Source of the DNA: Dehalococcoides mccartyi
Lineage (GTDB): Bacteria > Chloroflexota > Dehalococcoidia > GIF9 > DYGU01
DNA: 64,000 nt
NCBI GenBank assembly: GCA_020724525.1
Contig: DYGU01000001.1
Location: forward strand, 1 to 64,000
Direction of reading: 5' to 3'
Made by a program: the position numbers and the translations under genes. The notes under the pieces are model-generated. The model was not told the origin of the DNA. It saw only the letters and a list, made by a program, of their open reading frames with translations, and made no database searches. Shown here one piece after another: positions 1-64,000 of this stretch; positions within the stretch are counted from its first letter, which is position 1; each line of letters begins with the position of its first letter.

Positions 1-271
1 CCAGTGAAAAGAAGTTCTTCAGCTACATAGGCATCATCCCATCCACCTTCTCCTCCGGGGGCAGGACCTTTCACGGCAGGCTTACTAAACAAGGTAATAA
101 GTATCTACGCTGGGCAATAGTTGAAGCTACATGGCCTGCTATCGAGACTGATCCCGATTTGAGGGCTTACTACGAGAAGGCAAGAAAGGAGCGAACCCGG
201 CGAAAATAGCAACTGCCAGGAGATTGGCAACAATTATCTATCGTGTTCTTTACCAGAATAGGCCTTATAAA
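1..271 (+). pseudogene. IS110-type transposase, C-terminal fragment with frameshift
   Basis: The window opens inside a gene whose product ends like IS110/IS116-type transposases: a serine-rich GI(I/L)PSTFSSGG segment, then GRLTKQGNKYLRWAIVEA, then a basic tail. The frame starting at base 3 hits TAG at 207-209. The expected family C-terminus (ATARRLATIIYRVLYQN) continues in another frame from base 206. The switch falls at the AAAA run 203-206, so the gene has lost frame by one base, or the element uses slippage. The 5' part lies outside the window. The homology stops near 271 and no clear element end was found beyond it. Confidence 0.7.
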
Positions 272-494
272 GTTTGTGGTCCCAGGTCGCCTTCATTTTG
301 CCCTGGTGGATACCGAAAATATCGATTGTCGCACCCCTGAAGGAGAATAGGGGACCTGGGACCTGGATCACATTTAATGATGTGTTCCGTACTTTAACCG
401 GAACCAATGGGAGGTTGGTCGAAAGCCCCAATGGGGTAAAAAATAAAAAGGGTGCGCAGGCTTGACAAAACTGTGCGCTCATGGGAGAGTTAAA

Positions 495-833
495 ATGACG
501 AGAGAAAAAATGCCCGCAGAGAGATGGACACCGCAACCTTATGAACCGGAAGTGTTTTTGTCTTTCGACCGTCTGAAAAGAGCAGTGATGAAAAGGGTTT
601 TAGACCGGGCTGAACAGCTTATGGAGGGACACTTTCCAATAGAACCAGAACGAATTGAAGGGTTAGTTTCTGAAGAATGGCAACAGGCTAAGGAGGCGCT
701 TAAGTCATCACCAGCAGCCCGGGAGGCTTTTCGGAAGTATTTGCAACGAACTGTAGGGGAACAAATAGACCGAAGGATAAAGACGGACAAAGCTGAGTTA
801 GAAGCTCTGGGAGTAGCTGAAAAAAGTCTCTAA
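495..833 (+). CDS. Hypothetical protein, about 112 residues
   Basis: I do not recognise this family. The product is charged and predicted helical, without membrane segments, cysteines or a signal peptide. The frame is open from 462, but ATG 495 is the better start because GGGAGAG lies 6 bases before it and nothing comparable precedes 462. It is followed 71 bases later by another small gene on the same strand and preceded by the transposase remnant, so it sits in a patch of accessory DNA. The coding potential is plausible from the amino-acid mix (E, K, R, A rich), but the function is unknown. Confidence 0.5.
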   Translation: MTREKMPAERWTPQPYEPEVFLSFDRLKRAVMKRVLDRAEQLMEGHFPIEPERIEGLVSEEWQQAKEALKSSPAAREAFRKYLQRTVGEQIDRRIKTDKAELEALGVAEKSL

Positions 834-904
834 AGCAAGAAAGTTTAATTTTAGTTGACACAAGGAAGAAACAGCCAAAACCTTTATTTTAAAGAGAAAA
901 CAGG

Positions 905-1090
905 ATGGAGCAGATAGAAAAGCGGCTTGAAATGTTAGACAATCGACTGGACAGTATTGATTCTATAGTTACGGCTCTCGTAGAGCGGGTAATGAAGCAA
1001 CCTGTCAGTATTGAGGTTACCTGTCCTAAATGTGGCAGCATTATTCAGATTACTGTGACAGGTGCTTTGAGGTTGAGTGGTAAGAGCTAA
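905..1090 (+). CDS. Small hypothetical protein with one CxxC motif
   Basis: A 61-residue product whose N-terminal half is a short coiled coil (EQIEKRLEMLDNRLDSIDSI). The C-terminal half holds CPKCG, half of a zinc ribbon; no second cysteine pair is present, so metal binding would need a dimer. The start follows a weak AACAGG. The stop lies 28 bases before the hisH remnant on the same strand. Function unknown. Confidence 0.45.
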   Translation: MEQIEKRLEMLDNRLDSIDSIVTALVERVMKQPVSIEVTCPKCGSIIQITVTGALRLSGKS

Positions 1091-1118
1091 AGAGTTTTCA
1101 AGAAACTCTAAAAGACAG

Positions 1119-1700
1119 ATGATTGCCATTATTGATTATGGTGCCAGTAATTTGTCCAGTGTGGCTAAGGCTATTATTAGCTTGGGTTATCAACTGCGAG
1201 TGGCTTCATATCCAAAAGAAATTACTGGCGCCAAGGCAGTCATATTGCCCGGGGTGGGGCTGCTGAGAATGCCATGAGCAGGCTTCAAGCTTTAGGGTTA
1301 CTGGAGCCTATCCGTAAGGTTATCAGTGAAAATCGTCCCTTCTTCGGCATTCGTTTGGGCTTGCAAATTTTGTTTACTGTGACTGAAGAAGGGGATGGTT
1401 ACCCATGTTTTGACCTTATCTCGGGTAAAGTAATTCGTTTACCAGCGACAGTTAAAGTGCCCCATATGGGTTGGAATCAGGTAAAGCAAAGGAATGCCTG
1501 ACAATTCTTATTTCTACTTTGCTCACAGTTACTATGGGAAAGTAAGGGACAAGTCCCTGATAATTGGCGAAACTGAATCTGGGGTTACTTTTTGTAGTGT
1601 GCTCGCCAGGGACAACTTGGTGGCTACCCAATTCCATCCTGAGAAAAGCGGCATTCCTGGCTTGAGACTGCTGAAAAACTTTCTGGACTTTACCCGCTGA
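1119..1700 (+). pseudogene. hisH: hisH (imidazole glycerol phosphate synthase glutaminase subunit), inactivated
   Basis: HisH supplies ammonia from glutamine to HisF in histidine synthesis. The reading begins MIAIIDYGASNLSSVAKA and ends in ATQFHPEKSG, which keeps the triad His and Glu. The gene is broken three ways. A one-base loss near 1255-1260 moves the frame after LPGVG. A second shift near 1490-1496 falls before PDNSYFYFAHSYYG. The nucleophile motif reads GIRLGLQ instead of GICLGLQ, with CGT at 1352-1354 where TGT is expected. The summed length (about 194 codons) is close to the family's 200, so little DNA is missing. No other his gene is nearby. Confidence 0.85.
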
Positions 1701-1716
1701 AAGACCCAAGTTTAGA

Positions 1717-3453
1717 CTACTTTTCTCGATAGCGGTTAGTTATTGGCAGTCGGCGGTCTTTACCAAAGGCACGAGGGGTTATCTTAATGCCTGGAGCTGC
1801 CTGCCTTCGTTTATACTCACTTTTATCCACCATATGAATAACGCGCTGCACCGTCTCCTTGTTGAAGCCCATAGCTACAATCTGGGTGGAGCTTTTATTT
1901 TCTTCCACATAAGCTTGGAGAATAGGGTCGAGGATTTCATAAGGTGGTAAAGTATCTACATCTCGCTGGTTGGGTGCCAGCTCTGCGGAAGGTTCCTTTT
2001 CCAGAACACTCCGGGGGATAATTTCTTTGCCAGATAGGGAGTTTCGGTATCTGGCTAACTGGTAGACTAAGGTCTTTGGCACGTCCTTGATAACAGCAAA
2101 ACCTCCTGCCATATCTCCATATAAAGTACAATAACCGGTAACAGTTTCACTTTTATTGCCGGTGGTAAGGGGTAGCCAGCCATATTTATTGGACAAAGCC
2201 ATAAGGACATTGCCCCTGATTCTTGCCTGGATGTTTTCCTCAGTTACATCGGGCTTGGTGCCAGTAAAAGAAGGGGCTAACATGTTAAGGTAAGAGTTGA
2301 AAGTGTCCTCTATAGGAATAACTTTAAGCTCAATGCCAAGGTTTTGGGCAAGAAGCTGGGCATCTGCTTTGCTCCCCGAAGAAGAGTAGCTGGAAGGCAT
2401 AGAAATGCCAATGACATTCTGGGCACCTAAAGCATCAACGGCGATAACCGCTACCAAACTTGAGTCAATACCACCGGAGAGTCCGATGATTACCTTTTTG
2501 AAACCATTTTTGCGCACGTAGTCACCAGTGCCTAAAACGAGAGCTTGATAGACTTCAGCTAAAAGTTCGTAAGCCTTAACTTCTCTCAAAGGGAGAGATG
2601 GCTTAGGCTTAAGGTTTTCCCCTTCAGAAACAACTATTCGCTGGCGCGGTTTTTCTTCTGTTTCCAGTTTTAATTTTTCTTTCCTATGTCGGGGGTCATT
2701 AAGACGAGAACAGAATACAGACTCGAGGTCAAGGTCAACCACCACTAAATCTTCCTCAAATTGCTGTCCGCTGGCTATTAATTCTCCTCGTTCGTTGATG
2801 ACCATGCTGCCACCATCAAAGACAAGTTCATCCTGACCTCCCACCAGATTTACATAGCAAATTATGATGAGGTTATCGCTAGCCCTGGTGGCTAACATCC
2901 TTTCCCTGAACTTTCTCTTGCCGGCATGGTAAGGTGAAGCGTTTATGTTTACGACCATTTCTGCGCCAGCATAGGCTTGTAATGAAGTTGGTCCGGTAGG
3001 ATACCAAATATCCTCACAGATATTGATTCCGATGTTAACGCCATTAATAACAAAGATGGGACAATAAGTTCCTGCCTGGAAATATCTGTTTTCGTCGAAG
3101 ACGCCGTAGTTAGGGAGGTATGTCTTGTAATATTTGCTGGCTAATTTGCCGTCGTGGATTATAGCCGCCGCATTATAGAGGTCATCTTTAGCATCAATAA
3201 AACCAACGACGACAGTGATATCGCTTGAGTGTTTCTGGATTAATTCCAGCTGCCTAAGATTATCGTTAACAAATTGAGGTTTAAGAAGTAAATCTTCCGG
3301 GGGATACCCGGTGATAGCCAGTTCGGGAAAAGCCAGAAGGTCAACCCCAAGAGCTTTAGCTTTATCTATGAAATGGCAGATTTTGGTCGCATTACCTTTA
3401 AGGTCACCGACCGTACAATTTATTTGTGCCAAACCAACTCTTAGACTGCGCAT
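1717..3453 (-). CDS. nadE: Glutamine-dependent NAD+ synthetase
   Basis: Makes NAD+ from deamido-NAD+, ATP and glutamine in the cytoplasm. The 578-residue protein has an N-terminal nitrilase-type glutaminase domain with the expected Glu44 (FPELAITGYPPEDLL), Lys110 (YYKTYLPNYGVFDENRYF) and Cys146 (NICEDIW), then an NAD synthase domain with the ATP-binding SGGIDSS at 326-332. Length and order match the glutaminase-fused form. It starts 3 bases after the glutamine synthetase stop, so it is probably the last gene of a nitrogen-assimilation operon. Both its glutaminase half and the upstream synthetases concern glutamine nitrogen. Confidence 0.95.
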   Translation of the reverse strand: MRSLRVGLAQINCTVGDLKGNATKICHFIDKAKALGVDLLAFPELAITGYPPEDLLLKPQFVNDNLRQLELIQKHSSDITVVVGFIDAKDDLYNAAAIIHDGKLASKYYKTYLPNYGVFDENRYFQAGTYCPIFVINGVNIGINICEDIWYPTGPTSLQAYAGAEMVVNINASPYHAGKRKFRERMLATRASDNLIIICYVNLVGGQDELVFDGGSMVINERGELIASGQQFEEDLVVVDLDLESVFCSRLNDPRHRKEKLKLETEEKPRQRIVVSEGENLKPKPSLPLREVKAYELLAEVYQALVLGTGDYVRKNGFKKVIIGLSGGIDSSLVAVIAVDALGAQNVIGISMPSSYSSSGSKADAQLLAQNLGIELKVIPIEDTFNSYLNMLAPSFTGTKPDVTEENIQARIRGNVLMALSNKYGWLPLTTGNKSETVTGYCTLYGDMAGGFAVIKDVPKTLVYQLARYRNSLSGKEIIPRSVLEKEPSAELAPNQRDVDTLPPYEILDPILQAYVEENKSSTQIVAMGFNKETVQRVIHMVDKSEYKRRQAAPGIKITPRAFGKDRRLPITNRYREK

Positions 3454-3456
3454 TAA

Positions 3457-4797
3457 TTAAAGGATGGGCAAATACTGCTTCAGCTCATAGTCAGTGACCT
3501 GAGCCCGATATCTATCCCACTCCATCTTTTTATTTTGTATGAAGGTGAAGAAGACATGGTCGCCGAGGGCTCTTCTTACCAGCTCACTTTTTTCTGTAAG
3601 CTTGATAGCCTCGTATAAGCTTCCTGGCAGGGTGCCTATTCCCCTTTCTTTTCTCTCCTCTGGACTCATTTCATAAACATTCTGCTCTGATGGTGGTGGC
3701 AACTCGTATCCTTTTTCGATTCCCTCCAGTCCGGCGGCGAGCATAACGCTGAAGGCTAAATAAGGATTGCAGGCTGGGTCTGGAGACCTGAGTTCTACTC
3801 GGGTAGCCTTCTCTCTTCCCGGCTGATATTCGGGAATTCTGATTAAATCAGCCCGGTTTCTCCTTGCCCAGGTAAGATAAACGGGGGCTTCATAACCGGG
3901 AACAAGCCGCTTATAAGAATTCACCCATTGATTAGTAACCGAGGTAATCTCTGGAGCGTGCTTTAATAGTCCCGCCAGAAAGCCCTTGGCTACTTTGGAG
4001 AGGTGATGAGGGGCATCTTTGTCAAAAAAAGCATTCTTATCACCTTTGAATAGTGACATATGGGTGTGCATACCACTGCCATTGACTCCGAAGACCGGCT
4101 TAGGCATAAAGGTGGCATATACCCCGTGCATTTGCGCTACTTGTTTAACTACCAGACGGTAAGTCATGACATTATCCGCCATAGTTAAGGCATCAGTATA
4201 ACGCAAATCTATTTCATGCTGACTGGGAGCAACTTCGTGGTGGCTATATTCGACACCAATGCCCATTTCCTCCAGAATGAGGATTGTTTCTCGTCTCAGG
4301 TCGGTAGCAATTTCTGGGGGAGCCAAGTCGAAGTAGCCATCGTGGTCTAGGAATTGTGTTGTTCCCGAGTTCTGGAAGTAAAAATATTCCAGTTCCGGTC
4401 CGACATAGAAAGTGTAGCCAACCGCCGCCGCCCGCTTCAAGTTCTTCTTCAATACATACCTCGGGTCGCCTTCAAAGACTTGCCCCCCGGGCCAAAAAAT
4501 GTCACAGAACATTCTGGCTACAGCGTGATATTCGCGGGGTCGCCAGGGGACTAGCTGAAAGGTATTAGGGTCAGGGAGAGCCACCATATCACTTTCGTCA
4601 ATCCGGGCAAAGCCCTGGATGGAAGAGCCATCAAAGCCCATACCCTCTTCCAGAGCCCTCTCCAGCTCCTCAGTAGTAATGGCAAAGCTCTTTAAAAACC
4701 CCAGTATATCGGTGAACCATAACCGGATGAATTTTACGCCTTGTTCCTTTGCTTTCTTGAGAACATACTCTTTTGCCTCTTTCCTTTCTTCACTCAC
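3457..4797 (-). CDS. glnA: Glutamine synthetase, type I-alpha
   Basis: Condenses glutamate and ammonia to glutamine. Core motifs are clear: GFDGSSIQGF, the metal and ATP residues in ELEYF and VNGSGMHTHMS, and RNRADLIRIP with the active-site arginine. I start it at GTG 4797: GGGGAGG lies 5 bases upstream and the resulting 446 residues equal the usual I-alpha length. The frame is open to 4884, but that TTG lies inside a good -35 box, so the longer form would not be on the transcript. It lacks the extra loop and adenylylation-type tyrosine segment of its neighbour, as expected for the Bacillus/Thermotoga type. Confidence 0.93.
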   Translation of the reverse strand: MSEERKEAKEYVLKKAKEQGVKFIRLWFTDILGFLKSFAITTEELERALEEGMGFDGSSIQGFARIDESDMVALPDPNTFQLVPWRPREYHAVARMFCDIFWPGGQVFEGDPRYVLKKNLKRAAAVGYTFYVGPELEYFYFQNSGTTQFLDHDGYFDLAPPEIATDLRRETILILEEMGIGVEYSHHEVAPSQHEIDLRYTDALTMADNVMTYRLVVKQVAQMHGVYATFMPKPVFGVNGSGMHTHMSLFKGDKNAFFDKDAPHHLSKVAKGFLAGLLKHAPEITSVTNQWVNSYKRLVPGYEAPVYLTWARRNRADLIRIPEYQPGREKATRVELRSPDPACNPYLAFSVMLAAGLEGIEKGYELPPPSEQNVYEMSPEERKERGIGTLPGSLYEAIKLTEKSELVRRALGDHVFFTFIQNKKMEWDRYRAQVTDYELKQYLPIL

Positions 4798-4855
4798 AAT
4801 AGCCTCCCCTAAATTAATGAGAAGCCTGAAAGATTCTTGGTCTTCTCCTGGTAAG

Positions 4856-4884
4856 AGTATAGAGGAAGCCAGTTTTTTCTTCAA
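4856..4884 (-). promoter_or_regulatory. Promoter for the I-alpha glutamine synthetase gene
   Basis: On the minus strand TTGAAG (4879-4884), a 17-base spacer and TATACT (4856-4861) form a sigma70-type promoter. The predicted transcript begins near 4848, about 50 bases before the GTG start. This lets the I-alpha synthetase be expressed independently of the I-beta gene upstream. Confidence 0.6.
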
Positions 4885-4919
4885 GAGAGTCCCCTGGAGG
4901 TGTTCCCCTAAATGTCAAA

Positions 4920-6350
4920 CTATAGAAAGTATAGATAGAACTCATAGGGGTGAGGTCTCACCCTTATAGCATCAATTTCTTTGGTCCTCTTGTATTCAAT
5001 CCAGACATCAATAACATCAGTTATAAAGACATCACCTTTAAGCAGATACTGGTAGTCTTCTTCTAAGGCGTTGAGGGCTTCTTCTAAAGAAGCTGGTACC
5101 GTTTTTATACCTTTAGCTTCCTCCGGGGTTAAATGGTAGCTATCCTTATCCATCGGGTCTCCAGGGCCAATTCTATTTTCTATGCCATCAAGGCCAGCCA
5201 TTAACATTGCCGCCAAAGCAAAGTAACCATTACAGGAATCATCAGCTGGTCTGTATTCAATTCTCTTTGTTCTTTGGTTTTTGGTATAAACGGGGATACG
5301 GACACAAGCACTGCGATTTCTTTGGGAATAAATAAGATTTACTGGAGCCTCAAACCCGGGGGCGAGTCTGCGGTAAGATTTAGTCGTTGGTGCTACGAAA
5401 GTGCATAAAGAAGCAGAATGTTTTAATAATCCACCAATATAATACTTTGCTATTTGACTGATCAGAGCATAGCTTTTTGGGTCAAAAAATACATTTCTGC
5501 CATCCTTGAATAAACTCTGATGGACGTGCATGCCTGAGCCATTGTCCTCAAAGACAGGTTTGGGCATGAAGGTAGCTACTTTATTATGCTTTTTAGCGAT
5601 ATTTTTGACGATGTATTTATACCACATCATCTTGTCTGCCATATTAGTTAAGGTGTCAAACTTCATATCTATTTCTCCTTGCCCAGCCGTCGCTACCTCA
5701 TGGTGATGCACCTCTATCGGGATGCCACATCTGATCATAGTTAAGACAATCTCTGGCCTTATATTCTGGAGAGAATCGTGGGGAGGGACAGGGAAATAGC
5801 CCGCTTTATATTTGGGCTTGTAGCCTAAGTTGGGGTTTTCTTCTTTACCCGTGTTCCAGGCACCTTCAACGGAGTCCACAAAATAAAAACCGCAGTGCTC
5901 ATTCTGGTCAAATCTAACATCATCAAAGATGAAAAATTCCATCTCTAGTCCCCAGTAGCTGGTATCAGCAATTCCGGTTGTTTTCAAATAGGCTTCGGCT
6001 TTTTTAGCGACATATCTTGGGTCTCGAGAATAGGGCTGCTTGGTGAGCGGGTCATAAATGTCACAAATGATGCTTAGAGTGGGTACCTGGCAAATAGGGT
6101 CGACAACAGCCGTTGCCGGGTCAGGGATTAATATCATGTCACTTTCCTGGATTTTCTGAAAGCCGCGGATGCTTGAGCCATCAAAACCAACACCCTGGAC
6201 AAAAATACTCTCGGTAAGGTCATCCATTTCTATCAGCTCAGTAACGGGCATAGAAAAGTGCTGCCATAGACCAGGTAAATCATTAAACTTTAAGTCAATG
6301 ATTTCAATGCTATTCTCCTTGATAAGCTTAAAAACCTTTTCTGTATTCAT
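4920..6350 (-). CDS. glnA: Glutamine synthetase, type I-beta
   Basis: A second glutamine synthetase, 476 residues, with the extra insertion typical of the I-beta (enterobacterial/cyanobacterial) class. Motifs: GFDGSSIRGFQ, EVATAGQGEIDMKFD, NGSGMHVHQS, RNRSACVRIP. Tyr405 in MDKDSYHLTPEE aligns with the tyrosine that is adenylylated in enteric enzymes; whether an adenylyltransferase exists here cannot be seen. The start follows GGGGGAG by 4 bases. It lies between a small cysteine-containing gene and the I-alpha synthetase, in the shadow of a broken ammonium transporter gene. Adjacent I-alpha and I-beta genes imply division of labour or different regulation. Confidence 0.95.
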   Translation of the reverse strand: MNTEKVFKLIKENSIEIIDLKFNDLPGLWQHFSMPVTELIEMDDLTESIFVQGVGFDGSSIRGFQKIQESDMILIPDPATAVVDPICQVPTLSIICDIYDPLTKQPYSRDPRYVAKKAEAYLKTTGIADTSYWGLEMEFFIFDDVRFDQNEHCGFYFVDSVEGAWNTGKEENPNLGYKPKYKAGYFPVPPHDSLQNIRPEIVLTMIRCGIPIEVHHHEVATAGQGEIDMKFDTLTNMADKMMWYKYIVKNIAKKHNKVATFMPKPVFEDNGSGMHVHQSLFKDGRNVFFDPKSYALISQIAKYYIGGLLKHSASLCTFVAPTTKSYRRLAPGFEAPVNLIYSQRNRSACVRIPVYTKNQRTKRIEYRPADDSCNGYFALAAMLMAGLDGIENRIGPGDPMDKDSYHLTPEEAKGIKTVPASLEEALNALEEDYQYLLKGDVFITDVIDVWIEYKRTKEIDAIRVRPHPYEFYLYFL

Positions 6351-6380
6351 TTTCTCCCCCTTAAATTTGTAAATTTTCCC

Positions 6381-6641
6381 CTAGGCTGTTCCCTCACAGA
6401 ACCCTTTAAGATAATTTAAATAGTGCCTGAGAAGGTGATATTTCTCCGCAATTTCCCGGCTCTCTCCGCAAATCTCACAGGCTCCCTCTAATTCATCTAA
6501 GACCCTCAAAGCATTTACTACCAAGTTTCTGGTCAGCGACCTAAAAGTATCCAGTTCAGTAATCTCTTTGCTTGTCAGTTTGGTCAAGAATTCATCAATT
6601 TCCATCTCCGTCTGCTCCTTGAGAATGCTGAAAAAATCCAT
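6381..6641 (-). CDS. Small hypothetical protein with CEIC motif, next to glutamine synthetase
   Basis: I do not recognise the family. From ATG 6641 the product is 86 residues, mostly helical, acidic at the N-terminus, with one CEIC pair near residue 59 and a late cysteine near the end. AGGAGG abuts ATG 6641 directly, so translation may really begin at the next in-frame ATG (6605), which has AAGGAG 9 bases upstream. It ends 30 bases before the I-beta synthetase and is likely cotranscribed. The fused amt fragment reads into its 5' end in another frame. Confidence 0.55.
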   Translation of the reverse strand: MDFFSILKEQTEMEIDEFLTKLTSKEITELDTFRSLTRNLVVNALRVLDELEGACEICGESREIAEKYHLLRHYLNYLKGFCEGTA

Positions 6642-6667
6642 CCTCCTAACCCCTTTCCATTTAAGAC

Positions 6668-6949
6668 TGGAGAAGGTTCTTGCCCCACACTCCTTAGACC
6701 CAGCCATTCCAGACCTCCAATGACACCTCCCCTGTCAGGACCAAAAGCCAGACTATAACCATAAACTACCCAAAGGATGCCAATTAGTGCCAGAATAGCA
6801 AAAGTCATCATGAGCGTAGAAAGAACATTCTTTCTTCTCACCATACCGCCATAGAAGAAAGCCACCCCGGGTATCATTAACATCACTAAAGCCGCAGAAG
6901 TTAGAAGCCAGGCAGTATTGCCGCTGTCAATGGGAGATGTTGTGAACAT
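6668..6949 (-). pseudogene. amt: Ammonium transporter (Amt), 5' fragment only
   Basis: The product starts MFTTSPIDSGNTAWLL and runs through the first two membrane segments of Amt/Mep/Rh transporters (TSAALVMLMIPGVAFFYGG, then LALIGILWVVYGYSLAFG). Homology stops at GQEPSP (base 6668), after about 94 of some 400 residues. The frame then continues through DNA that belongs to the next small gene. ATG 6949 has AAGGA upstream and lies downstream of the predicted transcript start, so it is the natural start. The simplest reading is an internal deletion that removed the remaining three quarters of amt and possibly a PII gene, a usual amt partner. Confidence 0.85.
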
Positions 6950-7001
6950 GCTCTGTCCTTTATGAAATTTTATCTCAGCATAATCCACAAATGTTTCCAT
7001 T

Positions 7002-7030
7002 GTATTACGGGAGCATTAAATTTATGTAAA
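7002..7030 (-). promoter_or_regulatory. Promoter for the amt remnant / glutamine synthetase operon
   Basis: Minus strand TTTACA (7025-7030), 17-base spacer, TAATAC (7002-7007). It overlaps the T-run of the terminator of the preceding gene and would start transcription near 6995. That supports ATG 6949 as the amt start and would read on into the I-beta synthetase. Confidence 0.45.
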
Positions 7031-7059
7031 AAATAAGGGGAAGGTTTTTCCTTCCCCTT
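7028..7059 (-). terminator. Rho-independent terminator after the response-regulator gene
   Basis: On the minus strand a 10-bp perfect stem (AAGGGGAAGG / CCTTCCCCTT, 7035-7044 and 7050-7059) with a 5-base loop is followed by T6 at 7028-7033. It lies 41 bases after the restored stop of the regulator gene. Confidence 0.85.
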
Positions 7060-7099
7060 CCCGCATATGCTCCCTAAGCGAAACTATCTGACAAATAGC

Positions 7100-7770
7100 T
7101 TAAGGTCTTTCTTTAAACTTGTAGCCTACACCTCTGACAGTTTCGATAAAACTATGAGCGCTGTCTTCAATCTTACTACGCAGCCTTCTGATATGGACAT
7201 CCACTGTCCTATCGCCGCTATAGTAGTCATGCCCCAGACCTTGTTGAGGAGAACCTGATGGTTGAGAACCCTTCCCTTATTGGTCAGCAAGAATTTTAGT
7301 AATTGATACTCCTTATAAGTCAAGTCGACTTTTTCCCTGGCAAGGGAAACTTCGTAGCTATTAATATCTATAACCAGGTCGCCACACTGAATTATTTCCT
7401 TAACGGCTGTTTCTCCTGTCCGTCCCAGAAGTCTCTTTATCCTTGTTCTTAATTCCTCTCCCCGGTAAGGCTTAATAATGAAGTCATCCAAGTTTAAGAT
7501 TAACTGGTAGTCTTTCAGGCTGCTTTCCGGCAAGAGGGCAATAACCGGCACACCTTTATTTTCTGTAAGGGAGAGAATTTGCTCCAATTCTATTGCCGGC
7601 AAGTCTATTATTTCTATGATGACCAGTTTTGGGTTTTGGTTCAAAAAGCTCATGGCTTCCTCGATTTCGGGAGCCACAAAAAAGGTGTAGCCTTCGCCAG
7701 CAAGTTCAGTCTTTAACCGCTCAAGTTCTTTATCTCTTTGGGATATTATCAGGGTTTTAACCGAATCCAT
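7100..7770 (-). pseudogene. OmpR/PhoB-type response regulator with one-base frameshift
   Basis: An N-terminal receiver-like domain (residues 1-120) is joined to a winged-helix DNA-binding domain ([19 protein letters not shown], then LLNKVWG). After VWG the frame breaks. Restoring one G in the G4 run (C-run 7232-7235 on plus) gives [20 protein letters not shown] and a normal end [10 protein letters not shown] at 7100. The receiver is atypical: the phospho-acceptor position is Glu (LVIIEI), the acidic pocket reads LIISQRD and the Thr/Ser switch is Leu, with only the lysine (IIKPYR) kept. It may have been phosphorylation-independent. Either a recent pseudogene or a homopolymer error. Confidence 0.8.
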
Positions 7771-7839
7771 GACTTTGTTATAGCAGTAGCGCTCTTTTTC
7801 TTCAGGCTTTTATCAAGGGACAAAGATTAAGGCTCACCC

Positions 7840-7868
7840 TTGACTTACAAAACCTCCCTTGATACAAT
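7840..7868 (+). promoter_or_regulatory. Promoter of tRNA-Val
   Basis: TTGACT (7840-7845), exact 17-base spacer, TACAAT (7863-7868). The tRNA begins 10 bases after the -10 box. Confidence 0.8.
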
Positions 7869-7877
7869 CTTCTAAAA

Positions 7878-7953
7878 GGGCGGTTAGCTCAGTGGTTAGA
7901 GCGTTGCGTTGACATCGCAGAGGTCACTGGTTCAAATCCAGTATCGCCCACCA
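7878..7953 (+). tRNA. tRNA-Val (GAC)
   Basis: A full cloverleaf is visible: acceptor GGGCGGT with its partner ATCGCCC, D-arm TAGCTCAGTGGTTAGAGC, anticodon loop TTGACAT giving GAC, and T-arm GGTTCAAATCC. CCA is encoded (7951-7953). It stands alone behind its own promoter. Confidence 0.95.
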
Positions 7954-8158
7954 TTTGGTTAATTTTATCTTAGTAATTAGCCGTAAATTGCCCATACCAC
8001 TATCCCTTTTTACGTTCTCGAGACTGGCAATTTTGTTACTTTGCCCAACACATTTCGCCAGAGGGTCGCCACCGATTGAAAATTACAGATCGAGATATGG
8101 TTGAGCAATGCAGAATGGCTAAAGCCATTAATAGACCGGAATTTGGCGGATGGCCTTG
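7954..8158. other. Intergenic stretch after tRNA-Val
   Basis: No open frame with coding character and no clear terminator was found between tRNA-Val and the promoter of the PaREP1-like gene. No duplicated tRNA 3' end is visible, so there is no sign of an integrated element at this tRNA. Confidence 0.5.
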
Positions 8159-8167
8159 TGGTATAAT
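8159..8167 (+). promoter_or_regulatory. Extended -10 promoter element before the PaREP1-like gene
   Basis: TGGTATAAT matches an extended -10 (TGnTATAAT), 37 bases before ATG 8204. No good -35 is present at 17 bases, which is tolerated by extended -10 promoters. Confidence 0.4.
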
Positions 8168-8203
8168 TATAGGTAGAATAATAAAGAAATTCAGGGTTAA
8201 GCA

Positions 8204-8560
8204 ATGGAGAAGGTAGAAAACTATCTCAAGTTAAATGACAAGTATCTCAAGGAAGGCGACGCCCTATTGCAAAAGGGCGACTACGTTCAGGCCTCGGAGA
8301 AATTTTGGGGGGCAACCGCCGAAGCCGTCAAAGCTATTGCTTCTATCAGGGGGGTCGATATTAGGTCTCATGGTGAAATACACCGCTTTATAACTACACT
8401 GAGTAAGGAGCTGGGTGATAGAGAACTTATGAGGTGTTTCGCGAGCGCCAGCGCCCTTCATCAGAATTTCTATGAGAATTGGCTAACTCCCGAGATGGTA
8501 GCGGATTACGCCGATGCGGTAAAGTCACTAGTGCAAAAGCTAAAAAGGCTATCAGGATAA
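8204..8560 (+). CDS. PaREP1-like small helical protein (copy 1)
   Basis: A 118-residue all-helical protein. The pattern YLKEGDALLQKGDYVQASEKFWGATAEAVKAIA resembles the PaREP1 family, small proteins best known from archaea and, from memory, grouped with the HEPN-like helical fold. The biochemical role is unknown. No catalytic R-x4-6-H motif stands out. A second, diverged member lies at 53821-54177 with the shared core KGDxVQASEK. It is monocistronic here, behind an extended -10 promoter, and is followed by the long untranslated stretch before thrS. Confidence 0.7.
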   Translation: MEKVENYLKLNDKYLKEGDALLQKGDYVQASEKFWGATAEAVKAIASIRGVDIRSHGEIHRFITTLSKELGDRELMRCFASASALHQNFYENWLTPEMVADYADAVKSLVQKLKRLSG

Positions 8561-8774
8561 TTAAGAGTTCGCCTAAAAAGTGCTTGAGCGCACAAGACCG
8601 CTGTCATTCCCTGAGCTTAGAGGACACAAAACATCAATTGGTTAACTCGCACCTCCCACATTGGACAAATGCTACTAAAGGCAATAAACTTAGGCTGTGA
8701 GTCTTCGCAAAGAGGCAAGTTTAACCTGTCGCTGATAGTAGGCTCAGATTTTTAATTGTTTGGTAGAGTTTGGG
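8561..8774 (+). other. Leader region upstream of thrS
   Basis: About 200 bases with no convincing coding frame. A T-box leader would be expected to show the AGGGTGGNACCGCG element; I do not see it. A regulatory leader of another kind cannot be excluded. Confidence 0.35.
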
Positions 8775-10508
8775 ATGGTTTCAAGGGCTAATGAAGAGCA
8801 CAGGTTAGAAACGCTGCGACATTCAGCAGCCCATATTATGGCTCAAGCTGTCCAGTGTCTTTTTCCTGAAGTCAAATTTGGTATTGGACCGGCTATTGAA
8901 GATGGTTTTTATTACGACTTCGATTTGCCTCGAGCTCTTACCCCTGATGACCTGCCAGTAATTGAGAAGGAAATGAAGGAGATCACAGCTCAGAATCTGC
9001 CTTTCATCAGGGAAGATGTGGCTAAGGAGGAAGCCAGACGTTTGTTTGCTGACCAAGTCTACAAGTCGGAATTGCTTGAAGAGCTTCCGGATAAACAGGT
9101 GAGCCTTTACAGGCAAGGGTCCTTTGTCGACTTGTGTCGTGGTCCGCATGTAGATTCCACAGGTGAACTAAAAGCGTTCAAGCTTACCCACATTGCTGGT
9201 GCTTACTGGCGGGGGGATGAAAAGCGCCCAATGCTGCAAAGGGTTTATGGAGTCGCTTTCGAAACGGAAGCAGAACTTGAAGATTACTTATTTCGTTTAG
9301 CTGAGGCTAATAAGCGTGACCACAGAAAATTAGGCAGGGAACTTGACCTTTTCAGCATCCATGAGGTTGCTGGTCCGGGACTGGTTCACTGGCACCCAAA
9401 GGGTGCGGTAATACGTCACCTCATTGAAGATCTCTGGGAGGAGGAACATCAAAAACGGGGTTACGAGATTGTCTATACTCCGCATATTGCCAAGCTTAGC
9501 CTATGGAAGACCAGTGGACATTGGGACTTTTATCGGGAAAATTTATACCCTCCCACGGATATTGAGGGACAAGAGTATATTATTAAACCTATGAACTGTT
9601 TAGGACACATTCTTATCTACAAGACCCAGTTGCGCAGTTATCGGAGATTGCCTCTGCGCTATGCGGAGATGGGCACAGTATACCGATATGAGCGTTCTGG
9701 AGTATTACACGGTTTAGCGCGAGTCAGAGGCTTCACCCAGGATGATGCTCACATTTTTTGCCGTCCTGACCAGATTGAGGATGAGGTGGGAGAAGTCCTG
9801 GAATTAGCCCAATTTATGATGAATGTTTTTGGTTTTAAAGAATATCAACTTTTTTTGTCAACTCGCCCTGAAAAGTATGCCGGGACAATTGAAATTTGGG
9901 ATAAAGCCACCGAATCCCTGAGAAAAGTTCTGGAAACTCGTCAGCTTATTTATAAGATAGACCCCGGGGAAGGGGTTTTTTACGGACCTAAAATTGACAT
10001 TAAACTTAAAGATACTTTGGGGCGGTCATGGCAGGGGCCGACTATCCAGGTGGACTTTAACTTACCTCAGCGTTTTAATGTTAGCTATATTGATAGAGAT
10101 GGTTCAGAACAATTAGCAGTGATGATACATCGGACAGTATTGGGGAGTATGGAGCGTTTTCTGGCTTGTCTTGTTGAGCATTATGGAGGTAATTTCCCGG
10201 TGTGGCTGTCTCCAATCCAGGTAACAATTATTCCCATAGCTGACCGGCATCTTGATTATGCCCGAGCGGCAGCAACGGAGCTTAAAAAGGAACACATTCG
10301 AATTGAAGTCGACGACCGTTCAGAAAGGATGAACCTAAAAATAAGAGAGGCTCAGCTGAATAAAGTCCCATTTATGGTCATAGTTGGAGATAGGGAACTG
10401 AAAACTGGTACAATTTCTATTCGGCTAAAGAGTGGTGAGGATTTAGGTTCTATGTCGTTGTTGGAATTTAAGGAAAAAGTCAAGACTACCATTGATAACA
10501 AGCTTTGA
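8775..10508 (+). CDS. thrS: Threonyl-tRNA synthetase lacking the TGS domain
   Basis: Charges tRNA-Thr with threonine. The protein (577 residues from ATG 8775; the frame extends to TTG 8760) begins directly with the editing domain (HSAAHIMAQAV, then CRGPHVDSTGELKAFKLTHIAG). It continues with the class II core (motif 2 around YRYERSGVLHGLARVRGF) and the anticodon-binding domain. The N-terminal TGS domain of about 60 residues found in most bacterial ThrS is absent, with no remnant in the leader. It opens a translation operon thrS-infC-rpmI-rplT-pheST. The exact start is uncertain because neither candidate has a strong ribosome-binding site. Confidence 0.93.
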   Translation: MVSRANEEHRLETLRHSAAHIMAQAVQCLFPEVKFGIGPAIEDGFYYDFDLPRALTPDDLPVIEKEMKEITAQNLPFIREDVAKEEARRLFADQVYKSELLEELPDKQVSLYRQGSFVDLCRGPHVDSTGELKAFKLTHIAGAYWRGDEKRPMLQRVYGVAFETEAELEDYLFRLAEANKRDHRKLGRELDLFSIHEVAGPGLVHWHPKGAVIRHLIEDLWEEEHQKRGYEIVYTPHIAKLSLWKTSGHWDFYRENLYPPTDIEGQEYIIKPMNCLGHILIYKTQLRSYRRLPLRYAEMGTVYRYERSGVLHGLARVRGFTQDDAHIFCRPDQIEDEVGEVLELAQFMMNVFGFKEYQLFLSTRPEKYAGTIEIWDKATESLRKVLETRQLIYKIDPGEGVFYGPKIDIKLKDTLGRSWQGPTIQVDFNLPQRFNVSYIDRDGSEQLAVMIHRTVLGSMERFLACLVEHYGGNFPVWLSPIQVTIIPIADRHLDYARAAATELKKEHIRIEVDDRSERMNLKIREAQLNKVPFMVIVGDRELKTGTISIRLKSGEDLGSMSLLEFKEKVKTTIDNKL

Positions 10509-10559
10509 TTTTGGTTTACAGAAATGGTATAGTTTTGCCCCAGAAGTTAGCTACAGGGG

Positions 10560-11087
10560 GTGAGGCAGAAAATAGTTAAGGAACTTCGAGTAAACGAGCA
10601 AATAAGGGCTAAGGAAGTTCGGCTTATAGGAGAAACTGGTGGGCAGTTGGGGATTGTGCCTTTAGTGCAGGCATTACAGATCGCCAGGGAGCGGGAACTC
10701 GATCTGGTAGAGTTGGTACCAACTTCTGTTCCGCCGGTTTGCCGGCTTCTTAATTATGGTAAGTACAAATATGAGCAGGCAAAGAAGGAGCGCAAACTTC
10801 GTAAAGGGCAGAAGACTGGATTACTAAAGGAAATTCGGTTAAGACCACGGATTAAGGAACATGATCTTGAAGCCAAAGTTCGAATGATAAGACGACTATT
10901 GGAAGACGGGGATAAAGTAAGGGTATCTGTAGTATTCAGAGGACGAGAGGTTGTCCATCCAGAAAGAGGTTGGAAAATTCTCAAGAAAGTAATGGAAGAC
11001 GTGAAAGGAGCAGCTACAATAGATGGCTCTCCTACTGTTGAGGAAACTAATATGTTCTTGACCTTATTACCAGCTTCACGGGCTTAA
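10560..11087 (+). CDS. infC: Translation initiation factor IF-3
   Basis: IF-3 keeps ribosomal subunits apart and checks the initiator tRNA. The 175 residues hold the N-domain (ELRVNEQIRAKEVRLIG, then DLVELVPTSVPPVCRLLNYGKYKYE) and the C-domain (EIRLRPRIKEHDLEAK, then VSVVFRGRE). It begins with GTG just after AGGGG, a less common start, although infC genes are known for atypical starts (AUU in E. coli). It is followed after 28 bases by rpmI and then rplT, the classical IF3-L35-L20 order. Confidence 0.95.
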   Translation: MRQKIVKELRVNEQIRAKEVRLIGETGGQLGIVPLVQALQIARERELDLVELVPTSVPPVCRLLNYGKYKYEQAKKERKLRKGQKTGLLKEIRLRPRIKEHDLEAKVRMIRRLLEDGDKVRVSVVFRGREVVHPERGWKILKKVMEDVKGAATIDGSPTVEETNMFLTLLPASRA

Positions 11088-11115
11088 GGAAACAAAAGGA
11101 ATGAAAGGAAGTTAG

Positions 11116-11319
11116 ATGCCCAAGTTGAGGACTCATAAGGGGGCACAGCGCCGCTTTCATATTACTGGCAGTGGAAAAATAATGCGTGCCAAGGGTGGCA
11201 AAAGCCACTTGAGACGAAAAAAGACAAGCCGAACTAAAAGACTGTATGACGAAATGCTGCCTGTGCATCCCTCAGACACAACACGACTAAAACGACTTCT
11301 ACCTTATGGTGTAGAGTAA
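11116..11319 (+). CDS. rpmI: Ribosomal protein bL35
   Basis: A 67-residue basic protein of the large subunit with the family start MPKLRTHKGAQRRFHITGSG, the KSHLRRKK centre and LKRLLPYG at the end. ATG follows GAAAGGAAGTTAG. It sits 12 bases ahead of rplT. No L20-type autoregulatory leader was recognised. Confidence 0.95.
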   Translation: MPKLRTHKGAQRRFHITGSGKIMRAKGGKSHLRRKKTSRTKRLYDEMLPVHPSDTTRLKRLLPYGVE

Positions 11320-11331
11320 AGGAGGTTATCC

Positions 11332-11691
11332 TTGCCAAGAGCCAGAAGTGGTTTAGTTACCCACAGGCGTCACAAGAAAGTACTAAAGTTGACTAAGGGG
11401 CACCGGGCTACCAGGCATAGTTTGTATCGTCGTGCCCATGAATCTATGCTTCATGCCCTCAGTTATGCTTACCGGCATCGTCGCCAGCGCAAAGGAGACC
11501 TGAGACGTTTATGGATTGCTCGCATCAATGCTGCAGCTCGGGCTAATGGACTTTCTTATAGTCAATTTATAAATGGTCTAAGGAAACTTGACATAAAGAT
11601 TAACCGTAAAGTTCTGTCTGAAATGGCTATAACTGATTCGCTTACCTTTTCTAAATTATCAGCTTTAGTCTTAGCCCAAGTCAAAGAGTAA
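11332..11691 (+). CDS. rplT: Ribosomal protein bL20
   Basis: A 119-residue 23S-binding assembly protein. It shows PRARSGLVTHRRHKKVLKLTKGHR at the basic N-terminus and LWIARINAAARANGLSYSQFI in the globular domain. The start is TTG 11332 behind AAAGGAGG with 6-base spacing. It ends 33 bases before pheS and completes the infC-rpmI-rplT group. Confidence 0.95.
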   Translation: MPRARSGLVTHRRHKKVLKLTKGHRATRHSLYRRAHESMLHALSYAYRHRRQRKGDLRRLWIARINAAARANGLSYSQFINGLRKLDIKINRKVLSEMAITDSLTFSKLSALVLAQVKE

Positions 11692-11724
11692 TCCTACAGC
11701 GAAAAGAAGAAAGCCCACAAGAAA

Positions 11725-12765
11725 ATGCCGCGAGAATTAGAAGAGCTTGCCTCTCAAGCTTTTGAAGAACTGGATAAAATAAGCGACCCCAAAGAACTTG
11801 AAACCTGGCAAATCCGCTATCTGGGTAAAAAGAGCCCGCTAATGCAACTTCTGCACTCTTTGGCAACATTACCCCTGGAAGAGAGGCGTATTACTGGAGG
11901 GCGAGCCAATGAGATTAAAAAAGCCCTTGAAACTGGTCTGGGCAAGAGGAGGGAGGCCCTAAAGGAAGCCCAGATAGCTGTCTCATTACAGCGTGAGAGC
12001 TTGGACATCAGTTTACCCGGGCAACCTATCCCTTTAGGGCGTCTGCATCCTATTACTCAGATACTGAAAGAAATCTGTGACATTTTTGTCGGTATGGGTT
12101 TTCAGGTTGTTGAAGGACCAGAGGTGGAGTGGGATTATTACAACTTTGAAGCCCTTAACATTCCGAAGGACCATCCCGCCCGGGATATGATGGCAACATT
12201 ATGGATTGATTTTGAATTGGAGACTGGCGACAGAGAGATGCTATTACGCACTCATACTTCTCCGATGCAAATTAGGGTTATGGAAAAACTCCGCCCGCCC
12301 ATTCGGGTAATAGTACCGGGACGCGTCTATAGACATGAAGCCACAGACGCCACTCATGAATCAATGTTTCACCAGGTTGAAGGACTGGCGGTAGACAGAA
12401 ATATCACTCTGGCTGACCTAAAAGGCACCCTTTTTGAATTTGCCCGTTGTCTCTTTGGTTCAGAGCGGCAGGCACGTTTCCGCTGTGACTATTTCCCGTT
12501 TGTGGAACCAGGGGTAGAGATGGCTATTGACTGTATAGTGTGTAAGGGAGCAGGCTGTCGTTTATGTGGGGGTAGTGGCTGGATTGAGATTCTGGGTGCC
12601 GGTATGGTCCATCCCGATGTTTTAAGACGGGTTAATATTGACCCTGAAGTATACACTGGTTTTGCCTTTGGTATGGGTGTTGAGCGTATTCCCATGTTGC
12701 GCTATGGCATTGATGATATTCGCCTTTTCTACAGCAATGACCTCAGATTTTTAAAGCAGTTTTAA
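11725..12765 (+). CDS. pheS: Phenylalanyl-tRNA synthetase alpha subunit
   Basis: Catalytic subunit of the (alpha beta)2 enzyme. The 346 residues comprise an N-terminal coiled coil (to about 85) and the class II core: [32 protein letters not shown] (motif 2) and [19 protein letters not shown] (motif 3). A cysteine cluster [16 protein letters not shown] near residue 270 resembles the zinc-like insert present in many bacterial PheS. It is followed 21 bases later by pheT. Confidence 0.96.
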
Positions 12766-12786
12766 GTTTGATTTTCGGGAACTGAG

Positions 12787-15186
12787 ATGAAAGTTTCTTT
12801 AAGGTGGCTGCGGGACTATGTTGATATCACTCTCCCTATTAAGGAGTTAGCTGAAAGGCTGACTATGGCAGGGATTGAGGTCAAAGAGATGCAAATTACT
12901 GGTGGTACCTGGGAGAACATAGTAATCGGGGAAATAGTAGCTGTTGAAGCTCATCCCAATGCTGACCGCTTGAAGTTGGTTACTGTTCACCTTGGGCAGA
13001 AACAACTTACTGTGGTTAGCGGCGCTCCTAACCTCAGGACTGGTGATAAAGTGCCCTTTGCCTATGTTGGTGCCCAACTTATAGATGGTCATACCGGTGA
13101 GATAATCCAATTGAAACCGGCTAAAATCCGTGGTGCCCTTTCTGAAGGCGTGGTCTGTTCAGAGAAGGAGCTGGGAATCTCCGATAGTCATGAAGGTATT
13201 ATGGTTTTGTCCCCGGAGGCTCCGGCAGGGACTCCTCTGGCTGACTATTTAGGGGATGTGATTTTTAATTTGGATGTGACACCTAATCGCCCCGATTGTT
13301 TATCAGTAATTGGGGTTGCCCGGGAAATAGCGGCACTTACAGAACAAACTGTCCGATTGCCTCAAGTCTCTTATGAGGAATCGACTGAGGTGATAGATTC
13401 ATTAGCTTCGGTAAAAATCGTAGAACCAGTTCTGTGTCCACGGTATTGCGCCAGTATGATTATCGGGGTAAGTGTGGCTCCGTCTCCTCGTTGGCTCCAG
13501 CAACGGTTATTAGCCTGTGGGATGCGCCCGATAAATAACATTGTTGATGTCACTAATTATGTAATGCTGGAGTATGGGCAGCCTCTCCATGCTTTTGATT
13601 ATCATCGAATAGCTGGGAGGCAAATTATAGTCCGGTTAGCTAAAGGCGGTGAAGTGATAACTACTTTAGACGGGATGGAACGGGCTATGACCTCTGATAT
13701 GTTAGTCATTGCTGATGCCGAACACCCGGTCGCTATCGCTGGTATCATGGGTGGTCTTGATACTGAAATAAGTGAGGAAACAACCGCAGTCTTAATAGAG
13801 TCGGCAAATTTTAACCGGTCTGCTATCCGCCAAACAAGTGCCAATCTTGGTCTAAGAACCGAAGCTTCTTTGCGTTTTGAAAAAGGGCTCAGCTCGGAAC
13901 TACCTTTACCAGCACTGAAGCGAGCAACCCGATTGATACTGGAAATAGCCGGGGGAAAAGCAGCCAAAGGCATCCTTGATGTATATCCAGGAAGGCAGGA
14001 AAGACAGCCTTTACTTTTTTCCACAGTTCAGATTAGCCGACTACTTGGGGTGGAAGTGGGGACTGATGAAGCTATCCGAACATTAACTTTCTTGAGCTTT
14101 GAGTGTCAGAAAACAGGTTCATCAGAACAAATTTCAGTGACGGCTCCTTATTGGCGTACAGACATCTCTAACTGTGCTGATCTGGTTGAGGAAGTGGCTC
14201 GTATTATTGGGTATGACAAAATTCCGGCAACTATGCTGAGTACTCCCATACCCGTGCCCGAATTAAAGCCTGAGTTTACTCTTAGAGAAAAGCTCCGAAG
14301 CATTATGGTTAGTTGTGGCTTCCAGGAGGTGCTTACTTATTCATTGACCAGTCTTGATATGCTAAGAAGAGTTTCTCCCGACTCTCAACTTACCACTCCC
14401 CTGAAAGTTGCCAATCCTATTACTAAGGAGCAAGAATATTTGCGGACTACTTTAAGGGCTAAGTTATTAGCCACCCTTAACCAGAATCAAAGGTATGAGA
14501 CAGGCGGCATAAGGCTCTTTGAAATTGGTAAAGTATTCCTACCGCAGGAAAAGGACTTACCCGAGGAGAGAGAAAAGCTTTGTGCCGTTCTCAGTGGTCC
14601 ACGTTCGGAATTATCGTGGCGAGACCAAGAAGGATTGATTGATTTCTTCAATACCAAAGGGGTCATGGAGAACCTCCTGTCTTGGTTGGGCGAGGAAATA
14701 AAATTTGATGTCTCAGAAGACAGAGGGCTTCATCCCGGGAAGAGGGCAGATATAATTGTTGACGGTATTAAAGTCGGGGTTATGGGGGAATTGCATCCCA
14801 AAGTGTCAGAAGCTTTTGAGCTTTCCGGTACTACCTATCTTATAGAACTTGACTTAAAAGAGCTATTACCTTTAGCAACTCGCTTAAAGAAGTACTCCCC
14901 ATTACCTCGGTTCCCGGGCGTAATCCGGGATATTGCTATAGTAGTGGCTGAAAGTGCCTCTTATCAGCAAGTCAAGAATATCATTCAAAGTTTCCCTCCG
15001 GTGGCTAAGGTTAACCTTTTCGACCTTTACCGGGGTGAACAGGTGCCCCGAGGAAAGAAGTCTTTGGCTCTCAGAATTGTCTACCAGGCTCCAACACACA
15101 CTTTGACCGATGAAGAAATTATCAAGGTTCAGGAGCAGATTCTGGATACATTATATCGTGAGTTAGGGGCTACCCTTCGGAGTTGA
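12787..15186 (+). CDS. pheT: Phenylalanyl-tRNA synthetase beta subunit
   Basis: Full-length 799-residue PheT. Domains in order: MKVSLRWLRDYVDI start, tRNA-binding EMAP-like domain (AHPNADRLKLVTVHLG), B3/B4 editing domain, B5 domains, a catalytic-like core, and a C-terminal FDX-ACB domain (YSPLPRFPGVIRDIAIVV). It binds tRNA-Phe and edits mischarged Tyr. It ends the operon; the IS630 element lies about 165 bases downstream, and no terminator stem was found between them. Confidence 0.96.
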   Translation: MKVSLRWLRDYVDITLPIKELAERLTMAGIEVKEMQITGGTWENIVIGEIVAVEAHPNADRLKLVTVHLGQKQLTVVSGAPNLRTGDKVPFAYVGAQLIDGHTGEIIQLKPAKIRGALSEGVVCSEKELGISDSHEGIMVLSPEAPAGTPLADYLGDVIFNLDVTPNRPDCLSVIGVAREIAALTEQTVRLPQVSYEESTEVIDSLASVKIVEPVLCPRYCASMIIGVSVAPSPRWLQQRLLACGMRPINNIVDVTNYVMLEYGQPLHAFDYHRIAGRQIIVRLAKGGEVITTLDGMERAMTSDMLVIADAEHPVAIAGIMGGLDTEISEETTAVLIESANFNRSAIRQTSANLGLRTEASLRFEKGLSSELPLPALKRATRLILEIAGGKAAKGILDVYPGRQERQPLLFSTVQISRLLGVEVGTDEAIRTLTFLSFECQKTGSSEQISVTAPYWRTDISNCADLVEEVARIIGYDKIPATMLSTPIPVPELKPEFTLREKLRSIMVSCGFQEVLTYSLTSLDMLRRVSPDSQLTTPLKVANPITKEQEYLRTTLRAKLLATLNQNQRYETGGIRLFEIGKVFLPQEKDLPEEREKLCAVLSGPRSELSWRDQEGLIDFFNTKGVMENLLSWLGEEIKFDVSEDRGLHPGKRADIIVDGIKVGVMGELHPKVSEAFELSGTTYLIELDLKELLPLATRLKKYSPLPRFPGVIRDIAIVVAESASYQQVKNIIQSFPPVAKVNLFDLYRGEQVPRGKKSLALRIVYQAPTHTLTDEEIIKVQEQILDTLYRELGATLRS

Positions 15187-15351
15187 CTGTTGCCTAGCTA
15201 CAGCAGCACAGGGAGTTTACTCAACTTTAATCTTCAGATATTAAGTCGGAATAGATATTAAAGCAGTACTACCGTCGGACATCTACATACTACGATTCAT
15301 GGTTTGGTGGCTTATGACCCGAAAGCAATGCCGGCTATTAGAATGGGGTTA

Positions 15352-16485
15352 CTAGTGTGCAGCCTCTAAAATAGCTTGAATGAACTTTCTGGTCATGTGA
15401 TAATAGGAGCATGGCAGGACTAGCAAGGAAAAAAGAAGTGTCAAATGAAGACAGAGAGACACTGCTGAAATGGAAAAGGAGTCCAACTACGCCACAGAAG
15501 TTGGTCCGCAGGGCTGACATCATATTAGCTACCGCTGAAGGTCTGAATAATAAAGCCATTTCGGAAAGGGGGTTAGGCTCGGTACAGACAATCTGTCTTT
15601 GGCGGAAGTGATATGCTCAATACGGCATAGAGGGGCTCCAAGACCAACCTAAACTTGGTCGTCCTTGTACAATCGGTCAGGATAAAATAGCCGAGATTGT
15701 GGCCGCCACTTTGATGCCACCTGAGGGTGTGACTCACTGGAGTGCCCGCAGGCTGGCGAAACAGGTAGTGGTAGACCATCCTACAGTTCACCGCATATGG
15801 CAAGCCTATGATTTGAAACCTCACCGTGTCGAGACCTTCAAATTCAGCCAGGACCCTCAGTTGGAAGAGAAGGTGGTGGATATTGTGGGGCTTTACCTTA
15901 ATCCACCGGAACAGGCATTGGTATTAGGGGTAGATGAGAAGAGCCAGATTCAGGCGCTTGAGCGGACTCAGCCAATGTTACCTCTTCTAACTGGTAAGGT
16001 AGCCCGTCATACCCATGATTACAAAAGGAATGGCACTACTACCCTCTTTGCCGCCCTGAACACGGCTATAGGTGAAATCATCGGGGAATGCTACCCCAGA
16101 CATCGGCACCAGGAGTTCTTGAAGTTCCTCAAGCAACTTGATAAAGATGTCCCGGGTAAAGACCTGCATCTGATTTTGGATAACTATGGCACCCACAAAC
16201 ACGAAAAGGTGCAGAGATGGCTCAAGAGGCATAGGCGGTTTCATCTTCACTTCACCCTTACTGGAGCTTCCTGGATGAACATGGTAGAAATCTGGTTTGG
16301 TATACTCACCAATCAGGCAATCCGTAGGGGAAGCTTTGATAGCGTGGCTCATCTCATCCGGGCAATAAAGGCCTTCCTTTCCCGATGGAATGAAGGGGTT
16401 AAGCCTTTCGTATGGACAAAAACAGCGGAACAAACCCTGGCAAAGGCTGTCAAATGATTAAGTCTATTTACAGGACTGGACACTG
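15352..16485 (+). mobile_element. IS630-family-type insertion sequence
   Basis: The ends carry imperfect inverted repeats of about 30 bp. The left end from 15353 and the reverse complement of the right end to 16485 agree at roughly 21 of 31 positions, beginning AGTGT-CAG. Each end is bordered by TA (15350-15351 and 16486-16487), the target duplicated by IS630/Tc1-type elements. Size is about 1.13 kb with one transposase gene. The left boundary is uncertain by one or two bases. Confidence 0.75.
15411..16457 (+). pseudogene. IS630-type transposase interrupted by one TGA codon
   Basis: A helix-turn-helix N-terminus (KAISERGLGSVQTICLWRK) and a DDE domain lie in the same frame, with catalytic residues at LVLGVDEKSQ (Asp), HLILDNYGTH (Asp) and MNMVEIWFGIL (Glu). 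The only break is TGA at 15609-15611 where homologues usually have Arg (WRKRYAxxG); CGA to TGA is a single transition. All three catalytic residues survive, so inactivation looks recent. An internal start such as ATG 15699 could still give the catalytic half without the DNA-binding region. Confidence 0.85.
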
Positions 16486-16530
16486 TACGTGGTAACTTGG
16501 TAAAATTCAGAAAAAAGGAGGGTAAGTTAA

Positions 16531-17664
16531 ATGACTAATAAAGTAATTATTGGCATCTTGGTTTTCCTTTTGGTTATCACTGGTGGTCTTGGTGCGTATT
16601 CTGTTAATTTAGGCAAAGAAATTGGTGCGTTCAGACAAGAAACCGCTGCTCAACTTAATGTCATACAAGGTAGTATCAGCGGCTTGGACACCAGGGTTAC
16701 TGCTTTAGGCACCGAAGTTACCGCCTTCAAAACAGAAACAGCCGCCCAATTCAGTGAATCGACCATAAATGCCCGCAAAATTTCGGAAAGGGTTATAAAG
16801 GGTGTCTGTGAAATTACTGATGGCAAGAGGCGGCTTGGCTCGGGTTTTGTTTTTGACGCAAGGGGTTACATCGTAACTAACCATCATGTGGTCGACAAGG
16901 TTGCCAAAATTGATGTCATCTTGCACGATGGCAGCATCTCTAAGGCATCAATTGTGGGCAGTGACAAATACAGTGATGTTGCTGTGCTGAAGCTGGAAAG
17001 GAAATTTGACCTTGAACCGCTATCATTAGCTGACTCTAATACTGTAGTCAATGGTGAGCCGATAATAGCTGTTGGCAGCCCTTTTGGCTTACCCGAAACA
17101 GTAAACTCGGGCATTGTTAGTCGAAAGAAAGGAGCAATACCCTTTCCTAAGGGGGACTGGTGGGTCTTTAATTTAATTCAATTCGATGCTGCAACAAACC
17201 CCGGGAACAGCGGAAGTCCGGTTGTTAATTCTAAAGGCGAGGTTGTTGGAATGGCTGCATACCTAATGTTCCCAACAAGTGGAATTGCTTGGGCTATCAC
17301 CTCAAATAAAGTAAAAAGGGTTAGTTATTCCATCATTGACCACGGCTCTTTCAAAAATGCAATTCTACCTGGCACGTGGAGAATGACTGCCTTAACTCCA
17401 GAGGCAGCCAGAGCCAGAGGTTTGGAAACTGGTCATGGTGCTCTGTTTGCTGAGGCTAAAGGGGTAGACAAAGTTGAAACAAATGACATCGTAGTCGCTG
17501 TCGATGGAATCGTGGTTAAGGAACCGGCTGACCTTTTCAATTACATTGGGGAATACAAGAGCCCGGGTGACACTATTAAGTTAACACTAATCATTCGAGG
17601 CGGCATAAAAATAGAAGTACCGGTCAAACTGGTTGAAGGATACGCAAGAGTAGTTAGGGGCTAA
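16531..17664 (+). CDS. Membrane-anchored HtrA/DegP-like serine protease with PDZ domain
   Basis: Quality-control type protease outside the membrane. Layout of the 377 residues: an N-terminal membrane anchor (about 5-25), a short coiled-coil stalk (30-80) with repeated TALGTEVTAF/ETAAQ units, a trypsin-like domain with His119 (VTNHHVVD), Asp149 (YSDVAVLKL) and Ser227 (NPGNSGSP), and a C-terminal PDZ-like domain (from about 285). AAGGAGGG stands 8 bases before the ATG. It lies only 45 bases from the right end of the IS630 element, so its native promoter may have been displaced or supplied by the IS. Confidence 0.9.
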   Translation: MTNKVIIGILVFLLVITGGLGAYSVNLGKEIGAFRQETAAQLNVIQGSISGLDTRVTALGTEVTAFKTETAAQFSESTINARKISERVIKGVCEITDGKRRLGSGFVFDARGYIVTNHHVVDKVAKIDVILHDGSISKASIVGSDKYSDVAVLKLERKFDLEPLSLADSNTVVNGEPIIAVGSPFGLPETVNSGIVSRKKGAIPFPKGDWWVFNLIQFDAATNPGNSGSPVVNSKGEVVGMAAYLMFPTSGIAWAITSNKVKRVSYSIIDHGSFKNAILPGTWRMTALTPEAARARGLETGHGALFAEAKGVDKVETNDIVVAVDGIVVKEPADLFNYIGEYKSPGDTIKLTLIIRGGIKIEVPVKLVEGYARVVRG

Positions 17665-17957
17665 ATTTTAGCTGCTAAGCACTGGAGCTCAAATTTATAT
17701 TCCTTACTTGGCTGACGTGATAGAAGGGGTAATAAGGATTAGAGTAAAAAAGTCGGCAATTATCCTAAAAGCAGGCTTTGCCAAGGTGAGTTAGCAAGAT
17801 ATTATTCCCCTCCCCCCGGCCAGTTTGCGTAATAAGCCATTTTGGGCATCAATAATACTAAACCCAGGCATGTTCAAGAATCGAGGTGCCACAGGAAGGA
17901 AAATTGATGCAAATTAGTGCTTTATTGCTTACCTCCAGGCTGCAACAGCGTGCTGTC
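17665..17957. other. Gap between the protease gene and proS
   Basis: Nearly 300 bases between two convergent genes. I see no coding frame, RNA gene or clear terminator hairpin in it. Confidence 0.4.
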
Positions 17958-19670
17958 TTAAGGTTTAATTCCTTCAGTTTTTAGAAACTCTTTAACTCTG
18001 TTAGCTACCCCAGCTAAAGGTAGAAGTTGGGTTTGTTTTTGGTGACGCCATTTTATTTCTAAGCTTTCTTTTTCCAGAGTCCGGGGGCTGAGGGTAAGAC
18101 GAAGGGGGATGCCTAAAAGGTCAGCATCATTGAATTTAACTCCGGGAGATTCATTACGGTCGTCAAAAAGTACTTCTATACCTTCGTCTATTAAATTCGC
18201 ATAAATCTTTTCTGCCGTCTCAGATACCTTAGGATTCTCCATATATAAGGGGCAAAGATAAACCTGATAGGGAGCAATAGACAAAGGCCAGACAATACCT
18301 TTATCATCATGGTTTTGTTCTACTGCTGCCGCTAATAACCGCCCCAGACCTATGCCATAGCAACCCATGACGATAGGGCGAGAAATACCAGTCTGGTCAA
18401 GAAGAAAGGCTGATAATTTCTCACTGAGGAAAGTGCCCAATTTAAAAACATGACCTACCTCAATACCGAAGGCAGTTAGAAGCGGACTACCACACCTGAG
18501 GCACGGGTTACCCGAACGAGCTTTAGCAATATCAGTAATAAGACTGACTTCAAAATCTCGGGGGTAATTAACATTTTTAAGATGAGTGTCTGGCTTGTTG
18601 GCGCCGGCAATGAAATTGGTGCCCAGAGTTATAGAATCATCACCGACAATCTTCAATCCCTTTATCCCTACTGGAGACGCGGCACCAGCGATCAAACCAG
18701 CCGCCTCTACTTCAGCTTCCGTAGCCAAGCGGAGTTCAATGCACTTGAGTAAGTTTTTTAATTTAGTTTCATTAACTTCAAAATCACCCCTTATAACTAC
18801 AAAGACAATTTCACCATCAGCGAAATAGAAAACAGCCTTGAGGGTCCGACTGGGAGGAACACCAACAAAATTGGCGAGCTCGTCAATACTTTTAACTCCG
18901 GGCGTTAATATTTCCTCTAAGGGTAGAGGAGCTTCACTATTCAATCTTGGTTTAATGCTTTGAGCTTTCTCTAAATTAGCGGCGTAGCCGCACCGGGAGC
19001 AGTAGATAATTTCGTCTTCACCAGTTTCGGTGGTAACCATAAATTCGTGGGACTCTTTACCACCAATGGCTCCACTATCCGCTTCTACTAACACTGCCGA
19101 TAAGCCACAACAATTATAAATGTTTTGGTAAGCTTGAATCATTTTCCGGTAACTTTCATCCAACCCCAATTCATCAATATCAAAGCTATACAGGTCTTTC
19201 ATAATGAACTCTCGGACACGGAGTAGACCCCCCCGAGGTCGAGGCTCATCGCGGAACTTTGTCTGTATCTGGTAGAGAAGGAGAGGCAAGTCACGGTAAC
19301 TTTGAACATACCGGTGGACGAGTTCTGTAATCACCTCTTCATGAGTTGGACCAAGAGCTAATTTACGCTCCTTGCGGTCGGTCAAGATAAAAAGAGTTTT
19401 TCCGAAGGAAAAGTACCGTCCTGATTTTTCCCATAACTCAAGGGGCTGGAGAACTGGTAGCATAAGCTCCTGCCCTCCAGCCTTGTCCATCTCTTCTCGA
19501 ATTATCTGCTCGATTTTCCTGAGCACTCGCCATCCCAGAGGTAGATAGGAATAGACTCCGGCAGCGACTGGTTGAATCATACCTGCTCGAAGCAGCAGCC
19601 GGTGACTTATACTTTCGGCTTCGGCTGGGGCTTCACGCAATGTCTTGCCAAAAAGTTTAGAGAAACGCAT
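17958..19670 (-). CDS. proS: Prolyl-tRNA synthetase, bacterial type with editing insertion
   Basis: Charges tRNA-Pro. The 570 residues contain class II motif 1 and 2 segments (LPLGWRVLRKIEQIIREEM, TKFRDEPRPRGGLLRVREF), an INS editing domain in the middle (about 230-390), and the C-terminal anticodon-binding domain. Length matches the bacterial form. It is the last gene of the minus-strand series rpsB to proS, separated from ispG by about 240 bases that hold a small TM2 gene. Confidence 0.95.
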   Translation of the reverse strand: MRFSKLFGKTLREAPAEAESISHRLLLRAGMIQPVAAGVYSYLPLGWRVLRKIEQIIREEMDKAGGQELMLPVLQPLELWEKSGRYFSFGKTLFILTDRKERKLALGPTHEEVITELVHRYVQSYRDLPLLLYQIQTKFRDEPRPRGGLLRVREFIMKDLYSFDIDELGLDESYRKMIQAYQNIYNCCGLSAVLVEADSGAIGGKESHEFMVTTETGEDEIIYCSRCGYAANLEKAQSIKPRLNSEAPLPLEEILTPGVKSIDELANFVGVPPSRTLKAVFYFADGEIVFVVIRGDFEVNETKLKNLLKCIELRLATEAEVEAAGLIAGAASPVGIKGLKIVGDDSITLGTNFIAGANKPDTHLKNVNYPRDFEVSLITDIAKARSGNPCLRCGSPLLTAFGIEVGHVFKLGTFLSEKLSAFLLDQTGISRPIVMGCYGIGLGRLLAAAVEQNHDDKGIVWPLSIAPYQVYLCPLYMENPKVSETAEKIYANLIDEGIEVLFDDRNESPGVKFNDADLLGIPLRLTLSPRTLEKESLEIKWRHQKQTQLLPLAGVANRVKEFLKTEGIKP

Positions 19671-19688
19671 TTCTTCAGCTTTTTATGA

Positions 19689-19865
19689 TTAACTGACTTT
19701 TCCGAACCTATAACTGGCAATAGCTACATCAACCAGATACCAGACACCAAAGCCTCCGAGGGTTATTAACTTGAGAATACCCCATCCTATCTGTCCCCGG
19801 TAAAAGCGGTCCAAGCCAAAATAACCAGCAACAAAGGATATGATTAAGTTAACTGCTGTTGCCAT
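19689..19865 (-). CDS. TM2-domain small membrane protein
   Basis: A 58-residue frame with two hydrophobic segments around a [30 protein letters not shown] core. This is the TM2 domain pattern (G.HRFY.G..G.GILKL.TLGG.G.W.L.D). Function unknown. ATG 19865 has only a weak AAGAGAG. A much better site (AGGAGG, then ATG at about 19885) opens another frame that reads [10 protein letters not shown] and stops within 12 codons. The original gene may therefore have begun there and lost frame near 19850. Confidence 0.65.
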
Positions 19866-19907
19866 TCTCTCTTAGCTTCCATTCATTTCCTCCTGTCAGT
19901 CTTATTT

Positions 19908-20960
19908 TCAACGGACTATTTCAAATACCTTTTTCATCAAAACTCCCAAGAAATCCTTTTCCTCTACGCTCCCTACCACTTTACCCTTCCTGAAAATAGC
20001 TCCTTTGCCTTTGCCACAGGCAATGCCAACATCAGCATCTTTAGCCTCACCAGGACCGTTGACAATACACCCCATAACTGCCACTTTTACCGGTTTGGTT
20101 ATTCCCTTTAATTCTTTATCAACAGCTTCAGCCAGAGCAATAATATCAACTTCTGCCCGCCCACAGGAAGGACAACTTACCAGAATAGGACCATGCTCTC
20201 TGAGATTTAAACTTTTAAGAATTTCATAGGCTATAGCTACTTCCTCACAGGGATGCGCGCTTAAGGAGACTCGAATAGTATCGCCGATACCTTGATAGAG
20301 AAGGATACCTATACCCACCGCACTACGAAGACTGCCGGTTCTGGGAAGCCCAGCTTCGGTAATACCTAAATGAAGGGGATGTGTCGTCTTTCCGGCAATC
20401 ATCTGATAAGCTTCAATAGTAGCTGGCACATCAAAGGCTTTAAGGGAAATTTTGATTAAGTCAAAATCAAGTTTCTCCAGGAACTCAACTTGGGCTAAAG
20501 CCGTTTTGACCATATGTTCAGCTATGGGAATATCAGGTTTGGGGGCTGGGGGTAAGCTACCAGCATTAACCCCAACGCGAATGGGGACTTGCCGTTCTTT
20601 AGCAATATGGACTATCTTAGCGATTTGCTCAGGGTCACTAATATTACCTGGATTTAATCGAAGACCATCAATTCCAGCTTGTAGAGCTATGAGGGCAAGA
20701 CGGTAATCAAAGTGAATATCGGCAATAAGAGGGAGAGAGCTATTCCTCTTGATAATGGGTATTGCCTCAGCGGTTTCTCTGTCGGGCACAGCTATGCGGA
20801 CTAATTCACAGCCACAATCTTTTAACTCTTGTATTTGTCTTATGGTAGCTCGGGTATTGCGAGTATCAGTTTTAGTCATCGACTGCACTCGAATAGGAGC
20901 CTCGCCACCAACAGTTACATCACCAATTCTAATAACCTTAGAAAGCCTGCGCTGTATCAT
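19908..20960 (-). CDS. ispG: 4-hydroxy-3-methylbut-2-enyl diphosphate synthase
   Basis: Penultimate enzyme of the MEP isoprenoid pathway, converting MEcPP to HMBPP with a [4Fe-4S] cluster. The 350 residues have the TIM-barrel start (RVQSMTKTDTRN), then the cluster cysteines in SCPSCGRAEVD and MGCIVNGPGEAKDAD. It overlaps the rseP stop by 4 bases and lies two genes from dxr, so two pathway steps share one operon. Confidence 0.96.
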   Translation of the reverse strand: MIQRRLSKVIRIGDVTVGGEAPIRVQSMTKTDTRNTRATIRQIQELKDCGCELVRIAVPDRETAEAIPIIKRNSSLPLIADIHFDYRLALIALQAGIDGLRLNPGNISDPEQIAKIVHIAKERQVPIRVGVNAGSLPPAPKPDIPIAEHMVKTALAQVEFLEKLDFDLIKISLKAFDVPATIEAYQMIAGKTTHPLHLGITEAGLPRTGSLRSAVGIGILLYQGIGDTIRVSLSAHPCEEVAIAYEILKSLNLREHGPILVSCPSCGRAEVDIIALAEAVDKELKGITKPVKVAVMGCIVNGPGEAKDADVGIACGKGKGAIFRKGKVVGSVEEKDFLGVLMKKVFEIVR

Positions 20961-22012
20961 GGAAACAAACTTTCTCCTCGAATAATACGGAGGATATCAT
21001 GGTAAGTCACAGCAAAAATGACACCTATCAATATGATAAAACCGACGAGGTGAACCAGCCCCTCTTTCTTCGGTGATATTCTTTTTCCGCGACGAAGCCA
21101 TTCCAGAAATACAAAAATAAGTCTACCTCCGTCAAGACCAGGAAAAGGAAACAGGTTAATTATAGCTAAATTTAGACTTATAAGGGCAGCAAGTTGCATC
21201 AGGGGACTAATTCCGGCTTTAGCTACCTCCCCGGTTACCTGAGCAATACCTACAGGACCAGCAAGCTGGGGTAATTTTCCTCTGATAAACCAGCTCATCA
21301 CTTCATTCCGAAACAGGACAAGAATTTCCCAGCACTGACGAATACCTAAAGGAATTGCTTTCCAGACAGGGTATGATTGGTGAATTATAGTGCTACCTAC
21401 CCCGGTAACAACAATACCAATGGCTCCCTGCTCTGGTGGTGGGTTCCATCGGGGTATTACTTTCATCTCCTTTAGCTCCAGGCTTGGTTTCTGAATAAGT
21501 ATGGTTGTCTCTGAACCGAGATTAAGCCGAATAAAGTAGCCAGCATCCCCACGGTTTTTAACTGGACGGTTATTTATCTTAAGAATAATGTCCCCTGGTT
21601 CTATACCGGCAATATAGGCTGGCGATGCCGGGGCTACTTTTTCGACCACGACTTTCTCAGTCACTGCATTGTGAGGGATGGCAAGACTTAAGGAGAAAAA
21701 GACTACTGGCACAAGGATATTCATTATGGAGCCGGCACTGAGAACTATAAATCTGGTAGCAATGCTCTTGCTCGCTAAGCTTCCGGGCAGAGTCGGGTCT
21801 TCCTCACCTAATAGCCTGACAAAACCACCAAAAGGCAAAAGATTAAGGGAATAAACTGTTTCCCCTCGCTTGATACTGAAAAGTCGGGGAGGGAAACCAA
21901 AGCCAAATTCCAGTACCTTTATTCCTGAAGACTTGGCAGCAATAAAGTGTCCTAACTCATGACTGAGGATAAGGACTGCCAAAAGACCAATGAACGCTAA
22001 TATAGTTATCAT
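20957..22012 (-). CDS. rseP: Site-2 type membrane metalloprotease (RseP-like, M50)
   Basis: A 351-residue intramembrane protease. It has HELGH in the first membrane segment (LILSHELGHFIAAK), one PDZ domain (VEKVAPASPAYIAGIEPGDIILKINN, about 123-150) and the second metal-site motif FPFPGLDGGRL near residue 290. Only one PDZ domain is present, as in Gram-positive-type members. It overlaps dxr by 4 bases and ispG by 4 bases. Confidence 0.93.
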   Translation of the reverse strand: MITILAFIGLLAVLILSHELGHFIAAKSSGIKVLEFGFGFPPRLFSIKRGETVYSLNLLPFGGFVRLLGEEDPTLPGSLASKSIATRFIVLSAGSIMNILVPVVFFSLSLAIPHNAVTEKVVVEKVAPASPAYIAGIEPGDIILKINNRPVKNRGDAGYFIRLNLGSETTILIQKPSLELKEMKVIPRWNPPPEQGAIGIVVTGVGSTIIHQSYPVWKAIPLGIRQCWEILVLFRNEVMSWFIRGKLPQLAGPVGIAQVTGEVAKAGISPLMQLAALISLNLAIINLFPFPGLDGGRLIFVFLEWLRRGKRISPKKEGLVHLVGFIILIGVIFAVTYHDILRIIRGESLFP

Positions 22013-23142
22013 TGGCTACCTTCTTGGGCAATGCGTAAGGCTGTCTCTCTTGCCCAGATATCAGCGACAAGGACTTCATCCAATGACGGTTGCTCAACAC
22101 TATGATGAAGCTCTAAAGTTCTATCTATTATTTTAGGGATTGTCATGAAGTTAATCTGGTTGTTAAGGAAAAACTCCACAGCTACCTCATCAGCAGCGCA
22201 GAGCACTGCTGGGTAAGTTCCTCCTTTCTCGCCAGCCTCTCTTGCTAATCGGAGACAAGGAAAGCGGTCATAATCCACTGGCTCAAAGTTTAGGCAAGAC
22301 ATTTGACATAAATCAAGAGATGGTAACGCCGGATTGGACAGCCGCTCAGGATAAGACAGAGCATATTGGATAGGTAACCGCATATCTGGAAGACTGAGCT
22401 GGGCTTTCAAGCATTTATCGGTAAATTCTACTACAGAATGGATAATACTCTGGGGGTGGATTATCACTTCAATTTTATCAAAGGGGATATCAAAAAGCCA
22501 GTGAGCTTCAATTATTTCAAGACCTTTATTCATTAGAGTTGCTGAATCTATAGTTACTTTCCTCCCCATTTTCCAGGTAGGGTGCTGGAGGGCTTCGGCG
22601 GCGGTCACTTCAGCCAAGTGGGAGAACGAGTACTTGTAAAAAGGTCCTCCGGAAGCAGTCAGGAAAAGTCGGTCTACTTTGTCTCTTTCGCCTTGAAGAC
22701 ATTGCCATATGGCGCTATGTTCACTATCAATAGGTGAAATTTGAGCTTCATACTGCCGGGTTTTGATAACCATTTCTCCCGCCATTACCAGCACTTCTTT
22801 ATTAGCTAAAGCAACTCTTTTACCTGTTTTTAAGGCCGTCAAGGTTGGAATTAATCCGATTTTTCCCGAGGTGGCAACTACCACTATATCCACATCAGGG
22901 CAGGAGACGATTTCTTCCATGGTCAAGTATTTTTTCCCCCTTGGTAGGGAAAGCTTTAAGGGGGAGTAAACCAGCTCTGGCTCGAATTCCTGGATCTGCT
23001 TAACCAGTAAATCAACATTTCTGCCAGCGGCTAAAGCCACCACTTTAAACTTTTGAGGAAAGGTGCGAATTATCTCTAAAGTTTGTTGTCCGATAGAGCC
23101 TGTAGAACCTAATAAAGCTACTCTTTTTATGCTACTATCCAT
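22009..23142 (-). CDS. dxr: 1-deoxy-D-xylulose 5-phosphate reductoisomerase
   Basis: Second step of the MEP pathway, DXP to MEP with NADPH. The 377 residues show the Rossmann start VALLGSTGSIGQQTLEI, the metal and substrate motif PIDSEHSAIWQCLQG, the flexible loop HPTWKMGRKVTIDSATLMNKGLE, and the helical C-terminal domain. The start overlaps the end of cdsA by 16 bases, consistent with translational coupling. Confidence 0.96.
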   Translation of the reverse strand: MDSSIKRVALLGSTGSIGQQTLEIIRTFPQKFKVVALAAGRNVDLLVKQIQEFEPELVYSPLKLSLPRGKKYLTMEEIVSCPDVDIVVVATSGKIGLIPTLTALKTGKRVALANKEVLVMAGEMVIKTRQYEAQISPIDSEHSAIWQCLQGERDKVDRLFLTASGGPFYKYSFSHLAEVTAAEALQHPTWKMGRKVTIDSATLMNKGLEIIEAHWLFDIPFDKIEVIIHPQSIIHSVVEFTDKCLKAQLSLPDMRLPIQYALSYPERLSNPALPSLDLCQMSCLNFEPVDYDRFPCLRLAREAGEKGGTYPAVLCAADEVAVEFFLNNQINFMTIPKIIDRTLELHHSVEQPSLDEVLVADIWARETALRIAQEGSQ

Positions 23143-23933
23143 ACTACATAATAGTATACTACGGCACCACTAAAAATAATGCTGTCTATACGGTCAAGGA
23201 TACCCCCGTGCCCTGGTATTAGCCTGCTTGAGTCCTTAACTCCGGCGTTCCTCTTCAATAATGACTCAACCAAGTCGCCAAGTTGGGCAAAGAGACTAAC
23301 GAAGAAGCCTAAAAGGAGCGTTTGCCACAGATTAATGCGTAGGTGGAAAATAGTGCTGAGGATTAGTGAGGTAGCAATTGCCCCTACCCCCCCACCAATA
23401 GCACCCTCCCAGGTTTTGCCTGGACTTATTTTTGGAGTTAAAAGATGTTTCCCCCAAGTTCTACCCACAAGAAAGGCACCAGTATCGCTGGCAAAGGTAG
23501 TGAGAAAAGCTAACAAAGCCCAGTAACGACCATCAGTTAGGCTCCTAATCTCGACCCAGTAACTGAGCATCCAGCCTATATAAAGAACACCGGTTATTGT
23601 CCATGCCCAATTACCTAAAGTAGCTTCCCGCCAAGGTAGGAACAAAAACCAAATTGAACAAAGGACGACAGTTAGAGTTACGAGTGTGGGTATCGTAGCT
23701 ACATTCTCAAAATGAGGACTTAATACAAATAAAAGAGACCAAGGTAGACCAAAATAAGCAAAGCTCTGTGCCTTGCTCGGAATTACCATCCGGTAAAATT
23801 CGATGTTACCTAATACAGCCCCAAGGGCTATTAATAAAGTGAACCAAGGTTCCCCAAACCAGACAATAATAATCAGGGTGGGCAGACCTATGAGGATAGT
23901 AATAGTTCTCTGCCCGAACGTGCCAATAGTCAT
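23127..23933 (-). CDS. cdsA: Phosphatidate cytidylyltransferase
   Basis: Makes CDP-diacylglycerol for phospholipid synthesis. The 268-residue polytopic membrane protein ends with the CDP signature SLLKRNAGVKDSSRLIPGHG followed by DRIDS. In the common cluster uppS lies directly before cdsA; here only 135 bases separate frr and cdsA and they contain a repeat, not uppS. Confidence 0.94.
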   Translation of the reverse strand: MTIGTFGQRTITILIGLPTLIIIVWFGEPWFTLLIALGAVLGNIEFYRMVIPSKAQSFAYFGLPWSLLFVLSPHFENVATIPTLVTLTVVLCSIWFLFLPWREATLGNWAWTITGVLYIGWMLSYWVEIRSLTDGRYWALLAFLTTFASDTGAFLVGRTWGKHLLTPKISPGKTWEGAIGGGVGAIATSLILSTIFHLRINLWQTLLLGFFVSLFAQLGDLVESLLKRNAGVKDSSRLIPGHGGILDRIDSIIFSGAVVYYYVVWIVA

Positions 23934-23960
23934 CTAACTATCTGCAATAACTTTGTTGCC

Positions 23961-24018
23961 CTCAACTTTGTTCAGGATGGTGGACAAGCATTAATAATCA
24001 CCCGCAAGTGTTCAGGGG
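23961..24018. repeat. Dispersed repeat, copy A
   Basis: A 58-base stretch starting CTCAACTTTGTTCAGGATGG aligns without gaps over its first 40 bases with 27661-27700, with about 31 matches; most differences are transitions. It ends in TTCAGGGG, like the other copy's CAACAGGGG. It occupies the place between frr and cdsA where uppS is normally found. Confidence 0.55.
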
Positions 24019-24068
24019 TTGATTAGTTTGACGTCGGAAGGTAGTTGGCTGAATTTCTGAAGCATCTT

Positions 24069-24623
24069 TTAGGCTCCCATTATTTCAGCTTCTTTATGTC
24101 GGCTTATTTCGTTTACTCTTTCTATGAAAACATCGGTAAGTTTTTGAAGTCGTTCGGAGGCACGGGTATATTCGTCCTTGGATATTTGCTTGTTCTTTTC
24201 TAACTCCCTCAGTTGCTCTATCCCGTCTCTCCTGAGATTACGCAAAACTACTCGCCCTTCCTCAGCCCTTTTGCGTACTACTTTAACTAATTCTTGCCGC
24301 CGTTCTTCACTAAGATGTGGAATAGGAACGCGGATCACATTGCCGTCGCTCGTTGGGTTAAGGCTCAGGTCAGATTTGAGAATCGCCTTTTCAATACTAT
24401 GGACTGAACTGCGGTCCCAGGGCTGGATGAGAATTAGCCTGGCTTCAGGTATCGTGATAGTGGCAAGTTGATTGAGAGGAGTGGGGACGCCGTGATAGTC
24501 GACTTTAATGTGTTCAACCAAAGCCGATGTAGCGCGTCCCGTGCGTAAAGATGCCAATTCCCGTGCCAAGACGTCAACAGCTTTTCCCATCTTAACGTCT
24601 ATTTCCTGAAGAATCTCATTAAT
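24069..24623 (-). CDS. frr: Ribosome recycling factor
   Basis: Splits post-termination ribosomes with EF-G. From ATG 24623 the 184 residues match the family in length and begin MINEILQEIDVKMGKAVDVL. Conserved LRTGRAT and IRVPIPHLSEERRQELVK are present. The frame is open to 24683, but the extra 20 residues look unlike RRF and coincide with a PyrH remnant in another frame. No good Shine-Dalgarno precedes ATG 24623; it was probably coupled to the upstream pyrH, whose stop TAA overlaps it. Confidence 0.94.
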   Translation of the reverse strand: MNEILQEIDVKMGKAVDVLARELASLRTGRATSALVEHIKVDYHGVPTPLNQLATITIPEARLILIQPWDRSSVHSIEKAILKSDLSLNPTSDGNVIRVPIPHLSEERRQELVKVVRKRAEEGRVVLRNLRRDGIEQLRELEKNKQISKDEYTRASERLQKLTDVFIERVNEISRHKEAEIMGA

Positions 24624-24696
24624 CATTGGTTTCTGTACTGGAAACAACAGTGACGATGAGTTCTCCGAAAACCACCTTCTCAATAGCTTCGTGATT
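24619..24696 (-). pseudogene. pyrH: C-terminal scar of pyrH (UMP kinase)
   Basis: On the minus strand between tsf and frr, 25 codons read to HEAIEKVVFGELIVTVVSS and end TAA at 24619. UMP kinases typically end (R/K)VVxGExxGTLI(T/S), for example RVVMGEKEGTLITE in E. coli, and pyrH is normally between tsf and frr. The fragment stands in that place, next to the frr start, but is cut off by TAG just upstream and only 17 bases from the tsf stop. I read it as what is left after deletion of pyrH. The match is short, so this is an inference. Confidence 0.55.
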
Positions 24697-24713
24697 CTAA
24701 ACTAATGTCAATT

Positions 24714-25220
24714 TTAATAGTAACCCAGCTCGAATCGGGCAAACCGTCGCACCTTGATATTCTCGCCAACTTTGGCTATGACTTCGTTAATAATGTCTTG
24801 GACAGTTTTGCTATTGTCTTTGATAAAAGGTTGAAGGAGAAGACAAACTTCTTGAGGCTCTATATTAGAGTTTGGTGGAACTTCTATGGAAGAAACGAAT
24901 TTGGGAGCCATGGCAGCCACCTGCAAGGCTAAATCATGAATAAGTTTTCTAAATTCATCAGTGCGTGCCACAAAATCAGTCTCACAATTAACTTCTATCA
25001 TCGCTCCGACCCGCCCCCCAGGATGAACGTAAGCCTCAATTGCCCCATCAGTAGCGATTCGGTTCGCCTTCCTTTCGGCAAGTGCCAGCCCTTGTTGCCT
25101 GAGAATCTGTATAGCTTTCTCTAAGTCCCCTTTTGTCTCTGTCAGAGCTTTTTTACACTCTATAATGCTAACACCAGTCCTATCCCTGAGTTTTTTTACC
25201 AGCGTAATCGAAATTTCCAA
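24714..25220 (-). CDS. tsf: Elongation factor Ts, short form
   Basis: Nucleotide exchange factor for EF-Tu. The frame opens at 25268, but AAGGAGG at 25226-25232 lies 5 bases before TTG 25220, giving MEISITLVKKLRDRTG, the usual EF-Ts beginning. The resulting 168 residues contain the UBA-like domain (RTGVSIIECKKAL), the exchange motif TDFVARTDEF and a short core. It lacks the second core subdomain and coiled coil of the long E. coli form. It follows rpsB. Confidence 0.93.
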   Translation of the reverse strand: MEISITLVKKLRDRTGVSIIECKKALTETKGDLEKAIQILRQQGLALAERKANRIATDGAIEAYVHPGGRVGAMIEVNCETDFVARTDEFRKLIHDLALQVAAMAPKFVSSIEVPPNSNIEPQEVCLLLQPFIKDNSKTVQDIINEVIAKVGENIKVRRFARFELGYY

Positions 25221-25264
25221 TTCAACCTCCTTGATATTAGGAAAGGGGGTAAACAAAAACTTTG

Positions 25265-26044
25265 TCAAATTTCTTCAGGGGCGAAAGTATAGGATCCTAC
25301 CACTTCAGCGTTCTTAACTTCAGTGAGTGGTTCCAAAGTCTCCACCAACTCGCCTTCTTTTATTGTTTTCCCTTCGAGAATAGCATCAGCAATTTTGCTG
25401 CAAATAAGCTTGATTGCTTTGATGGCATCATCGTTAGCTGGAATAGGGTAATCGATCTCACTGGGGTCGCAATTAGTATCAACAATAGCCACTACGGGTA
25501 TTCCTATCTTCTTAGCTTCAGCCAAGGCAATTTTTTCCTTTGTTGGGTCAATGATGAAAAGTGCCCCGGGAAGAGAGGTCATTTCTTTAAAGCCACCCAT
25601 CTGTCGGTTGAGACGCTGGATTTCTTCTTCAAGTTTCAGCCTTTCTTTTTTGGGTAGATAATCCAGTTCCCCTCTTGTTTTTCTATCCTCAAGACGAACC
25701 AAATAATCGATGCGAGCTTGTATGGTAACAAAGTTGGTCAACATCCCTCCCAACCACCTTAAGTTAACGTAGTAAGCACCACACCTCTTAGCTTCCTCCT
25801 CGACCGCTTCTTGAGCTTGTTTTTTAGTGCCTACAAAGAGAACAGTTTGCCCATTTGCCGAGATGTCTTTGAGGGAGGCACAAGCCTTTTCTAACATAAC
25901 TACAGTCTGCTCTAAGTCAATAATGTGAATACCATTGCGCTGGGTGAATATATAGCTCTTCATCTTAGGATGCCAGCGACTGGTCTGGTGCCCAAAATGA
26001 GCGCCAGCTTCTAATAGTTGTTTTACTGAAGTAGATTTAGTCAA
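25265..26044 (-). CDS. rpsB: Ribosomal protein uS2
   Basis: A 259-residue small-subunit protein with [41 protein letters not shown] and [21 protein letters not shown]. The start is TTG 26044 behind GGGGAA. It has its own promoter about 50 bases upstream and begins the rpsB-tsf-frr-cdsA-dxr-rseP-ispG series. Confidence 0.96.
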
Positions 26045-26093
26045 ATTTGTTCCCCGTTTTCGAGCCGTATTTTATAGTCAAAAATTGGCTTTA

Positions 26094-26122
26094 AGTATAG
26101 CACACCTGATTTAGAGGCACAA
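26094..26122 (-). promoter_or_regulatory. Promoter of the rpsB operon
   Basis: Minus strand TTGTGC (26117-26122), 17-base spacer, TATACT (26094-26099). The -10 is near consensus, the -35 weaker. It lies between hslU and rpsB, 50 bases before the rpsB start. Confidence 0.5.
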
Positions 26123-26140
26123 TGTTTTGCCCGGGGTCGC

Positions 26141-27535
26141 TCACAGAATATATCGGCTAAGATCCTCGTCCTGAATGAGATTACCTATATGTTGACGCAC
26201 GTAGGTAGTATCAACGATTATCTTTTCGTTGGCTCTTTCTGGAGCCGAGAAGTTAATTTCCTCGAGTACCTTTTCCATTATAGTATTTAGACGTCGAGCA
26301 CCAATATTCTCACTACGTTCATTCATCAATTTTGCCAATCGACTAATTTCAGCGATGCCATCTTTAGTAAAAATAAGCCCCACCCCTTCTGTAGCCAGTA
26401 AAGCCTGGTATTGTTTGGTTAAGGCGTTGTGAGGTTCAATTAATATCTTTTCAAGGTCGTTCTGGCTAAGAGGCTTTAGTTCAACACGGAGTGGGAAACG
26501 CCCCTGAAGCTCAGGTATAAGGTCTGAAGGTTTATTCTGATAAAAAGCCCCGGCAGCAATAAAAAGGATGTGCTCAGTTTTTGTTGGACCGTAGCGGGTC
26601 ATTATTGTAGTACCCTCAAGGATAGGCAGAAGGTCCCGTTGTACTCCCTCACCAGAAATGTCTCTGCCAACTTCAATCCTCGGGCTAATTAGTTTATCCA
26701 ATTCATCAATGAAGACAACGCCATTTTCTTGAGCTCGCTCGATGGCTTCTTCAATCACCTGACTATAGTCAAGTAGTTTGCTGGCTTCAGCACGGACCAA
26801 GATGCGATGAGCTTCTTTAACGGAAATCCTACGCTTTCGCTGGCATTTCCCATAACCCTTGAGATCATCTACAAAGTCACTGAAATCGTCTCTGATTCCG
26901 CTATTTTCCTCATAGTAGTAAGATTCTGTTGGAGAACTAATACTTTGAGGACTATCCTCAACTTCAATTTCGACAATATGGTCATCAAGTTGATGGCTTT
27001 GAAGTAAATTAGCCACCAATTTCTGATTCAAAGTAGTAAGCTTTTTGGCTTTCTTAGCTTGGCTTAAATTACCTATTGCCAGTTGTTTTTTAACTGGTTG
27101 TTTCCGGTTTCCCTTGTTTAACTGATGACACAGGTAGTCAACCAGCTTCTCGGTAGCTATTTTTTCGGCTTTACTTTCCACCTCTTTGAGCTTTTCTTCA
27201 TAGACCTTATTAATGCTACTCTCCACAAGTTCAGAAATTATGGAATCGACATCCCTGCCTACATAGCCGACTTCAGTAAATCTGGTTGCTTCAACCTTGA
27301 TAAAAGGAGCGTTTATCATATCAGATACCCGGCGAGCTATTTCCGTTTTACCGACCCCGGTGGGACCAATCATAAGAATATTTTTGGGTGTAATTTCTTG
27401 ACGAAACTCTGGAGGCAACTTTTTTCGTCTCTCTCTGGTACATAAAGCTATAGCCACAGCTTTTTTAGCCTCTTCTTGTCCAACAATATACTTATCCAGC
27501 ACCTGAACAATTGCTTGTGGTGAGAGTGAAGTCAT
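26141..27535 (-). CDS. hslU: ATP-dependent protease ATPase subunit HslU
   Basis: AAA+ unfoldase that feeds HslV. I start it at ATG 27535 because GAGGAGG lies 4 bases upstream; the frame continues to 27577 without homology. The 464 residues show Walker A GPTGVGKT (57-64), FIKVEATRFTEVGYVGRDV (pore loop GYVG), a variable I-domain (about 110-240), Walker B VVFIDELDK and the sensor ERSENIGARRL. The partner protease gene hslV, normally immediately upstream, is not in the window. Confidence 0.95.
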   Translation of the reverse strand: MTSLSPQAIVQVLDKYIVGQEEAKKAVAIALCTRERRKKLPPEFRQEITPKNILMIGPTGVGKTEIARRVSDMINAPFIKVEATRFTEVGYVGRDVDSIISELVESSINKVYEEKLKEVESKAEKIATEKLVDYLCHQLNKGNRKQPVKKQLAIGNLSQAKKAKKLTTLNQKLVANLLQSHQLDDHIVEIEVEDSPQSISSPTESYYYEENSGIRDDFSDFVDDLKGYGKCQRKRRISVKEAHRILVRAEASKLLDYSQVIEEAIERAQENGVVFIDELDKLISPRIEVGRDISGEGVQRDLLPILEGTTIMTRYGPTKTEHILFIAAGAFYQNKPSDLIPELQGRFPLRVELKPLSQNDLEKILIEPHNALTKQYQALLATEGVGLIFTKDGIAEISRLAKLMNERSENIGARRLNTIMEKVLEEINFSAPERANEKIIVDTTYVRQHIGNLIQDEDLSRYIL

Positions 27536-27660
27536 TAGTCCTCCTCTTGCTGCAATCACTATGTGGGTTACAGACACTTACATAGGAACTACTACCTATA
27601 TCAGTTTAACACGAAGATAAGATGGTGAGCAACAGCATTATAGAAACAGGGTGAAATTTT

Positions 27661-27715
27661 CTCGGCTTTGTTCAAGGTGATGGATAAGCACTAGTAAACA
27701 TTCTCAACAGGGGGG
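27661..27715. repeat. Dispersed repeat, copy B
   Basis: The sequence beginning CTCGGCTTTGTTCAAGGTGA is the second copy of the element at 23961-24018. It ends immediately before the -35 box of lexA, in the hslU-lexA divergent region. Confidence 0.55.
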
Positions 27716-27716
27716 C

Positions 27717-27745
27717 TTGACAATTATTGAAATTAGTAGTATATT
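27717..27745 (+). promoter_or_regulatory. lexA promoter
   Basis: TTGACA (27717-27722), 17-base spacer, TATATT (27740-27745): a near-consensus sigma70 promoter. Transcription would start near 27752, about 39 bases before the lexA ATG. Confidence 0.8.
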
Positions 27746-27771
27746 TGTTTATAAAACACCTGTTTATAAAA
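27746..27771 (+). promoter_or_regulatory. Candidate LexA operator (palindrome plus direct repeat)
   Basis: TGTTTATAAAACA (27746-27758) is a palindrome with arms TGTTT/AAACA. The first 11 bases are repeated exactly at 27761-27771, so the two units are 15 bases apart. They cover the predicted transcript start, the right place for autorepression. The motif is unlike the E. coli CTG-N10-CAG and the Bacillus GAAC-N4-GTTC boxes. Confidence 0.5.
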
Positions 27772-27790
27772 TGGAAGTAAATGGTCTAAG

Positions 27791-28417
27791 ATGAGAAAAC
27801 CCGGTGTAAGTGAAACGAGGGATCGAGTCTTACAGTTTATTCACGATTTTATCGATGACAGGGGTTATGCCCCCACTGTAAGGGATATTGTCAAAGGTTG
27901 CCATCTTAGTTCTACAGCGGTAGTTCAGCATCACCTAAAGATTTTGGAAAGACAGGGGCATCTTCGCCGCGACCCTCAAGTTTTCAGAAGTATCCAACTT
28001 GTAGGAAAGAGGAATATTATTCCAGTACCATTGTTAGGAAATATAGCTGCTGGTAAGCCAATCCCGGTGCCGCGTTCTGAGACTTGGAGGAATGAAGCCT
28101 TAGAAACTTTAGACTTAACTGAAGAGCTAACAAAGGGGAAGGAAGTCTATGCCCTAAAAGTAAAAGGAGTTTCAATGATTGATGCTTTAGTGGATGATGG
28201 GGATATCATCTTAATTCAACCAACAAGTACTGCTGATGATGGGGATATGGTAGTTGTCTGGCTAAAACAAGAGCAAGAGGTAACTTTGAAGCGGATATAC
28301 CGGGAATCAGGGAAAATTCGTCTCCAACCAGCGAATACGTTGATCGAGCCAATATACCATAAGCCAGATAACGTAGAAATTCAGGGCAAGGTAATTGGAA
28401 TTATAAGAAAACTTTGA
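27791..28417 (+). CDS. lexA: LexA SOS repressor
   Basis: Represses DNA damage genes and self-cleaves with RecA filaments. The 208 residues comprise a winged-helix DNA-binding domain (1-70; recognition helix around SSTAVVQHHLKILERQGHL) and an S24 protease domain. The cleavage bond is Ala87-Gly88 (NIAAGKPIP), with catalytic Ser128 (GVSMIDA) and Lys167 (VTLKRIY). It has its own promoter with a palindromic site at the transcript start and is followed by a small SOS-linked gene. Confidence 0.95.
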   Translation: MRKPGVSETRDRVLQFIHDFIDDRGYAPTVRDIVKGCHLSSTAVVQHHLKILERQGHLRRDPQVFRSIQLVGKRNIIPVPLLGNIAAGKPIPVPRSETWRNEALETLDLTEELTKGKEVYALKVKGVSMIDALVDDGDIILIQPTSTADDGDMVVVWLKQEQEVTLKRIYRESGKIRLQPANTLIEPIYHKPDNVEIQGKVIGIIRKL

Positions 28418-28444
28418 CTTAGCGACGAATTGATGGAGGTTAGA

Positions 28445-28699
28445 ATGACTAAGTTGATGGAAAAACCGGAGGAATTAAAAGTGACAGCAAACATGGATGG
28501 TGTTCCCTTGTCCCTGTTTCGGAATGGGAGTTCCGAGCGGGTGACAAAAGTGTACCAACGCTGGCGGGTAGTTGAGCAATGGTGGGGGGAAGAGATTTCC
28601 AAGGAATATTTTATGGTGAAAACAGGCCATGGTCTTGTTTATGACATTTATCGGGATGTATTAACTAATTCCTGGTATCTTAGCCGGATTCACGATTAA
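28445..28699 (+). CDS. Small protein resembling the SOS-associated DUF6504 type
   Basis: An 84-residue protein whose C-terminal half reads YQRWRVVEQWWGEEISKEYF, then YDIYRDVLTNSWYLSRIHD. This W-rich pattern matches small proteins encoded near lexA or translesion polymerase genes in actinobacteria and relatives (DUF6504, from memory). ATG 28445 is preferred because GGAGG (28434-28438) lies 6 bases before it; earlier TTG/ATG codons lack one. It lies 27 bases after lexA and should share its regulation. Molecular function unknown. Confidence 0.65.
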   Translation: MTKLMEKPEELKVTANMDGVPLSLFRNGSSERVTKVYQRWRVVEQWWGEEISKEYFMVKTGHGLVYDIYRDVLTNSWYLSRIHD

Positions 28700-28811
28700 G
28701 ATGTCACGATAGCTGCCGAGAAGGCAGGCTGATTTCCCCCTCGGCAAAAGACTTCTGAAATAAAAACTCTTTACCGCATCCAGCTGGCACTTTTCTACCC
28801 TAAATCTATAG

Positions 28812-28885
28812 CGTCCCTGGAGGGATTCGAACCCACGACCCGCTGCTTAGAAGGCAGCCACTCTGTCCGTCTGAGCTACAGGGAC
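28812..28885 (-). tRNA. tRNA-Arg (TCT)
   Basis: Minus strand GTCCCTG acceptor pairs with CAGGGAC; D-arm TAGCTCAGACGGACAGAGT; anticodon loop CTTCTAA gives TCT; T-arm GGGTTCGAATCCC. The discriminator is G; CCA is not encoded. Confidence 0.95.
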
Positions 28886-28893
28886 ACAGTCCG

Positions 28894-28922
28894 AGTGTAG
28901 CATAAAGGGGGGAAAGGGTAAA
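28894..28922 (-). promoter_or_regulatory. Promoter of tRNA-Arg (TCT)
   Basis: Minus strand TTTACC (28917-28922), 17-base spacer, TACACT (28894-28899), 8 bases before the mature 5' end. It overlaps the intergenic space right after the stop of the small zinc-ribbon gene. Confidence 0.6.
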
Positions 28923-28923
28923 C

Positions 28924-29043
28924 CTATTTCTTCTTATGAGTGGCAGCGTGTTTCTGCCAGCAAACAGTATGAACATAGACAGCACACCGAGCACAGTAAT
29001 AAATTCTAACTTTAGCTTCTTTACCACATATCGGGCACTTCAT
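28924..29043 (-). CDS. 39-residue zinc-finger-like protein
   Basis: A very short gene: MKCPICGKEAKVRIYYCARC, then AVYVHTVCWQKHAATHKKK. Four cysteines in two CxxC pairs plus a later Cys and His look like a treble-clef or B-box-like zinc site. GGGGGAAG precedes the ATG. The cysteine spacing and basic tail argue for a real product. Function unknown; it is immediately upstream of the tRNA-Arg promoter. Confidence 0.6.
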   Translation of the reverse strand: MKCPICGKEAKVRIYYCARCAVYVHTVCWQKHAATHKKK

Positions 29044-29111
29044 CGTTCTTCCCCCGAAATAGTTTGCCTTATTGGATTAGCTGTCATGGGTGAGAGAACT
29101 CAATAAAAATA

Positions 29112-29134
29112 CCACACTGCGCTCGCAATGACAA
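29112..29134 (-). repeat. Copy of a TGTCATTGCGAG-type dispersed repeat (partial)
   Basis: The minus strand reads TTGTCATTGCGAGCGCAGTG, the core of the intergenic repeat family found in many bacterial genomes. A fuller but diverged copy in the opposite orientation lies at 30297-30340. Confidence 0.5.
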
Positions 29135-29156
29135 GGGGGAATTTAGAGTGGTTAGC

Positions 29157-29185
29157 TTGACAAGCTATTACATGACTATTAATAT
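29157..29185 (+). promoter_or_regulatory. Promoter for the prenyl synthase / cooC / pgk series
   Basis: TTGACA (29157-29162), 17-base spacer, TAATAT (29180-29185). The transcript would carry a leader of about 70 bases before TTG 29264. Confidence 0.7.
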
Positions 29186-29263
29186 GAGCCTATCTGATGT
29201 GCAGCTGGGGTGTCACCCTAATTTAATTAGTGAGTCTGCTGATTTAAGAGAAGAGTAAGAGAA

Positions 29264-30289
29264 TTGGTTCTACCCGCATTCTTCAGTGTTTATCGCCCCC
29301 AGATAGAAACCGAGTTAAAAGCGACCGCTAAGACTAATTTAGCTTCCCTCAACAACGTGCTGGATTATCACTGGGGCTGGATTGACCAACAAGGACAACC
29401 AAGACAAAATACACTGGGGAAGCTGGTAAGGGGTACCCTTTGTCTGGTCAGTTGCCGAGCGGTGGGGGGTGATTATCAGCAAGCCCTGCCGGCAGCAGCT
29501 GCTTTAGAACTTGTTCATACTTTTTCCCTAATTCATGATGATATTGAAGATAATAGTGTCGAGCGTCATCATCAACCGACTGTCTGGAAATTGTGGGGGG
29601 AAGCCCAGGCAATAAATGCCGGTGATGCCGTCTACACCCTGTCCCATCTAACTTTATTACAACTGGTCAAAAGGGGAATATCTACGGATAAGGTTATTCA
29701 TTGCTTGAAAGTATTGGATGGAGCCTGTCTTGAGCTTTGTGAGGGTCAGTATTTAGATATCACCTATGAAGACCGCGTTGACATAAGTATTGATGATTAC
29801 TTTAATTTGATAAGTAAGAAAACCGGCGCTCTCATGGCAGCTTCAACTTGTCTCGGAGCCCTGTTAGGGATGGCAAACCCAGCTCTAATAGAGCTTTTTT
29901 ATACTATAGGAAGGGAACTCGGCTTGGCTTACCAGATTCGGGATGACATACTTGGTATCTGGGGATTAGAAAAGAGTACCGGAAAACCCGCCCGGGACGA
30001 TATCATAAAAAGGAAGAAAACTTTGCCTGTAGTTTACAGTTTCCATAAAGCTCAAGGCAGGGACAAGAAAAGATTGCTGGGGCTTTATCAAAAGCCGGTA
30101 ATAGAAGAGCCTGATATTAGCCGGATAGTAGAAATATTAGATGCTTTAGAAGTCAGGGCTTTTTCTGAAAGTCGGGCTAATGAGCATTATCTCCAAGCCC
30201 TTAAATATATAGAAGAGACTAATTTACCTCCTTCTAATCTTAAGGAATTGAAAGAGTTAGCCCGTTTCTTTGCTGAGCGTGAGTATTGA
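29264..30289 (+). CDS. Polyprenyl diphosphate synthase (FPP/GGPP type)
   Basis: Chain-elongating trans-prenyltransferase that uses the IPP/DMAPP made by the MEP enzymes encoded at 20-23 kb. The 341 residues have the first aspartate motif LIHDDIEDNS (about residue 93) and the second QIRDDILG (about 225). The basic residues usual before the first GD motif (RRGxPTxH) read RHHQPTVWKLWGEAQAINAGD, typical of the PTVWxxxG subgroup. Chain length cannot be told reliably. The start is TTG; no strong ribosome-binding site is seen. Confidence 0.88.
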   Translation: MVLPAFFSVYRPQIETELKATAKTNLASLNNVLDYHWGWIDQQGQPRQNTLGKLVRGTLCLVSCRAVGGDYQQALPAAAALELVHTFSLIHDDIEDNSVERHHQPTVWKLWGEAQAINAGDAVYTLSHLTLLQLVKRGISTDKVIHCLKVLDGACLELCEGQYLDITYEDRVDISIDDYFNLISKKTGALMAASTCLGALLGMANPALIELFYTIGRELGLAYQIRDDILGIWGLEKSTGKPARDDIIKRKKTLPVVYSFHKAQGRDKKRLLGLYQKPVIEEPDISRIVEILDALEVRAFSESRANEHYLQALKYIEETNLPPSNLKELKELARFFAEREY

Positions 30290-30296
30290 GATTGTT

Positions 30297-30340
30297 TATT
30301 GTCATTGTGAGAAGCGTTAGTGACGAAACAATCTCACGGG
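30297..30340. repeat. TGTCATTGTGAG-type dispersed repeat
   Basis: GTCATTGTGAGAAGCGTTAG, then TGACGAAACAATCTCA: the form of the widespread GTCATTGCGAGGAGCGAAGCGACGAAGCAATCTCA repeat with several substitutions. It lies in the 85-base gap between the prenyl synthase and cooC genes. Confidence 0.6.
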
Positions 30341-30374
30341 ATTTGTTTGCTTGTAATAACTCGGGGAGTTAACT

Positions 30375-31157
30375 TTGAAATTAGCCGTTGCCGGTAAAGG
30401 TGGTGTTGGTAAAACGACTTTAGTTAGCCTTTTAGCCCAAATATATGCCGCCGAAGGCAATAGAGTTATAGCTATTGACGCCAATCCAGATGCTAATTTA
30501 GCCACGGCTTTTGGCATATCCTCTGTTAAATCCCAACACATTACCCCCATTGCCGAGCTTAAGGACTTAATTGAGGAGCGGACTGGAGCCAAGCCTGGCA
30601 GCTTTGGCACTCTATTTCGGCTTAATCCTAAAGTAGATGATATTCCGGAGCGGTTCTCGTTAAAGAAGGACAATATTCAGCTTTTAGTTATGGGTACAGT
30701 AAAGAAAGGAGATTCGGGATGTATGTGCCCGGAAAGCGCCCTCATCCGGAATCTGGTTAGTCATCTTCTCTTGGGCAGAGATGAGGTAGTAATTATGGAT
30801 ATGGATGCGGGAGTGGAGCATTTGGGACGGGGTACAGCTAAAGCTGTAGATGCTTTCGTTATCGTCGTTGAGCCCGGACAACGAAGCTTCCAAACAGCTA
30901 AAGCCATAAAAAACCTGGCTAAAGACCTGGGCATTAGCCGATGCTACGCTGTTGGCTCTAAGACTAAGGATGAAAGAGACCGCCAATTTATTAAGGAAAA
31001 TCTGTCTGATTTTGAGGTCTTGGGTTTCATTAATTATTACCCAAAGATTGCCGAAGCTGACCAAAAAGGGGAAAGTGTTTATGAAGCTTCCCCCGAAGCA
31101 GTAGCCGAGGCTAAGAAAATAAAAGAAAGACTGGAGAAACTTCTGACTGAGGAGTAA
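30375..31157 (+). CDS. cooC: CooC-like nickel-insertion ATPase for CO dehydrogenase
   Basis: A MinD-type P-loop ATPase thought to insert nickel into carbon monoxide dehydrogenase. The 260 residues start KLAVAGKGGVGKTTLVSLLA (deviant Walker A), continue with VIAIDANPDANLATA, and carry a CxC motif in DSGCMCPESALIR near residue 115, the metal-binding site of CooC dimers. TTG 30375 has GGGGAG 6 bases upstream. No CODH gene is in the window, so its target must be elsewhere. It ends one base before pgk. Confidence 0.85.
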   Translation: MKLAVAGKGGVGKTTLVSLLAQIYAAEGNRVIAIDANPDANLATAFGISSVKSQHITPIAELKDLIEERTGAKPGSFGTLFRLNPKVDDIPERFSLKKDNIQLLVMGTVKKGDSGCMCPESALIRNLVSHLLLGRDEVVIMDMDAGVEHLGRGTAKAVDAFVIVVEPGQRSFQTAKAIKNLAKDLGISRCYAVGSKTKDERDRQFIKENLSDFEVLGFINYYPKIAEADQKGESVYEASPEAVAEAKKIKERLEKLLTEE

Positions 31158-31158
31158 A

Positions 31159-32346
31159 TTGGCAAAGAAAACTGTTCGGGATATAGATGTCACCGGGAAA
31201 AGGGTCTTGGTCAGGGTTGACTTTAATGTGCCTCTCGACCCGAAAACAGGCGCTATCACTGATGATAGCCGTATCTGGGCAACGCTGCCAACTATTGGAT
31301 ATCTTACTGAGCATAAAGCCAGGGTTATTCTGTGTTCCCATTTAGGGCGTCCTGAAGGTAGGATTGTAGACAGGTTGCGAATGGCTCCGGTGGCTCAGCG
31401 GTTGTCTAAGCTAATAAATTTACCGGTGCTAACCGCTCCTGACTCTATTGGTATTGAAGTTGAAAATTTAGTTAGCCAGATGAAAGAAGGTGACATCTTA
31501 CTTCTGGAAAATTTGCGTTTCCGTAAAGAGGAGGAAAATGACTCTGCCTTTGCCCAGGGATTAGCCCGGCTGGCAGATATATATGTTAACGATGCCTTCG
31601 GCGCTGCCCACAGAGAGCATGCCTCTACTGTTGGTGTAGCTAAGTATTTGCCTGCTGTGGCTGGGTTCTTAATGGAAAGAGAACTCCAAGCCTTGGGAAA
31701 GATTCTCAGTAATCCAGAGCGCCCTTTTTGTAGCCTCATCGGCGGGGCTAAAGTGAGTGATAAGCTGGGGCTCTTAGAAAGTATTGTAGATAAGGTCGAT
31801 GCTCTGCTTATTGGTGGTGGTATGGCAAATACCTTCCTTAAAGCTAAAGGCTATGAGATTGGTCGCTCTAAAGTGGAGGAAAACAAATTAGGCGTGGCTC
31901 AAAGTCTCATAGCCAAGGCTGGGCAAAGGGAGATTATTCTGTTGTTACCTGAAGATGTAGTGGTGGCTGAGAAGATTGAAGCTAAAATTCCTACTCAGAT
32001 TGCCCCGATAACTAAAATAGCACCAAATCAATATATTGTAGACATCGGTCCGCTGACGGTCGAGTTGTTCTCAAATGAATTAAGAAAATGTGGCACTATT
32101 TTATGGAACGGACCTATGGGGATTTATGAAATTGACCAGTTTGCCCGGGGGACGAAAGCTATAGCTAATTTCCTGGCTGGTTTAGAGGCAACTACTGTTA
32201 TTGGTGGTGGCTCTACGGCTGAGGCTGTAATCGAAATGGGTCTGGAGACTAAAATGACCCACGTCTCCACAGGTGGTGGTGCCACCTTAAGGTTTCTAGA
32301 AGGCAAGACTCTGCCCGGTGTAGCAGTTCTTCTGGATAAGGAATAG
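31159..32346 (+). CDS. pgk: Phosphoglycerate kinase
   Basis: Interconverts 1,3-bisphosphoglycerate and 3-phosphoglycerate. The 395 residues contain RVLVRVDFNVPLD, CSHLGRP, VNDAFGAAHREHAS, LIGGAKVSDKLG and the C-terminal GGGSTAEAV / STGGGATLRFLEG. TTG start 4 bases behind GAGGAG. It leads a compact central-metabolism run pgk-apgM-tpiA. Confidence 0.96.
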   Translation: MAKKTVRDIDVTGKRVLVRVDFNVPLDPKTGAITDDSRIWATLPTIGYLTEHKARVILCSHLGRPEGRIVDRLRMAPVAQRLSKLINLPVLTAPDSIGIEVENLVSQMKEGDILLLENLRFRKEEENDSAFAQGLARLADIYVNDAFGAAHREHASTVGVAKYLPAVAGFLMERELQALGKILSNPERPFCSLIGGAKVSDKLGLLESIVDKVDALLIGGGMANTFLKAKGYEIGRSKVEENKLGVAQSLIAKAGQREIILLLPEDVVVAEKIEAKIPTQIAPITKIAPNQYIVDIGPLTVELFSNELRKCGTILWNGPMGIYEIDQFARGTKAIANFLAGLEATTVIGGGSTAEAVIEMGLETKMTHVSTGGGATLRFLEGKTLPGVAVLLDKE

Positions 32347-32352
32347 CTGGTA

Positions 32353-33558
32353 ATGATTGAACTCAAAATAATAAAAGACATTGCTGTCCCATCACCCTCC
32401 AAGATAGTAATGTTGATTATTGATGGATTGGGGGGACTCCCTGTTCCTGAATCAGGGAAGACGGAACTGGAAGAAGCCAATAAAACCCACCTGGATAAAT
32501 TAGCTAAAGAAGGTATTTGTGGACTTATGGAACCGATAGGCCCCGGGATTACCCCTGGTAGTGGTGCCGGGCATTTAGCCCTTTTTGGCTATGACCCTTT
32601 GGTCTTCACCCTTGGTAGAGGTGTCCTGGAGGCTTTGGGCATAGATTTTGAGCTTAAAGATACCGATATAGCAGCCCGAGGCAATTTTTGTACAGTTGAT
32701 GATGCCGGAGTGATAGTTGACCGGAGGGCTGGTCGCCTTTCTACAGAGGAGAATAGCCGGTTATGTAGTCTTTTAGCTGAGATTAGGCTGAAGGATACCC
32801 AACTTTTTGTGCTGCCGGTGAAAGAGCATCGGTTCTTGGTGGTTTTCCGTGGCGATGGTTTAGCTGCTGAGATTAGCGATACTGACCCACAGCGGACAGG
32901 GGTTACTCCCAATTTTTCCTTAGCTCTTACTCCCGAAGCCAAACACACTGCCCATTTGGCAAACGAGTTTGTTGATATGGCAGCGCAAGTTTTAAGCCGG
33001 CATCACCCAGCCAATATGATTCTTTTCCGGGGCTTTTCCAAGTTGCCTCAGTTCCCGTCTATGAAGGAGGTTTTTAAGTTAACACCAGCCGCCATAGTTG
33101 ATTATCCCATGTATAAGGGACTGGCTAAACTATTAGGGATGGAAATTTTACCTCTGTGTGGTGACATAAAAGATGCCCTGAAGACTTTGGCAGAGCACTT
33201 TACCAATTATGACTTCTTTTATATTCATGTGAAGAAGACAGACACCGCCGGGGAAGACGGAGACTTCAAGCGGAAAGTCCAGTTTATTGAAGAGATAGAT
33301 GAGGCTCTTCCAGATTTGTTACGTTTGGAACCGGAAGTAGTGATAATTACTGGCGACCATTCTACTCCGGCAGTACTTCGGGGACATAGCTGGCATCCGG
33401 TTCCTTTCTTACTATATTCCCGGTGGTGTCGTCCTGACGAAGTAAAGGAATTTACGGAATCAGCTTGTGTCTTTGGTGGATTAGGCAGATTCCCCGCAGT
33501 AGAGGTGATGCCTCTAGCTATGGCAAATGCCTTGAAACTAACTAAATTTGGTGCTTGA
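32353..33558 (+). CDS. apgM: 2,3-bisphosphoglycerate-independent phosphoglycerate mutase, archaeal type
   Basis: Alkaline-phosphatase fold mutase for 3-PG/2-PG. The 401 residues begin IVMLIIDGLGGLP and contain ITPGSGAGHLALFGYDP, and the late metal motif ITGDHSTPAVLRGHSWHPVP. The length and motif set fit the ApgM family found in archaea and some bacteria, not the 510-residue GpmI. It lies between pgk and tpiA and overlaps the latter's open frame. Confidence 0.9.
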   Translation: MIELKIIKDIAVPSPSKIVMLIIDGLGGLPVPESGKTELEEANKTHLDKLAKEGICGLMEPIGPGITPGSGAGHLALFGYDPLVFTLGRGVLEALGIDFELKDTDIAARGNFCTVDDAGVIVDRRAGRLSTEENSRLCSLLAEIRLKDTQLFVLPVKEHRFLVVFRGDGLAAEISDTDPQRTGVTPNFSLALTPEAKHTAHLANEFVDMAAQVLSRHHPANMILFRGFSKLPQFPSMKEVFKLTPAAIVDYPMYKGLAKLLGMEILPLCGDIKDALKTLAEHFTNYDFFYIHVKKTDTAGEDGDFKRKVQFIEEIDEALPDLLRLEPEVVIITGDHSTPAVLRGHSWHPVPFLLYSRWCRPDEVKEFTESACVFGGLGRFPAVEVMPLAMANALKLTKFGA

Positions 33559-33560
33559 TA

Positions 33561-34325
33561 ATGCGTTTACCTTTAATTGCCGGCAACTGGAAGATGAATA
33601 CCACTGTCCCAGAAGCTATAAAATTGGTCGCAGCAATGCTGACAGAACTTAACCGGATAGATGGGGTAGAAAAGGTATTATGTCCACCTTTCGTCTCATT
33701 AGTCCCAATAAAAGAGTTGCTTCAAGGGTCGTCGGTAAAACTGGGTGTCCAGAATATGTACTTTGAAGATAAGGGCGCTTTCACTGGTGAAATTTCCCCA
33801 GTTATGCTAATAGACCTGTGCCAGTATGTTATCTTAGGTCATTCGGAACGAAGACAATATTTTAACGAGACAGATGCCCTTATCAATCAGAAAGTAAAAG
33901 GAGCTTTTCGGTTTGGGATTGTTCCCATTCTTTGTGTTGGTGAGCACCTGGAGGAAAATGAAGCTGACATGACAAAAGTCGTAGTAACCCGACAAATAAA
34001 GTTAGCACTCCAGGGAGTGAATCCTTCGGCGCAACTGGTGGTGGCTTACGAGCCAGTATGGGCTATCGGTACCGGCAAAGCCGCCACAGCGGAGCAAGCC
34101 AGCACTACTATATCAGTTATCAGGAGCACCATTGCCGGGGTTTGGGGTAAGGAAATAGCCCAAAGGGTGCGAATTCTATATGGTGGCAGTGTCACTCAAG
34201 GCAATATTGCTGAATTTGTTACTGATGCCGAAATTGATGGTGCCCTAGTCGGAAGCGCCAGTCTTAAAGCCGAAGAGTTTTTGAGTATTGTTAAGCAAGC
34301 AGCCTTAATTAAAGCCAGAGTTTGA
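33561..34325 (+). CDS. tpiA: Triosephosphate isomerase
   Basis: TIM-barrel enzyme interconverting DHAP and G3P. Motifs: NWKMNTT, catalytic His in GHSERRQYF, catalytic Glu in AYEPVWAIGTGKAAT, phosphate loop YGGSVTQGNI. About 254 residues. I choose ATG 33561; a TTG two codons earlier overlaps the apgM stop and is possible. Confidence 0.96.
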   Translation: MRLPLIAGNWKMNTTVPEAIKLVAAMLTELNRIDGVEKVLCPPFVSLVPIKELLQGSSVKLGVQNMYFEDKGAFTGEISPVMLIDLCQYVILGHSERRQYFNETDALINQKVKGAFRFGIVPILCVGEHLEENEADMTKVVVTRQIKLALQGVNPSAQLVVAYEPVWAIGTGKAATAEQASTTISVIRSTIAGVWGKEIAQRVRILYGGSVTQGNIAEFVTDAEIDGALVGSASLKAEEFLSIVKQAALIKARV

Positions 34326-34331
34326 GGGGGA

Positions 34332-35246
34332 ATGGGGGGGCTGGTTGTTATTGTTGGTCCCACAGCCGCAGGCAAGAGTGAGCTGGCTTTTCAGATTGCC
34401 CGGGAATTTGATGGCGAAATTGTCAGCGCTGATAGTCGTCAAGTTTATCGATACTTAGATATCGGCACGGCAAAGCCAACTCCAGAACAGAGGGCAATAG
34501 TGCCTCACCACCTTATTGACATCGTTGCCCCTGACCAAGTTTTCAGCTTAGCCCTATATCAAAAACTGGCTTATGAGTTAATTAAAGACATTCAAAAGCG
34601 GGGAAAAGTGCCTTTATTGGTTGGCGGTAGTGGTCTTTATGTCTGGTCGGTAGTGGAAGGATGGCAGATCCCTCCAGTGCCTCCTGACCCTGATTTCCGG
34701 CACCATCTTGAGGACAGAGCTCGACGGGAAGGGGGATATGTTTTGTATCAGGAATTACAGCAGATAGATCCAACAGCAGCTCAAAGAATTATGCCGGGTA
34801 ATCTCAGGCGGGTCATTAGAGCCCTGGAGGTTTATAAAATAACCGGCCGCCTGCCGTCTCAATTTTGGCACAAAAAGAGACCTTCTTTTCCCATCCAGAT
34901 AACAGGTTTGACTACTGACCGGAATGATTTATACCAGAGAATTGACTTACGGGTTGATAAAATGATAAAAGAAGGATTGGTCACCGAAACTCAAAGCTTG
35001 TTAGAGAAGGGATATAGCTTAGACTTACCAGCAATGTCTGGAATCGGGTATAAACAGATTGGGATGTTCCTCCGGGGTAAGCTTGGTTTACCCACGGCTA
35101 TCCAGAAGATAAAATATGAAAGTCACCGCTTTGCCCGGCACCAGTATGCCTGGTTCAGGCTTTCCGATGAGAGGATTCACTGGTTTGAGATAAGTGATAA
35201 TTTAAAAGACAGAGTAGCCAGAACAGTGGCTGATTTTATCAAATGA
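34332..35246 (+). CDS. miaA: tRNA dimethylallyltransferase
   Basis: Transfers a dimethylallyl group to A37 of tRNAs reading U-starting codons. The 304 residues begin with P-loop GPTAAGKSELAFQIA, then VSADSRQVYRYLDIGTAKPT and GGSGLYVWSVVEG, and a late HQYAWFR segment. GAGGGGG lies just before the ATG. It follows tpiA by 6 bases and overlaps dapF by 4. Confidence 0.95.
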   Translation: MGGLVVIVGPTAAGKSELAFQIAREFDGEIVSADSRQVYRYLDIGTAKPTPEQRAIVPHHLIDIVAPDQVFSLALYQKLAYELIKDIQKRGKVPLLVGGSGLYVWSVVEGWQIPPVPPDPDFRHHLEDRARREGGYVLYQELQQIDPTAAQRIMPGNLRRVIRALEVYKITGRLPSQFWHKKRPSFPIQITGLTTDRNDLYQRIDLRVDKMIKEGLVTETQSLLEKGYSLDLPAMSGIGYKQIGMFLRGKLGLPTAIQKIKYESHRFARHQYAWFRLSDERIHWFEISDNLKDRVARTVADFIK

Positions 35247-36100
35247 AGTTCACCAAACTTCAGGCAACGGGAAACGATTTCATCCTCATAGATGCCCGGG
35301 GTAAAGAGGACGAGTGGGGAGAACTGGCTCGGGCTATGTGCCATCGTCGCCTGGGTGTTGGAGGTGACGGTCTAATTGTGGTAACAACTTCGTCACGGGC
35401 TGATACTGGGATGCGGATTTTCAACCCTGATGGCTCTGAAGCTGAAGTTTGTGGCAACGGGCTAAGGTGCCTGGCCAAGTATGTAGTTGACCGGAAGATA
35501 GTGTCTAAATCAAATTTAGCTGTAGATACCCCCTCAGGGATAAGAAAAGTTGAAGTCTTTAGCGAGGCTGGAAAGGTTAAACAGGCTCGGGTGGCTATGG
35601 GAACTCCGCGGTTTCGACCGAAAGAAATACCTATCAGGTTTGATTTAATAAAGACAAGCCACAAGGAGATTAATCCACCAATACTGGACTATTCTATTGT
35701 GGTAGCTAACAGGGAATTAGTCTTATCTTTCGTCTCCATGGGGAACCCCCATACGGTGACTTTCTTGACCACCCCGGTGGCAGATTTCCCCTTAACCGAA
35801 ATCGGACCACAGGTGGAGACCCACATCCTTTTCCCAAAGCGGACGAACTTTGAAATAGCCAGAGTAGTAAGTTCTGAAAAAATAGAAGCCAGGGTCTGGG
35901 AACGGGGAGTCGGGGAGACCCTTTCCTGCGGCAGCGGTGCCTGTGCTATAGGTGTGGTAGCTTGCCTTAAAGACTATGCAAGTGATTTTGTTGACATAAT
36001 GTTACCTGGTGGTATTCTAACAGTGACCTGGGATGGGGTAGGGGAGGTATGGCTCAGTGGACAGGTGGCAGAAGTTTTTAGTGGAGAGTGGCTGAAATGA
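35243..36100 (+). CDS. dapF: Diaminopimelate epimerase
   Basis: Converts LL- to meso-diaminopimelate. The 285 residues are a duplicated fold with both catalytic cysteines: AEVCGNGLRCLAKY (first) and LSCGSGACAIGV (second), plus MGNPHTV. It overlaps miaA (4 bases) and dapL (ATGA). Paired with dapL, it forms the two last steps of the aminotransferase route to meso-DAP, suggesting lysine and possibly cell-wall precursor synthesis. Confidence 0.96.
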   Translation: MKFTKLQATGNDFILIDARGKEDEWGELARAMCHRRLGVGGDGLIVVTTSSRADTGMRIFNPDGSEAEVCGNGLRCLAKYVVDRKIVSKSNLAVDTPSGIRKVEVFSEAGKVKQARVAMGTPRFRPKEIPIRFDLIKTSHKEINPPILDYSIVVANRELVLSFVSMGNPHTVTFLTTPVADFPLTEIGPQVETHILFPKRTNFEIARVVSSEKIEARVWERGVGETLSCGSGACAIGVVACLKDYASDFVDIMLPGGILTVTWDGVGEVWLSGQVAEVFSGEWLK

Positions 36101-37266
36101 AAATGTCACAACGTCTTAATAAATTGCCTCCGTATCTTTTCATAGAAATTAATCGGAAAATCGCCGAGAGGCGAGCTAAAGGGGAGAAGATAATCAGTTT
36201 TGCCATTGGTGACCCGGACATACCAACACCAGCTCATATTGTGGAACGCCTGTGTCAGGCAGCTAAAGACCCGGCTAACCACGGCTATCCTGAGACTAAC
36301 GGCTTACCGGAGCTTCGCCGAGCCATTGCTACTTGGTATGGGAGCCGTTTCCAAGTCCATTTAGACCCAGATAAGGAAGTTCTACCTCTCATCGGCTCTA
36401 AAGAAGGTATTGGTCACATTGCTTTTTGCTGTATTGACCCTGGTGATGTGGCTTTAGTGCCCGACCCGGGATATCCTGTCTACTCTATGGGCACTATACT
36501 GGCTGGGGGTGAACCTCATTTCATGCCTTTGACTGAGGAGAGAGGCTTTTTACCCGACTTAGAGGCTATTCCTCAAAAGGTATTAAAGCGAGCCAAGCTG
36601 TTATGGCTCAATTACCCTAATAACCCCACCGGAGCCGTTGCCAGTTGGGACTTCTTCGCCGAAGTAGTAGCCTTTGCCAAAAAGCACAATTTAGCCGTGT
36701 GTCATGACGCCCCCTATACAGAGGTTGCCTTTGATGGCTACCAACCCATCAGCTTTATGCAGGTGCCCGGAGCCAGAGAATTGGGTATTGAATTTCATTC
36801 TTTATCCAAGACCTACAATATGACCGGATGGCGTATCGGAATGGCAGTAGGCAATGCTCAGATGATAGAAGCCCTCTTCCGGGTCAAGTCCAATCTGGAT
36901 TCGGGTATTCCTCAAGCTATTCAGCGGGCAGCTATTGAAGCTTTATCGGGTGACCAGGGTTGCATTACTGAACACAATAGTATCTACCAGCAGCGTCGTG
37001 ACGAGTTAATAGCCGTCCTGCGTCAAATTGGCTTAAGAGTTACCCCGCCGAAAGCTGGTTTTTATATTTGGGCTAAGCTCGCCGATAGCTATAGCTCAGA
37101 GAAATTTACTTTGAAATTACTTGAGGAAACTGGAGTAGCGGTAACACCAGGAATTGGCTATGGTAAGAACGGGGATGGATATGTCCGTTTTTCCCTGACC
37201 GTTCCTGATGACCAGTTCAAAGAAGGTGTAAAGCGACTCTTGACTTGGCGAGGGGGATTGGGCTAA
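36097..37266 (+). CDS. dapL: LL-diaminopimelate aminotransferase
   Basis: PLP enzyme converting tetrahydrodipicolinate directly to LL-DAP, bypassing the succinylase and acetylase routes. Fold type I motifs: GDPDIPTPAHI, NHGYPETNGLPELRRAIA, NYPNNPTGAVAS, and the PLP lysine in SLSKTYNMTGWRIG. I prefer ATG 36097, which overlaps the dapF stop as ATGA and has GGAGAG upstream. GTG 36088 and ATG 36103 are also in frame. About 389 residues, the size of the DapL2-like group. Confidence 0.93.
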   Translation: MKMSQRLNKLPPYLFIEINRKIAERRAKGEKIISFAIGDPDIPTPAHIVERLCQAAKDPANHGYPETNGLPELRRAIATWYGSRFQVHLDPDKEVLPLIGSKEGIGHIAFCCIDPGDVALVPDPGYPVYSMGTILAGGEPHFMPLTEERGFLPDLEAIPQKVLKRAKLLWLNYPNNPTGAVASWDFFAEVVAFAKKHNLAVCHDAPYTEVAFDGYQPISFMQVPGARELGIEFHSLSKTYNMTGWRIGMAVGNAQMIEALFRVKSNLDSGIPQAIQRAAIEALSGDQGCITEHNSIYQQRRDELIAVLRQIGLRVTPPKAGFYIWAKLADSYSSEKFTLKLLEETGVAVTPGIGYGKNGDGYVRFSLTVPDDQFKEGVKRLLTWRGGLG

Positions 37267-37275
37267 AGACTTTAT

Positions 37276-38430
37276 ATGGAGACAAAGAGGCGAGGAACTT
37301 TTTTAACCCAGACGGAAGTTGAACGAGCCTTCCTTGTTGGAGTTGACTCCAGCGCCTCCCAGGATGGCTGGTCTATTGACAGTTCTCTTAAGGAGTTAGC
37401 TCAATTAGCCGAGACGGCTGGAGCTGAGGTGGTGGGCAGACTTACCCAGAAACTGAGCCGACCTTCACCCAGCTACTACTTGGGCAGGGGAAAGCTAAAG
37501 GAGCTTATTGAGTTAAAAGCCCGGTGCCAGTACACAGTAGCCATTTTTGATGATGAACTATCTCCGCGTCAGCAGCGGAATTTAGAAGACACCCTCAAGG
37601 TCAAGGTTATTGACCGGACAGCGTTAATACTGGATGTTTTTGCTCGCCATGCCCGGACCCGAGAAGGTCAGCTCCAGGTAGAGTTAGCTCAGCATCGTTA
37701 CCTTTTGCCTAGGCTGGTGGGACAATGGAGCCACCTGGAGCGGTTGGGCGGTGGTATTGGGACCAGAGGTCCTGGAGAGTCCCAGCTGGAGACAGACCGG
37801 CGTCTCATCCGTAACAAAATTCAGCACCTGGAGGCAGAGATTGAAGAAGTCCGACGACACCGGGCATTATATCGGCACCAGCGGCAGAAAAAGGGCATTC
37901 CGGTTGTGGCTCTGGTGGGCTATACCAATGCCGGCAAAAGTACTTTGTTCAATACTTTAACTCGGGCTAAGGTAGCTGTGGAAGATAAACTTTTCTCCAC
38001 CCTTGACCCGGTTAGCCGTCGTCTTACTTTAGGTGACAAGCAACAGTTCTTGCTCACTGATACTGTTGGTTTTATTCATAAATTGCCACCGACAGTAATA
38101 GTCGCTTTCCGAGCTACCTTGGAAGAGCTGGACGAAGCTGATCTTCTGCTCCACGTTGTTGACATAATGCACCCAGATGCTGCCCGACAATACCAGACTG
38201 TGGAGGAAGTAATTGACAACCTCGGACTGGGGCAAAAGCCAAAGCTTACCGTCTTCAACAAATTTGACTTAGTTGTCAGCGGGGAAGAAAGCCTCTGGGA
38301 TATAAGAACTGCCTTAGCTGAGGAAGACATTATTTTAGCGGAAGGGACAGCAGTATTCGTTTCAGCCCTAAAAGGCTGGGAGTTAGATGAGCTCCTGCGC
38401 CAGATTAACAAAAAGTTAGAAGGAGATTAG
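37276..38430 (+). CDS. hflX: HflX-type GTPase
   Basis: Ribosome-associated GTPase that splits stalled ribosomes. The 384 residues show the N-terminal HflX domain (LTQKLSRPSPSYYLGRGKLKEL, FDDELSPRQQRNLED), a glycine-rich linker (ERLGGGIGTRGPGESQLETD) and the G domain (G1 GYTNAGKSTLFNTL, G3 DTVGFI, G4 NKFD, G5 SALKGWELDEL). It lies 9 bases after dapL and ends the operon. Confidence 0.95.
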   Translation: METKRRGTFLTQTEVERAFLVGVDSSASQDGWSIDSSLKELAQLAETAGAEVVGRLTQKLSRPSPSYYLGRGKLKELIELKARCQYTVAIFDDELSPRQQRNLEDTLKVKVIDRTALILDVFARHARTREGQLQVELAQHRYLLPRLVGQWSHLERLGGGIGTRGPGESQLETDRRLIRNKIQHLEAEIEEVRRHRALYRHQRQKKGIPVVALVGYTNAGKSTLFNTLTRAKVAVEDKLFSTLDPVSRRLTLGDKQQFLLTDTVGFIHKLPPTVIVAFRATLEELDEADLLLHVVDIMHPDAARQYQTVEEVIDNLGLGQKPKLTVFNKFDLVVSGEESLWDIRTALAEEDIILAEGTAVFVSALKGWELDELLRQINKKLEGD

Positions 38431-38530
38431 TACTTCCCCGGTCAGCATTTACAAACATAGCACAAGGCGACCCTAACGGGTACACCACATTGAAAATAAA
38501 CTATTCATAGACAAGCTCGGGAGCAACAAC

Positions 38531-38559
38531 TTGACAATACCCTTTTTATGCTGTATTAT
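38531..38559 (+). promoter_or_regulatory. Promoter of the Xer-type recombinase gene
   Basis: TTGACA (38531-38536), 17-base spacer, TATTAT (38554-38559). The -10 overlaps TTATGTTAATT, which looks like one arm of a dif site. Confidence 0.7.
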
Positions 38560-38609
38560 GTTAATTGAGTATAATTATCCTTACACTCAATCAAAAGGAG
38601 TTAAAGACA

Positions 38610-39560
38610 ATGCTACCCCATATGGATGATTTTTTACTAAATCTACAAGCTAATAACTACTCCGCCGAAACCGTTTACAACTACGAGCGAGATTTGAAGG
38701 TCTTTGATAAGTTTTTAGCAGACAGTGGTATTAGCTTCGATAACATTAATAAGAAAACTATCACCTACTATAAAGCTTACCTGGTTTCCCGCGACCGAAA
38801 GACAGCTATTTTCAATGAGCCTGGTGACCGGGAACTTGGCTCCAGGTCGGTTAACCGGATGCTATCTTCCTTTCGCTCTTACCTGCGCTATCTTATTGAT
38901 ATAGACTATCCCTGCCCCCTCCCCCCTGAAGCGGTCAAGCTGACCAAATCAGGGAAAAAACAACCCAGAGTGGCTGAGATTGATGAACTGGTCTGGCTAA
39001 TTGAAGCCCCCAGTCGTCTGGAAGCCGAACCAAAGGTAGCTTTAAGAAACCGAGCCATGCTGGAAATGCTCTTTGCCACCGGGATGCGTATTTCCGAGCT
39101 ATGCAGTCTTAACCGGCACCAGATTGACGCCAGCGGTCGCATCTTCGTCACCGGTAAAGGCAAAAAGCAGCGCTTTGTTTACCTCACCCCCCGTGCCGCC
39201 CATCACCTGGAGAATTACCTGAAGACCCGCACTGATAATGCGCCGGCTCTATTTATTCCTTACTCTGGAAAAAATGTGACCAAGCCCAAAAGGCGAGTCT
39301 CCACCAACTATCTTCAGGAGCGAATTAGAAGGTATCGGGAAAAGCTCAACATAAATGTGCCCACCTCAGCCCATTCCTTAAGGCATGGCTTTGCTACCTA
39401 TTTAGCCGAAAAAGGTGCCAATCCAGCGGCTATCCAGATCCTCCTCGGTCACGAGTCCTTAGACACCACCACCCGCTATGTCCATGCCTCCGATAAATAC
39501 GCCGAGGAGACTCACAAGAAATTTCATCCCTTAGCCGAGACAGACAACGACAGAACCTGA
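38610..39560 (+). CDS. Tyrosine recombinase, Xer-like
   Basis: A 316-residue site-specific recombinase. It has an N-terminal SAM-like core-binding domain (about 1-100) and a catalytic domain with Arg160 (TGMRISELCSL), a beta-hairpin lysine near 184 (GKGKKQR), His255 and Arg258 (HSLRHGFATYLAEKG), His281 (LLGHESLDTTTRY) and nucleophile Tyr290. ATG 38610 follows AAAGGAG by 9 bases; earlier in-frame codons lie at the promoter. Its size and close LGHxSLxTTxxYxH match make a chromosomal XerC/D/A role likely, but an integrase of a lost element is possible. Confidence 0.88.
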   Translation: MLPHMDDFLLNLQANNYSAETVYNYERDLKVFDKFLADSGISFDNINKKTITYYKAYLVSRDRKTAIFNEPGDRELGSRSVNRMLSSFRSYLRYLIDIDYPCPLPPEAVKLTKSGKKQPRVAEIDELVWLIEAPSRLEAEPKVALRNRAMLEMLFATGMRISELCSLNRHQIDASGRIFVTGKGKKQRFVYLTPRAAHHLENYLKTRTDNAPALFIPYSGKNVTKPKRRVSTNYLQERIRRYREKLNINVPTSAHSLRHGFATYLAEKGANPAAIQILLGHESLDTTTRYVHASDKYAEETHKKFHPLAETDNDRT

Positions 39561-39654
39561 TTTGGTAATGTTATGTCAACTGAACTAGTTCCGAACCCAA
39601 AGCCAAATTCGCCTGTTTCCATTATCTCTAACATTATATTCACCACCCGGGCAT

Positions 39655-40320
39655 CTCATACTTGGTCCCCTCCTTTAGTTGTGCCATTTATCCAGCCAAT
39701 TTTGGCTCCGATAAGACAAGCCATTTCCGTCACTCTTTCCTGGTAAATAGCAGTGTAGGGGTTAGGGAAAGCCAGGGCTCGAGACAGGGTTCTTGTCAGG
39801 GAGAGAAAATATTGTTTTTCAGTTGTTCATTGGCTGCTGCCGTTCTGTAGCTCCAGAAAGCATGCTTGCCGCATAGCCAGAAGGTCCACTTCGACACGAC
39901 TCCATTCTCTGGCTTCAGCATAGTTGTCAAACCCGATAAAGCCAGCAAATTCATTTCTTACCGTCAGAGGAAAGACAAAGATAGCCTTGATGCCCTGCGG
40001 CTCCAAAACATCTCGTTCGCTTTGGGGGGACTGTGCCACGATACCACTGATGGGTCTACACGATTAAAGAAGATATAGGTCCGGCTGGCTCCAGAGACGT
40101 GCCCCAGGACTTTTAGCATAGAATTTTAGGGTAATTCTGTCTTGCCTCGAGGACAATTTGCCCTATCCTGGCAAGGGCTTGCAAGTAGCGCTCTATTTCC
40201 AGACGGGCTCTTATATCCCTGGCAGTTGTAAGGTATTTTCCAGGCGTCGCGCAAAAATAGTGTAGAGTCGCTGCTCCTGCTTTCCAAGTCGTTTAGCAAC
40301 AATTTGTTTTCAATGCAGGG
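39655..40320 (-). pseudogene. Decayed sensor protein with GAF and HD-GYP remnants
   Basis: Read on the minus strand and switching frames several times: KRLGKQEQRLYTIFARRLEN, ARLEIERYLQALARIGQIVL, then a GAF domain (MLKVLGHVSGASRTYIFFNR, QGIKAIFVFPLTVRNEFAGFIGFDN, SRVEVDLLAM). It ends with RALAFPNPYTAIYQERVTEMACLIG, a degraded HD-GYP start (usual RDPYTAGHQxRVxxLA; the His is lost). Stops and frameshifts separate every piece. It was probably a GAF/HD-GYP c-di-GMP phosphodiesterase-type regulator. Confidence 0.75.
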
Positions 40321-40361
40321 CACCCCTTTAGGGTCACTTTTTGTAGCAAGGCTAAATCACC

Positions 40362-40384
40362 CCACAAAACCGTAGATTTTGTGG
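40362..40384. repeat. Hairpin 1: 8-bp inverted repeat
   Basis: CCACAAAA and TTTTGTGG separated by 7 bases. First of three stem-loops in about 110 bases between the decayed sensor gene and the CAT tRNA. Confidence 0.6.
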
Positions 40385-40391
40385 AGACCCC

Positions 40392-40428
40392 GGGTACCCA
40401 TTAAAATCAAAGATTTTAATGGGTACCC
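40392..40428. repeat. Hairpin 2: perfect 17-bp inverted repeat
   Basis: GGGTACCCATTAAAATC and its exact reverse complement flank an AAA loop. Each arm also contains the palindrome GGGTACCC. No T-run follows on either strand, so it is not a standard terminator. Confidence 0.85.
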
Positions 40429-40453
40429 TAAAGCCGCACGCTACATCAGTAAT

Positions 40454-40473
40454 CACCCTCTTTGTGAGGGGTG
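40454..40473. repeat. Hairpin 3: short inverted repeat
   Basis: CACCCTC and GAGGGGTG pair with one bulged G around a TTTGT loop, followed by TTCTTT on the plus strand. Confidence 0.5.
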
Positions 40474-40523
40474 TTCTTTGGGGCTTGAGGGGCTATGATA
40501 TGTCGCCTGTAGCTAACAAAAAA

Positions 40524-40595
40524 TGGGCTCGGCAGGATTCGAACCTGCGACCAACCGGTTATGAGCCGGCCGCTCTGCCCCTGAGCTACGAGCCC
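40524..40595 (-). tRNA. tRNA with CAT anticodon (Met or lysidine-modified Ile2)
   Basis: Minus strand acceptor GGGCTCG / CGAGCCC, D-arm TAGCTCAGGGGCAGAGC, anticodon loop CTCATAA (CAT), T-arm CAGGTTCGAATCCTG, discriminator A. The 5' end pairs, so it is not initiator tRNA. Elongator Met and Ile2 cannot be told apart by eye. Confidence 0.93.
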
Positions 40596-40611
40596 ATATA
40601 AGTCGAGGGAG

Positions 40612-40932
40612 CTAGGACCGAGCTTTTATCTCCTGTCTTGTCTTTTCTGACTCTGAGACAATTAACTGTGCCAGGTATCTAATGGACTCAGCCATTTCTT
40701 TTCTGGCTTCAACGACTTCCTTCCTTGTTTCATTCTGCCCCTTTTCTATCCTGTCAAGTAGTGCTACAACATCCCCATGCGTTTGTCTCATCCAGTCCAT
40801 AGCATTCTGATGCAACTGCTTTATTAAGTCAACAGTATCCTGATGCGACTGCTTCATCCAGCGACCATTTCTCCACGCCAAATACGTAATCACCACTGCG
40901 AGTATTGTTATGGCAATTCCGAAAAATTCCAT
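40612..40932 (-). CDS. Single-span membrane protein with coiled coil
   Basis: A 106-residue protein with an N-terminal membrane segment (FFGIAITILAVVITYLAW, about 3-20) and a heptad-rich cytoplasmic tail. The tail has three degenerate repeats of about 14 residues, each built on a (K/R)Q(S/L/T)H core. AGGAG precedes the ATG by 6 bases. It sits between two tRNA genes on the same strand. Family and function unknown. Confidence 0.6.
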   Translation of the reverse strand: MEFFGIAITILAVVITYLAWRNGRWMKQSHQDTVDLIKQLHQNAMDWMRQTHGDVVALLDRIEKGQNETRKEVVEARKEMAESIRYLAQLIVSESEKTRQEIKARS

Positions 40933-40994
40933 TTCAATCTCCTATCAAAAAATATCTACTCACCACGACACCTCCAGCTCAGCTTTTCTACTGG

Positions 40995-41066
40995 AGCGGG
41001 AGACGGGATTCGAACCCGCGACAACCTGCTTGGAAGGCAGGAACTCTACCCCTGAGTTACTCCCGC
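40995..41066 (-). tRNA. tRNA-Gly (TCC)
   Basis: Minus strand acceptor GCGGGAG / CTCCCGC, anticodon loop CTTCCAA (TCC), T-arm CGGGTTCGAATCCCG. Discriminator T; CCA not encoded. It lies 5 bases from the restored end of the enoyl-CoA hydratase remnant. Confidence 0.94.
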
Positions 41067-41070
41067 ATCG

Positions 41071-41696
41071 CTACTCGCCCCTGAACACAGGTTGCCTTTT
41101 GTCTAAAAAGGCTCTTACCCCCTTCGTGGTCTTGCGTCTGAAAGCCGAAGCCAAGAGCTAAGCATTCATATTGTAACTGAGTTTCCAGGTCATTGTCCAA
41201 TCCTTGATAAAGTCCTCTTTTAGTTAGCTCCAGGGCTAAAGAGGCGACACTGCTTATACTTTTAGCTAAATCATAAGGAGCTGCCGTTAATTCCGAAGCT
41301 GGCACCACTTCATTTACCAGTCCCATTTCTTTAGCCTGGGAGACAGTAATGGTCTTACCGGTGAAAGCTAACTCGCAAGCTTTAGCAATGCCCAGGAGAT
41401 GAGGCAAGAGGTAGGTAGCGCCAAATTCAGGGATAATGCCAAAGCGGACGAAGGGGATAGACATAATAGCTTCTTCTGAAGCCAGGCGCAGGTCGCAGGC
41501 TAAAGCTAAGGTAAAGCTTCGCCCAACAGCCGGTAATAACCATTGCCCGGACATCTTTGTCTTTTTCTACCTCAGTCAAAGCATCAAGGAATTCTCGGGC
41601 CATAGGCTCGGTGAAAGCATTAAGTTTTTCCGGGCGGCTAAGGGTAAGGGTGGCAATGCCATCCCTGACTTCTAGAAGAATTGTTGGCAGTGACAT
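41071..41696 (-). pseudogene. Enoyl-CoA hydratase/isomerase, broken
   Basis: A crotonase-fold protein. The start (RPEKLNAFTEPMAREFLDAL, VRAMVITG) and the later part (AVGRSFTLALACDLRLASEEA, PFVRFGIIPEFGATYLLP) are in different frames. About 40 codons between VITG and the AVG motif, including the first oxyanion-hole region, are missing. A second shift at a GGGGG run near the end hides the natural finish (GVRAFLDKRQPVFRGE, stop at 41071). AGGAGG precedes ATG 41696 by 7 bases. At least two independent lesions make this a true pseudogene. Confidence 0.85.
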
Positions 41697-41814
41697 TAAC
41701 TTTCCTCCTGTCGTGATTACCTTAAAGTTGGCGAATATCTGTAGGTTGCCCTCTGTTTACTTTTCTTCGAGCTTATAGTATATTCTAACTTCGGCTCTTG
41801 GTTAAGAGGATAGT

Positions 41815-42219
41815 ATGGACAATAACCTGAGAGAAGGTTTAAGGTGGCTTGAGCAAGCTGAAGCCGACTTGAAAACGTGCCAGGATTGCTTGGAAGACAA
41901 AAACTACTATGCATCGGCTTTCTTCAGTCAGCAATCGGCTGAAAAAGCACTTAAGGGTTTTTTATATTCTAAAGGGTTCAGAGCCTTACTAACTCACTCA
42001 GTAGTTGACCTACTTGAAGAGATTTCAAAAGGGCAAGAATCGTTTAAGGAACTTATCAACCTGGGTAAAGAATTAGATAGACATTATATCGGCTCAAGAT
42101 ATCCTAACTTTTATCCTTCCGGAGCACCCTATAGATATTATACCCGGGAGATGACAGAGACATGCTTAAACTATGCAACATTAATATTGACCGAAGTGAA
42201 GAAGTATTTGAAAGAATAG
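41815..42219 (+). CDS. HEPN-domain protein of a HEPN/MNT pair
   Basis: A 134-residue four-helix protein with the HEPN pattern GLRWLEQAEADLKTCQDCLE, FFSQQSAEKALKGFLYSKG and RYPNFYPSGAPY. In such pairs the HEPN protein is the RNase-type toxin. An R-x4-H string (RALLTH, about residues 56-61) is present, but it is not the R-x4-H-x-Y site modified in the HepT type. It overlaps the nucleotidyltransferase gene by 58 bases, which implies tight coupling. Confidence 0.82.
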   Translation: MDNNLREGLRWLEQAEADLKTCQDCLEDKNYYASAFFSQQSAEKALKGFLYSKGFRALLTHSVVDLLEEISKGQESFKELINLGKELDRHYIGSRYPNFYPSGAPYRYYTREMTETCLNYATLILTEVKKYLKE

Positions 42220-42512
42220 CCCAGTATAAAGAGAAGCTAATCCGAAAGTTAAATCCAAAAAAGATTATATTGTTTGGCTCCTTTGCCAGGGGTGATTTTA
42301 ATGAGGGTTCCGATATCGATTTAATTGTTATAGCTGATTGGAAACGGGATTTTTTAGACAGAATTAAGTTTCTACTGGACATGAATGAGTTTGGACTACC
42401 CCTTGAGCCTGTGGGTTATACCCAAGAAGAATTTGAAAGCATGGCTCAACAGGGCAATCGTTTCGTTGCTGAAGTTATTGCCACAGGAAAGATTATTTAC
42501 AGCCTCGGCTGA
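42162..42512 (+). CDS. MNT-type nucleotidyltransferase (antitoxin-like)
   Basis: A 116-residue minimal nucleotidyltransferase with LFGSFARGDFNEGSDIDLIV: the GS-x10-DxD signature with both metal aspartates. MNT antitoxins neutralise HEPN partners by binding or by nucleotide transfer. ATG 42162 lies inside the HEPN gene; no other Met occurs until residue 73, so the long overlap is probably real. A tRNA-Pro lies just downstream on the other strand. Confidence 0.85.
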   Translation: MLKLCNINIDRSEEVFERIAQYKEKLIRKLNPKKIILFGSFARGDFNEGSDIDLIVIADWKRDFLDRIKFLLDMNEFGLPLEPVGYTQEEFESMAQQGNRFVAEVIATGKIIYSLG

Positions 42513-42524
42513 GGGAATCTATGG

Positions 42525-42598
42525 TCGGGGTGAGAGGATTTGAACCTCCGACCTCATGGTCCCAAACCATGCGCGCTAAACCGCTGCGCCACACCCCG
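42525..42598 (-). tRNA. tRNA-Pro (TGG)
   Basis: Minus strand acceptor CGGGGTG / CACCCCG, anticodon loop TTTGGGA (TGG), T-arm GAGGTTCAAATCCTC, discriminator A. CCA not encoded. Confidence 0.94.
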
Positions 42599-42673
42599 AT
42601 TAGGATAGTATTAAATTAAAAAGAGGTATTCATTAAAAGATTGCCCCTATTCTGGAACAAGAGCAAAAATAGC

Positions 42674-43627
42674 TTAATCTGCAAAACATTGACAAAGCTT
42701 TTCCAGCTTTGCCCACTCCTGGTCTATGCATTGTTGAAGTTCGATAACTAGGTTGGCATTGTCCGGTGCTACTAGATGACTAAACCTTCCTTGAGACAGG
42801 AACCAATCAGTAAGGGGTCTTTGGGGCGATGGTTTGTAATTTAACCGCCAGATGCCATGGTCTACTTCATAGAGGGGCCAGACACAGGTATCGGCAGCAA
42901 GTTTGGATATAGCAATGGTGTCTTTTGAGTTATAGCGCCAGCCACGGACACAGGGACAGAGGATATTGATAAAAGAAGGTCCATCAACGGCAATTGCTTT
43001 TCGCACCTTGGTCATCAAGTCGCGCCAGGCATGGGGTGCTGCTTGTGCCACATAAGGAATATTATGGGCAGCGATAATAGCAGTCATGTCTTTGCGAGAC
43101 TCCTTTTTCCCTGGAATAACTTTGCCCACGGGAGTAGTGGTTGTCCAAGTCCATTTTAGGGTGGCACTACTACGCTGAATTCCGGTATTCATATAAGCTT
43201 CATTGTTAAGGCATATATACAAAAAAGTATGTCCTCGCTCTAAGGCACCGCTCAGCCATTGAAGTCCAATATCATAGGTAGCACCATCACCAGCAAAGAC
43301 AACAAACTTAATTACCCTGTCTTCAATCTTCCCCCGTCTTTTTAAAGCCCGATAGGCAGCTTCAACACCAGCAATGGTGGAGGCAGCATTTTCAAAGGCG
43401 CTATGAACCCAGGGGACACGCCAGGCAGTATAAGGAAATAGTCCGGTACAAATTTCCAGGCAGCCTGTAGGCGAACAAACCACAACTGGATAATCTATAG
43501 CGTGCAGAACCTGACGGACGACGATCCCTTCGGCACAGCCTAAGCAGAGGCGGTGCCCAGGGGCTAATTTATCTTCCTTATTGCTAATTTCCCGGAGGTT
43601 TATTCTTGTTTTTGCTTCTACAACCAT
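42674..43627 (-). CDS. porB: Pyruvate (2-oxoacid):ferredoxin oxidoreductase, beta subunit
   Basis: TPP- and cluster-binding subunit. The 317 residues carry CLGC near residue 29 with further cysteines (CSPTGC, and a late CPC), and the TPP motif GDGATYDIGLQWLSGAL with the following N-x-x-Y-M-N-T-G. It is the last gene of a four-subunit cluster porG-porD-porA-porB with short gaps. The enzyme links pyruvate and acetyl-CoA to ferredoxin in anaerobes. Substrate could be another 2-oxoacid, but the set best fits pyruvate. Confidence 0.9.
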   Translation of the reverse strand: MVVEAKTRINLREISNKEDKLAPGHRLCLGCAEGIVVRQVLHAIDYPVVVCSPTGCLEICTGLFPYTAWRVPWVHSAFENAASTIAGVEAAYRALKRRGKIEDRVIKFVVFAGDGATYDIGLQWLSGALERGHTFLYICLNNEAYMNTGIQRSSATLKWTWTTTTPVGKVIPGKKESRKDMTAIIAAHNIPYVAQAAPHAWRDLMTKVRKAIAVDGPSFINILCPCVRGWRYNSKDTIAISKLAADTCVWPLYEVDHGIWRLNYKPSPQRPLTDWFLSQGRFSHLVAPDNANLVIELQQCIDQEWAKLEKLCQCFAD

Positions 43628-43640
43628 AGGTTAATCCTCT

Positions 43641-44843
43641 TCAGAAATCCCTTAATCCAAGGTAACGGAAAATAGGCTCAGTTTTCCCGGTCTGGGTGAT
43701 ATCAATCAAATCCTGGAAAACGCCACAAATTTGTCCAGGGACAGTATCTCGCCCGCCCAGTCCATAGGTATAATTAATCAACTTTGTTGATACTCCCCGC
43801 AGGTAAAAAGCTGTAGCTACCTCCAGAAAAACTGGGCTTGCTTCAGCGCCAAAAAAGGCAACCCGCTCCAGTATTGCCACGGCTTTCTTCCCTTGAAGAG
43901 CTTGAACTACCTGTTGAGCCGGGAAAGGACGAAAACAACGCAATTTGAGCATCCCTGCCTTAATACCATTCTTCCGTAACCTGTCGACAGCCACCCGAAC
44001 AGCTCCAGACGTTGCCCCAAGAACGACGACGGCTACGTCCGCATCATCAAGCCGGTAGGAATCGACTAAATGATAATAACGACCAGTCACCTTTCCAAAT
44101 TCTTCACCAATATCCAGGATAACTTTTGGTGCTCTTTCCATGGCTTCCCATTGGGGTCGTTTGTGTTCAAAATAATAATCAGTAAAATCAGCAGCTCCGT
44201 AAGTAACCGGGTGGTCTATATCAAGCAACGAGTAACACGGGTTATAAGTCCCCGCCCATTCTTTCACCACTTCATCAGGTAGCACTTCTACAGGCTCCAA
44301 CGTATGGCCGAGGACAAAGCCATCGAGGCAGCACATTACTGGCAGTAAGATATCGGGGTGTTCAGCAATACGCACCGCCTGGAGCGTATTATCATAGGCT
44401 TCCTGCTGGCTTTCAGCATAGAGTTGAATCCATCCAGCGTCCCGAGAACCCATGGCATCGTCATGACTACAGAGAATGTTTAGCGGAGAACTAAAAGCTC
44501 GATTAACCACATTCATAATAATCGGTAAACGCCATGACGAAGCAATCCACAACATCTCCCACATCAGTGCCAGTCCCGGGCCACAAGTAGCTGTTAGGGC
44601 CCTGGCGCCGGCCAGAGCGGCTCCGATACAAGCGCTCAGAGCGGCGTGTTCACTCTCTACAGCTAAAAACTCAGTATCTACTAAACCATTAGCTACAAAC
44701 TCACTAAAGGTCATAACGATCTCGGTTTGAGGAGTGATAGGGTAGGCGGCAACCACATCCGGGTTAATCTGGCGCATAGCTTCAGCAACGGCGTTATCAC
44801 CTTCAAGGGCTTTAAGTTCACCTTTTAACCGATTACCAGACAT
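43641..44843 (-). CDS. porA: Pyruvate (2-oxoacid):ferredoxin oxidoreductase, alpha subunit
   Basis: The 400 residues show the pyrimidine-binding domain I start (GDNAVAEAMRQINPDVVAAYPITPQTEI), the catalytic Glu region (AVESEHAALSACIGAALAGARA), TCGPGLALMWEMLW, and the domain II (VVLGATSGAVRVAVDRLR). It overlaps porD by 11 bases and precedes porB by 13. All family motifs are intact. Confidence 0.93.
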   Translation of the reverse strand: MSGNRLKGELKALEGDNAVAEAMRQINPDVVAAYPITPQTEIVMTFSEFVANGLVDTEFLAVESEHAALSACIGAALAGARALTATCGPGLALMWEMLWIASSWRLPIIMNVVNRAFSSPLNILCSHDDAMGSRDAGWIQLYAESQQEAYDNTLQAVRIAEHPDILLPVMCCLDGFVLGHTLEPVEVLPDEVVKEWAGTYNPCYSLLDIDHPVTYGAADFTDYYFEHKRPQWEAMERAPKVILDIGEEFGKVTGRYYHLVDSYRLDDADVAVVVLGATSGAVRVAVDRLRKNGIKAGMLKLRCFRPFPAQQVVQALQGKKAVAILERVAFFGAEASPVFLEVATAFYLRGVSTKLINYTYGLGGRDTVPGQICGVFQDLIDITQTGKTEPIFRYLGLRDF

Positions 44844-45162
44844 TGGTCTCCTTTGCTACTTCAGCCTCTTCGACCATAGTGATAACCTGACGGGGGCACT
44901 CAACAGCGCAAATGCCACAACCTTTGCAGTATCGCAAATCAACACCAGTTACCTGGGAATTTTTCACAATAATAGAACCATCAGGACAGAAAAGCCAGCA
45001 AAACATGCAGTGGGGGCATTTTTCTAAATTAATAATAGGTCGTAAAGCCCGCCAGGAGCCAGTCTCATAGTTAACAGAATTGCCAGGCTCGATAATCAAA
45101 CCCCTGATGGGTAATTCCTTCCACCCTTTTTCAGGCATTTTTCCTCTCAATCTATCTGACAT
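44833..45162 (-). CDS. porD: Pyruvate (2-oxoacid):ferredoxin oxidoreductase, delta (2[4Fe-4S]) subunit
   Basis: A 109-residue ferredoxin-like protein with two cluster motifs, CPHCMFCWLFCPDG and CKGCGICAVECPRQ, in the C-terminal half. It relays electrons from PorB to external ferredoxin. It overlaps both neighbours (porG by 16 bases, porA by 11). Confidence 0.93.
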   Translation of the reverse strand: MSDRLRGKMPEKGWKELPIRGLIIEPGNSVNYETGSWRALRPIINLEKCPHCMFCWLFCPDGSIIVKNSQVTGVDLRYCKGCGICAVECPRQVITMVEEAEVAKETNVW

Positions 45163-45725
45163 TCATTATAACCCTGCTCAAAAGCCTGGATATTAGCCTC
45201 AACTACCTCCCGGGACATAGTTGCCCCCATTTTGTACTTAATTATATAAATCAAATTTGTTTTATTCACTACTCCTGTAGCTTTAAGCAATGCCCCGAGC
45301 ATAGGAACATTTGGAAAGTTTCTTTTTAAAGTATTAAGGGCGACTTTGGTAGCGTCCACCGTGCCTACCTTTTCTCCGGCATAATTAAGTATGGAGCGGA
45401 GTTCGGCTGGAGAAAGGGGGCTGTTAATGAGGATCATCCCGCCTTTAGCTATGCCTTCAGTGACATCAATAATCTTAGCAAGAGTAGGGTCAATAACAAC
45501 GACTATATTGGGCTCAGTAACTAGGCAATGGGGCACAATTGGCTGGGAACTAATCCGGGTATATGCCCGAATAGGCGCCCCCATTCTTTCCGGTCCATAT
45601 TCGGGCAAAGCCTGAAAGTATTTGCCTTCCTTCATAGCAGTTTCGGCAAGGAGTTTAGCTGCCGTAACCACCCCTTGCCCTCCTCGCCCATGCCAGCGGA
45701 TTTCAATAAGCTCATCTTTTGCCAT
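45147..45725 (-). CDS. porG: Pyruvate (2-oxoacid):ferredoxin oxidoreductase, gamma subunit
   Basis: A 192-residue subunit with IRWHGRGGQGVVTAAKLLAETAM and PEYGPERMGAPIRAYTR. The open frame extends to 45773, but that stretch is the neighbouring tRNA-Arg; ATG 45725 with AGGTGG upstream is the proper start. First gene of porGDAB, 17 bases downstream of the tRNA-Arg gene, so the operon may be transcribed through from the tRNA. Confidence 0.92.
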   Translation of the reverse strand: MAKDELIEIRWHGRGGQGVVTAAKLLAETAMKEGKYFQALPEYGPERMGAPIRAYTRISSQPIVPHCLVTEPNIVVVIDPTLAKIIDVTEGIAKGGMILINSPLSPAELRSILNYAGEKVGTVDATKVALNTLKRNFPNVPMLGALLKATGVVNKTNLIYIIKYKMGATMSREVVEANIQAFEQGYNECQID

Positions 45726-45741
45726 TATTTTGCCACCTTTG

Positions 45742-45816
45742 TGGCGCCCCTGGAGGGACTCGAACCCTCGCACCTGGCTCCGGAGGCCAGCGCTCTCTCC
45801 CCTGAGCTACAGGGGC
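45742..45816 (-). tRNA. tRNA-Arg (CCG)
   Basis: Minus strand acceptor GCCCCTG / CAGGGGC, anticodon loop CTCCGGA (CCG), T-arm GAGGGTTCGAGTCCCTC, discriminator G and encoded CCA (45742-45744). Confidence 0.95.
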
Positions 45817-45891
45817 ACTCAAGAAATGAATTATACTCTTTGGAGGCGAAAAAATAAAGGTTATTTAGCGAAGTGAAATAGAATTAGATTC

Positions 45892-47891
45892 CTACGAGGT
45901 CTTTGAAGACGAACTTTCAGGCTCACTTTGGGAAGGACTGACTGGTCTAGTGCCGATGATGGGTATTGGCGGCAGATATCTTTGGCTGAGTAAGCCCAGG
46001 GCAACCAAGCTCAGCCCGACCATGTCTGTTGCTAATGATGGGTGCAATAAAGCTATGCCGCCGACAATGAAAAGCAAACGTTCCAATATTGTCGTTGGCT
46101 TGAGCCATTGCCCCATAACCCCGGCTTCAATGGGAAACATAGCCAGAATTGCCAGGGAAGCCTTGACAATAATCTCCCAGGCTTCACCTTGCAGCAAGAA
46201 AGCCGGTTCGAAAACAAAGAAATAGGGAATAATGTAAGCACCAATGCCCAGGCGCATAGCTATACCAGCCAGGCGCAAAATACTACCGCCGGAAATAGCC
46301 GCAGCTGTATAGCAGGCGATGCATACCGGTGGCGTGAGAGCTGACTTGGTGGCAAAATAGAAGATAAACAGGTGTGCGGCTAAAGGAAACAGCCCCAATT
46401 TTCATCAAAGCTGGAACTATTACAGCGGCGGCGATAACATAGGCAGCCGTGGTGGGCATTCCCATGCCTAACAGTAAGGCGGTCACCATAGTTAACACGA
46501 GGGCAAGATATATATTTATGTGCCCTACAGCGATAATAAGTTCAGAAACTTTGACACCAAAACCAGTTAACGAAATCATGCATACTGCCATCTGAACACA
46601 GCTCATCATTACCATCAGCCAGGCAAGAGCCGTAGTCACTCCCACGTAGTAAGCTTTGGCTATTACCTTGACCCGCTCCCAGAGTGCTTTCGGGGAGAGT
46701 GAACCACCGGTGAGCAAAAACAAGAGCCATACCCACTATCAGTGCCCAGGCAGCACAGCTCTTGGGGGGGGGGGGGGGGGGCAGGTATAGGAGTAATAAG
46801 TAGATAAGGACGCCCAGCGAGATAACAAAAGCCATCATCTCCCGGGATAGAAAGATTTCTTTGGCTTTAGGTAAAAGCTCAAGAGGAATTCTACCTAGCC
46901 CTAACCGCTTGGCTTCAACACATATTCCCGCCCAAACACCGGCGAAGTAGACAATGGCTGGAATAAAGGCAGCAATCATAACATCGGTATACGGAATGCC
47001 GAGAAATTCCGCCATAATAAAAGCCCTGGCTCCCATGATGGGGGCATAATCTGCTCACCAGAAGAAGCCGAGGCTTCTATAGCTCCAGCTAATTCAGCCC
47101 GATAACCCAGTCGCTTCATAGTCGGGATAGTCAGAGAACCATCAACGGCTACATTAGCCGCTGAGGAACCAGAAATCATACCAAAAAGGGCACTGGATAC
47201 CACAGAAATCTGTTCAGCGCCACCAGTAGCTCGACCACCGGTGAACTGAGCTACTTCATAAAAGCGTGACCAACACCAATAGCAAATACTACTGGGGCAA
47301 AGAGCATAAACAGGGCGATGACACGACTGGTGTAATCAGTAAGGAGTCCCCAGATACCTTCGGTCATCAAGTAAAGCTGATAAAGGATTTCCGAAGGTTT
47401 ATAGCCAGCGTGCCCAAAGAAGCCAGGGATAAACTGACCGACCAAGGCATAACTGAGAAAGAGCAAGACCACAATGGGAATTGCTTCCCCCAAATCCGCC
47501 TGGTTCCCTCCAATAGCAAAACTCCCAGGACAGCACCTAAAATAAGTTGATGAGTTTCAAAGCGCCCCACTGCCCGGGCTACTTGCTCCCAGGCTATCAT
47601 AATGTAAATACAGGGGGTGACGGCTAATACTAAAAGAGCTATATCCAGCCAGGAAGGTGAATTTCGGGGACCGTAGAGAATTTTGTCTCTTAAAGATACT
47701 GCCTCAAAAGGTACTCGCTTTTTATCAAGGGGGTAAAGAAGGAAGACCAGGGCTAATCCGAAGGCTAAAGAAATTCCACCTTGAAGGAGAGGGTGGAACG
47801 CTATAGTTAGGGCTGTATAGCCTACAAAAACAACCCAGGCATCAGTCAGAACTACAGCAATTCCTTCCCAGACCCCGGTAAGCTCTCTCAT
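45892..47891 (-). pseudogene. TRAP transporter fused permease (4TM/12TM), heavily frameshifted
   Basis: The 2.0-kb span equals a full fused TRAP permease of about 650 residues. Pieces in order: TDAWVVFVGYTALTIAFHPL, LFLSYALVGQFIPGFFGHAG, ISGSSAANVAVDGSLTIPTM, FIMAEFLGIPYTDVM, ALLLGMGMPTTAAYVIAA, and a C-terminal membrane part ending near 45892. They lie in frames that change at least five times. The minus-strand poly-C of 18 bases replaces conserved sequence before AAWALIVGMALVFA. It is followed upstream by a broken TAXI receptor, so the whole transporter is dead. Confidence 0.88.
46764..46781. repeat. G18 homopolymer inside the TRAP permease remnant
   Basis: Eighteen consecutive G on the plus strand, C18 on the coding strand, encoding a proline run in one frame. 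By far the longest homopolymer in the window. Confidence 0.9.
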
Positions 47892-47944
47892 TTATTGCCT
47901 GAGCACGTAACTGGGCAGTTTAATCAGTTCGGATTTCAACACCA

Positions 47945-47974
47945 AGTAGGGCGAGGCAATTGCCTCGCCCTACT
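47945..47974. repeat. Perfect 30-bp palindrome
   Basis: AGTAGGGCGAGGCAA followed directly by its reverse complement, with no loop. It lies between the TRAP permease and lipoprotein remnants. The GTAGGGCGAGGC core looks like a mobile or REP-type intergenic repeat, but only one copy is in this window. Confidence 0.85.
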
Positions 47975-48014
47975 CCCATTATTTGTTGTCTATAAATAAC
48001 TCCACAATAATAAA

Positions 48015-48420
48015 CTATTTCACCACTTCTATGGTGAAGGTGCCGACACTCCCTTTATTGCCGGTGGCTTTAATGTGGTATATTTGCCCGGTGGGGTCCC
48101 GACCGGAATGCCTGAGGCAACGCTGAAGGCACCATATTCATTAGCTACAATTTTATCCACTTTTTCAGTGCCCAAGCCATGATGGATGTCACCAACCGTC
48201 ATCACTATTTCAATTTCTTCTCCTGGCAAGAAACCAGTCCCTCCAATAGTAATAACCGCTGCCGCTTTACCACTGGTTGGTGAAAACAGGAGGTTGCCGG
48301 TCTTTCTGGTGGTGCTGGTGGAGTCGGTGCCGGGGCACAGGCTAAGATAAGGGCTAAAAGAAGGCAAGCAACCAGAGCGAAACCTACACCTTTTATATAA
48401 GCAGCCTTAATATTAGGCGT
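48015..48420 (-). pseudogene. Lipoprotein of the TRAP cluster, start lost and frameshifted
   Basis: A lipoprotein signal is readable (GVGFALVACLLLALILAC, then a Pro/Ala-rich linker APAPTPPAPP). It is followed in another frame by a small beta domain (VITIGGTGFLPGEEIEIVMT), and in a third frame by the end YHIKATGNKGSVGTFTIEVV with stop at 48015. AGGAGG stands about 8 bases before ACG at 48418-48420, where an ATG would be expected. So a start-codon change and two frameshifts are present. The role is unknown; the position suggests an accessory of the TRAP/TAXI system. Confidence 0.65.
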
Positions 48421-48451
48421 GAATCTATCCTCCTTTTGAAGTTTTCGTTCC

Positions 48452-49301
48452 CTATTTTTTGGCTTCGGGCGGAATTAATTCAGCCGGTATGGTTTGTCCT
48501 ATCTCCCGGTAGAACTTCACGGCCCCGGCATGCAAAGGTACCTTCAAGCCAAACTTAACAACATTCCCTATCATATCGTCAAACTTGCCTTCTTTTAAAG
48601 TAGCCAGAGGCTCTACAATAGCAGCCCGGTTTTCCCACACCGCTTTGACGATTTTATAAACAACATCATCAGGGACATCTTTAAGGACAAAATCACTAAT
48701 AACATAAGCGGCTAAGCTGGTCGGTCTTGACGGCTTTAAAAAGTCCCGCCGGTATCGTCATGCTGTGGTGCAATCCCGGTTGGAGCTTGTCTGCCTTTTC
48801 CATATGCTCCGGTCTTACTGGGACAATGGTGATTTCAATAGCCGCCTCTATATCAAGGATAGCTGCATCTTTAAACCCAGCCTTGTACCAGCCCTCCACT
48901 ACCCCGGCTTTCATAGCATCGGGACTGGCTCTCCTAATCCCATTAATTTGTAATAGGCTTAATATCGATGGCTTTAAAGAAATATTCCATATGCCAGCCC
49001 GAAGTAGTCCCCGGGTTCATAGCAAAGGGTCTGCCGGTAAAGCCTTCCACTGTAGTAATACCACTCTTCTTACTGGCAACCAGATGAATAGGGGTAAAGT
49101 AACCACCCCAGAGCACCCTTAGCTCTTTATGGGGTTTACCTTCCCAGTCCATAATGCCTAAATAGATAGCCGCAGCACCGGTGCTTGCTGGACCGGCATG
49201 GATAGTAGCCTTCAGCAGCCTTTCCAGATTCTCTACATAACCCCCAGTCTCAACTACGGTAACAATAATTTCACCGGGATAAGCTTTGTTGATGACACCA
49301 C
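48452..49301 (-). pseudogene. TAXI-family TRAP solute receptor, truncated and frameshifted
   Basis: Pieces in order: GVINKAYPGEIIVTVVETGG, AGPASTGAAAIYLGIMDWEG, SGITTVEGFTGRPFAMNPGT, AGVVEGWYKAGFKDAAILDI, LHAGAVKFYREIGQTIP. This is the periplasmic receptor of a TRAP transporter of the TAXI type. The signal peptide and about the first 40 residues are missing because the coding sequence begins right at the end of oadB (49302); a deletion joined the two genes. Two internal frame changes follow, near 48930 and 48690. Confidence 0.82.
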
Positions 49302-50423
49302 TTAAAGTAGCAAGGCTAATAAAGCTCCACCGGCAGTAACCGAGGCAATTTGCCCGGCGGTATTAGCTCCAGCAGCGTGCATCAACAGGTGATTATAAGG
49401 GTCTGCTTCCAGTCCCACTTTTTGTACCACCCGGGCTGACATCGGGAAAGCTGAAATACCGGCAGCACCAATGAGGGGGTTTATTTTTCTGCCAGAGAGA
49501 ACACACATTATTTTGCCGAAGACAACCCCCGCTGCCGTATCTAAAGCAAAAGCTACAATACCCATAATAAAGACAATTATAGTCTGGGGCTTCAGAAACT
49601 GACCAGCTATCATCATCCCGCCAACAGTAAGCCCGAGGAGAATAGTAACAATATTGATTAGCTCGTTCTGGGCTGTAGCTGACAGCCTGGCTACTACCCC
49701 ACTTTCCCGGAGTAGATTACCAAACATCAAGCAGCCAATAAGGGGGGTGGCTTTAGGGACAATTAAGCTAACTACTATGATAGTAACTATAGGGAAGAGG
49801 ATTTTCATCCTCTGGGATACCTTCTCTTCCTTTATTGGCATTCTCAGGCGCCGTTCTTCTTGAGTCGTCAGGAACTTCATTATCGGTGGCTGTATAACGG
49901 GCACCAGAGCCATGTAAGAATAAGCGGCGACAGCAATTGGGGGGAGAAGTTCTGGGGCTAATATACTTGAGACATATATGGAGGTTGGTCCATCAGCAGA
50001 ACCGATAACACCAATAGAAGCGGCTTGCTTGAGGCTGAATGGCAAAAGACGGAGCCACCCATCGCCTAATAAGTAAACCAGTATAAAAGTGCCGAAGATG
50101 CCAAACTGAGCCGCTGCCCCCAGAAGCACGGTATAAGGTCTTGCCAATAGTGAGCCAAAGTCAATCATGGCGCCAACACCGATAAAAATGAGGAGTGGGA
50201 AGAGTTCCGTCTCAATGCCAGCTTTCTTAAGCAAACCAAAGAGACCATGTTCGTCCGTGAGACCGCTAAGGGGGATATTGGTCAGGATTATGCCGATGCC
50301 AATAGGCAGGAGTAAGACGGGTTCCACATTACGGGCAATGGCCAAATAGATTAAAATGCCGCCAATGGTAAGCATTACTACCGTTTGCCAGCTAATATTC
50401 AAAAAGCCAAAAAACTCTTGCAT
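49302..50423 (-). CDS. oadB: Sodium-translocating decarboxylase beta subunit (OadB/GcdB/MmdB family)
   Basis: A 373-residue polytopic membrane protein that pumps Na+ driven by decarboxylation of carboxybiotin. Family motifs: FIGVGAMIDFG, the SADGPTSIYVSSILAP segment with the Na+-site aspartate, and GISAFPMSARVVQ with HAAGANTAGQIASV at the end. The frame is intact. No carboxyltransferase (OadA) or biotin protein gene is in the window. An OadG-like small gene precedes it and a second, broken oadB lies upstream. Confidence 0.92.
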   Translation of the reverse strand: MQEFFGFLNISWQTVVMLTIGGILIYLAIARNVEPVLLLPIGIGIILTNIPLSGLTDEHGLFGLLKKAGIETELFPLLIFIGVGAMIDFGSLLARPYTVLLGAAAQFGIFGTFILVYLLGDGWLRLLPFSLKQAASIGVIGSADGPTSIYVSSILAPELLPPIAVAAYSYMALVPVIQPPIMKFLTTQEERRLRMPIKEEKVSQRMKILFPIVTIIVVSLIVPKATPLIGCLMFGNLLRESGVVARLSATAQNELINIVTILLGLTVGGMMIAGQFLKPQTIIVFIMGIVAFALDTAAGVVFGKIMCVLSGRKINPLIGAAGISAFPMSARVVQKVGLEADPYNHLLMHAAGANTAGQIASVTAGGALLALLL

Positions 50424-50435
50424 TAGCTTAATACC

Positions 50436-50568
50436 TCAACTTTCTCTGGATTTGCCTTCTCTTGCCTGGAAAAACTTACCCAAAGCCATCATTACCAAAA
50501 GGACTGCCCCAAGACAAGCAAAGACAATGAGCATTCCGGCAAAAGCAATATAAAGAGCTTGTAACATC
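50436..50568 (-). pseudogene. OadG-like small membrane subunit, one-base frameshift
   Basis: From ATG 50568 the frame reads MLQALYIAFAGMLIVF and then breaks. Removing one T from the T4 run at about 50519-50522 (AAAA on plus) gives a continuous 43-residue protein: a single membrane span GMLIVFACLGAVLLVMMALG plus a charged tail. This is the form of the small gamma subunit of Na+-pumping decarboxylases. It ends 12 bases before oadB. A homopolymer indel, so either decay or sequence error. Confidence 0.55.
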
Positions 50569-50592
50569 AAATTAATCTCCTTTCTATTCTGG

Positions 50593-51472
50593 CTAAGGAA
50601 CTAAAGCCATAAATATTCCAGCAACTACAGAAGTGCCGATAGCACCTGCCATGTTAGGACCAAGGGCGTGCATTAAAAGAAAATTCCTTGGGTTAGCCCT
50701 TTGCCCTTCCTTCTGACTGAGCCACCCGAACTGTCATAGGTATAGCTGAGACCCCGGCGGCACCTATTATCGGATTTATTTTCTCCTTTAAAACAAGTTA
50801 ACTAGTTTAGCTGCTAACAGCCCCCAGCTGTAGAGAAAGCAAAAGCAAGAATAGCTTGGCTCGTTCCTTTTTTGCGGTTAGCAAACGAATTAGTAAGGGT
50901 TGAAGAATAGGTACTAATGCCACATAAGAATAAGCTATTAAGGTAATAGGTCCAAGTAAATGAGGTGCCTTTGCCACCGTTAGATAGACAGTGGATGGAC
51001 CATCAGAGCCACCAATAATTCCGACACAGGCAGCCTCACCTACTGTGAACCAGCCGCTGAAATAAGCAATTAAAAAAACTACAAAAACCAAAAGCTGAGC
51101 GGCAGCACCAAAGACCAAGCTTATGAGTCGGCTTATAGTAGGACCAAAATCCATCAGGGCTCCGACACCAAGGAAGATGAGTAAAGGGATCGATTCGGAA
51201 TACAGCCCGTAATAATAAAGAAGATTGAGTATCCCAATTTTCCCTTGGGCTATTTCTTCAATACCACCAAGGGCAGGCGTTCCCTCTGGGATATACACCA
51301 TGATGCCGGCAATGAGAAGATTGACGGTAAAAACGCCAAAACCAATGGGTACTAACAATAAAGGTTCCATTTTCTTAGCAATACCAAGATATATTAGGAT
51401 TGCCCCAAGAAGGAGCATAAAGAGATTTCCCCAGGTTAGTTGTCCAATAGCACTTTCATAAAGCCCAAACAA
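50593..51472 (-). pseudogene. Second decarboxylase beta subunit (oadB-like), internally deleted
   Basis: The first 205 residues are good OadB (FLGVGALMDFG, GGSDGPSTVYLTVAKAP, AYSYVALVPILQPLLIRLL). After AKKER the frame degenerates. The C-terminal part resumes at KINPIIGAAGVSAIPMTVRV near 50780, and after another shift ends NMAGAIGTSVVAGIFMALVP at 50593. Roughly 100 codons in the middle are lost. The start is TTG 51472 inside the preceding small gene. Paralogue of the intact gene at 49302-50423. Confidence 0.85.
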
Positions 51473-51611
51473 AAGTTATCTTTCCTTCATTTTTTAGTCT
51501 TAGCACTATCAACGACATACCCCAGGTTAATAAAGAAATAACTATCAAAACAAGAAAGGTAATTCCATAGCCACCACCGGCGATTTTAGCCACCAAATTC
51601 CAGTCAACCAT
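51456..51611 (-). CDS. OadG-like small membrane protein
   Basis: A 51-residue frame: a short amphipathic start (MVDWNLVAKIAGGGYG), one membrane span (ITFLVLIVISLLTWGMSLIV) and a charged tail. The size and position, directly before and overlapping an oadB gene, fit a gamma-type subunit of a Na+-pumping decarboxylase; sequence similarity alone is too weak to prove it. It lies 28 bases after hppA and is probably cotranscribed. Confidence 0.6.
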   Translation of the reverse strand: MVDWNLVAKIAGGGYGITFLVLIVISLLTWGMSLIVLRLKNEGKITFVWAL

Positions 51612-51639
51612 TACTTCTGCCTATTCAAAGTGCTTACGC

Positions 51640-53637
51640 TTAAGTAGTTACCACCAAAAATAATGGGGCAAAAATAACTCCCATTTTACCAACTACTTTT
51701 ATCAGAATGTTAAGGGAGGGACCGGCAGTGTCCTTAAACGGGTCGCCGACGGTATCACCAATTACGGCTGATTTATGAGCTTCGCTGCCTTTGCCACCAA
51801 AGTGTCCGGCTTCAATATACTTTTTGGCGTTGTCCCAGGCACCACCGGCATTAGCCATCATTATTGCCACTAAAAAGCCGGTAAACAGAGTTCCAGCCAG
51901 TATACCAGCCACAGCCTCTGGACCTAAGAGCAGCCCGGTAGCAAGCGGGATGACAATTACCAGGGCACTAGGAAGGAGCATTCGGGAAAGGGCGCCGCGA
52001 GTGGTCAGGTCAACACAGGCTACATAATCAGGCAAGGTTTTGCCATCCCTTAGCCCTGGGATTTCCTGCCATTGTCTTCGGACTTCTTCAACTACAACAA
52101 AGGCACCTCTACCTACCGCTCTAAGAGATAAGGCGCAAAAGAGAAAGGCAAGCATAGCACCGACCATAAGACCAACAATCACCTCTACATCCATAAGGTT
52201 AGCCACTTTAATTTTAGCCACTTCAAAATAGGTAGCCAGCCAGGCTAAAGCAGCTAAAGCTGCTGAAGAAATAGCAAAACCTTTACCGATAGCTGCTGTG
52301 GTATTACCTACGGCATCTAAAGCCTCCACGCGCTCTCTAACTTCCTTGCCCAGTCCAGCCATTTCAGCTATGCCTGCGGAATTGTCAGCTATGGGACCGT
52401 AACAATCGGAAGCTAAGGTCATGCCTAAGATGACCAGCATACCTACGGAAGCAACAGCTATTCCGAAAAGGCCAGCAGAATAGTAAGAAATTAGGGTAGC
52501 AGCACAGATAGCTAATATGGGCAGTACTGTACTCAACATGCCTACTGAAATCCCCTCAATTATAGTAATGCCGGTACCACTCTGAGCCGCTTTAGCTATG
52601 CCTAAAGTTGGTCTTCGTTCTGAAGTCGTAAAATATTCACTAACCCAGCTAACTACAAAACCACAGCCTAACCCCGCAATCATAGCTACGAAAACTCCAA
52701 TCTCGCCGGGTAAGAAACGGTTAATAACGAAGTAACCCAGAACTACTATAGCCAGGCAGCTTATGTATGAGCCTCGGTTCATAACTGCCCGGGCATGGGA
52801 TGTTTGCTGCTCAAAGCTTCCCTTGACCTCACGGGGTCTCACCGAAAGGATGCCAATTATGGAAGCAATGATACCAGCAGCTCCAATGAGCAAAGGTAAA
52901 ACAAAACCCGACTCTTTGTAGACTACAAAGCCCAGGACCATAGCCGCAACAATAGCTGAAACATAAGACTCAAAGAGGTCAGACCCCATACCAGCAATAT
53001 CACCAACATTATCACCAACCTGATCAGCAATTACCGCCGGGTTTCTCGGGTCATCTTCCGGGATTCCAGCTTCTACTTTACCTACCAAATCAGCGCCAAC
53101 ATCAGCACTCTTGGTATAAATACCGCCGCCGACTCTCAAGAATAGGGCTACCAATGAAGAACCAAAGGCGTAAGCCAACCATACCTTGGGATTCGAGAAA
53201 AGAATAACGGTAATGACAAGTCCGATTATCCCTAAGCCAACGACAGACAGTCCCATTACAGCTCCTGCCGAAAAGGAAATCTTCAGTGCTCTGGCATAGC
53301 TGCCAACTGCAGCCTGGGCGGTCCTGCCATTAGCCCGGGTAGCAATGTTCATCCCCATGTATCCAGCTAAAGACGAGACAATGGTGCCGATAATATAGGC
53401 TACGGCACTGGCAGGACTTTTCAGGGCAAAGAAAAGGGCTATCGCCATAATTACTGTCACCCAAACCAAGGCGAGGAACTCGCGGCGGAGAAAAGCCATA
53501 GCCCCCTGGCGAATAGCCCGAGAAAGCTCCTTTGCTCTTTCACTACCTTCATCTTGCCTTAGAATAGTAGAGGATAAGTAACCAACAAAACTGAGACAGA
53601 GGAGTCCAATTACGAGGCTAACTATCAGCCAGAGCAT
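51640..53637 (-). CDS. hppA: Membrane-bound ion-translocating pyrophosphatase
   Basis: Couples PPi hydrolysis to H+ or Na+ pumping. The 665-residue protein has about 16 membrane spans and the PPi site DVGADLVGKVEAGIPEDDPR followed by DQVGDNVGD. Further motifs are SDCYGPIADNSAGIAEMAGL and DTVGDPFKDTAGPSLNILIK. GNTTAAIGKGFAI has Ala at the position where K+-independent enzymes carry Lys, so it should be K+-dependent. K+-dependent enzymes include both Na+ and H+ pumps; the ion cannot be fixed by eye. It leads the decarboxylase/TRAP cluster and has its own promoter. Confidence 0.95.
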   Translation of the reverse strand: MLWLIVSLVIGLLCLSFVGYLSSTILRQDEGSERAKELSRAIRQGAMAFLRREFLALVWVTVIMAIALFFALKSPASAVAYIIGTIVSSLAGYMGMNIATRANGRTAQAAVGSYARALKISFSAGAVMGLSVVGLGIIGLVITVILFSNPKVWLAYAFGSSLVALFLRVGGGIYTKSADVGADLVGKVEAGIPEDDPRNPAVIADQVGDNVGDIAGMGSDLFESYVSAIVAAMVLGFVVYKESGFVLPLLIGAAGIIASIIGILSVRPREVKGSFEQQTSHARAVMNRGSYISCLAIVVLGYFVINRFLPGEIGVFVAMIAGLGCGFVVSWVSEYFTTSERRPTLGIAKAAQSGTGITIIEGISVGMLSTVLPILAICAATLISYYSAGLFGIAVASVGMLVILGMTLASDCYGPIADNSAGIAEMAGLGKEVRERVEALDAVGNTTAAIGKGFAISSAALAALAWLATYFEVAKIKVANLMDVEVIVGLMVGAMLAFLFCALSLRAVGRGAFVVVEEVRRQWQEIPGLRDGKTLPDYVACVDLTTRGALSRMLLPSALVIVIPLATGLLLGPEAVAGILAGTLFTGFLVAIMMANAGGAWDNAKKYIEAGHFGGKGSEAHKSAVIGDTVGDPFKDTAGPSLNILIKVVGKMGVIFAPLFLVVTT

Positions 53638-53670
53638 TTAGATTTCCGTAGCATTTTAGACACCGAGGGA

Positions 53671-53699
53671 ATTATAATCAAATGATTAGGATTGAGCAA
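53671..53699 (-). promoter_or_regulatory. hppA promoter
   Basis: Minus strand TTGCTC (53694-53699), 17-base spacer, perfect TATAAT (53671-53676), about 34 bases before the hppA ATG. Confidence 0.7.
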
Positions 53700-53734
53700 T
53701 AGCCAAAACACCTAACGCATTTGTTAATGACAAA

Positions 53735-53763
53735 TTGCCTGCTGTGCCACAGTATGGTATAAA
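53735..53763 (+). promoter_or_regulatory. Promoter of the second PaREP1-like gene
   Basis: TTGCCT (53735-53740), 17-base spacer, TATAAA (53758-53763), divergent from the hppA promoter. The leader is about 50 bases. Confidence 0.5.
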
Positions 53764-53820
53764 GAGAGGTGACCTGGAAAGGAACTCGAAAATTTAAATA
53801 CCCGAGGAAGTATAGCGATA

Positions 53821-54177
53821 ATGGATATTGAAAGGTTCTTGGCTGAAAGCAAAGAATATATTGCTAAGGGTGATGCAGTCCAAGCAAGCGAAAAGCTTTA
53901 TAAAGTGGTGGAAGAATGCCTAAAGATCCTTGCCGAAAGATACAAAATAACTGAGTACGAGAAAGCAGAAAAAGAGGGAAGGTGGAGAAGTTATCTTTTA
54001 GCTCAGGCGGCAGGCCGACTGGCAGACAAGTTAAATAGAAAAGAAATAGAGGATGCCTGGGGGAGAGCCTTTAACATCCATGTTTGGGGTTTTCACGAGG
54101 GGAAATTTGGTGTTGCGGAGGTGGAGCGGAATATCCCTTTTGTCGAACAGCTTGTTGATTTTGTAAGGAGCATTTGA
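53821..54177 (+). CDS. PaREP1-like small helical protein (copy 2)
   Basis: 118 residues, the same length as the protein at 8204-8560. It shares the N-terminal layout YIAKGDAVQASEKLYKVVEECLKILAE and differs elsewhere (WRSYLLAQAAGRLADKL, AFNIHVWGFHEGKFG). PaREP1-type family by pattern; function unknown. It stands alone between hppA (divergent) and the tRNA-Ser pair. Confidence 0.7.
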   Translation: MDIERFLAESKEYIAKGDAVQASEKLYKVVEECLKILAERYKITEYEKAEKEGRWRSYLLAQAAGRLADKLNRKEIEDAWGRAFNIHVWGFHEGKFGVAEVERNIPFVEQLVDFVRSI

Positions 54178-54254
54178 GTAGGCTCTTTGGCTTCACCCAG
54201 GATAAGAGAGAAAGGCCTCAAGGACAGGGGACAAATTGATATAGTTGTTGGTTA

Positions 54255-54345
<91 letters not shown>

Positions 54346-54351
54346 CTCAAA

Positions 54352-54440
<89 letters not shown>

Positions 54441-54503
54441 AATCCTTTTTCATTCTCAGTCTTTATCCTTTTTTATTAGCTGTGCTAAAATGGCTCGGCT
54501 TTT

Positions 54504-55598
54504 ATGACGAAGACAAGCGAACTAAAATATTGGGTAAGTTTCTCCCGAATACCTGGCATCGGAAGGGTAAAATTCTCTCAGCTTAAGGAATATTTTGGTA
54601 ACTTAGAATACGCCTGGAAAGCTTCGCAGGGAGAACTGAAACAAGCCGGGCTTGATTTAAAAACAGCCCAGGCGATTGTGACCTTGCGGTCACGAATCTC
54701 TCCCGATGCCGAAATGGAAAAATTAGAGCGTTTCCAGGTAAAAGTGCTTCCGTATGATGTCCCAGCTTATCCTCAAAGACTCAAGGAGATTTATGATTAC
54801 CCCCCGGTGCTTTATGTTCGGGGTGAACTTTTGCCAGAGGATGAATGTTGCCTGACTGTAGTTGGTACTCGGCGAGCCAGTGTTTATGGTCGCCAAGTAA
54901 CTGAGGAAATTGTAGCCGATTTAGCCCGAAATGGGGTTACTATTATCAGCGGTTTAGCCCGAGGTATTGATTCTATAGCTCATCGGGTAGCTCTTGAAGC
55001 TCGTGGCAGGACAATCGCTATTTTTGCCTGTGGGTTAGATATTGTCTACCCTGCTGAAAATGCTAAACTAGCCCGTGAAATTATAGAGCATGGAGCTTTA
55101 GTCAGTGAATACCCCTTAGGGACAAAACCTAAGGCTGATAATTTCCCGCGGCGCAATCGAATTATGAGTGGTCTGAGTTTGGGAGTATTAGTGATAGAAG
55201 CTGGTGAGAGCAGTGGAGCTCTGATAACCATCAGTCATGCCCTGGAGCAGAATCGGGAGGTTTTTGCCGTTCCTGGAAGCATACTATCCCCGAATAGCCG
55301 AGGAACTAACCGCCTTATCCAGGAAGGGGCTAAATTAGTAATGAGTTGTGCTGATATACTTCAAGAACTGAACTTGAGTGTGGTAGCTCAGCAATTAGAG
55401 ATGAAAGAACTTGTCTCAGTAAATGAAACTGAGTCTCGCTTGCTGAAAGAGTTAACTACTGAACCAATACATATAGACGAAGTCTGCCGCCGAAGTGGTC
55501 TGCCAATGGCTACCGTGAGCAGCACTTTGGCTATAATGGAAATTAAAGGGATGGTAAAGCAGGTTGGGGGTATGAATTACGTGCTGGCGCGGAAGTGA
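54504..55598 (+). CDS. dprA: DNA processing protein DprA
   Basis: Loads RecA on incoming single-stranded DNA in transformation. The 364 residues have an N-terminal helix-hairpin-helix/SAM-like part, the Rossmann-like core (LTVVGTRRASVYGRQV, ISGLARGIDSIAH, DNFPRRNRIMSGLS, SSGALITISHALEQNREVFAVPGS) and a C-terminal winged-helix DML1 domain (HIDEVCRRSGLPMATVSSTL). It is followed 6 bases later by topA, a common bacterial order. Confidence 0.94.
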   Translation: MTKTSELKYWVSFSRIPGIGRVKFSQLKEYFGNLEYAWKASQGELKQAGLDLKTAQAIVTLRSRISPDAEMEKLERFQVKVLPYDVPAYPQRLKEIYDYPPVLYVRGELLPEDECCLTVVGTRRASVYGRQVTEEIVADLARNGVTIISGLARGIDSIAHRVALEARGRTIAIFACGLDIVYPAENAKLAREIIEHGALVSEYPLGTKPKADNFPRRNRIMSGLSLGVLVIEAGESSGALITISHALEQNREVFAVPGSILSPNSRGTNRLIQEGAKLVMSCADILQELNLSVVAQQLEMKELVSVNETESRLLKELTTEPIHIDEVCRRSGLPMATVSSTLAIMEIKGMVKQVGGMNYVLARK

Positions 55599-55604
55599 AA
55601 AAGT

Positions 55605-57734
55605 ATGACAGCCAAACTGGTTATCGTGGAGTCCCCGGCTAAAGCCCAGACACTGAAAGAAATTTTAGGGGATGGCTATATAGTCAAAGCCTCTTTAGGA
55701 CATATTCGAGACTTACCTAAAAAGGGTTTAGGTATAGACTTAAAGGATTTCACCCCTAAATATGTTGTTTTAGCCCAAAAAAAGAAGGTAATTCGGGAAA
55801 TCAAGGAAGCAGCTAATGCTGCTGCCGCCATTTACTTAGCTACTGATCCCGACCGGGAAGGTGAAGCCATTTCGTGGCACTTAGTTCAGGCAGCCAAGTT
55901 AACTAAAGACAAAATACCCCTTCGTCGGGCTGTCTTTCACGAAGTGACCAGGAAAGCAGTTAAACAAGCTCTGCTTAACCCGAGGGGCATTGACATGTAT
56001 CTGGTTAATGCTCAACAAGCCCGACGCCTTCTTGACCGCCTGGTGGGCTATAAGCTAAGTCCACTATTGTGGCGGAAGGTTCAGCGAGGACTCTCTGCCG
56101 GTAGGGTCCAGTCAGCAGCAGTAAAAATTGTGGTCGACCGCGAACAGGAGATTAAAAAATTTGTCCCTGTGGAGTACTGGACTATTGAAGTTGAACTAAC
56201 CAGAGCCTTGTCAACTCCGGAAATGAGCTTTAAAGCCTTGCTTGTCAGTTTAACCAATGGCACTAAAATAGATATCCCCAGCAGGTATGAAGCCGAAAAG
56301 ATTGCTACTGAGCTAAAAACTGCTACTTACGCAGTCATAGAAGTCCAAACCCGGGACGTAGTTCGGCAGCCAGCCTCCCCTTTTATTACCAGCACTTTGC
56401 AGCAAGAAGCCTGGAGAAAATTGCGCTTCAGTGCTGAAAAGACCATGGTTATTGCCCAGCAGCTTTATGAAGGTCTGTCTATTGGTGATGAGGGGTTAGT
56501 AGGACTCATTACCTATATGCGTACCGATTCTACTCACGTAGCCACCAGTGCCGTGACTGAAATGAGAGACTTCATTAGCCAGCGGTATGGCATTGATTTC
56601 TTGCCTCGCCAGCCGCGTACTTTTGCTAAGAAAGGAAAATGGACCCAAGAAGCGCATGAGGCAATCCGTCCGACGAAAGTTTATCGGGAACCATCCCAGC
56701 TTGTGCCTTACTTAAAGCCTGAGCAACTTCAACTTTATGAGCTTATCTGGAAGCGGGCAATAGCCAGCCAGATGTTAGCGGCTGTTTTCGACACCACAAC
56801 AGTTAATATAGAGGCAGAGTACCTAACCTCGGAAAAGGCGTATTGGCTCCGAGCCACCAGCTCTACCCTGAAATTACCAGGGTTCATGATTCTTTATAGC
56901 GAAAGCAAAGACGAAGCTGAAGATGAAATACCAGCCGGATTACTGCCTAAATTGGAAAAGGGAGACCATTTAGACCTTTTGAATGTTTTTCTAAAACAGC
57001 ATTTTACCCAACCCCCACCTCGCTATACAGAAGCAACTTTAATCAAAGCTCTGGAGCAAAAGGGTATCGGACGCCCCAGCACTTATGCCCCTATTTTAGC
57101 TACCATCCAGGAAAGGGGTTATGTCCATAAGGAATATGGCAGGTTCTATGCCGATGAGTTAGGCTTCGTGGTCACCAAGTTCTTAACCAAACATTTCCCT
57201 AAAATTATTGACTTGAATTTTACAGCTCAAATGGAGTCAGACCTGGATAATATAGCCCGAGGTAAGCAAGAATGGGTACCTGTGCTACAACATTTTTATA
57301 CTTCCTTCGAAAAAGACCTGCGCAAAGCCTTTGTTGGGATGGCTAAGGTCTCTATTGACCAGCCAACTACTGAGGCCTGCCCGGATTGTCATCAACCTAT
57401 GGTGATAAAACAGGGACGCTATGGTAAGTTTTTAGCTTGCAGCAATTATCCAAAATGTAAGCGGACAACATCCTTCTTGATCAAAACTGGTGTTTCCTGC
57501 CCCGAGTGTGGAGAAGAAATAGTAGAACGAATAAATCGGAAAAAGCGTGTTTTTTATGGCTGCAGTGCTTTCCCAAAATGTCAGTTTGCTATCAGTCTAA
57601 GACCTTCCCCTGAGCCCTGTCTTCAATGTGGCAAGCTCCTCGTTTATTATCGAAAAGGCTGGCTAAAATGTCTGGAGTGTGGATACAAAAGAAGAATTGA
57701 ATTGTGCCAGACGGAAGAAGAGAGCACTCAATGA
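55605..57734 (+). CDS. topA: DNA topoisomerase I
   Basis: Type IA topoisomerase relaxing negative supercoils. 709 residues: TOPRIM (LVIVESPAKAQTLKEIL, ATDPDREGEAISWHL), catalytic tyrosine in GLITYMRTDSTHVA, and three C-terminal zinc fingers (CPDCHQPM, CPECGEEI and CLQCGKLL, each with a second CxxxxxxxC or CxxC pair). The stop overlaps the next start as ATGA. Confidence 0.96.
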   Translation: MTAKLVIVESPAKAQTLKEILGDGYIVKASLGHIRDLPKKGLGIDLKDFTPKYVVLAQKKKVIREIKEAANAAAAIYLATDPDREGEAISWHLVQAAKLTKDKIPLRRAVFHEVTRKAVKQALLNPRGIDMYLVNAQQARRLLDRLVGYKLSPLLWRKVQRGLSAGRVQSAAVKIVVDREQEIKKFVPVEYWTIEVELTRALSTPEMSFKALLVSLTNGTKIDIPSRYEAEKIATELKTATYAVIEVQTRDVVRQPASPFITSTLQQEAWRKLRFSAEKTMVIAQQLYEGLSIGDEGLVGLITYMRTDSTHVATSAVTEMRDFISQRYGIDFLPRQPRTFAKKGKWTQEAHEAIRPTKVYREPSQLVPYLKPEQLQLYELIWKRAIASQMLAAVFDTTTVNIEAEYLTSEKAYWLRATSSTLKLPGFMILYSESKDEAEDEIPAGLLPKLEKGDHLDLLNVFLKQHFTQPPPRYTEATLIKALEQKGIGRPSTYAPILATIQERGYVHKEYGRFYADELGFVVTKFLTKHFPKIIDLNFTAQMESDLDNIARGKQEWVPVLQHFYTSFEKDLRKAFVGMAKVSIDQPTTEACPDCHQPMVIKQGRYGKFLACSNYPKCKRTTSFLIKTGVSCPECGEEIVERINRKKRVFYGCSAFPKCQFAISLRPSPEPCLQCGKLLVYYRKGWLKCLECGYKRRIELCQTEEESTQ

Positions 57735-58828
57735 AACGATTACAGCAGTTACGTTCCAGACTGGAAGAGAAAGAATTAGATGCCGTTCTGGTCGCCCGGT
57801 TGGAAAATATTCGTTATCTTTCTGGTTTTACTGGTTCCACAGGCTGGTTGCTGATTACTCATAATAAGGCTCTCTTAGCTGTAGACTTCCGTTATCAGGA
57901 ACAGACAAAAGGAGAAACTACAGGCTTCGAAATTGTTCAGATTAAAGGCGATGTCCCAGTCTGGCTCCCCGGGATAATTTCTGACCTGAATGTAAAGCGG
58001 ATAGGTTTTGAGGCTGACTATCTCCCCTTTGCTGTCTATCAGCAATTGGTCCAAGCAATAAAGAAAAATCAATCTAAATCTCAATTTGTGGCTACTTCTG
58101 GTTTGGTAGAATCTCTGCGAACTATAAAAGAACCGGAGGAGCTGGAGTTTATTCTCAAGGCTGCTAAGCTGACTGAGGCTGCTTTCAACTATACTCAAAC
58201 CATAATTCGCCCCGGTATAATAGAAAAGGAGTTAGCCTGGGAGTTGGAGAAATTTCTCAGGGAAAATGGTAGCGACAGCCTGCCTTTCGAACTTATCGTA
58301 GCTTCAGGTCCTAATTCGGCTCTGCCCCATGCCAAGCCATCGCAACGGAGTATTCTTGCTAAAGAGCCAATATTGATTGATATCGGTGCTAAAGCTAATG
58401 GCTACTGTAGCGATTTAAGCCGTACTTTATGTTTGGGTAAGCCCGATGAAACTTTTACTACCATTTACCAGGTCGTCTTAGGCGCTCAATTTACGGCTTT
58501 AGCTATGATTGAAGCTAATATGGATGGTAAGACTGCAGACGGTTTAGCCCGGGCAGTTATTGAAGAATCCGGTTATGGGGAGGCTTTTGGTCATGGTCTT
58601 GGGCATGGTATCGGTCTGGCTGCTCATGAACCACCACGATTAGCAGCCGATTCTTTAGATTTGTTACAGGACGGTATGGTTTTTACTATTGAACCGGGAA
58701 TCTACATTCCCGGCTGGGGCGGTGTCAGGATTGAGGATATGGTATTACTGGAAAAAAGTAAGCCGAAAGAAATCACCAAAGCAGTAAAAGGCTTTAGAGA
58801 TATAGTTTTAGGAGGTATCTATGCTTGA
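57731..58828 (+). CDS. Xaa-Pro aminopeptidase-type M24 metallopeptidase
   Basis: 365 residues: a creatinase-like N-domain (MKRLQQLRSRLEEKELDAVL, YLSGFTGSTG) and the pita-bread domain with all five metal ligands: DIGAKANGYCSDLSRT (two Asp), FGHGLGHGIGLAAHEPP (His), MVFTIEPGIYIPGWGGVRIEDMV (two Glu). ATG 57731 overlaps the topA stop and is preferred over 57704. It directly precedes efp, the frequent pepQ/pepP-efp arrangement. Confidence 0.92.
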   Translation: MKRLQQLRSRLEEKELDAVLVARLENIRYLSGFTGSTGWLLITHNKALLAVDFRYQEQTKGETTGFEIVQIKGDVPVWLPGIISDLNVKRIGFEADYLPFAVYQQLVQAIKKNQSKSQFVATSGLVESLRTIKEPEELEFILKAAKLTEAAFNYTQTIIRPGIIEKELAWELEKFLRENGSDSLPFELIVASGPNSALPHAKPSQRSILAKEPILIDIGAKANGYCSDLSRTLCLGKPDETFTTIYQVVLGAQFTALAMIEANMDGKTADGLARAVIEESGYGEAFGHGLGHGIGLAAHEPPRLAADSLDLLQDGMVFTIEPGIYIPGWGGVRIEDMVLLEKSKPKEITKAVKGFRDIVLGGIYA

Positions 58829-59381
58829 TGCTGGAGAATTGAAGAGGGGACTCACTATTGAACTGGATGGTCAGCTATATCAGGTTGTTGACTATCAACA
58901 TATTAAAATGGGCCGGGGGTCAGCACAAGTACGATTAAGACTACGGGACATCCGGGCTGGGCATACTGTGGAACGAGTCTTTCAAGCCAGTGAAAAATTT
59001 AGCCGGGCTTTTCTTGAGTATCGCCCCATGCAGTACCTTTATAATGACGGCAGTTTATATTATTTTATGGACAGTGAGACTTTTGAACAGGTGCCTCTTG
59101 GGGAAAGCCAGCTCGGGGAGGCAGTGAAGTATTTGAAAGAAGAGGTGACCGTTGAAGTCTTAACCCATAAGGGTGAGCCTGTAGGGGTGGTGCTACCCGT
59201 GGCTGTTGAACTTAAAGTGATAGACACCGGACCTGGTTTTAAAGGTGACACCGCTACCGCCGGAAGCAAACCGGCTACCCTGGAGACAGGGCTTGCTCTG
59301 AGAGTACCTTTGTTTATTAACATCGGCGATATTATTAAAGTTGATACCCGTACTGGGGAATATTTAGAAAGAGTAGGGTAA
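58821..59381 (+). CDS. efp: Elongation factor P with arginine at the tip
   Basis: Rescues ribosomes stalled on proline runs. The 186 residues have the three-barrel layout (GLTIELDGQLYQVVDYQHIK; C-terminal ALRVPLFINIGDIIKVDTRTGEY). The loop that reaches the peptidyl-transferase centre reads KMGRGSAQ, with Arg32 where beta-lysylated EF-P has Lys (PGKG). Arg at this place is known from rhamnosylated EF-P and from unmodified forms. It overlaps the peptidase gene by 8 bases. Confidence 0.95.
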   Translation: MLDAGELKRGLTIELDGQLYQVVDYQHIKMGRGSAQVRLRLRDIRAGHTVERVFQASEKFSRAFLEYRPMQYLYNDGSLYYFMDSETFEQVPLGESQLGEAVKYLKEEVTVEVLTHKGEPVGVVLPVAVELKVIDTGPGFKGDTATAGSKPATLETGLALRVPLFINIGDIIKVDTRTGEYLERVG

Positions 59382-59385
59382 AACC

Positions 59386-60033
59386 TTGCTGAAAGCTGAC
59401 CTCCACATTCATACCCTGTACTCCATGGATTGTAATCTTTCCTTGGAACAAATAGTTAACCGTTGTCTTGAAGCAGGAATTAACTGTATTGCTGTAGCCG
59501 ACCATGGAACTATCGCCGGTGCTCTAAAGCTAAAAGAAATTGCCCCCTTTAAAGTTATCGTTGCTGAAGAAGTTTTAACCCCCTTTGGCGAGATTATAGG
59601 ATTTTTTCTTAGCCAGGAGATTCCCAGCCCCCTACCAGCCGAGGAGGTTATAGCTCAGATTAAAGCCCAAGGTGGGCTGGTAGCTCTGCCTCATCCCTTT
59701 GACCAATTGCGTTTATCAGCCCTTAGAAACCAGCTGTTAGACGACCTTTTACCCTATATTGACATTGTTGAGGTTTTTAATGCCCGCAGTCTCTTTCCGG
59801 GGGGCTCGGCTCGAGCTTGGCAGTTTGCGCAACAATATGGTTTGGTTGTCAGTGCCGGAAGTGATGCCCATACTGCCTCAGAAATTGGTAATGCTTATGT
59901 GGAAATGTCAGAATTTCACAGCAAAGAAGATTTTCTCAAGTCTTTAAGTCAAGGTAAGATAATTGGACGCCGGTCAAGCCTAATAGTCCATTTTGCCAGC
60001 ACTTGGGCAAGGATTAAAAAAGCACTATTTTAG
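59386..60033 (+). CDS. PHP-domain phosphoesterase
   Basis: A 215-residue PHP metal-dependent hydrolase. Metal motifs: KADLHIHTLYSMD, CIAVADHGTIAG, LVALPHPFDQ and SAGSDAHTASEIG. It resembles small stand-alone PHP proteins (YciV-like) acting on nucleotide or sugar phosphates; substrate unknown. TTG start 5 bases after the efp stop. First of four unassigned enzymes in one operon (PHP, formyltransferase-like, HAD, PfkB). Confidence 0.85.
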   Translation: MLKADLHIHTLYSMDCNLSLEQIVNRCLEAGINCIAVADHGTIAGALKLKEIAPFKVIVAEEVLTPFGEIIGFFLSQEIPSPLPAEEVIAQIKAQGGLVALPHPFDQLRLSALRNQLLDDLLPYIDIVEVFNARSLFPGGSARAWQFAQQYGLVVSAGSDAHTASEIGNAYVEMSEFHSKEDFLKSLSQGKIIGRRSSLIVHFASTWARIKKALF

Positions 60034-60039
60034 GGACAA

Positions 60040-60852
60040 GTGAATTTGCTGAACATTGGTTGGTTTTCTACTGGCAGAGACAAAGCTGCCAGGCAACTTC
60101 TTCAAGTAGTCCAGAACAAAATCTACCAAGATGAGATTGAAGGGAAGATTATCTTCGTCTTCAGTAATCGGGAACAGGGTGAAGCTAAAGAAAGTGACCT
60201 CTTCTTCAGCTTGGTTCACAGTTATAACATTCCTTTAGTTACCTTTTCTTATCAGAAGTTCAAAACCTTAAGAGGTAAAGAGACTGCCAATTGGCGCCTT
60301 GAGTATGATAGAGAGATAATGAAGCGTTTAAGTCCTTTTACCCCCGACCTCTGTGTATTAGCTGGCTATATGCTCATTGTCGGAGACGAAATGTGCCACA
60401 GGTATAATATGATTAATCTCCATCCGGCAATGCCTGGGGGTCCAACCGGCACCTGGCAAGAAGTAGTCTGGACATTAATAGAGACGAGGGCTCAAAAATC
60501 AGGAGTGATGATGCATCTGGTAACTCCGGAACTGGACAGGGGTCCATTGGTAACCTATTGCACTTACCCAATCAGGGGCGAGCCCTTTGATAAATATTGG
60601 CGAGAGCTAAAAAAATACCCCATTAGCCAGGTAAAAGCGGAGCCAGGTGAGAAAAATACTCTGTTTCAGCTTATTCGCCAGCATGGCTTAGTCAGGGAGT
60701 TTCCCCTCATCGTGGCAACATTAAAGGCTTTCAGTCAGGGCAAGATTAGAATAGAAGCTGGGAGAGTTATCGATGACCAGGGCAAATCGATACCAGGATA
60801 TGACCTTACTCAGGAGATTGACGAGACACTAAGGAGGCAAGGTTGGCGTTGA
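60040..60852 (+). CDS. Formyltransferase-like protein (PurN-related fold)
   Basis: A 270-residue protein starting at GTG behind AGGGA. The formyltransferase core appears as LCVLAGYMLIVGDEMCHRYNMINLHPAMPGG and then MMHLVTPELDRGPLVTYCTYPI: the active-site Asn/His pair (NLHP) and Asp (ELDRGP) are retained. The N-terminus (NIGWFSTGRDKAARQLLQVV) and an extra C-terminal 60 residues differ from PurN. Real GAR transformylase is unlikely given the divergence and context; a related acyl or formyl transfer is possible. Substrate unknown. Confidence 0.72.
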   Translation: MNLLNIGWFSTGRDKAARQLLQVVQNKIYQDEIEGKIIFVFSNREQGEAKESDLFFSLVHSYNIPLVTFSYQKFKTLRGKETANWRLEYDREIMKRLSPFTPDLCVLAGYMLIVGDEMCHRYNMINLHPAMPGGPTGTWQEVVWTLIETRAQKSGVMMHLVTPELDRGPLVTYCTYPIRGEPFDKYWRELKKYPISQVKAEPGEKNTLFQLIRQHGLVREFPLIVATLKAFSQGKIRIEAGRVIDDQGKSIPGYDLTQEIDETLRRQGWR

Positions 60853-61832
60853 TTTGCTTTGACCTTGAAGGTCCTCTGGCACCCCAGGACAATGCTTACG
60901 AATTGATGAAGCTTTTTCCGGGGGGCGATAAAGTCTTTGAAGTTATTAGCCGCTACGACGACTTATTAACCTTAGAAGGAAAAACGGACTATGAACCCGG
61001 AGATACCTTAGCTCTTATCGTGCCCTTTCTCGTTAGCCATGGGATAAAAGAAAAGGACATTGTTTCTCTGGCAGAAACAGCTAATTTGACCCCGGGAGTC
61101 GCTGAACTTATGGCAAAACTGTCCTCAGAAAAGTGGCAGATTTTTTGTATTAGCACCAGCTATGAGCAGTATGCTTTCGGCATCACTACCCGCTTGGGTA
61201 TAACCCGTCACCATGTTCGGTGCACTTCTTTTCCTTTAGACCAGTTTGTCCAGGAACTCTCTTCTCAAGAGCTTTCTTTATTACAACAGCTAAAGACAGC
61301 TATTTCAGTTTTAACCCCTATCACTGACGATAGCCAAATTAAGGAAATCCTCGACCATTTCTTCTGGAAAGAGCTTCCCCAAACTAATTTAGGCAAGCTA
61401 ATAAAGCAGGTAAGACCGGTAGGCGGACAACGGAAAGTAGAAGCCTTAAACTGCTTTGCCCAAGCCGAAGGGAAAGAGCTATCGGATTGGGTTGCTGTAG
61501 GTGATAGTATTACTGACTTCAAGATGCTTCAGGCGGTCGACCGGGCTGGTGGTCTGGCTATAGCTTTTAATGCTAACGAATATGCCCTTCCTTATGCCAC
61601 GATAGGTTTAGCTTCTACTCACCTTAGTGACCTCTGGGAAGTTCTGGAAGTCTGGCAAAAAGACAAACGTTCCGCAGTCGAGACCCGGGTTAAGGAAAGG
61701 GAACAAAAGGGAAGCCCGGGTGATAGAGGCAATTACCACTGGCTCTCAGGAGTCACTGACTTCAGCCTAATACTTCAGGTTCACAAAAAGATACGCCGTC
61801 TGGTAAGGCAAGAAGCAGCTAAATTAGGTTGA
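60843..61832 (+). CDS. HAD-superfamily hydrolase (EhaR-like)
   Basis: A 329-residue HAD-fold protein: motif I MALICFDLEGPLAPQDNAY (nucleophile Asp), motif II serine in CISTSYEQYA, and motif IV WVAVGDSITDFKML. The large cap between motifs and the C-terminal extension resemble archaeal proteins annotated as energy-converting hydrogenase subunit R; from memory, that label has no firm biochemical support. AAGGAGG precedes TTG 60843, inside the previous gene's end (10-base overlap). Probably a phosphatase on a small metabolite. Confidence 0.75.
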   Translation: MALICFDLEGPLAPQDNAYELMKLFPGGDKVFEVISRYDDLLTLEGKTDYEPGDTLALIVPFLVSHGIKEKDIVSLAETANLTPGVAELMAKLSSEKWQIFCISTSYEQYAFGITTRLGITRHHVRCTSFPLDQFVQELSSQELSLLQQLKTAISVLTPITDDSQIKEILDHFFWKELPQTNLGKLIKQVRPVGGQRKVEALNCFAQAEGKELSDWVAVGDSITDFKMLQAVDRAGGLAIAFNANEYALPYATIGLASTHLSDLWEVLEVWQKDKRSAVETRVKEREQKGSPGDRGNYHWLSGVTDFSLILQVHKKIRRLVRQEAAKLG

Positions 61833-61839
61833 GGTAATA

Positions 61840-62808
61840 ATGTCGGTAATTGAAGTAATCGGGTTTGGGGCTATGAACGTTGATTACCTGTATCAGGTTA
61901 GGCAAGTTGTTACTGAGGGCGAAGACATAATAGAGAATCTTACTGTCTCGCCAGGAGGTTCAGCCGCTAATAGTATTTATGCCTTAGCTAAGCTCGGGGT
62001 AAAGACAGGGTTTACTGGTATTGTCGGAGACGATGAGCTTGGCAAAATGTTGCTTCAAGATTTTGAAGCAGTTAAGGTGGATACGAGTTCTGTTTATGTT
62101 GAAGCTGGAACTAAAACTGGCTCTGTCCTCTGTCTTAGTGACCAAGTGGGCAGGAGAGCACTTTATGTCTCCCCGGGCGCTAATGACCAGCTTAAACAAA
62201 ATCAAGTAAACTTAGACTACCTGAACCAGTCAAAATTAATCCACCTTTCCTCGTTCGTAGGTGAGGAGCAGTTTAAACTCCAGGTCAATACAGTAAGAGA
62301 AAAGTCCACCTCCGTGAAAGTTAGCTTAGCCCCGGGAATGCTTTATGCCAGTAAAGGCTTGGATGCTTTAACCCCATTATTGGAGAGAACCCATATTTTG
62401 TTTCTGAACCGTCAGGAGATAGAGATACTGACGGGCAAAGGTCATAAGGCAGGGGTGGAAGAGTGCCTTAAGCGAGGTTGCCAGATTGTTGTCGTCACCT
62501 TCGGCAAAGGATTACCTTTAGGACCGGATAAGACTATCACCAGTTACATTTTTGATGGTAGGCAGGAATACCAGATTGAGTGTAAAGCTGAAAGTCTAAA
62601 GTCGCCTTTGGAAACCACCGGTGCTGGTGATGCCTTTGCTGCTGGTTTTCTTTTTGGTTTCTTAAGGGGAAAAGAGCTAAGAGAATGTGGGGTGATAGGA
62701 GATTTAGTAGCTCGCTTCACTATTAGCCAGCCCGGGGCTCGCCCCGGTTTACCCCATCTCAAACAGCTTTCGGAAAAGTATTTTCAATGGCAGAAACAAA
62801 AATTGTAG
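61840..62808 (+). CDS. PfkB-family carbohydrate/nucleoside kinase
   Basis: A 322-residue ribokinase-fold enzyme: N-terminal GFGAMNVDYLYQV, substrate region LTVSPGGSAANSIYALAKLG, and the catalytic ETTGAGDAFAAGFLFGFL with the anion-hole GAGD. Substrate class cannot be read from sequence. Last gene of the efp-linked operon, 7 bases after the HAD gene. Kinase, two phosphohydrolase-type enzymes and a formyltransferase-like protein together suggest a pathway on a phosphorylated small molecule. Confidence 0.85.
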   Translation: MSVIEVIGFGAMNVDYLYQVRQVVTEGEDIIENLTVSPGGSAANSIYALAKLGVKTGFTGIVGDDELGKMLLQDFEAVKVDTSSVYVEAGTKTGSVLCLSDQVGRRALYVSPGANDQLKQNQVNLDYLNQSKLIHLSSFVGEEQFKLQVNTVREKSTSVKVSLAPGMLYASKGLDALTPLLERTHILFLNRQEIEILTGKGHKAGVEECLKRGCQIVVVTFGKGLPLGPDKTITSYIFDGRQEYQIECKAESLKSPLETTGAGDAFAAGFLFGFLRGKELRECGVIGDLVARFTISQPGARPGLPHLKQLSEKYFQWQKQKL

Positions 62809-62963
62809 CTACCTAATGCTACCATCATCCCTGTTCAGGTAACTTTACACCATCTGACCGGATATTCACTTCACAAGCCTCCCCTTCGGGGTATGTGAGA
62901 GATGCATTCCAACCTTTATAGATATTCGTATGGCGTTTCTTGCCTATGACGTTTCCCTATAGA

Positions 62964-62992
62964 TTGACACAGGTTAAATATATCGGTATATT
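62964..62992 (+). promoter_or_regulatory. Promoter of the restriction-modification-type gene
   Basis: TTGACA (62964-62969), 17-base spacer, TATATT (62987-62992): near consensus. The predicted transcript start (about 62999) is only about 8 bases before ATG 63007, so the mRNA would be leaderless or nearly so; no Shine-Dalgarno is present. Confidence 0.75.
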
Positions 62993-63006
62993 AGCCTTAA
63001 AAGCCA

Positions 63007-64000
63007 ATGAACTTCGCTAAATTTAAACCTCAATTTCAGCAATACCTCAACTGTATTGAAGAAGCCAAACTGAGAAAGTCTCACCATGACCAGCTTAGAA
63101 GCATCTTTATCGGCTTCCTAAGCCAAACCTTCGGTGTTAATTACGAGGAGTTCGAGCTGGAGAAAGGTGTCAAGGCAGCTAAAGTCAGAGGACTTATAGA
63201 TGCTCTCTTTCAGGATATTGTCTTCGAATTTAAACGGGACATAGACGCCGAGAGAGACAAAGGCAAGGCGGAGCTGACAGACTATCTCAAGTCTTTGAAA
63301 GACGGAACCTACTTCGGTGTTCTCACCGACGGCTTGCTTTTTGAAGTCTACATCCTGAAAGAAAATAACCTGGAGATGATAGACAGCGTCTCTCTGAAAG
63401 CTCCCATATCTCCCGAAGAAGCTTTCTCTTGGTTTGACCGTTTTCTCTTCTCGACTAGGGAGCTTATTCCTTCCTCACAGGATATGGTGAATAAGTTTGG
63501 AGCTAAAAGTCCTGTCTTCCTTTCATCCTCTCAAAAGTTGTGGCATATGTTTAGCCAGTCTAAAGATAACCCTTCAGTAAAAGTTAAATTTGAGGAATGG
63601 GACAAGCTTCTTTCCAAAGTCTATGGCAGTAGTGTTGCCAGCGATGAACTCTTCCTTCGCCATACATATCTCTCTATTCTGGTCAAGCTCATAGCCTACC
63701 TTGCTCTTTTTAAAGAAAGACCAAAGGAAACAGATGAGCTCCTTTCTATATTAGACGGCGAAGCCTTCCGCCGAAGGGGCTTTCAGAATTTGGCTGAAAG
63801 CGATTTTTTTACTTGGGTCATGTCTCCTCCTTTACTAACTGATACCTACAGTCTTCTTAAAGGGCTGGCTCAGCATCTCTCTGTCTACGATTTATCCAAA
63901 ATAAATGAGGATTTACTTAAAGAACTTTATCAGCAGCTTGTCGACCCTGAAACTCGCCACGACCTCGGTGAGTTCTATACCCCAGATTGGTTAGCTGAAC
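63007..64000 (+). CDS. Restriction-modification-type protein (nuclease + N6-adenine methylase), 5' part
   Basis: Open to the window edge, 331 residues visible. Near residues 66-79 RGLIDALFQDIVFEFKRDID fits a PD-(D/E)xK nuclease core (Asp, then Glu-x-Lys). The helical middle precedes DPETRHDLGEFYTPDWLAE, the typical entry to a gamma-class N6-adenine methyltransferase (the FxxGxF-like motif should follow just outside). So it looks like a fused type IIG or similar enzyme. The methylase and specificity parts cannot be seen. No other defence gene is within the window. Confidence 0.8.
   Translation, partial: MNFAKFKPQFQQYLNCIEEAKLRKSHHDQLRSIFIGFLSQTFGVNYEEFELEKGVKAAKVRGLIDALFQDIVFEFKRDIDAERDKGKAELTDYLKSLKDGTYFGVLTDGLLFEVYILKENNLEMIDSVSLKAPISPEEAFSWFDRFLFSTRELIPSSQDMVNKFGAKSPVFLSSSQKLWHMFSQSKDNPSVKVKFEEWDKLLSKVYGSSVASDELFLRHTYLSILVKLIAYLALFKERPKETDELLSILDGEAFRRRGFQNLAESDFFTWVMSPPLLTDTYSLLKGLAQHLSVYDLSKINEDLLKELYQQLVDPETRHDLGEFYTPDWLAE

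Follow-up and report, generated by a model that had tools for sequence, protein, structure and literature searches.

The window analysed here is a stretch of 64,000 nucleotides from contig C17; the assembly measures 1.34 Mb and is 98.29% complete. The window carries a lexA gene on the forward strand (27791–28417), with a palindromic element and its direct repeat (27746–27771, forward strand) in the upstream region. The 208-residue product of this open reading frame (ORF) was identified as LexA by profile search (TIGR00498, 160.6 bits; cut-off 110.95) and also matches PF01726 and PF00717. Its AAG cleavage site, the serine of GVSM and the lysine of EVTLKR align with those of solved LexA chains; by this alignment, the protein has the Ala-Gly cleavage site and the Ser/Lys dyad of the family, at Ala87–Gly88, which we take to be the site of self-cleavage, and at Ser128 and Lys167, which presumably form the catalytic pair. 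An ORF for an 84-residue DUF6504-like protein (28445–28699, forward strand) starts 27 bases behind lexA and is probably co-transcribed with it, its match to PF20114 (21.0 bits, E = 4.1e-4) lying below the cut-off of 24.2. On the other side of the element lies a divergent AAA-ATPase gene, hslU-like by eye (26141–27577, reverse strand). The names pyrF, DUF951, ilvD, recN, rpsT, hslU and RNase H were given by eye rather than by family search.

LexA and the genes beside it

Sixty genomes labelled as the same order were searched, including that of the window. Of these, 41 have a LexA match; a single LexA was found in the window's genome, and G006, G038 and G049 hold a second one that is 57–58% identical to that of the window. 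The nearest named loci that carry this LexA belong to Dehalococcoidia MAGs and are at most 68% identical (the comparison may not include the record of the window itself). In a tree of 47 LexA rows, which was midpoint-rooted for drawing only and leaves out L026, the LexA of the window belongs to a group with support of 97/94 that numbers 26 rows (25 distinct) and whose recognition helix reads QHHL or QYHL. The same order also contains another LexA group, which has TYNL or AYNL in this helix and includes L027–L031. No promoter was called upstream of lexA at these loci, and in some of them the end of the upstream ORF appears rpsT-like by eye.

The DUF6504-like protein of the window is 40% identical, in an ungapped alignment of 84 of 84 residues, to the homologue in L023 (G011), which is encoded by the third gene of a lexA/Y-polymerase/DUF6504 operon. 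No polymerase lies between lexA and the DUF6504-like gene in the window. A Y-polymerase match (PF00817) was found directly behind lexA in seven f3 genomes (G009, G011, G037, G044, G050, G054 and G058), followed by a DUF6504 match in four of these (G009, G011, G044 and G058), with a stop inside the match in G009. Similar small ORFs lie behind lexA in L003–L006 and L008, and a different ORF comes next in L007, L009 and several other loci; at L009 (G003) the ORF directly behind lexA is recN-like by eye. DUF6504 matches occur in 31 of the 60 genomes. Since most of them lie away from lexA, and a second one is located on C21 of the window's genome, the family is not exclusive to the lexA cassette. 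The mutagenesis-type neighbours of lexA in the relatives fit a DNA-damage promoter.

The lexA promoter and its 15-bp array

The promoter scan placed a TTGACA-17-TATATT promoter at 27717–27745, with 11 of 12 consensus matches over the −35 element TTGACA (27717–27722) and the −10 element TATATT (27740–27745), both on the forward strand. Owing to this position, the element begins directly behind the −10 element and spans the expected transcription start, as the initial annotation had predicted; 19 bases separate its end from the lexA start codon. The −35 sequence TTGACA is common to all of the lexA loci for which a promoter was called (25 of 30, the window included; L027–L031 gave none). At the −10 position, 21 of the 24 other promoter rows have TACACT and the window has TATATT.

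The sequence TGTTTATAAAACA lies at exactly 27746–27758, where its TGTTT and AAACA arms form a perfect inverted repeat flanking ATA, and TGTTTATAAAA recurs at 27761–27771, a step of 15 bp. Both the palindrome and the repetition of its first 11 bases, 15 bases later, had been described in the initial annotation and were confirmed. When aligned with the promoters of relatives, the window reads three boxes in 15-bp steps starting at 27739. Box 1 (AAACACCTGTTT, 27754–27765, forward strand) is the main predicted LexA operator; its register is AAAC-ACCT-GTTT, it aligns with the boxes of the relatives, and it has inverted RAAC/GTTY half-sites with a spacer of exactly four bases at the lexA promoter. 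Box 0 (GTATATTTGTTT, 27739–27750, forward strand) is a degenerate LexA box overlapping the −10 element, and box 2 (AAATGGAAGTAA, 27769–27780, forward strand) is presumed, from its position and by analogy with L004 and L005, to be a decayed third copy. Boxes 0 and 1 should lie on roughly opposite faces of the helix because they are 15 bp apart. The palindrome is the junction of these two boxes, at which the right half of box 0 meets the left half of box 1, and the 15-bp step accounts for the direct repeat.

All window positions were scored with two matrices. The near matrix is symmetric and was built from 24 boxes of relatives chosen by eye, with the window, the near-duplicate loci L011, L013, L019 and L020, and the box-less loci L025 and L026 left out; the distant matrix was built from 19 boxes of 24 distant loci, with L040, L046, L050, L055 and L057 left out. 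Box 1 ranked first with the near matrix and fifth with the distant matrix, box 0 ranked fourth and 47th, respectively, and box 2 was at background with both. The exact consensus GAAC/GTTC was found in neither half-site of box 1, which has AAAC and GTTT. The same AAAC/GTTT half-sites are also present in the lexA boxes of relatives, and box 1 is one base from GAACACCTGTTT, the box upstream of lexA in L048. Judged by its sequence, the window box is a drifted variant of GAAC-N4-GTTC and not an exact consensus box.

The 25 promoter rows are related, three of them being nearly identical, and their counts are therefore not independent. RAAC-N4-GT was found within 51 bases from the −10 element onwards in 23 of the 25 rows (mean 0.67 and maximum 4 in 500 base shuffles), and the strict RAAC-N4-GTTY behind the −10 element in 10 of 25 (shuffle mean 0.09). 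The lexA promoters of same-order Dehalococcoidia carry RAAC-N4-GTTY-like boxes, some of which step every 15 bp, the repeat unit being RAAC-N4-GTTY plus three bases. Tandem boxes at this step were found in L003, L004, L005 and L006; L004 reads TGTTTGTA-GAACAATAGTTTATA-AAACACGTGTTCGG behind the −10 element, and L005 has three strict boxes there. The double box RAACN4GTTY-N3-RAACN4GTTY occurs at five places in 4 of the 60 genomes, all just upstream of lexA, compared with two places in two of the 60 genomes for its reversed control. Furthermore, TACACTTGTTN4GAAC, which combines promoter and operator, occurs at 11 places in 11 of the 60 genomes, each just upstream of lexA, with none in the control; the window's genome has no such match because its −10 element is TATATT.

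Beyond these rows, the strict RAACN4GTTY was found in the 140 bases upstream of lexA at 20 of 24 distant loci, that of L050 being at the far end. In Anaerolineae rows (such as L051–L055) the box lies between the −35 and −10 elements, and L038 and L043 have GAAC-N4-GTAC upstream. Four of the 24 distant loci have no strict box, among them L040 (titled Dehalococcoides); at L040 and L046 no box was seen in the 140 bases upstream.

The search for a wider regulon

The initial annotation had suggested scanning for TGTTT-N3-AAACA upstream of recA, uvrA and umuC-like genes, and regarded a lack of copies before other DNA-repair genes as a refutation. Four places were found in the genome against four in the reversed control, and this pattern was rejected as a regulon motif, so that in the annotation's own terms the literal motif is refuted; the three places other than that of the window lie inside ORFs (two) or 59 bases before an ORF (one), with no repair gene seen there by eye. 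A search with TGTTTRTARAAC, allowing up to one mismatch, gave 33 places against 28 in the reversed control and was likewise rejected, the window's being the sole exact match.

The strict RAACN4GTTY occurs at 54 places in the genome against 150 for the reversed pattern and is thus rarer than its control. Of these places, 47 lie inside ORFs and seven between ORFs. The intergenic places comprise that of lexA, one in a tRNA-like stretch (L070, by eye), one that follows an RNase H-like gene and does not precede it (L156), three beside which no repair gene was seen (L149, L153 and L159) and one in front of a pyrF-like/DUF951-like/dinB operon (C2:56722). At this last place AAACACTTGTTT, which is one base from box 1, lies on the minus strand (L165 4723–4734, G000:C2:56722–56733) approximately 60 bases before the pyrF-like gene, and the operon ends in dinB (PF00817). 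This is the sole promoter-like candidate besides lexA, and it is a weak one because the strict box is present at only one of nine pyrF-like loci near dinB, that of the window's genome (L110 has a relaxed box), because it misses the top 12 of the 52 genome sites scored with the near matrix, and because the promoter scan placed no promoter on it. As a separate observation, AAACAATTGTTC lies 63 bases before dinB in G033 (L113, 1406) and may be a dinB box in one relative.

The upstream regions of three repair genes were also read, in each case including the window's genome. A recA match over the cut-off was found in 55 of the 60 genomes, and no strict box was present in the approximately 170 bases upstream of recA at any of the 30 loci read. 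Within up to 450 bases upstream, the strict box was found at none of 29 uvrA loci (gene located in 29 of 30) and at none of 26 uvrB loci (gene located in 26 of 29). Further strict copies were thus not found before recA or these excision-repair genes, and no independent regulon supports the motif. Among the RAACN4GTTY places of the window's genome, none is convincing as the box of a gene other than lexA, although weaker boxes may exist elsewhere.

The probable operator, its alternatives and known LexA boxes

The marked DNA is, with high probability, an autoregulatory lexA operator that consists of box 1 as the main box and probably box 0 as a weaker one. The type of box is one already known from Bacillus and its allies, and the window contains a worn, repeated copy of it rather than a new kind of box. 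The initial annotation was very probably right in placing a LexA operator at an autoregulated lexA promoter; its TGTTT-N3-AAACA register could not be upheld, since RAAC-N4-GT is kept where the TGTT arm is absent. Its statement that the element differs from Firmicute SOS boxes is also contradicted, as AAAC-ACCT-GTTT belongs to the GAAC-N4-GTTC class described for B. subtilis (PMC3323433). Points that count against the operator reading include the half-sites, which are AAAC/GTTT and not GAAC/GTTC, the rank of box 1 with the distant matrix, which is no better than fifth, the choice by eye of the boxes for the near matrix, the lack of a convincing box at other genes and the four distant loci that have no strict box.

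The version of the initial annotation, in which a new LexA box TGTTT-N3-AAACA is centred on 27752 and the direct repeat supplies a second half or half-box, appears improbable. A relaxed form of it, TGTTY-N3/4-RAACA, does stand behind the −10 element in 13 of the 25 lexA promoters (shuffle mean 0.02), which is more than the number with the strict RAACN4GTTY and argues against the register preferred here. However, both half-site pairs are conserved, as expected of an array of adjoining boxes, and the counts alone do not fix the register. It is settled by L017 and L019, in which the TGTT arm has been lost and GAACAAATGTAC, with its RAAC-N4-GT, is retained, and by the strict box upstream of most of the distant lexA loci, including L036, L037 and L041, which have GAACN4GTTC behind the promoter and no TGTT arm. 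In addition, the spacing between the arms of the palindrome varies between three and four bases, whereas the spacing of RAAC-N4-GT is fixed throughout the 23 rows that carry it, and the genome shows no enrichment of the literal pattern.

It is very unlikely that a regulator other than LexA uses the repeat array as its operator, or that the array functions for the divergent AAA-ATPase gene instead. Promoter-like matches on the minus strand (9 of 12) overlap the array at 27766–27738 and 27751–27723; however, the boxes of the relatives lie behind the −10 element of lexA, all 11 of the combined promoter–operator matches precede lexA, and most of the distant lexA genes have a known LexA-type box in or near the promoter. 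An AT-rich chance repeat without function is scarcely credible. The palindrome alone is only mildly unusual, since the window has one copy of TGTTTNNNAAACA where 0.12 would be expected, and at least one copy was present in 12 of 100 shuffles. The two-copy direct repeat of 26 bases, on the other hand, occurs once in the window and in none of 100 shuffles with up to three mismatches allowed, which is far beyond chance; furthermore, the element is conserved across lexA promoters, and box 1 ranks first with a matrix built without the window sequence.

As a LexA operator, the array may work as follows. A LexA dimer would bind the 12-bp box 1 just downstream of the −10 element, and the weaker box 0 would probably be bound too. 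Bound LexA would keep RNA polymerase off lexA and the DUF6504 gene behind it. After DNA damage, LexA would be induced by RecA filaments to cleave itself between Ala87 and Gly88, and the promoter would be freed. The boxes of the array are of the GAAC-N4-GTTC class, with half-sites that have drifted to AAAC/GTTT, and are repeated in tandem.

A broader and rather doubtful possibility is that the QHHL/QYHL sub-clade of LexA forms a nearly private SOS switch, in which a self-repressing array stepped at 15 bp controls little beyond its own cassette (lexA, a Y-family polymerase and DUF6504, or a remnant of these). The genes recA, uvrA and uvrB would then lie outside the regulon, and the cassette of the window would have shrunk to lexA and the DUF6504-like gene. 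If this were true, the SOS regulon would here be reduced to lexA and a mutagenesis cassette, with recA outside it. For an uncultured Dehalococcoidia lineage, the comparison of promoters fixes the register of the predicted LexA operator, and it shows a known box drifting into a sequence that looks new when read alone. Of note are the array with its step of 15 bp, the AAAC/GTTT half-sites to which the boxes have drifted, and the fact that recA and the uvr genes are apparently not part of the regulon.

The LexA of Dehalococcoides ethenogenes, a green non-sulfur bacterium of the same class as the window organism, reportedly binds a sequence of the Gram-positive type (Fernandez de Henestrosa and coworkers, 2002). 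The window LexA belongs to the QHHL/QYHL clade, whereas L040 (titled Dehalococcoides) lies outside it. A literature search listed no title on a Dehalococcoidia LexA box. The GAAC-N4-GTTC LexA (DinR) box of Firmicutes and Actinobacteria, given for B. subtilis and M. tuberculosis in PMC3323433, is like that of the window a 4-4-4 palindrome at the lexA promoter; unlike it, the window has AAAC/GTTT half-sites, and its boxes are repeated at intervals of 15 bp, starting at the −10 element. The alphaproteobacterial LexA site, given in PMC3323433 as the direct repeat GTTC-N7-GTTC, resembles the window in its direct repetition of GTT-type half-sites; in contrast, the repeat in the window has a step of 15 bp and arises from tandem palindromic boxes.
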